Positions 1 to 22,678 of a DNA stretch of 22,678 bases are shown one piece after another. A model generated the notes under the pieces. That model had not been told where the DNA came from and ran no database searches. It worked only from the letters and a program-made list of their open reading frames with translations. The position numbers and the translations under genes are program-made. The stretch's first letter is position 1. Each line of letters opens with the position of its first letter. Source of the DNA: a virus; IMG/VR virus record IMGVR_UViG_3300043466_003754, positions 1 to 22,678 of that record, one strand, 5' to 3'.

Positions 1-153
1 GTGGTCATGTCGCAAGTTGCCCAGAACGCTGTGGCTGCTGCGGCTCGTGCTGGCGCATCGTCCCCATCTGGTGGCGGTGGTGGCGGCGGTGGTGGCGGTG
101 GGTCATCTGATAAGCGAACTAGCGGCGGGCGCTCTCATCGCCGCAATAGATAA
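1..153 (+). CDS. C-terminal fragment of an unknown protein with a polyglycine tail
   Basis: Frame 1 is open from the window edge to a TAA at 151-153, so these are the last 50 residues of a gene that starts outside the window. The visible part is an alanine-rich stretch, then SPS followed by ten glycines, then a basic, polar end (SSDKRTSGGRSHRRNR). No family can be assigned from this tail. Low-complexity glycine linkers with basic ends occur in phage structural and DNA-binding proteins, but that is only a general remark. The stop codon is followed closely by the ribosome-binding site of the next plus-strand gene, so the two are probably co-transcribed. Confidence 0.6.
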   Translation: MVMSQVAQNAVAAAARAGASSPSGGGGGGGGGGGSSDKRTSGGRSHRRNR

Positions 154-161
154 GGAGTTTT

Positions 162-443
162 ATGGACGCACTTAAGGATATCTATCTAGCCGTCTGGTGG
201 ACGGTAAGCGCATGGCCAAAGAAGTTCAAGAAGCGCCTGTCTGGAATCGGCGAAGCCGTTAGAGACCTCTTGCCAAAAGTAATCAATGAGCTCGTGTCAC
301 AGTCGTGGACAGTCTTCGGACTGCTCGTTGGTTGGATTGTTCTCCCAGACGGCGATACGCGTAACTTTGTCGGCATCATGCTGCTCTGGCTGTGCGTTGC
401 CTGGCTTGTGACAATGCCACTGCGCATCTCGCGCGAGGACTGA
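162..443 (+). CDS. Small membrane protein, two predicted transmembrane helices
   Basis: This is a 93-aa protein whose ATG is preceded by AAGGAG at 152-157, with 4 nt between them. The first 45 residues are amphipathic and basic (KKFKKR near residues 21-26). Two hydrophobic stretches follow, about residues 49-62 (WTVFGLLVGWIVLP) and 70-86 (GIMLLWLCVAWLVTM), joined by a short charged turn (DGDTRN). The size and topology would suit a holin or other small phage membrane protein, and the lysis genes are nearby on the other strand, but I recognise no specific family. Its TGA (441-443) abuts the stop codon of the convergent zinc-ribbon gene, so the two stops together form the palindrome TGATCA. Confidence 0.7.
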   Translation: MDALKDIYLAVWWTVSAWPKKFKKRLSGIGEAVRDLLPKVINELVSQSWTVFGLLVGWIVLPDGDTRNFVGIMLLWLCVAWLVTMPLRISRED

Positions 444-647
444 TCAGCCGATAACGACGTCGGTGTTCTGAGGGATCTTTTCCTGCCACGCCCACCCAGA
501 GCCCTTGTAGACGATTTTCGGCGACGAGAAGTTCATGCGCATCTCAGCCTTGCACTTTTCGCAAAAGACCTTTGAGTCATCAGACATAGGGCGCACAACC
601 TCAGTCGTAAGTTCGCATGGATCACACTTAAAATCGTAGGCTGGCAT
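444..647 (-). CDS. FmdB-like zinc-ribbon protein
   Basis: This 67-aa protein has the layout of the FmdB/CxxC-CxxC putative regulatory family: an MPxYxFxC start, a CxxC pair at residues 8 and 11, a second pair at 29 and 32, then FSSPKIVYKGSGWAW, where family members usually have an fs.p.i.fkGsGwy segment. It probably binds one zinc ion. Family members are widespread in actinobacteria and their phages, but their molecular role is poorly known. The gene lies beyond the lysis-operon terminator. It has no SD sequence; instead TATACT ends 6 nt before the ATG, so it is probably transcribed on its own as a leaderless message. Its length is usual for short phage members. Confidence 0.8.
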   Translation of the reverse strand: MPAYDFKCDPCELTTEVVRPMSDDSKVFCEKCKAEMRMNFSSPKIVYKGSGWAWQEKIPQNTDVVIG

Positions 648-653
648 ATGTCC

Positions 654-659
654 AGTATA
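654..659 (-). promoter_or_regulatory. -10-like hexamer placed for leaderless transcription of the FmdB-like gene
   Basis: On the minus strand TATACT (5 of 6 matches to TATAAT) is followed by six bases and then the ATG at 647. That spacing would put transcription start on or next to the A of the start codon. No SD sequence lies between. There is no convincing -35 box; the expected position falls inside the terminator hairpin. Confidence 0.4.
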
Positions 660-662
660 GCA

Positions 663-690
663 AAAGACCCGCCCCGAAGGGCGGGTCTTT
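663..690 (-). terminator. Rho-independent terminator of the lysis genes
   Basis: A perfect 12-bp inverted repeat, AAAGACCCGCCC with GGGCGGGTCTTT, encloses a four-base loop. Read on the minus strand the loop is UUCG closed by C-G, a very stable tetraloop, and the stem ends in TTTTG. It lies 17 nt after the holin-like gene, so it most likely ends the minus-strand late transcript. The A/T ends of the stem could also let it work in the other direction. Confidence 0.85.
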
Positions 691-707
691 CGTTTACCTG
701 CTAGGTA

Positions 708-1091
708 TTACGCCTTAGCGTCTTCGTCTGGGTAGACTTCGTTTGCAAGGCTTCCTGAGTACTCGTCTGCAATCCCATCGCCGTCAAGGTCAATGGAGGT
801 GCCTTGAATCTGGTTCACGGCATCCTGATTGGCTCGCTCAACCTTTGCCTTGCCGACACCAAACTTGGCGTCTTCAGGGTTCAGGGCCCGGACCACAACC
901 TGCAAGCAGGCAGCCAAACCGGCTGAGAGGACCATTCGGAAGTCTCCGCCGCTAATGTCAAGGAGCGGGATTCCAAGACCAAGTGCAACCGCGATAGAGG
1001 TAGCGAGGAATGCCCGACCCGCCTCAAGGAGCATCTCGTCAATGCCCGTATTTGCGGCGATCCACTTAATTCCATTAATGAGTGAAGACAT
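708..1091 (-). CDS. Holin-like membrane protein with a DxDxDG calcium-type loop
   Basis: This is a 127-aa protein with an amphipathic N-terminal stretch and two hydrophobic segments, about residues 24-44 (GRAFLATSIAVALGLGIPLL) and 53-70 (MVLSAGLAACLQVVVRAL). The GRAFLAT segment recalls the first helix of r1t-type holins of Gram-positive phages, which often read R..tf.qa.la. The hydrophilic tail contains DLDGDGIADEY at residues 101-111, which matches an EF-hand or dockerin-type DxDxDG loop (D101, D103, D105, with D109/E110 further on). The ATG has AAGGAG 6 nt upstream. The gene follows the probable endolysin by 9 nt and precedes the terminator, the usual place for a holin. The function rests on topology and position. 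Confidence 0.65.
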   Translation of the reverse strand: MSSLINGIKWIAANTGIDEMLLEAGRAFLATSIAVALGLGIPLLDISGGDFRMVLSAGLAACLQVVVRALNPEDAKFGVGKAKVERANQDAVNQIQGTSIDLDGDGIADEYSGSLANEVYPDEDAKA

Positions 1092-1100
1092 AATCTCTCC

Positions 1101-1727
1101 TTACTTCTTTGCTGTGATGATTATAACATGCTCGTGAGGCTTGCCCATATGCTGCTTGCTTACTCGCTTGGAGTCAGCAATCTGCTGCAACTGGGCTTCC
1201 GACACGATCACACCGAACTGCTCCTTGCCCTTACCTGAACGGGTTGGGCACGCCCACTGCCATCCAAGCTCGGGGTCATAGGCAGCAGCGGTCATGTGGC
1301 CATAGCCAGCCTTAATGTGGCTATTGTCCTTCTTGGACCAGTACGCAGCCCACTTGCTGTGCCAGTTTGACACCTGCAGCCCTGCTGGGTAGCCAATCGG
1401 CTGCTGGACCCACACGATGAGACCAGCGCCAGCCTTTGCGGACTTAACGACATCTTCCCAAGACTTTGCGAATCGAGCATCAGCGCCAAGCACCCGGGCT
1501 GACTTAATCAGGTCCCCGAGAGACGAGCCGTTGTCGGACACGCCCTGCTTGTCCTTATGCCCAGTTGCCTTCTCCTTGGCGGCAATGCCGTCAGCCGCAG
1601 AGAAGTCCTTGGTGTACTTGAATGCCCACGAAACAGCCGCAGCCACGCTGGATGGGCCGCAGTCATCAAGAATGCCGCCCTTTTCCTCGTGGTCAAGCTG
1701 GGACTTTACGCGGAAATGTGTTGCCAT
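1101..1727 (-). CDS. C39-like cysteine peptidase, probable endolysin
   Basis: This 208-aa protein begins its catalytic region with DDCGPSSVAAAV (residues 21-32), the nucleophile-cysteine motif of C39/papain-like peptidases (Cys23). The histidine is likely His144 in GYGHMTAAAYDP, and Asp151 is the candidate third residue. Family members cut peptide bonds; here, next to a holin-like gene at the end of the late operon, the likely substrate is the peptide of peptidoglycan. No cell-wall-binding domain such as LysM is apparent and there is no signal peptide, which fits holin-dependent release. The start has only a weak GGGGG upstream. An alternative is a virion-associated or polyprotein-type peptidase. 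Confidence 0.7.
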   Translation of the reverse strand: MATHFRVKSQLDHEEKGGILDDCGPSSVAAAVSWAFKYTKDFSAADGIAAKEKATGHKDKQGVSDNGSSLGDLIKSARVLGADARFAKSWEDVVKSAKAGAGLIVWVQQPIGYPAGLQVSNWHSKWAAYWSKKDNSHIKAGYGHMTAAAYDPELGWQWACPTRSGKGKEQFGVIVSEAQLQQIADSKRVSKQHMGKPHEHVIIITAKK

Positions 1728-1809
1728 TGGTACCCCCGTGCTATGTAGGTTGACACGGATATTCTACCGTTTAAGGAACCCAGAGTCTTGACCTTAAGGT
1801 TCTACGGGA
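1728..1809. other. Intergenic stretch before the endolysin gene, with a 10-bp palindrome
   Basis: No gene is seen here. It contains ACCTTAAGGT at 1791-1800, a perfect 10-bp palindrome, and on the minus strand TAGAAT (1766-1761), a -10-like hexamer without a matching -35. A weak internal promoter for the lysis genes is possible but not demonstrated. Confidence 0.3.
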
Positions 1810-1989
1810 TTAGGGCTCTTGAACCTCAACTAGATCCGTTACTGGCTGTGAGCAAGTTCCGCACACCACCCTGAAGACGCCGTCAGCGTTTACTGGGACA
1901 CTTACCCTGTGCGTGACATTCTCATTGACGCAGCCCTGCGTTCTACAGGTCGTATCCATAAGCACGTTTCCAAGATCTATTTCTTCCAC
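1810..1989 (-). CDS. Small zinc-ribbon protein (59 aa)
   Basis: Translation from a GTG at 1989 gives 59 residues ending at TAA (1810-1812). The start is chosen because AGGGAGGT lies just upstream; the overlapping ATG one base earlier is followed by a stop after four codons. Four cysteines are arranged as C15-x4-C20 and C43-x2-C46 (TCRTQGC and VVCGTC), a zinc-ribbon pattern with a beta-type segment (HRVSVPVNADGVFRVV) between the pairs. The gene sits 1 nt after the tail fibre stop and before the endolysin, in the same direction, so it belongs to the late operon. Function is unknown; it could be a small regulator or a structural accessory. It is easily missed because of its size and GTG start. 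Confidence 0.7.
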   Translation of the reverse strand: MEEIDLGNVLMDTTCRTQGCVNENVTHRVSVPVNADGVFRVVCGTCSQPVTDLVEVQEP

Positions 1990-1990
1990 A

Positions 1991-4900
1991 TTACCTCCCT
2001 ATTACAAGCCAGTTCAGGCTGGTGGATATTGTGTTAGTTCTTAGGATTCTTGCGCTGAATCCAGTCAGAGTTGAGCCGTCAAAGCTTGGGTCGGAGAAGG
2101 ATGCGTTCTGAGTGGCGGTCGCTGACGAGTTCGCAGTCACCAGCACCGAAAAGTTTGCCTGTGTAGCGGTTGCAGCGCTACACAGCACAGATAGCCCAGT
2201 GACCGCTATGCCTGTGTTCGTGTTTGCTGTTGGAGTCACCTGTATAATGCCGCTTGCGATGTTTGCAGCAAACATCATACCAGTTGTTTCAAAATCACTA
2301 TTCGTACCAATTGTTCCCGTAGCGCTCCTTCCAATTTCCTCGCTACCAAATACGACCTTTCCACCGTTTGCAAGGGTGACATTTTGAGTGTTGGCATTCA
2401 TTGTGATTCCGCCATTGGTTACCGTAAGCCCAGTTGTTGCAGTGACCGTAGTGCTTGCAACAACCGATGCTGTTGCTGTTAGGGATGAAGCAGTAAAGGA
2501 ACCATCTGTTTTCAATGCACCTGCGCCTGATCTGTAAAGAGTTGTATCTGTTCCAAGCGTTAGACCAGTATCCGTGCTCTGGCTGGTTAGCTCAACTGCC
2601 GTTTTGCCGGTGGCAGGAGTGGAGAAGCCAAGGCTCGCTTTTACATCGCCAGCAACATCAAGGACGTTTGCTGTCCCTGAGTACAACTCAACTGGGCTGG
2701 ATGAGCCACCGAATACTAGTCCACTTGCGCCAACGGAGATTTCGTCTCGAGCACCACCCGTTGATGCTTTGAGCCTGAGCTTTCCCCCCTGGGACGTGTC
2801 AATGTTTAGTCCGCCCCCCTCAAACGTAACGCCAGAGGTAACGAAACCAGGCGTCCAAGAACGAACAACCGTACCCTCTTCAAAAAGAACCCCGTCTGCC
2901 CAGAAGTAGTTACCGATGACATCGGCAGTATTCGTAAGGAGAATGAGCGGCCGCACAGATGTCGTCGTCCCTCCAGTGGTGAATGTGATGCTCATGCGGC
3001 GCCATCCCTCTTCGTCGGCCTGGAATTCCGTGTGGGCACCAGAGTTTGCAAGCTCAGTCCCGCCTCCTCCGGACTGCACGACTAGCCTTACGTTGTTTGC
3101 CCCGTTTAGCAGGCCAACTTTTATGTATGCAGAGAACGTATATATCGTGCTTGGAACAACATTGATATCGTCACCTTCGTATTGCCGATATGCAGCGATA
3201 GAGGCATCAGAGGTAGATACGGTTTCAACCCTTACAGCCTTTGTTCCAAACCTGCGAATTTCTTGATCCAGAAAGAAATATGTAGTAGCAGGGTCCCCGT
3301 ACCAGTTATCTGGCAATTGAATTGAATCAACATAACTAAATGTAATGTTAGAAACATACGGCTTGCTTCCGTCGTCGCTTGACATCCGAAGGTACGCGTG
3401 AAGGTAGCGGTTGTGCCCAGAAATGTTTGATGAAACATTAGAGATCACGGCGTTGGCGGACCCACCTGAGACGTATGCGCCAGTTGTGTTTGCCCCGACA
3501 GTAAACGCAGATGCTGTCGCAGTAAGGATTAATGCATTAGCGTTATTGTATCCAGCTGGGGTAATACCACTAATGTTTACTAGCTGACCAGCAGCAAAGG
3601 AGTTCTGTGATGTATAGGTAACAGCGGTGCCGTCTCCTACCACGTTGGTAATTGATGCCATAACGCCAGATCGTCCGTGCATAGTTGCCGCCCCGCCAGA
3701 AACAAACGTTCCAGTTGCCGCATTTGTCACCGTAAACGTAGAGCCAGATGCAGTGGCAAGGCGAACATTTGCAAGGTTATACGCCACTGGGTCTACCCCA
3801 GTAATCGTAACTAGCTGACCAGCAACAAACCCGTGCGCCGCGCTCGTCGTATACGTGACCGTCCCACCTGCTGCGGTGACGTTAGAAACCGTTGCCGTTG
3901 TAACCTGATAGGCAACCTCGGAGACCAGTCCGCCAGAAGCGTATGTTCCCGTCGCCGCATTGGTAATCCTAAATTTGGTTGCAGTGATACCAGCAGATAG
4001 AACCACTTGGTTGCTTAGGTTGTATCCGTTTGGCGATGCGCCAACAATGTTGATCACGTCCCCTGCGGCAAAAGAGTGACCGCCCGAGCATGTAAATTCA
4101 ATCGTTCCAGCTGACGGTGTGGATGGCGCAATTCCAGTAATAACTGCAGTGTTTTTTACGCCAGAGGCTTGGTAGACAAAGGTGCTCTGTGTCCCCGAAG
4201 GCTCAAACCCACGAGCAACAGACCAGCCAGACGTTGTGTCGTATGAAGCGCCAGCGTCAAATTCGTAAAGCGCTTGACCCCAGCGAACTTTAAACTGCTT
4301 TCTAGCGGCAACGTTTGCTTCCCCAGCCTCGTCAGTTACCTGGATTTGCCAGTAGTACACAGTTCCGTTAACAAGACCCGTAATACCCGACCACCCAGCC
4401 CCGGGCATCCAGGTCGGCTTAGTTGCGTTTGGCGTAAGGCTTACAGATGTGTCTCCAACATGCGCGGCGTCAACCACCACCCCAGAGTCAAAGTACGTCG
4501 TCCCACCGCTTGACGCAGAATAGATTCGGAGTCGCCACGATGCGCATGGGCCGCCGCCGCCGTCAGTATATGACCAGGAGAATTCGGGCATGGCATATTG
4601 AGAGGTGTCGGTCCACTCTTGCGGGTCGCTAAGGTTAACGATCCTAGCGAGACTTGTACCGTCGGACTCGCCGCTTGGCTTAATCGGTGTAACCGTAGGA
4701 TAAAAGGTACCCGTGCCGCCACCCTCATCTGGCGGCTCTTCTGGATCTGGCGGAGGAGTGCTGGTAATTTCGGTATACGTAAGCGTGATGAATGGAGCGA
4801 CCGCACCAGAGATTCCGCTTGCGCCGCCTTCCTGAGAATAGAACTCGTACCAGGCGTTGTCTGAACCGGCACCCTCTTCGTTAGACTTTAACTGTATTCC

Positions 4901-5413
4901 GTAGTTTGCTGCCGCCCCGCCCCCAGTAACAGTTGCTGGCGCCCATGCGCGGACAATATCTGTGATGTCAACAGTAAGATTTGTTGGACTGCTTGGGCGA
5001 GATGAAGGCGTTGAGACAGTTGCCCTGCCGGTGGTTGTTGAGGCTGGCTTGTTAGACCATTCAAGCGCATTGTCGCCGTAAAAAATCTCGTCATTTCCGC
5101 GCGTACCAGCATTCCAAGAGGCGGTAACTCGGTCAATTTGCATAGTCGTTGCATAAAATGTCCCGTGCCCACTTCGTGTATACCCGCCCACAGTCCCGTC
5201 GTTAGCCCGCGCGCTTTTAAGAGTTAGAACGGCGCTTGTAATTGATTCAACGTCGCTAAAGTCAGTCGTAAACTGAATATATGACCTAAAGTCGTATAGT
5301 GCGGACTCTCCAATTGCAAGGTGGTAATCTTTTCCCGCGCCTAGGCTAACGCTATTGAGCCGCTCAAATATTGCCCAACCGTCTTTTGATACCGCAAAGG
5401 TTTTAGTTGCCAT
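1991..5413 (-). CDS. Tail fibre / receptor-binding protein with DNRLRE-like domain and beta repeats
   Basis: This 1140-aa protein is modular. Residues 1-215 resemble a DNRLRE domain (CBM96-like): SYIQFTTDF near the start, ITSAVLTLKS, WNAGTRG, LEWSNKPAST, then VDITDIVRAW and NYGIQL. A PPPDPEEPPDEGGG linker follows near residue 218, then a beta-sandwich resembling FN3 (about 240-385). Three repeats of about 75 residues (about 425-495, 503-574, 585-653) share the pattern FAAGQLVTITGV..YNLAN...FTVTNAATGTYVSGG. Residues about 700-855 look like a CBM_4_9-type jelly roll ending in SWTPGF. The end is a low-complexity stalk and a beta-rich tip. Such modules usually bind surface glycans, so it is probably the adhesion fibre. 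Its ATG is 5 nt after the preceding stop. Confidence 0.75.
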   Translation of the reverse strand: MATKTFAVSKDGWAIFERLNSVSLGAGKDYHLAIGESALYDFRSYIQFTTDFSDVESITSAVLTLKSARANDGTVGGYTRSGHGTFYATTMQIDRVTASWNAGTRGNDEIFYGDNALEWSNKPASTTTGRATVSTPSSRPSSPTNLTVDITDIVRAWAPATVTGGGAAANYGIQLKSNEEGAGSDNAWYEFYSQEGGASGISGAVAPFITLTYTEITSTPPPDPEEPPDEGGGTGTFYPTVTPIKPSGESDGTSLARIVNLSDPQEWTDTSQYAMPEFSWSYTDGGGGPCASWRLRIYSASSGGTTYFDSGVVVDAAHVGDTSVSLTPNATKPTWMPGAGWSGITGLVNGTVYYWQIQVTDEAGEANVAARKQFKVRWGQALYEFDAGASYDTTSGWSVARGFEPSGTQSTFVYQASGVKNTAVITGIAPSTPSAGTIEFTCSGGHSFAAGDVINIVGASPNGYNLSNQVVLSAGITATKFRITNAATGTYASGGLVSEVAYQVTTATVSNVTAAGGTVTYTTSAAHGFVAGQLVTITGVDPVAYNLANVRLATASGSTFTVTNAATGTFVSGGAATMHGRSGVMASITNVVGDGTAVTYTSQNSFAAGQLVNISGITPAGYNNANALILTATASAFTVGANTTGAYVSGGSANAVISNVSSNISGHNRYLHAYLRMSSDDGSKPYVSNITFSYVDSIQLPDNWYGDPATTYFFLDQEIRRFGTKAVRVETVSTSDASIAAYRQYEGDDINVVPSTIYTFSAYIKVGLLNGANNVRLVVQSGGGGTELANSGAHTEFQADEEGWRRMSITFTTGGTTTSVRPLILLTNTADVIGNYFWADGVLFEEGTVVRSWTPGFVTSGVTFEGGGLNIDTSQGGKLRLKASTGGARDEISVGASGLVFGGSSSPVELYSGTANVLDVAGDVKASLGFSTPATGKTAVELTSQSTDTGLTLGTDTTLYRSGAGALKTDGSFTASSLTATASVVASTTVTATTGLTVTNGGITMNANTQNVTLANGGKVVFGSEEIGRSATGTIGTNSDFETTGMMFAANIASGIIQVTPTANTNTGIAVTGLSVLCSAATATQANFSVLVTANSSATATQNASFSDPSFDGSTLTGFSARILRTNTISTSLNWLVIGR
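3440..4140 (-). repeat. Three tandem ~75-residue beta repeats within the tail fibre gene
   Basis: The encoded units share FxAGQ/DxVxIxG, then a YNxxN turn, then an FTV..AATGTYVSGG end. DNA identity is partial but visible: ACTAGCTGACCAGCA occurs at 3579-3593 and again at 3810-3824, 231 bp (77 codons) apart. A fourth clear copy closes the neighbouring tail tip protein (about 5460-5670), and two diverged relatives lie within it (about 7980-8240 and 8360-8620). Confidence 0.75.
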
Positions 5414-5418
5414 TTATA

Positions 5419-8400
5419 TCACCATCCAAACGCTGTAAGTTCAATCTGGTCGCGGTATGCAATTCCAGACGATGAAACATATGACCCAGATGCCGTGCTG
5501 GCAACCGTAAAGGTGCTCGAGGTTCTAGCAGTAATCTTCACATTTTCAAGGTTGTACTGAACTGGCAACACACCAGAAATTGTAACATAATCGTCTACCG
5601 CGAAAGTGTTTGTAGCCGTATAGGTGACCAATGTGCCCGTGGATGAGATTCCGCTAATGGTCCCAGACTTCAGCAGGTTCGTGTTTTGTGGCGAAACATT
5701 GTTAGTGGTCATCACGTTGTTCAAAAGGTAGCCAGTTGCAAGTGACTGGTTAACTGGTGTACCAAACGCTGCCAACTCAAATGAGGAGTTTGGAATTGAG
5801 TTAGACCCGCCAGGAAGCTGACCAAGGGTAATGGAGCTTGCGTTAATTCCATCCCCGCTGATTGCGGCGGTCTCTGTTCCTTCCCCATTAATAAGCTTGA
5901 TGCTTCCATCTGAAATGTAGACTCGCTTGCCTAGGCCGTTTTCGTCAAGGGCACCAGCACCGAAAATGGTTAGACCACTAGAGTTCCACCGAGAAACAAC
6001 CTCGCCCGCCTCGTCTTTAAAGCTAATTTCCGACAGGTTGTCGTCATTGTCCGCAACAAGTGATATGTCCCCAGAACGAAGGCTTGAAACGTTCAGGTTC
6101 GTGACGTTGATAATACCTGCGTCAAGCGTTCCTGTGGCAATTCTGTCTGCTGCGATAGCAACCGTGCCGTCTGAACTAACATCAATTCTGTCAATGGCGG
6201 CCCGCTGCCATAGATCCGAGGCGCTGACACGGAACAATTTGCCAGCAGATTCTGAATAGACATATTGCCCAGGTGGATACTGCGCATCAGGAAGGTTTGT
6301 AGTTGCGTCACCGCTCTCAACAACAAAGGCAGTCTCGCCCTCGGCGAGCGAGAAGACAACCTTTGGGACGTTTACTCCAAGACCCGTGTAGGGCTCGGTG
6401 ATGTCCTGCCCGCCTGGGAAAGCGTCGGGCTGAACTTGGGCAGAGACAGTTGAGTACTCAGTAATGACTGTTTCCTGACCGCCGATATCAAGCGCGGCAA
6501 CCTTATAGATGTAGTTTTCATTTGATGAAACCTGACTGTCTCCGTACTCCGCAATCATCGTGTCTGGTGCAAGCGGGTTCTGTGAGGCCTGCACCAGCTC
6601 TTGCGTACTAACCTTGTACCAGGAGTTCCCGGAGTCTGACGACCTGAGCACAATGAATCCACCGAATGAGGTAGAGCTCATCAGTGCCGATGGGTACTGC
6701 CAACTAATCCCCACAAAGCCAGTTCCAGACGCTGCCGTAGGAACTGCTGGGGTCAGAATGCCGCCAGATGTTGCGGTTCCGGGGTACGGCGAAGGCAGCG
6801 GTGTTGAGGTTGTGCTCTTGCCAGTGACCTCTGCAAGTTTCTGCTCAACAAGGTACAGCGTGTTGCGTTGGAACGCCATGTCTCCGCCGAGCTGAACTCG
6901 GTAGAACGGACTATCGCCGATCATGTAGCCAACCTGCTTGCGAACAACGAGCGCCTCTGCCACCCCGAGGTCGGACCAGATAAATGGAACGACATCACCG
7001 ACGTTGAGGGGTCCGCTGATGTGCTCAAACTCGTAGGAGCGGAGCGCCTGACCGCGATCCTTAAAGAACTTCTGGGCAGTGAGTTGAGCAAGTTCTGTGG
7101 TCGTCGCCTGCCCACTTACCTGTGATGACTCAATGCGCTTGCCACCGTTCTCCCAGACACCCTGAACGAAGTCATAGGTGTTTCGGTAGTTAGTGACCTG
7201 CTTCGCCCCCGTAAGCGGGTCCTCGGTGGTGTACGGAGCGTAGATGTAAATCCTGTTTGCAGCCTCTCCAGACTCCGTTGGCGCAGTCGGGTTCTCAAAG
7301 TCTTTAAGGGGGAACCCATAAGTTACCGTGTCCGAAAGCGGCTGGTTGCTAAATCCGAACGAACCCGTCAGTTTGATGATCTGGATATCTGTAAACCTAG
7401 CTGTATACGAGGACGCGAACGCCTCGTGGTGCAGGACGAAAGACATCTTCACCGCAGTGGCGGGGACGGTTACGATGCCCCAGTCCCTATGCCACTCGTC
7501 ATCAATTGGGTCCTGTTGGCTAATTGGTTCCCCGTGAGCGTTTCCAACAACAGCATCACCTGAGTCGTAAAACTTCATTCTTGGCTTCTCTTTAGCGTCC
7601 TTTTCAGAGTAGTGCCTCCAAGAAACAAAATACTTCTCACCAGCGACCACGCTAATGCGACCAGCTGGGCTCATTTCAGCGTCCTGATGGTCTGATCCGG
7701 TGTAGTAGATGGTATTCCCAACACTATACGGACCAGTGTTGCCAACGGCATCCACAAGCCACGATCCGAGCGTCCAGCCAGTTGATGATCCACCCTCAAA
7801 TAGACCATTGGATACGAGGTCAATTTGATTCTTTGGTCGCGCAAAAAGATCAAGGGTTAGGGCGCCAGCACCGTCAAGGGTTCCCGGATTGAGGTAGAAC
7901 ACGCCGGTTCCCTTGCCGACGACTTGCTCAAGGTTATGTCGCAGCGTGCCGCCCTTTATTGGCGTCGGGTTGATGATTCCCTCAGAAGTTGCCGTGCTGC
8001 TTGCGCCAGCTGAGCCAGAGGTTATCGTCAGGTTAGAGTCAGTGTCAATCGTAAAGGTTCCGGAAGTTGGTGTTGAGAATATCGTCCACGTCCCGTTTAG
8101 GGTTGCGTAGTTTGTCGGCCCACTTGTAAGTGAAATGGTAATCCTCTGACCCTCGGCATACGGGTGCCCAGCCGTAGTGGTGATCGTTGCCCTATACGGG
8201 AATGAAACGTTTTGGCGCGAGACAGTCTGAATGTTTCGGACAATTCCCTGACTGCGCGGGCTGAACTTGTAATCAGTATTTAGGTCGTAGATGTTTGCGT
8301 CAAGGACGCGGATTCTTGAGTCCAACCCCGGCGCGTTGTCGGTAGTGAGGAATCCATAGATCTTCGCCGTTCCAGTTACGACAGCAGATACGCTGTCGTT

Positions 8401-9099
8401 TTCTGCTGCGTACTGGACATACGTTGCAAGGGTGTTGGCGCCGCTAGACGTAACGGATGTAATGGTGTGGATTCCGTTGTAGGTGGCATCGCTAAGGGTG
8501 ACGACGACGGTGTCCCCAGACGAAAGCGCTCGACTATAGGGGGAGCCGAGCGTTGGCTCAGGGTTAATGGTAAGCGTGACAATGTTTTCTGCCCTGCTTG
8601 CGTTAGTTACGGTGAAAGAGTATGTATCGCTTGTGATGACCTGCTTGATGGTTGACTCAGCAGCAGAGGTGTATTCAAGCGCAACTGACTCATTGAGCAT
8701 CTCGGTGTAGTCAACTGCCTCAATGCTTCCTGAGATTGCCCCGCCCTCTTTGTTCTCTTCAACCCGGGTGACGATGCCGCCCCAGATGATTGTGTGGGGC
8801 GTTGTTGAAATGTCGCGCACCTGCACCTCTGTGCGCTGGAGGATCTTGAGGTGGAAGAAATCGTCGTCTAGGGCCTTGGTGATCTTCTCCGACTCAGTCG
8901 CCCCTGCATAGTTGAACCACGACGTGGTGCTTACTGGGGTAAGGGAGGCGATTGATGCGCGAAGGGTTGACTGGGTTCCCTGATCGTTGTTCTCCCACTC
9001 AAGGGTGGTGAAGTCAACGTGCTTGCTGAAGTCATAAAAGGCAAGCGTGTCTGTGGCGCCAGCGAACCTAGGCTGGATGAATACTCGAACTGTTGCCAC
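5419..9099 (-). CDS. Tail tip / minor tail protein with carbohydrate-binding and FN3 modules
   Basis: This 1226-aa protein starts at GTG (9099), 8 nt after GGGAGG; the tape measure stop is 2 nt before it. Residues 1-150 (WGGIVTRVEEN and SGSIEAVDYTEML near 105-135) look like a tail-hub domain joining distal tail and tip. Two diverged beta repeats follow (about 160-245 and 285-375). Then comes a jelly-roll, CBM_4_9-like module (about 430-575, starting NGLFEGGSSTGW), an FN3 domain (about 785-885), a stalk resembling the C-terminal part of central tail fibre proteins (ISDGSIKLING and similar, about 930-1080), and a last beta repeat (about 1145-1220). It probably forms the tip that contacts the cell. 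PNSSFELAAFG near residue 1120 looks like the start of another jelly roll that the last repeat interrupts. Confidence 0.7.
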   Translation of the reverse strand: MATVRVFIQPRFAGATDTLAFYDFSKHVDFTTLEWENNDQGTQSTLRASIASLTPVSTTSWFNYAGATESEKITKALDDDFFHLKILQRTEVQVRDISTTPHTIIWGGIVTRVEENKEGGAISGSIEAVDYTEMLNESVALEYTSAAESTIKQVITSDTYSFTVTNASRAENIVTLTINPEPTLGSPYSRALSSGDTVVVTLSDATYNGIHTITSVTSSGANTLATYVQYAAENDSVSAVVTGTAKIYGFLTTDNAPGLDSRIRVLDANIYDLNTDYKFSPRSQGIVRNIQTVSRQNVSFPYRATITTTAGHPYAEGQRITISLTSGPTNYATLNGTWTIFSTPTSGTFTIDTDSNLTITSGSAGASSTATSEGIINPTPIKGGTLRHNLEQVVGKGTGVFYLNPGTLDGAGALTLDLFARPKNQIDLVSNGLFEGGSSTGWTLGSWLVDAVGNTGPYSVGNTIYYTGSDHQDAEMSPAGRISVVAGEKYFVSWRHYSEKDAKEKPRMKFYDSGDAVVGNAHGEPISQQDPIDDEWHRDWGIVTVPATAVKMSFVLHHEAFASSYTARFTDIQIIKLTGSFGFSNQPLSDTVTYGFPLKDFENPTAPTESGEAANRIYIYAPYTTEDPLTGAKQVTNYRNTYDFVQGVWENGGKRIESSQVSGQATTTELAQLTAQKFFKDRGQALRSYEFEHISGPLNVGDVVPFIWSDLGVAEALVVRKQVGYMIGDSPFYRVQLGGDMAFQRNTLYLVEQKLAEVTGKSTTSTPLPSPYPGTATSGGILTPAVPTAASGTGFVGISWQYPSALMSSTSFGGFIVLRSSDSGNSWYKVSTQELVQASQNPLAPDTMIAEYGDSQVSSNENYIYKVAALDIGGQETVITEYSTVSAQVQPDAFPGGQDITEPYTGLGVNVPKVVFSLAEGETAFVVESGDATTNLPDAQYPPGQYVYSESAGKLFRVSASDLWQRAAIDRIDVSSDGTVAIAADRIATGTLDAGIINVTNLNVSSLRSGDISLVADNDDNLSEISFKDEAGEVVSRWNSSGLTIFGAGALDENGLGKRVYISDGSIKLINGEGTETAAISGDGINASSITLGQLPGGSNSIPNSSFELAAFGTPVNQSLATGYLLNNVMTTNNVSPQNTNLLKSGTISGISSTGTLVTYTATNTFAVDDYVTISGVLPVQYNLENVKITARTSSTFTVASTASGSYVSSSGIAYRDQIELTAFGW

Positions 9100-9101
9100 T
9101 G

Positions 9102-12100
9102 CTAGATCCTCCCGCCCGCGGTCCTAAATGCGCTCACCTGAGCGCGTGTGATCTGGTCCGCCAACTTCCTGATGTCCTGATCGCTGCGCACGACTGGGTT
9201 GTTGATGTTGATTGTAACATTTCCAGTTGTACCAGAGGACCCCGCTCCGCCGAGCATGCCCATCAGGCGGGAGGAGATGCTGTTGTTAAGCACCATGCCG
9301 CTGCTTCTTGGAATAAAGAGCTCTGGGCCCTGCTCGCCGACAAGGCCGATGCGACCTGAGCGCATTTGCCCGCCCTTGGCGAACTTGCCACCACCGTATT
9401 TAAGAATAAGGGTATCAATTTCGTTGGACAGGTTAAGAATATCCGAATACTTTGTTGCCTTCTTAAAGGCCTGCATTTTATCTCCCAGATTCCTTGATGC
9501 GCCATAAACGTAACCAGGCGCGCGCCCAGCAAAGTGCGCGGTATGCATTGCGCCAATGCGCTCCTCGAACAACTTTGTTAGGGCTTTTCGGTTTGTGATC
9601 GCCATCTTATCAACCAAGTCGCCTGGGTTTGCAGCCGCCATGACCTGGTTGGTTAGTTCAGCAACGCGCACCGCCTTCCTTGTAAGGTAGTCGGTGAGGA
9701 CCCCAAAGCCACCCTTCTCCATTGCATCGGCGAGCTTTCCGCCCCAGTTGATGTTCGGCATGTTCGGGTTGCCAATCTGGGCAAGCGTTCCATCAATGAT
9801 GCTGTTCATCTGCGACAACTGGGTTCCAAGCATTACCTTGGTAATACCAAAATTGCTTTCAAGATCCTTATAGAGTTTCTCTAGCCGGGCCTTGACCGCA
9901 TTCTCTCGCTGCTTTGCAGAAAGTTTTGGGTCAGATAGGATATTTGCGATATCCTCGTTATACTGATTGAACATATTAGTCATTTCCTGAAGAATCAGTT
10001 GCTGACCCTTCTTGAAATCTTCCAGTCGCGCCTTAGTTGCCCGGGTTGCCGCGAGCCACTCCTTAGACGCCTTAGCCTCGTCAAGAATGTTCTCAATCCC
10101 ACCAAACTGAAGCTTATCAATGTCCTGCTGGTATTTTAGTTGCGCCTGACGCAACTGAACAGCACGCTCAAGCGGATCAATTGACTGGTCATACTGCTTG
10201 AGTATCTCCACGCTTAGGTCGTACTCTACCTCCGCGATTGCCTTGATACGATCAAGTTCCTTTCGGCGCTCCTTCTCAATGGACATTCGGCGCTCAACTG
10301 CCTTGAGGCTAATCTTTCCATTTGTAAGGTCTGCCTCAGTGAGCGGCTCAATGGACTCAAGAATATCTTTGTACTCTTCAAACGATCGAGTAATCCCCGA
10401 CTGATTTTCAAATTGGGCAAAGCCCATCTCCTGCTCTGTTTGCATGATTTCTTCCATCGTCAAGCCAGCCTCCTCAAGGCCGGTATACGGATTGACCATG
10501 GAGTCTGGATTTAGCAGATCTTGAAGCGCCCCCTCGGCAAGGGTCTGGAGCAACTGAACGGCTTGGGCATATTGCTGCTTGACCTTATTCAGTTTCCAGT
10601 TCAGGGTGTCAGTACTTCCCGCCGCACGGTCGGTGGCGTTGACAAGGAGTTTCATCTGATCCTTGGTTGCCTTGACGTTTTCTGCGCTTCGTTCTTGCTG
10701 GCTCGCAATGTATGAATTTCGCTCACCGACTCGGAACGCAATATTCTCCGCCTCGCGCTCGTCGGGACCCATGGCTAGCCTGTTTTCCCTCCACTGCCTC
10801 TGCAGCTCAAGCATCTCCTTTTCTTTTGCAATCAGCCTTTCGTAATGAACAACAGCCCTTTCTCCGTACTTCTCAACCATCTCTGTGCGAACTTCTGCGG
10901 GGTCCTCAAGGGTTGTCGCCATCTGATTAAGCGTTGACAGGTATCCGCTTGTTGGGGCGCTTGTTGTGCTGGTCTGGGTTCCGTAAGGACCAGAAGGTAC
11001 GGCAGGAGTCGTCGGCGCGGCACCCTGACCGCCTCTGCCCCTCATTGCAAATCCAACATCGCTAACGGCATTTATCTCATCTTGGGTTAGATCCTTCAGT
11101 CCAGTCCAAGACCTTCCATAGTTAAATTTGTTAATTTCATCAATCTTTGTTGCGGTCTCTTTCCTGCGCTCTTCTTTTTGAACTTCGCTGACCGCGTAAA
11201 TGACCGCCGCCGCAGCGGCGATGGCAAGAAGCACTGGGGCAAGCGGGGCGAGCGCCGCCATGAGCCCACCAAAGGCAGGGACCATGCCCCCGATGAGTCC
11301 TCCGAGTAGCGGTATTTGTTTCAGAACGTTAAGGATTGGCCCACCCTTGATCTTTGCAAGGCCGCCAATGCTTGAGCCAATGCCCTTCATGCCATCGGTT
11401 ACCGTTTTAAATGCCCCGGCTGGAACAACGTTCCTAAGCGCGCCAAGTGCGAAAATAGCAGTTGATACATTGGCGACTGTTGATGCAAGTTCGGCGCCCT
11501 CCTTATTGTCGCCAGCCGCTGACTGCGCAACGCTTCCAGCGAGCATTCCAGCCATGCCGATTCCAGATGCCCTGTTCGCCATTCCAGAAAGAAGGTTTCT
11601 TCCAGTGATTACTGGAGATGATGGACCAGCTGGTCCAATCATCTGGATCGGCCCGCCAATTGGCTTCATTGAGTTCGGGAGAAGCACCATCCCCTGGCTT
11701 GCCGCCTTGGCGGACATGGCAAGGCGATCAAACTTAAAGATAAGATCACTTACGCCACGAGAGATTGCAGCAAATCCAACAACAATCTTATTGAATACAA
11801 ACGCACCAGCAAGCGCAACCCCAAGTGCCGCAACTGGGCCCTTGAACGTTGCAATTAGGCGAAGGAATCCAGTAATCGCCTCAACAATGACTTGAAGCGC
11901 CGGCATGATTGCCTCAAGACCAGCAATTATCACCCCGAACACTGCCCCAGAGAACGCTCCTGCCATTTCCCCAACGAGTGGAATGATGTGGTCCCTTATC
12001 GCAACAAGGAGTGGCTCAACGGCAGTTGCCATTGACTGCATCGCGTCCCTAAACCCAAAAGTATTGTCCTTATACGCCTGCGCAAGTATCCCGATTGCAG

Positions 12101-14786
12101 TTGTGATAATTATTATTTGCGTTAGAAGAGGGTTTGCCGCACCGAATGCAAACAACGCCTTTGTCAGTGCGGCTGCGTATACCAGTTGCCTAATGAGATC
12201 ATTTTTAAGCAGTTCAACAACTGCAATAATTCCCCTGAATAGACCGCCAAATGCCAAGTTGACACCACTTGCCATCTTGTTAGTTTCGTCTCCAGCAGCC
12301 TGCACAACGCGCTGGAAATCACCAAACGACTTGACGACAACTGTCATCACAACGTTGCCAACGTATGTAAGCGCCTTTGTTACTTCCGTAATTACCTTGC
12401 CAAACGCTACTGCGCGCTTTCTGACCTCGTCCTTTTGGAGGAATTGACCAAGCGCATATGTTGTATCCCTAATTGACTCAAACATCGGCTTGAAGGCATC
12501 AGCAACAAGCGACTGCGATGTGTCAGCGACCGTGCTAAACGCCCCTTGGAATGTCTTGGCTTGCGCCTCCATTCCGCCACCAAAGTCCCTCTCAAGACCG
12601 CTAAGAATGGCACGCGCGGCTGCTTCTCCTGAAATCTGACCATTCGTGGTGAGGCGGCGAACGGTTTCAATTGCGTTTGTCTCAAGTTGCGCAAATAGTT
12701 GAGAGTGTTGGGCTTGGACCTTGTCGCGGCTACCACTTCCATCTGTGGTTATTTCACGCATCAACTGCGAAGCAATGTACTTATATCCGCCGATTCCTGC
12801 GTTTGCCAGCTGCATCATGTCGTTTTGATAGACACGACCAGCCTGCTTCATCTGACCAAGGGCGTATGTAATTCTTCGGAAGGCGTCTGCGCCGCCACCA
12901 AGTGCGGAAACCGCGTTACCAACCGCAACAATTCCGCCTTCAAACTTCTCGGTTTCAGGATTCTTTCTTAGTACTTCGTCCAGCTCAAATCCGAATGCGC
13001 GCATGCGGAGCGCCGACTCATTGAGTTCCGCAAACCTAAACGGCGTAACGTTTGCGAACTCCCGGACGGTTTCAATCATCCCCTCAGCAGCGCCCGCGGC
13101 ATTGTCATAACCTTGCCGAATAAAGTCAATCTTCTTAGTTGCATCAAGAAGCTCAACTTGCTGCTGGTTGAGCCCGTCGGCTGCCGCGTACGCTTGATCG
13201 GCTTGATTCTTGAACAGCGTGGTGAACCCTACCGTGCTCTGCTCAACCATTGCGTTAAAGCCGATAACGCCGCCCTTAAGGTGACCGAATACCTGCCCTA
13301 GCTCTGTGGCAATCCCTTGAAGGACTTGGTAGCCAGCGGCCATCCCAAGCACGTTTTTGACTGATCCAAAAATTGCATCTTGGGACTTGGCGACGCGCTG
13401 AATGCCAGCCGTTGCCCCGCCAGCGCTAGAACTTATTGATCGGAAGCCGTTAGAAAGATTATTGGCAGATCTAGCCGCGCGATTTGCGCTATCGCTAAAT
13501 TGTGATGCGGCACGAGCAGCCCGCTGCGTTCCCTGGGCGGCACCCTCCGCGCCTCCGCCAGCGGCAGCGGTTCTTCCCCTTGGCTGAGACCATCGTCCGC
13601 CAAGTTTCCCCCACTCCGCCATCTGGCTGACATTGAGCGGAGGGGTTAGGGACCCAGCCGGGCGAACTTTTCGTGCAATTAGGTCTGGTTCAGTTGTGGA
13701 CTTTGCTGCGGCGCCGACCTTATCAAGACCAGCGGCAGCCTTATCGGCTGATGCAGCGACCTTGTCAAGTTTTGCCTCAACAGAAGCCGGCCCCTTTCTT
13801 CCGCTAATATTTACTCGAGCAAGATCTCGCTGTATTGAAGCGTCCGTGACTGGACTTACCCTTGATGCTCGTGGGGAGCTTGGGGCAACCCTTGCCACCT
13901 CTGCGGCTACTGCCTTTGGGGTTGACTTCGCAACAGCCTTCTTTACCTCTGAGGTTGCCGCCTCTGCGACCTTTGCCGACTCCTTGGCGGCTTCTACAGT
14001 TGCCTTTGCGGCGGCGGTTCTTGAGCTAGTCGCTTTCTTTGTCGCGGTAGATTCCGCAGAGATTTGCTTTTTTGTTTCAGCGGCTTTCTGTGTTTCAGCA
14101 GCAACTTCCTTGGCGGCTTTTTCTAGCTTTGCGTCATGAGCGCGCTTTTCGGCAGCACCGACCTCTCTTTTCTCGTCGTCAATGCGCTTTGTTGCGGAGG
14201 CTAGAAACTCTTCCCTAAGTGCCTTTTTTGCAGATGCAGATCCAGCGTCAGCAGCAGCATCAAGCTTATCTTGGGCGGCTCGTAAATCTTTTCCTGCAGC
14301 CTCAACTTTTGCATTCTGTATCTCAACCGCCCTACCGCCCGCGGTAACTTGAGACTTCGCAAGAGCGCCAATTTTCTGAACCTGTGTACTAAGGTCCCCA
14401 AGTTCTGACTTTTTAGCCGTAAGGATTTTATCTGTTGCAGTAGATAGTTCATCAATTTTTCCGACAAGCGATCCGCCAGCCTTCTGGGTTGGATTAAGCA
14501 TTCCCCTTGCCCGGGAAAGATCCGACTGCGCTTCCCTAACTAGTTCCGAAACATCGGTTGCGGAATATCCCCCAGCCCGACCAGTTGAAACTCCGCCAGT
14601 CCCTTGAGTTCTAACGGATGTTCCGGACTGAGAAATTGCCTTTTGGGCAGCCTCAGCAGCCTTCTCAACCAGCTTGTATGTGGCAAGAAGTTTTTGGAGG
14701 TCGCCTCTTATCTTCTCAAGGTCGGCTGCGTTCTTAGCCGCAACTGAGAGTTCTAGGCGTATTTCAGAAGTCTGATCGTCAGCCAT
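9102..14786 (-). CDS. Tape measure protein
   Basis: At 1894 aa this is by far the longest gene and follows the frameshifted chaperone, with which its start overlaps (ATGGCTGA). Residues about 1-400 are Ala/Lys/Glu-rich and likely coiled coil. Residues about 490-770 match the conserved tape measure N-domain: VEQSTVGFTTLF, REFANVTPFRFAELNESA and LGQMKQAGRVYQNDMMQLAN. Hydrophobic segments lie at about 865-910, 935-1005 and 1170-1198; such segments are thought to help DNA cross the membrane. Near the end (about 1822) is LVGEQGPELFIPRSSG, a motif common at tape measure C-termini. The protein sets tail length and is ejected at infection. At about 0.15 nm per residue it would imply a tail near 280 nm, if all of it spans the tube. 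Confidence 0.92.
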   Translation of the reverse strand: MADDQTSEIRLELSVAAKNAADLEKIRGDLQKLLATYKLVEKAAEAAQKAISQSGTSVRTQGTGGVSTGRAGGYSATDVSELVREAQSDLSRARGMLNPTQKAGGSLVGKIDELSTATDKILTAKKSELGDLSTQVQKIGALAKSQVTAGGRAVEIQNAKVEAAGKDLRAAQDKLDAAADAGSASAKKALREEFLASATKRIDDEKREVGAAEKRAHDAKLEKAAKEVAAETQKAAETKKQISAESTATKKATSSRTAAAKATVEAAKESAKVAEAATSEVKKAVAKSTPKAVAAEVARVAPSSPRASRVSPVTDASIQRDLARVNISGRKGPASVEAKLDKVAASADKAAAGLDKVGAAAKSTTEPDLIARKVRPAGSLTPPLNVSQMAEWGKLGGRWSQPRGRTAAAGGGAEGAAQGTQRAARAASQFSDSANRAARSANNLSNGFRSISSSAGGATAGIQRVAKSQDAIFGSVKNVLGMAAGYQVLQGIATELGQVFGHLKGGVIGFNAMVEQSTVGFTTLFKNQADQAYAAADGLNQQQVELLDATKKIDFIRQGYDNAAGAAEGMIETVREFANVTPFRFAELNESALRMRAFGFELDEVLRKNPETEKFEGGIVAVGNAVSALGGGADAFRRITYALGQMKQAGRVYQNDMMQLANAGIGGYKYIASQLMREITTDGSGSRDKVQAQHSQLFAQLETNAIETVRRLTTNGQISGEAAARAILSGLERDFGGGMEAQAKTFQGAFSTVADTSQSLVADAFKPMFESIRDTTYALGQFLQKDEVRKRAVAFGKVITEVTKALTYVGNVVMTVVVKSFGDFQRVVQAAGDETNKMASGVNLAFGGLFRGIIAVVELLKNDLIRQLVYAAALTKALFAFGAANPLLTQIIIITTAIGILAQAYKDNTFGFRDAMQSMATAVEPLLVAIRDHIIPLVGEMAGAFSGAVFGVIIAGLEAIMPALQVIVEAITGFLRLIATFKGPVAALGVALAGAFVFNKIVVGFAAISRGVSDLIFKFDRLAMSAKAASQGMVLLPNSMKPIGGPIQMIGPAGPSSPVITGRNLLSGMANRASGIGMAGMLAGSVAQSAAGDNKEGAELASTVANVSTAIFALGALRNVVPAGAFKTVTDGMKGIGSSIGGLAKIKGGPILNVLKQIPLLGGLIGGMVPAFGGLMAALAPLAPVLLAIAAAAAVIYAVSEVQKEERRKETATKIDEINKFNYGRSWTGLKDLTQDEINAVSDVGFAMRGRGGQGAAPTTPAVPSGPYGTQTSTTSAPTSGYLSTLNQMATTLEDPAEVRTEMVEKYGERAVVHYERLIAKEKEMLELQRQWRENRLAMGPDEREAENIAFRVGERNSYIASQQERSAENVKATKDQMKLLVNATDRAAGSTDTLNWKLNKVKQQYAQAVQLLQTLAEGALQDLLNPDSMVNPYTGLEEAGLTMEEIMQTEQEMGFAQFENQSGITRSFEEYKDILESIEPLTEADLTNGKISLKAVERRMSIEKERRKELDRIKAIAEVEYDLSVEILKQYDQSIDPLERAVQLRQAQLKYQQDIDKLQFGGIENILDEAKASKEWLAATRATKARLEDFKKGQQLILQEMTNMFNQYNEDIANILSDPKLSAKQRENAVKARLEKLYKDLESNFGITKVMLGTQLSQMNSIIDGTLAQIGNPNMPNINWGGKLADAMEKGGFGVLTDYLTRKAVRVAELTNQVMAAANPGDLVDKMAITNRKALTKLFEERIGAMHTAHFAGRAPGYVYGASRNLGDKMQAFKKATKYSDILNLSNEIDTLILKYGGGKFAKGGQMRSGRIGLVGEQGPELFIPRSSGMVLNNSISSRLMGMLGGAGSSGTTGNVTININNPVVRSDQDIRKLADQITRAQVSAFRTAGGRI

Positions 14787-15326
14787 TGTTCAACAACTTC
14801 GCCTTTACATCTGGGCTACCAAACGTATGAACCAATTGTTCAAACGAGGTAGTGCTGCCTACCGTTTGCTTGCTTCCAGGCTGCGGCGATTTTGACGCTT
14901 TCTTCATTTCCGAATCTCGCTTTTCTGCATATGCCGCAAAATCAGCAAGTTGCGGGAGCGTCAGTTGGAGAAATTGTTCTGGAGTGAAGCCAAATGCGTC
15001 AGAATATGACGCAGATAGCTCACCCCAATTTATATCGCTCCAGCCGCTTCCTCTTTTCCCTCGGGGTCCTCATCGGAGCCAAGGAGACCGCTTGCACGAA
15101 GGACCTTCTGGACCTCTTCCTGCATGGTCTGGATATTGAACCGCTCGCCAACCTCTGTTTCCGTGACCTCTGGCTCGTCCTTGCGGATTACCAGCCAGAG
15201 AATCTTTCGCACGACGGCGAACCTTGCAAGGTCAATCTTGTCGAGCGGACCAAACTTGTCCTCAATCTCAGCAAGGTCATTGAGGTTAAGGGCCTTCTTA
15301 GCCTTCAGTTCCGTAAGTGTTCCCAT
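14779..15326 (-). CDS. Tail assembly chaperone, long form made by -1 frameshift
   Basis: Ribosomes that slip back one base at GGGAAAA (15060-15054) leave the short frame after codon 91 and read 91 more codons to TGA at 14781-14779, giving 182 aa. The second part starts RGSGWSDINWGELSASYSDAFGFTPEQFLQLTLPQLADFAAY if written in pieces: RGSGWSDINWGEL, then SYSDAFGFTPEQFLQLTLPQ, then LADFAAYAEKR. This W....asayG.tpeef..lT..el pattern is typical of the T-part of lambda gpGT-type chaperones. These proteins coat the tape measure and recruit tube subunits, and are absent from the virion. The second frame has no good start codon of its own and its stop overlaps the tape measure start. The coordinates enclose the whole shifted product. 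Confidence 0.85.
15030..15326 (-). CDS. Tail assembly chaperone, short form (gpG-like)
   Basis: This is the unshifted 98-aa product, starting at an ATG with GGTGGGAG about 5 nt upstream and ending IlE-Ala style as ...EEAAGAI at TAA (15030-15032). It is helical and charged (KKALNLNDLAEIEDKFGPL, then ARFAVVRKILWLVIRKDEPE), as usual for the first part of siphovirus chaperones. Position between tube and tape measure genes is diagnostic. The slippery site is at codons 90-91. The messenger leader upstream is about 60 nt long and contains an inverted repeat, CATCCCC (15345-15351) with GGGGATG (15379-15385), plus the palindrome AAGATATCTT (15358-15367). Confidence 0.85.
   Translation of the reverse strand: MGTLTELKAKKALNLNDLAEIEDKFGPLDKIDLARFAVVRKILWLVIRKDEPEVTETEVGERFNIQTMQEEVQKVLRASGLLGSDEDPEGKEEAAGAI
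15054..15060 (-). promoter_or_regulatory. Slippery heptamer GGGAAAA for -1 programmed frameshift
   Basis: Read on the minus strand, G-GGA-AAA is in the X-XXY-YYZ register of the chaperone frame (codons GGA 15059-15057 and AAA 15056-15054). It closely resembles the lambda site GGGAAAG. Both tRNAs can re-pair after moving back one base. The shifted frame is open for 91 codons and has the expected chaperone sequence. Confidence 0.85.
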
Positions 15327-15390
15327 ATTTCTCCCACCTATTTACATCCCCGCCCAAAAGATATCTTCTCTTGCTTGTGGGGATGGGTTG

Positions 15391-15420
15391 ATTATACGTC
15401 CAGAACGCTCACCTGTGAGC
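15391..15420 (-). promoter_or_regulatory. Candidate regulated promoter ahead of the chaperone / tape measure operon
   Basis: The minus strand has a perfect TATAAT at 15396-15391, 64 nt before the chaperone ATG. No -35 consensus is seen. Instead, the expected -35 position is covered by the inverted repeat GCTCAC-CT-GTGAGC (15407-15420), whose flanks continue the symmetry with one mismatch (AA and TT). This arrangement suits a promoter that needs a bound protein, or an operator. Function is inferred. Confidence 0.45.
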
Positions 15421-15440
15421 ATTTGGGAATCTAGTGTTTT

Positions 15441-15493
15441 GGCGGGCCGAGGGAAAAACCCCCGACCCGCCGATTAAAGCCTTAGGCTTTAAT
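15441..15493 (-). terminator. Tandem hairpins after the tail tube gene
   Basis: Immediately after the tube gene stop the minus strand has ATTAAAGCC-TAA-GGCTTTAAT (15493-15473, 9-bp arms), which includes the stop codon. Next is a 13-bp stem, GGCGGGTCGGGGG with CCCTCGGCCCGCC (15471-15441), around a T5 loop. The second stem is fully paired only on the minus-strand RNA, through two G-U pairs, which points to that direction. There is no U-tract after it (AAAACAC), so it may be a partial terminator or an RNA-stabilising end. Confidence 0.6.
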
Positions 15494-16101
15494 TACGCCT
15501 CAATGAGGCAGATGGTCGGCTCAGCCGTTCCACCCGTCGTCACGAGAAGCGAGGTGTCCACAACCGCCATGAAGTCAACATCTTGAACGATGATGTCTTC
15601 TCGGGTGAACGGAATGTTAAGGCTCATCGTGTACGCCTTTGGCAAGTGGATCTTGACCGTCTTGGACGAGTCATCGGTCCGCTGGTGCGTAAAGCGCACG
15701 TAGAGTGGGCGTGGGAGACCGGCTCCTGCCGTGGTCGCCTGTCCCGAGCCGCCGTCAACGTCTGGATCAAACACGAACGAGCTTGGCTCGGCCGTGCTGA
15801 TATACGTTGCGGTCCCGTTGCTGTTAAAGAAGTTCTTGAGGCTGTTTACATTCAACTCAACCCGGCGGGCTCGCGCCTCAACCTTGCCACCGAAGTGGGC
15901 CTTCATGATTGGGAAGTTAAACTGACCGTAGAACTCGCGCTCCTGATAATTGATGTCAAACTCGACATCGCCGGCGATCTGTCCGATGGAGAATACCGCG
16001 GTGTATCCGCCCGACGCAGAAGTAAAGTACGATGAAGTACCCTTTGCGCGGCCGCTCACCCAGTAAGCCACCTCAAGTACGCCTGATCCAAGCGTAAGCA
16101 T
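15493..16101 (-). CDS. Major tail (tube) protein
   Basis: This 202-aa protein is beta-rich and lacks signal or membrane segments. It includes IAGDVEFDINYQEREFYGQ, KVEARARRVELNVNSL and FTREDIIVQDVDFMAVVDTS, which read like the beta strands of a siphovirus tube subunit that recognises its neighbour. Its length is normal for tube proteins (about 150-350 aa). The strongest evidence is context: it lies between the tail terminator and the frameshifted chaperone, where the tube gene is placed in siphoviruses. AAGGAG lies 8 nt before the ATG, a good start suited to high expression. Strong hairpins right after it fit an abundant, separately ended message. Confidence 0.8.
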   Translation of the reverse strand: MLTLGSGVLEVAYWVSGRAKGTSSYFTSASGGYTAVFSIGQIAGDVEFDINYQEREFYGQFNFPIMKAHFGGKVEARARRVELNVNSLKNFFNSNGTATYISTAEPSSFVFDPDVDGGSGQATTAGAGLPRPLYVRFTHQRTDDSSKTVKIHLPKAYTMSLNIPFTREDIIVQDVDFMAVVDTSLLVTTGGTAEPTICLIEA

Positions 16102-16117
16102 TATTTTGCTCCTTGCG

Positions 16118-16516
16118 TTAAGATTTTATTAGGTTATATCGGATAATTCTCCGATATTCCAACGACTGGCTATCGTATCCATCTGCCTCATAAACCTTAT
16201 GGCACAAATGGACAACAACACCATTTGGTCCCGAGAGCCGCTTGCGATTCAGTAGTTCGTCAATCCGCTTAGATATGGCATTAAGTTCCGTTGTGCTGTT
16301 CGCGCTGGAGACAAGAACATCAACGGTTGGCCTATCTACTGGCAAACCGACATCGCTAAAACCGTTAAGCACGGCAATCCGAACTGCTGGGAGGCTTCCC
16401 TGCCCAACATTGGTAATGGGGTACACCTTTTTATCAGTGTTCGTTCCAGCAAGGAGCGTCTGGAGAGCGCTATCTCCGCTGAGAGCACTAAAGAAAGACT
16501 CGTACACACCAACCAT
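16118..16516 (-). CDS. Tail terminator protein
   Basis: This 132-aa protein has the look of the tail terminator/DUF3168-like family: a helical start (YESFFSALSGDSALQTLLAG), then KVYPITNVGQGSLPAVRIAVL, a middle VDVLVSSANSTTELNAISKRIDELLN, and a C-terminal strand EYRRIIRYNLI. Family proteins form a hexameric ring that stops tube growth and joins tail to neck. It lies just before the tube gene, 16 nt away, as usual. There is no SD sequence before the ATG; a promoter-like pair (TTGAGC, 17 bp, TACATT) ends 6 nt upstream. This suggests a leaderless message that restarts late transcription beyond the plus-strand cassette. Confidence 0.75.
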   Translation of the reverse strand: MVGVYESFFSALSGDSALQTLLAGTNTDKKVYPITNVGQGSLPAVRIAVLNGFSDVGLPVDRPTVDVLVSSANSTTELNAISKRIDELLNRKRLSGPNGVVVHLCHKVYEADGYDSQSLEYRRIIRYNLIKS

Positions 16517-16522
16517 GCAAGT

Positions 16523-16551
16523 AATGTACGCCTATATACGTCGCCGCTCAA
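16523..16551 (-). promoter_or_regulatory. Candidate leaderless promoter for tail genes
   Basis: On the minus strand TTGAGC (16551-16546) and TACATT (16528-16523) are 17 bp apart, each matching 4 of 6 consensus bases. Six bases separate the -10 from the ATG of the tail terminator gene, so transcripts would begin at the start codon. The gene has no SD sequence. A second pair, TTGACC (16558-16553) and TATAGG (16536-16531), 16 bp apart, is an alternative. Confidence 0.45.
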
Positions 16552-16592
16552 TGGTCAAATGATCTACGCAGATGGGCTAAGCCTAGACTTTT

Positions 16593-16615
16593 TGCAGTGT
16601 TACAGTAACAATGCA
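16593..16615. promoter_or_regulatory. 23-bp palindrome, probable operator between divergent genes
   Basis: The arms TGCAGTGTTAC (16593-16603) and GTAACAATGCA (16605-16615) flank a central A and match at 10 of 11 positions; the inner 13 bp are perfectly symmetric. It sits in the divergent gap and overlaps a weak plus-strand promoter candidate (TAGACT 16584-16589, 17 bp, AACAAT 16607-16612). The form fits the binding site of a dimeric repressor or activator. The regulator is unknown. Confidence 0.55.
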
Positions 16616-16618
16616 CTG

Positions 16619-16918
16619 ATGGCAACGCCGAGGATTCCAGATGATCTTCCCTCCTCTGGCGAGGAGGTAGTTGCGCTTTCCTATTGGAGGGGTCATATGG
16701 ACGCACGAATGGAAGATCTTTCGCGGCGAGTAGAGAGCATTGAGGTCAAGGTTGACCAGATCCACCAAGCCGTCCAAGGAATTGTTTCTACCCTTAGCGC
16801 AAAAGAGGCAACAGAGCGGCAGGCTAGGGGGATTATTCGGTGGGCGCTCCCAGACGGCGCGGCAGCCATAGCGGTCGTTATTGCGTTAATTGCCATTGCC
16901 ATGAGGTTTGTCCCCTAG
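16619..16918 (+). CDS. Coiled-coil protein with C-terminal transmembrane helix (XhlA-like layout)
   Basis: From ATG 16619 this is 99 aa. Residues about 27-62 (MDARMEDLSRRVESIEVKVD and onward) have heptad spacing typical of a coiled coil. Residues about 79-97 (DGAAAIAVVIALIAIAMRF) are a single hydrophobic helix at the C-terminus. This order is that of XhlA-type haemolysin/holin accessory proteins, but similar layouts occur in unrelated small phage membrane proteins. The start is uncertain: 16619 has no SD but has an AACAAT hexamer 6 nt upstream, while ATG 16697 has a strong GGAGGGG and would give 73 aa, losing only the N-terminal part. It is the first plus-strand gene of the cassette and runs opposite to the flanking tail genes. 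Confidence 0.65.
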   Translation: MATPRIPDDLPSSGEEVVALSYWRGHMDARMEDLSRRVESIEVKVDQIHQAVQGIVSTLSAKEATERQARGIIRWALPDGAAAIAVVIALIAIAMRFVP

Positions 16919-16938
16919 GCAGTTTTCCACATTATTGT

Positions 16939-16967
16939 GAACACACCGCTGTTCTATGCTGTATACT
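16939..16967 (+). promoter_or_regulatory. Possible promoter / inverted repeat upstream of the HTH gene
   Basis: TATACT (16962-16967) is a good -10 match about 58 nt before the HTH gene start. The expected -35 region has no consensus but contains the inverted repeat GAACA-N6-TGTTC (16939-16954). The pair could be a controlled promoter, perhaps bound by the HTH protein itself. This is weak evidence. Confidence 0.3.
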
Positions 16968-16990
16968 GCTATCCGTTGGGGCAACTAACG

Positions 16991-17012
16991 CCTACCCCGT
17001 AGCCGGGCTAGG
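16991..17012 (+). other. Small hairpin just before the HTH gene ribosome-binding site
   Basis: CCTACCCCG (16991-16999) pairs with CGGGCTAGG (17004-17012) around a four-base loop, with one internal mismatch. It lies 3 nt upstream of GGGAGG, so it could affect translation or be part of an operator. No U-tract follows, so a terminator is unlikely. Confidence 0.35.
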
Positions 17013-17025
17013 TCAGGGAGGTTTA

Positions 17026-17277
17026 ATGGCAAGCAAAGCAACCGCTATTGCGGAATTGCAAAAGATTCAGTCTCATAAACCGCGCGGCGGAAAGTGCACC
17101 GCTGGTCTTGTTTACAAGATCCTGCGGGCCAATGATCAGGCGGCTCTCCTTGGGGCGCTCAGGGATCAAACCATTGACTCCAGCACAATTAGTGTTTGGC
17201 TTGACCGCAGGGGATACAGGGTGAGGCGACATACTGTTGCCCGCCACCGGCGAGGGGAGTGTGCGTGCAGTGAGTGA
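17026..17277 (+). CDS. Small HTH-type DNA-binding protein with RHRRGxCxC tail
   Basis: The ATG at 17026 follows GGGAGG by 4 nt and gives 83 aa; longer readings lack an SD. The N-terminal half contains GGKCTAGLVYKIL (Cys24) and helical DQAALLGALRDQ. Residues about 50-75 (IDSSTISVWLDRRGYRVRRH) read as a helix-turn-helix in which a new rule (sTIs.wL...Gy.v...Tv) is followed by ARHRRGECACSE with Cys79 and Cys81. This layout occurs in small actinophage proteins often labelled HTH DNA-binding, some near terminase genes, so a small-terminase-like role is an alternative to a regulator. The three cysteines could bind a metal. Its stop overlaps the phosphoesterase start, so the two are translationally coupled. 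Confidence 0.65.
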   Translation: MASKATAIAELQKIQSHKPRGGKCTAGLVYKILRANDQAALLGALRDQTIDSSTISVWLDRRGYRVRRHTVARHRRGECACSE

Positions 17278-18475
17278 ACTAGATGAACTGAAAGCAATAC
17301 AGTCAGAACGATCAGATGCAAAGCGACCGAAAAGGCAGCACCCAGAGGGCTGGGAGCCAGGAATCACATGGAACGGAAACGAAGGAACCGTTACGACAAG
17401 CGGTGGTCCGCTTGATCAGGCGGCGGATTGGTCAGCAGTACTTAAGGTGTGGGGTCTTGATCCCGACCACTTTGAAGTTGTTGAGCCAATCCTTTTTAAT
17501 GTTTGGGGCAACCCAGAGGGCGTTCCGAATCGCCAGTGGAAGGGCAAGGTCGTTCGCAAAAGCGTAGAGCGCGGCGTTGACCTGAATGACCTTATTGATG
17601 AAATAAAAAAGCATAAGCCCGGAAAAGTCACAACGTTTGATGGCGACACGGCACTTGTCGTGGGGATCTCAGACCTTCAGATGGGCAAGGGTGAAGGGGG
17701 CGGCTCCGAGGGCATCGTCTCTAGATTCCTAGCCGGAATTAATGAGGTTGAGAATCGCTGGAGGGAGCTCGTGAAGACGGGCAGGAAGCTTGACAGGCTT
17801 GTGGTGCTTGGCCTTGGGGACCTCATTGAGTCCTGCGACGGTCACTACGCCATGCAGACCTTCCAGAACGATCTCGATCGGCGAGAGCAGGTCAAGGTCG
17901 TGCGACGACTTCTTGTCAAGGCACTAACCTCATGGGCGAAGATTGCCCCGAGGGTTGTGGTCGCTTCGGTTCCAGGGAACCACGGAGAGAACCGACGCAA
18001 TGGAAAGGCATACACAACATTCAGCGACAACGATGACGTTGCGGTGTTTGAGCAGGTTGCAGAGATCCTTGCTGCCAACCCAGATGTGTACGGGAATGTG
18101 ACATTCATGTTCCCACAAGACGAACTCACGCTAACGATGGATGTTCACGGCACAATCCTTGGGCTCGCCCATGGGCATCAGGCCCGTCGGGGGGGCGCGG
18201 TATCAGCCGCAAAGATCAAGGCGTGGTGGAAGGATCAGGCGTATGGGATGCAGAGGGTTGCAGATGCAACCATTCTGGTGACAGGCCACTACCACCACCT
18301 CTCGGTCCTTACCGAGGGGATCAGGACGCACATTCAGGCACCATCTCTTGATGGTGGCTCTCAGTGGTTTACTGAGACGGCTGGCGTGCAGTCTGCGCCT
18401 GGGCTTTTGACTTTTACAATAAGTGGGCGCGGATGGGATGATCTGCGCGTTCTCCCTTGCGAAGTTAGCGCATAG
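17270..18475 (+). CDS. Calcineurin-like metallophosphoesterase
   Basis: Starting at GTG 17270 (10 nt after GAGGGGAG, overlapping the HTH stop by 8 nt) this is 401 aa; a TTG at 17237 is a longer alternative. Signature motifs appear in order: SDLQMG (134-139, where the family usually has DxH), GLGDLIES (181-188), GNHGE (236-240), HGHQ (301-304) and TGHYHH (338-343). These supply the two-metal site of phosphoesterases related to SbcD/Mre11 nucleases. The first 120 residues (GWEPGITWNGNEGT, WGLDPDHFEVVEP) are outside the fold and resemble the leader of phage phosphoesterases. It may act on DNA ends or a small phosphodiester; substrate is unknown. Its end overlaps the convergent neck gene by 11 nt. 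Confidence 0.85.
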   Translation: MSELDELKAIQSERSDAKRPKRQHPEGWEPGITWNGNEGTVTTSGGPLDQAADWSAVLKVWGLDPDHFEVVEPILFNVWGNPEGVPNRQWKGKVVRKSVERGVDLNDLIDEIKKHKPGKVTTFDGDTALVVGISDLQMGKGEGGGSEGIVSRFLAGINEVENRWRELVKTGRKLDRLVVLGLGDLIESCDGHYAMQTFQNDLDRREQVKVVRRLLVKALTSWAKIAPRVVVASVPGNHGENRRNGKAYTTFSDNDDVAVFEQVAEILAANPDVYGNVTFMFPQDELTLTMDVHGTILGLAHGHQARRGGAVSAAKIKAWWKDQAYGMQRVADATILVTGHYHHLSVLTEGIRTHIQAPSLDGGSQWFTETAGVQSAPGLLTFTISGRGWDDLRVLPCEVSA

Positions 18476-19004
18476 CCCTTCGTATTCTTTGGGCGATTCG
18501 GTTCCGGACCGCTGCAGATAGATCCTTGGCAATATCGTCATGGAGCTTCTTCAGGGTCCGGGATCGCTCAAACTGATTTATCCCGTCTTCAAAAAATCCG
18601 TAGCGCTCTTCCACCTTGGGGAAATACCTCTCGCCCTTATCAACTGGGTCTCCACCATAAGTGACGCTGATATAACCGCCTTTGCCGTAGTTTTCGCTAT
18701 AGATTGAGTATGGGGCGCCTTCAGCAGTGAGAGAGTTTTGAAGGCGACCAGTTTTTACTGGGGTTCCACCGCCTGGGCTCATATCCCCTTTCTTCCTTGT
18801 TCTGCTGAAAATCTGGGCTAGGCTTTTCCCATACCTATTCCCATAAACAGCCTCTCGGACCTTACCGAGCGCTTGCCGCTGCATCACCTCAATTGCTCCA
18901 AATGATGCATCTGACCTCAGGTTTCTAGAGAGGCCATCAAGCATGCTTATAGCATCCTCAAGTGCTTTTATAGATCCACGTGGCCCTATTGTTGTTCGTG
19001 CCAT
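18465..19004 (-). CDS. Neck / tail completion protein, HK97 gp10-like
   Basis: This 179-aa protein has the hallmark TPVKTGRLQNSL at residues 81-92, found in HK97-gp10-like proteins (usually P..TG.Lr.S). Before it is a helical region rich in basic residues, then the motif is followed by strands such as YISVTYGGDPV, and the end is a basic helix (RNRIAQRIRRAMR). The family acts at the head-tail junction during tail attachment. The ATG shares a base with the stop of the head closure gene (TAATG), a sign of coupled translation. It is the last of the neck genes; its 3' end overlaps the phosphoesterase gene by 11 nt. Confidence 0.8.
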   Translation of the reverse strand: MARTTIGPRGSIKALEDAISMLDGLSRNLRSDASFGAIEVMQRQALGKVREAVYGNRYGKSLAQIFSRTRKKGDMSPGGGTPVKTGRLQNSLTAEGAPYSIYSENYGKGGYISVTYGGDPVDKGERYFPKVEERYGFFEDGINQFERSRTLKKLHDDIAKDLSAAVRNRIAQRIRRAMR

Positions 19005-19336
19005 TAGCTTCTCTCTGCGCGCTCAGCCCTCACAATGATGTGATGCTTAAGGCTCTCTTGCTCAAGTCCTATGACAGCGTACGAATATCCGTCTGCTACA
19101 AGGGTATCTGCCTGTCGCGGCCTATTGGTACCAGTAAGGAATGGAAGCCAAAAGCGATACACCTGATGTTCCAGCGGTCCGGTTCCAGTCTGAATGTCGG
19201 TACCCTGCTGCTGCTGGTAGTGGCCCTTCTTGGTCCAAATGGTTGACGTGGACACAGTCGGCGTCCCGTCGTCTGCGTGTCCAGTCTGGCCGTTTCTTTT
19301 TAGCGTGATGTCAGTTACAAATCCTGGCAGCGTCAT
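19004..19336 (-). CDS. Head closure (stopper) protein
   Basis: This 110-aa protein has a small beta-barrel-like sequence: ITLKRNGQTGHADDG, TSTIWTKKGHYQQQQGTDIQ, VYRFWLPFLTG and ADTLVADGYSYAVIGLE. Size, order (adaptor, this, gp10-like) and pattern of strands match the SPP1 gp16 / head-tail joining family, which closes the portal channel after DNA packaging. The start and stop both overlap their neighbours as TAATG, so the three neck genes form one coupled unit. The assignment rests mostly on position and size; similarity of sequence is modest. Confidence 0.7.
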   Translation of the reverse strand: MTLPGFVTDITLKRNGQTGHADDGTPTVSTSTIWTKKGHYQQQQGTDIQTGTGPLEHQVYRFWLPFLTGTNRPRQADTLVADGYSYAVIGLEQESLKHHIIVRAERAERS

Positions 19337-20250
19337 TAGCGCACCGAGATAAACCGATACGGATCAAGCATCGTGCATGCTGCGGATGGGATGGCAAGAA
19401 CGCTAGACGCCCCTCCCTGAGGCGTGTCAGAGTACATCTCCATCTCTCCAACCCGAAGCCTAGAAAGTCCTGTCATTCCCTGCTTTGATAGGCTGTCGCG
19501 GGCAATAAGCTCCACGGTAGTAAGTGCAACAGCGTCCTTGATGTCGCTTGGTGTGTACTGATACCCGTGAACATAGGTAATCTCTGCAACCGGCTCAACG
19601 AGACCAAGCGCAACAATTGCTGGAAATAGAGAATAGGTTACATTCGCAAGGCTGGTAATCTCAACGTATCCTCGGTCAGCGTTGACAAACGTATCGTTAA
19701 CCGTAAATTCGGCATTTTGCTGGTTGCTCACATAGACCTTAAATGAAGATACCGACACAATCGGCCTCTCCTTTGGATACACCCGTCGGCTCTTTTGGTT
19801 CCAGACGTGGCGCTCAGTGGTCTGCCGGTAGGCAAAACTGTATCCAACATATGAGTCTGCCAGTCTAGATGCAACAGAAATAAACGAGTCAATCGTCTGA
19901 TCAGACAGGTCGGCCCCAGACGAATCGGTCAGGTCGCCCATCTGATAAGATCGGAACTCCTCAGCCGTCAGGTACCCAAGGGTCCTGCCGCGGATTGTGG
20001 TCCATGAGCTGGTCGCATTGGTTGAGCTGTTGACGAATCGGTAGGCGTGGAACTGACCCTCGGCTGCGGCGTCATCGTCATAGGAGTATGATGAGACAAG
20101 CGCAACAAGGGTAATGACCTGCCCAAGGCTGGCAAAAGTGCCCGTCTGGGCATCGGCGTCCGCCTTGCTGGAAGCCCGTCCAAGTTCAATCTTGTTATAG
20201 GACGCGATCTTCGTGGCAATGTCAGGAACTGGAACCACTACTCGAATCAT
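19336..20250 (-). CDS. Head-tail adaptor with extra N-terminal beta domain
   Basis: This is 304 aa, about twice the size of usual adaptors. The C-terminal part (about 91-304) opens with GYLTAEEFRSYQMGDL and contains the helical ISVASRLADSYVGYSF, then RPIVSVSSFKVYV and ITYVHGYQYTPSDIKDAVAL, the usual features of gp6/gp15-type adaptors that sit under the portal. The N-terminal part (about 15-88) reads as an FN3-like sandwich: YNKIELGRASSKAD, then SYSYDDDAAAEGQFHAYRFVNSSTNATS. The ATG lacks an SD; CACAAT ends 6 nt before it with TGGACT 17 bp further up, a weak leaderless promoter candidate. The gene diverges from the glycosyltransferase-like gene. Confidence 0.75.
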   Translation of the reverse strand: MIRVVVPVPDIATKIASYNKIELGRASSKADADAQTGTFASLGQVITLVALVSSYSYDDDAAAEGQFHAYRFVNSSTNATSSWTTIRGRTLGYLTAEEFRSYQMGDLTDSSGADLSDQTIDSFISVASRLADSYVGYSFAYRQTTERHVWNQKSRRVYPKERPIVSVSSFKVYVSNQQNAEFTVNDTFVNADRGYVEITSLANVTYSLFPAIVALGLVEPVAEITYVHGYQYTPSDIKDAVALTTVELIARDSLSKQGMTGLSRLRVGEMEMYSDTPQGGASSVLAIPSAACTMLDPYRFISVR

Positions 20251-20331
20251 GGTAAGATTGTGCTCTTAAGTGGGGTTTTAGTCCACCGCTTAGTGATCTA
20301 CGATATGATAATATTGACCTAGGGAGGCACC
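20251..20331. other. Divergent intergenic region between adaptor and glycosyltransferase-like genes
   Basis: The region must hold promoters for at least the plus-strand gene. On the plus strand TATGATAATATT (20304-20315) offers AT-rich -10 candidates without a clear -35. On the minus strand TGGACT (20285-20280) and CACAAT (20262-20257) are 17 bp apart and end 6 nt before the adaptor ATG. GGGAGG (20322-20327) is the SD of the plus-strand gene. Confidence 0.4.
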
Positions 20332-21192
20332 ATGAGCAAGAAGTCCAGGCGAAACCGTGAAGAGCAGATAGCCCAAGAGCAGGCAGGGGAGCAGCAGCTT
20401 CCCAAGGTCTACGTGTCAACCCCATCACTTGACGGAAATATGTCATGGGGATACACCAAGAGCGTGCTCGACATCCAGCGCGCGTGCTCAAAGTTCGGCC
20501 TTAAGTTTGCTTGGCGGGTTGTGTGGGGAAACTCAATTCTCCCACTGGCAAGAAACAAAATTGTCTCTCAGTTTATGGCTAGCGGCTACGACTTTCTTGT
20601 CATGATTGATGGGGACATTGAGGTTGACTCAAGGGATATTCTTGGCGCTGTTCTAAGCGGCAAGCAGTTTGTCGGAATCCCATGCTCCAAGCGGGCAATG
20701 GATCTGGGGCGCCTAAGGGACTTTACAATTGCCGCCGGTGAAGATGTTGAGCCAGAGTATCTATCGTCCTACTTCTGCGCTCCTAATTTCATTGTTGGCG
20801 ACGATTCAACTACCAACCTTGACGAAGTCGCAAAGGACTTAAACCTTGTGCGGGCTGAGAAGATCGGAACGGGGTGCGTTGTACTTCACCGTTCTGTATT
20901 TGAAAAATTCCAAGAGGAGTTCCCGGGTCGCGTATATCTTGAGCCAGATGGTGTCGGGGAGGAAGCAAAGAAGAAAGCCCCAATCCAGACCTTTGAGTAC
21001 TTCCGATACGCCCTTGACGAAGACGGGTTCTTCATTGGGGAGGACTTCATGTTCTGCAACGATTGGAGATCAATCGGGGGTGAAATTTGGCTGAAGGTGG
21101 ATGCCATTACCCGCCACTACGGGACGACTCACTTCACTTGGAACGCAGCAGCACTCCAGCCAGTAGCAATCAAGGTTCCTGAGGGCTCCTAG
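20332..21192 (+). CDS. Glycosyltransferase-like protein (GT-A type)
   Basis: This 286-aa protein starts at an ATG with GGGAGG 4 nt upstream. After a basic, disordered N-terminus come VYVSTPSLDGNMSW, then SILPLARNKIVSQF (LARN at 72-75) and YDFLVMIDGDIEV, with the DGD at 93-95 in the position of the DxD motif that holds the metal and sugar nucleotide in GT-A enzymes. FIGEDFMFCNDW near residue 245 recalls the acceptor/catalytic ED motif of GT2-like enzymes, and TRHYG follows. It probably glycosylates a phage protein, a host surface glycan or modified DNA; the sequence does not say which. It runs against the late operon, and its end overlaps the 79-aa minus-strand gene by 23 nt. Confidence 0.7.
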   Translation: MSKKSRRNREEQIAQEQAGEQQLPKVYVSTPSLDGNMSWGYTKSVLDIQRACSKFGLKFAWRVVWGNSILPLARNKIVSQFMASGYDFLVMIDGDIEVDSRDILGAVLSGKQFVGIPCSKRAMDLGRLRDFTIAAGEDVEPEYLSSYFCAPNFIVGDDSTTNLDEVAKDLNLVRAEKIGTGCVVLHRSVFEKFQEEFPGRVYLEPDGVGEEAKKKAPIQTFEYFRYALDEDGFFIGEDFMFCNDWRSIGGEIWLKVDAITRHYGTTHFTWNAAALQPVAIKVPEGS

Positions 21193-21409
21193 GCCCATTT
21201 CCGAGCCTTCTACAGCCCATCTCGTAGGCTTCCTGCAGGTTCTTCCTTCGGACCTCGGCAACGCCATTAACAAACTTATACGATGCCCCATCTGAAAATG
21301 TAACAATTCCATCAAGTGGGCAACGAACCCTAACCCGCTCAAAAGGGTCATATTCCTCTACTGCCCGAGTAATGATCTTCTTTGCTAGTTCGTATCCCTG
21401 GTCGTCCAT
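21170..21409 (-). CDS. Unknown small protein after the capsid gene
   Basis: This 79-aa protein has GGAGG 4 nt before its ATG. It starts with a charged helix (ELAKKIITRAVEEYDPFERV), then a beta-rich centre RVRCPLDGIVTFSDGASYKF and VNGVAEV, then a basic helix with EAYEMGCRRLG. I do not recognise a family with confidence; short proteins with an F.DG..y.F.nGvAeV pattern are seen next to capsid genes in other phages, so a minor head role is possible. It lies downstream of the capsid terminator and so depends on read-through or its own promoter. Its 3' end overlaps the convergent glycosyltransferase-like gene by 23 nt. Confidence 0.6.
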   Translation of the reverse strand: MDDQGYELAKKIITRAVEEYDPFERVRVRCPLDGIVTFSDGASYKFVNGVAEVRRKNLQEAYEMGCRRLGNGPRSPQEP

Positions 21410-21423
21410 GTGCCTCCAAAAGA

Positions 21424-21453
21424 AATAGGGTCGGGCTTTCGCCCGACCCTATT
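21424..21453 (-). terminator. Hairpin terminator after the major capsid gene
   Basis: A perfect 13-bp stem, AATAGGGTCGGGC with GCCCGACCCTATT, has a GAAA tetraloop on the minus strand and is followed by TTTCTTTT. It starts 24 nt after the capsid gene stop. The U-rich tail runs straight into the SD of the next gene, so the hairpin probably both ends most capsid transcripts and lets some pass. Confidence 0.8.
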
Positions 21454-21477
21454 CTAGTCTACTTCGTCAGTTGACGA

Positions 21478-22678
21478 TTAGACGGTTACGCGAACCTTTG
21501 CGTTGAACTGCGGAGCCTTGTTCGCAAGACCGAACATCACATACATGATGTAGAGCTTGGAAAGAGCACCGTTCACGCCCACTGGGATCTCCAGCGTCGT
21601 GATGCTGTCCGCGCCAAGGTACGGCATTGACCAGGTGTCCTCGTCAATGATGTACATATCGCGATAGTTCGCCGTCGTTGGCGAAGTGACCGTGTACGAG
21701 CCGATGGCATCGCCCGCGACCGCAAGGATCGGGAGTGCGCCAGCAGCCGTAACAACCTGACCAAACGTCGCGCCCGCAACCTCATCGGATGCTGGTGCGT
21801 TGTATCGGACAAGGCTCGTCAGCTCGTTTACAAGGCCAGCGTAGTCCGTTGGCGAGCAAACGATTGCTGATGGGTTACCACCATTGTCGAGAACTGAGGC
21901 AACAGCGCTGTTAATCGTGGCGAGATAGGCAGCAGTGCCCTTCGTCGCGATAATGCCCTGTCCAGCAGCCGAACCCAAGAGCTTGCGGAGACCGTCAAAC
22001 CCGTTCGCGTCATACGCGCCGAGCTCAGCGGTTGCGCCTGCACCAGAGGTGACCGTGGCGTTGCCCTGGAAAACCTGCTTCTGAAGCTTGTGTGCGATGG
22101 CGGTTACGCCACCGGCAAGCTCAGCCGAGAGGCCGTTGAACGGCGACCCGCCACCAGTGAGAGCGAACTGCTGCTTAAGCGTGATACCACGGCGGGTAGC
22201 AAGCACGGCAACGTTCGTCGTCTGGCGAGCGTAGGTGTTGTTATCGTCCGTCACGGTGCCAGTTTCCGTCTGGAAAACTGCGTCGCCGTAAGCGGTCTGC
22301 TGATTGAACGCGTGCACAAGGCCGTTTGCAGGCTCCTTGCGCAGTCGGTCAAACATTGGGAATCGCTTTACGAACAGCGAATAGAGGATTGGCTCAAGGT
22401 CCTGTCGGATAAGAGCCGCGCCGCCGCTGCTGTCCAAAAGCTTGGAAATGTTCGGGTTCGCGGTTGCAAGTCGGTTAAGGATATCAGCCGAAGCCTGCTT
22501 CCCCGTCTCGCGACCAGCCTGAATGTCAAGTGCCTCGCCGAGCTCAGCGGTGCTCATCTTGCCGAACTTCTTGCGAAGTTCGCGCTGGACGGCATACGCC
22601 TCTGCGACGTTGAGATTGTCCTCTGCACCAGCAGTGCGGGAGACAATTGCGGTGTCGTTCAAGGATTCAAGACCCTTG
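21478..22678 (-). CDS. Major capsid protein, start outside the window
   Basis: About 399 residues are visible and the frame stays open to the window edge; an internal TTG at 22662 has no SD, so the true start is probably upstream. The N-terminal part is helical (EAYAVQRELRKKFGKMSTAE) and could be a scaffold-like delta domain or a plain N-arm. The body includes RLRKEPANGLVHAFNQQTAY, GTVTDDNNTYARQT and LATRRGITLKQQFALTGGG, read as the E-loop and spine regions of an HK97-type capsid subunit in actinophages. The C-terminal part has PYLGADSITTLEIPVGVNGA and LYIMYVMFGL. Position before the neck genes and the strong terminator directly after it both fit an abundant capsid protein. No protease or portal is visible. 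Confidence 0.8.
   Translation of the reverse strand, partial: KGLESLNDTAIVSRTAGAEDNLNVAEAYAVQRELRKKFGKMSTAELGEALDIQAGRETGKQASADILNRLATANPNISKLLDSSGGAALIRQDLEPILYSLFVKRFPMFDRLRKEPANGLVHAFNQQTAYGDAVFQTETGTVTDDNNTYARQTTNVAVLATRRGITLKQQFALTGGGSPFNGLSAELAGGVTAIAHKLQKQVFQGNATVTSGAGATAELGAYDANGFDGLRKLLGSAAGQGIIATKGTAAYLATINSAVASVLDNGGNPSAIVCSPTDYAGLVNELTSLVRYNAPASDEVAGATFGQVVTAAGALPILAVAGDAIGSYTVTSPTTANYRDMYIIDEDTWSMPYLGADSITTLEIPVGVNGALSKLYIMYVMFGLANKAPQFNAKVRVTV

Follow-up and report, generated by a model that had tools for sequence, protein, structure and literature searches.

A predicted internal promoter with a conserved -10 box between the tail-tube and tail-assembly chaperone genes of a group of uncultured phages

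The closest described arrangements to the locus studied here belong to phages CKA15 and SPP1, whose published accounts were consulted in part. In the Listeria phage CKA15, an intrinsic termination site was measured after the tail-tube gene, and CKA15_114 and the chaperone gene form an operon flanked by a measured start and stop of its own; according to the same part of that account, the late promoters display an extended -10 and no -35 consensus, their late motif including a TG before the hexamer, TGCTATATTA, and some of the measured termination sites were missed by a terminator predictor (PMC12282133). For the Bacillus phage SPP1, the part consulted describes a predicted Rho-independent terminator at 11,255-11,304, over the end of gene 17.1* and before the chaperone gene 17.5, as well as a late promoter, PL1, located upstream of gene 1, with a canonical -10 and an atypical -35 (PMC6316719). 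Since the CKA15 and SPP1 layouts concern the same gene boundary as the one described below, a cut and restart of transcription at this place would be of a known kind.

In this work, we analysed a viral DNA stretch of 22,678 nt (hereafter, the window, meaning the whole stretch), in which the structural genes considered are all encoded on the minus strand, and the ORF listing places a gap of 166 bp between the tail-tube gene and the first frame of the tail-assembly chaperone gene. Along the coding strand, from 5' to 3', this gap is sequentially organized in hairpin 1, hairpin 2, the inverted repeat GCTCACAGGTGAGC, the sequence GTATAAT, a leader stem-loop and a Shine-Dalgarno sequence, followed by the chaperone start codon at 15326 (Table 1). 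The initial annotation had located the element between tube and chaperone genes, and this placement holds: the chaperone assignment is backed by a profile match, and the tube protein, for which searches of PHROG and Pfam gave no match, owes its name to that annotation and to its position. The tape-measure assignment derives from tblastn against a phage collection, with ~25% identity over 11-12% of the protein to, for instance, Arthrobacter phage tape-measure genes. The chaperone gene also contains an in-frame GGGAAAA -1 slippery heptamer at 15054-15060, after which the -1 frame is open in a three-frame translation, presumably as expected for a chaperone of the lambda G/GT type with programmed frameshift. 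Elsewhere in the window, a gene coding for 1140 aa (1991-5413) displays a sub-threshold Pfam match to E1_FCCH (residues 517-577) and a match to PHROG 9998, of unknown function; an Rfam scan of the window returned nothing at the gathering cut-off.

Table 1. Coordinates of the features of the tube-chaperone gap and its neighbouring genes in the window.
Feature	Position	Strand	Basis
Tail-tube (major tail) gene, 202 aa	15493..16101	-	ORF and IMG/VR relatives; name from the initial annotation and position
Hairpin 1, 10-nt perfect arms, beginning with the third base of the tube stop codon	15473..15493	-	Repeat search; fold of upstream segment, z -7.3
Hairpin 2, GC-rich, 13-bp stem, no U-tract	15441..15471	-	Repeat search and folds; not flagged as terminator-like
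Inverted repeat, arms GCTCAC and GTGAGC around AG; imperfect extension 15399-15428	15407..15420	-	Sequence; absent from 22/22 other gaps
-35-like hexamer CTCACA, 17-bp spacer to the -10	15414..15419	-	4/6 to TTGACA; TTCACA in six related gaps
-10 box G-TATAAT, conserved core	15391..15397	-	One GTA[TC][AC][AC]T in 23/23 distinct gaps; 8-mer z -3.9
Leader stem-loop CATCCCC ... GGGGATG, beginning at about the predicted +1	15345..15385	-	Repeat search; leader fold, z -2.5
Chaperone ribosome-binding site AGGTGGGAG	15331..15339	-	Sequence; GGGAGAAA is the best-conserved 8-mer of the gap
Tail-assembly chaperone gene, first frame, 98 aa	15030..15326	-	PHROG 2115 'tail protein', E 1.2e-6; three-frame translation
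Tape-measure gene, 1894 aa, downstream of the chaperone	9102..14786	-	ORF; tblastn to tape-measure genes

A phage collection was searched for cultured relatives, without a match either for the window DNA in megablast or, in tblastn, for the capsid protein, the head-tail adaptor and the tube proteins of the window and of L024; likewise, 207 stretches of the genome_contigs set fitted the tube pattern, and none of them was a relative. Three overlapping IMG/VR scans with the tube protein recovered 18, 21 and 58 loci. From these, the comparison set was integrated by the window and 33 uncultured viral contigs with a tube-chaperone gap, corresponding to 23 distinct gap sequences; as the gaps are homologous, they do not constitute 23 independent cases. 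Loci L013, L018, L051 and L066, with a truncated gene or one at the edge of its contig, were left out, as were L019, which is the window itself, and L020-L023, which are the same contigs as L009, L004, L008 and L007; L024 and L027 also share a contig, as do L026 and L033. Another 22 contigs (15 distinct rows), in which a different gene directly follows the tube gene, were counted apart, and 18 of them were tested further. WhiB, taken as a sign of an actinobacterial host, was found in none of 18 records (its control matched in 1 of 14), and a single-subunit RNA polymerase in none of 18, a result without weight, since its control matched nowhere.

The TATAAT hexamer was correctly reported in both letters and coordinates (15391-15396, minus strand), and it agrees with the -10 consensus at 6/6 positions. 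Hexamers of the form TA[T/C][A/C][A/C]T were found in all 23 gaps, and the pattern GTA[TC][AC][AC]T, which was defined post hoc after inspection of the gaps, occurs exactly once in each; it follows the large hairpin and precedes the start of the chaperone gene by 40-87 nt, and the letters conserved throughout are TAnnnT (23/23). The box reads TATAAT or TATACT in the nearer relatives of the window, in L011 and in L012/L014; TACAAT in L024-L031; TATCAT in L053, L055, L056 and L060; and TACCAT in L057 and L061. When eight of the 23 gaps were shuffled, one such box appeared in 5-9% of cases. The coding strand of the window holds a single copy, that of the gap, against ~5.9 expected; in long records the pattern is common elsewhere, with 43 occurrences in G017. 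Conservation of 8-mers was assessed by comparing the window's gap to seven representatives (L011, L012, L024, L025, L031, L053 and L057): the Shine-Dalgarno sequence GGGAGAAA ranked first (z -5.7), and the second rank was shared by GTATAATC, with 1.57 mismatches against 2.45 expected (z -3.9), and the hairpin word TAAGGCTT (z -3.9). An extended -10 is absent from the window, where ACG precedes the hexamer, and 2 of the 23 gaps carry TGn. We rejected the idea of a late promoter that the phage carries in many copies: in a search of the window and of six records taken in pieces, nothing nearly identical turned up apart from the element itself, and the next-best matches differed at 6 positions or more.

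Promoters of the sigma-70/sigma-A type have the consensus TTGACA at -35 and TATAAT at -10. The initial annotation held that no -35 consensus is present, which proved too strong, as CTCACA matches four of six positions at a 17-bp spacer and is thus weak rather than absent; it sits inside the inverted repeat, in its 5' arm with respect to the coding strand. TTCACA (5/6) was found 17 or 18 bp from the -10 in L001, L002, L004, L005, L006 and L017, with the CTCACA of the window at the aligned place, and the element of L004 reaches an 11/12 match to the sigma-70 consensus. In 16 of the 23 gaps, the best hexamer at 16-18 bp matches TTGACA at 2/6 positions, against a mean of 2.39 in shuffled gaps (at least 4 in 10% and at least 5 in 1.3%); since the -35 of these 16 is no better than that of shuffled gaps, a sigma-70 promoter there would depend on the -10 alone. 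The window resembles sigma-70/sigma-A promoters in its perfect TATAAT, its 17-bp spacer and its 4/6 hexamer, and the group differs from them in a -35 that in most gaps (16/23) is weak or no better than chance. The pair CTCACA and TATAAT is the joint best (10/12) of seven promoter-like sites in positions 12000-20000, where shuffles yield 5.2 such sites (sd 2.6), so a promoter-like site by itself constitutes no evidence. A stricter pattern, TTSACA-N16-18-TATAAT, was present in three of the 19 records searched; those from which L004 and L017 come have a single match each, located in the gap, and G017 has two, both elsewhere. Other places left uncovered by a crude ORF caller in these phages display TTGACA with TACAAT or TATGAT; spurious ORFs called over the gap masked the window's own site, and the list of other intergenic promoters is incomplete.

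The position, conservation and neighbouring genes of the element are direct observations. From them we infer that the tube-chaperone gap probably harbors an internal promoter of the sigma-70/sigma-A type, which would restart transcription for the chaperone, tape-measure and tip genes after the hairpin block. The core G-TATAAT and the weak CTCACA 17 bp upstream would be read by the primary sigma factor, with a predicted start near 15384, at the base of the leader stem-loop; the two stable hairpins located where the tube gene ends may protect or end an abundant tube transcript and lower read-through, and the promoter would then supply the chaperone, tape-measure and tip genes at a lower level of their own. 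A separate promoter for these three had already been proposed in the initial annotation, and the comparison now argues for it, as a -10 is kept in 23/23 gaps with a large hairpin upstream of each, and the repeat and spacer have changed; the backing is comparative. The predicted layout, with high tube output, then hairpins and then a new promoter, fits a cut and restart of transcription.

Tandem hairpins just upstream of the promoter had also been reported, and indeed the two found in the window are strong. In all 23 gaps the segment upstream of the promoter folds better than its shuffles (z -4.1 to -8.5), and all contain a large hairpin of 11-14 uninterrupted bp, preceded in 19 of them by a second one of at least 6 bp (missing in L053, L055, L056 and L060). 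The tandem hairpins agree with the GC-rich hairpin expected of an intrinsic terminator; after hairpin 2 the window has no U-run, the sequence there being AAAACAC, and a terminator scan did not flag the hairpins. One alternative takes the gap as purely an RNA element, in which a single long late transcript has its processing and stability determined by the hairpins and the leader stem-loop, and the box, rather than a promoter, is a stretch of A/U-rich RNA open to, for example, an endonuclease. The very stable upstream structure of every gap speaks for it, together with the missing U-tract of hairpin 2 and the lack of a called terminator; nevertheless, we consider it unlikely, because the letters conserved in all 23 gaps are those of a -10 box, TTCACA stands at 17-18 bp in the six related gaps, and the leader shows little sign of a conserved structure. 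Across gaps, the leaders fold with z between -2.9 and +0.7, and RNAalifold on nine leaders gave a weak consensus with an energy of -1.63, in which 2 of 13 pairs displayed changes on both sides. Owing to this weak consensus, a riboregulatory leader, with pairing between the Shine-Dalgarno sequence and a C-rich stretch, was not kept as a candidate. As a separate observation, the loop of the leader hairpin, CGTT[A/G]CGTTGACG, is kept in the six distinct gaps L053, L055, L056, L057, L060 and L061 (6/6).

The inverted repeat is present in the window where it was first described, and its imperfect extension has 14-nt arms that are 79% complementary. Repeats with 6-bp arms and a spacer of 0-4 nt were found in 2.5% of 12,258 shuffled 34-nt segments, the window holds 49 repeats of that size against 27 expected, and folds as stable as that of the repeat segment occur in 3.0% of 7,548 same-strand 34-nt segments; the repeat is mildly unusual, not striking. 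The initial annotation read it as an activator or repressor site that close relatives should share, and the comparison does not support this reading: the repeat is missing from the other 22 gaps, including those of phages whose tube proteins are 97-98% identical, and a search for further copies found it once within the window. In addition, none of the 23 8-mers over the repeat is conserved against the seven representative gaps (z -1.0 to +2.4). In IMG/VR, the repeat together with the -10 was found in two contigs only, and these gave no match in blastn with the window or in tblastn with the tube, chaperone and tape-measure proteins. Judged from these comparisons, the repeat is probably a feature of the isolate or of a small lineage that overlaps the -35 region, and a conserved operator is not supported.

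A more flexible form of this idea supposes that the chaperone operon is gated by an activator or repressor dimer bound across the -35, with a specificity that differs in each lineage, for which the repeat of the window, overlying the -35, would be one operator among several. Consistent with this, perfect repeats with 6-7-bp arms, unrelated to that of the window, occur within 42 nt upstream of the -10 in seven of the other 22 gaps (L012, L014, L024, L053, L055, L056 and L060), in which the repeat region folds at z -3.0 to -4.6, that of the window being -2.7. Conversely, in the remaining 15 the perfect arms reach 5 bp (four gaps), 4 bp (eight) or less than 4 bp (three), and repeats of this size are, as mentioned, common in the window; together with the lack of a shared repeat, of conserved 8-mers and of a second copy, this makes lineage-specific operators a quite improbable explanation. 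As for a chance match to the box preserved by shared descent alone, the homology of the gaps and its occurrence in 5.6% of shuffles of the window's gap would allow for it, but we find it very improbable, given that the box persists in 23/23 gaps in which the repeat and the spacer have changed.

The promoter reading can be further considered in the contigs counted apart (L034-L050, L052 and L062-L065), where the gene preceding the chaperone was a second tube gene in 18/18 of the contigs tested, with 38-52% identity to the first tube. Within 230 nt of the chaperone, GTA[TC][AC][AC]T was found in none of these 18 two-tube relatives, and thus the box goes with the single-tube arrangement and is not needed in the two-tube one. 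Among five hexamers sought, TATGAT was located 60-89 nt before the chaperone start in 16 of the 18, within the terminal part of the second tube gene, where it may be either coding sequence or another -10; therefore, the absence of the box does not show the absence of a promoter in two-tube relatives.

Furthermore, a small protein with a zinc ribbon and a helix-turn-helix was identified in 9 of 28 records, corresponding to 9 of 17 single-tube and 0 of 11 two-tube records (for instance, at L071:5766-5993, L068:15756-15986, L084:6413-6646, L082:19153-19464 and L073:33-287). It surfaced through weak Sigma70_r4 matches, present in 13 of 18 records at E <=0.001, of which only two records exceeded the curated cut-off, both in other proteins. 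Three of the zinc-ribbon/helix-turn-helix proteins were tested, and they match PHROG 686 'HTH DNA binding protein' as well as PHROG 836 'late transcriptional activator' (E 1.6e-6 to 0.004). The protein was found in 0 of 5 records of the L053-L061 group and in none of G002-G004, any of which may be a fragment. Its association with single-tube records follows kinship and says nothing on binding. One could speculate, and we give this very little credence, that single-tube phages share a portable insulator-plus-restart module, made up of the hairpins, a -10-led promoter and a structured leader; the sequence upstream of the -10 would change rapidly because a late activator encoded by the phage recognizes it, and the zinc-ribbon/helix-turn-helix protein would be the candidate.

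Compared with the described systems, the window would share with CKA15 a termination after the tube gene and a chaperone operon with its own start and stop, which were measured in that phage and are predicted in the window; it differs, as far as the part of the CKA15 account consulted goes, in that the chaperone operon of that phage includes CKA15_114, and in the TG before the late hexamer there, against TGn in 2 of 23 gaps here. The likeness to SPP1 lies in the predicted terminator between the tail-tube gene 17.1* and the chaperone gene 17.5, and in the canonical -10 and atypical -35 of PL1; as differences, the part of that source consulted reports no promoter ahead of 17.5, and the hairpins of the window lack a U-tract.

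Taken together, these results correct the reading of the inverted repeat, which appears as a lineage-specific feature, and they point to a promoter of ordinary type, not to a novel control site. If the internal promoter is real, the structural genes of this uncultured phage group would be transcribed in two units that meet between tube and chaperone, an arrangement mapped in CKA15 and proposed here from comparison alone. Tail assembly uses tube subunits in large numbers and chaperone and tape-measure proteins in small ones, and such a split would help explain how these different amounts are obtained from one gene cluster.
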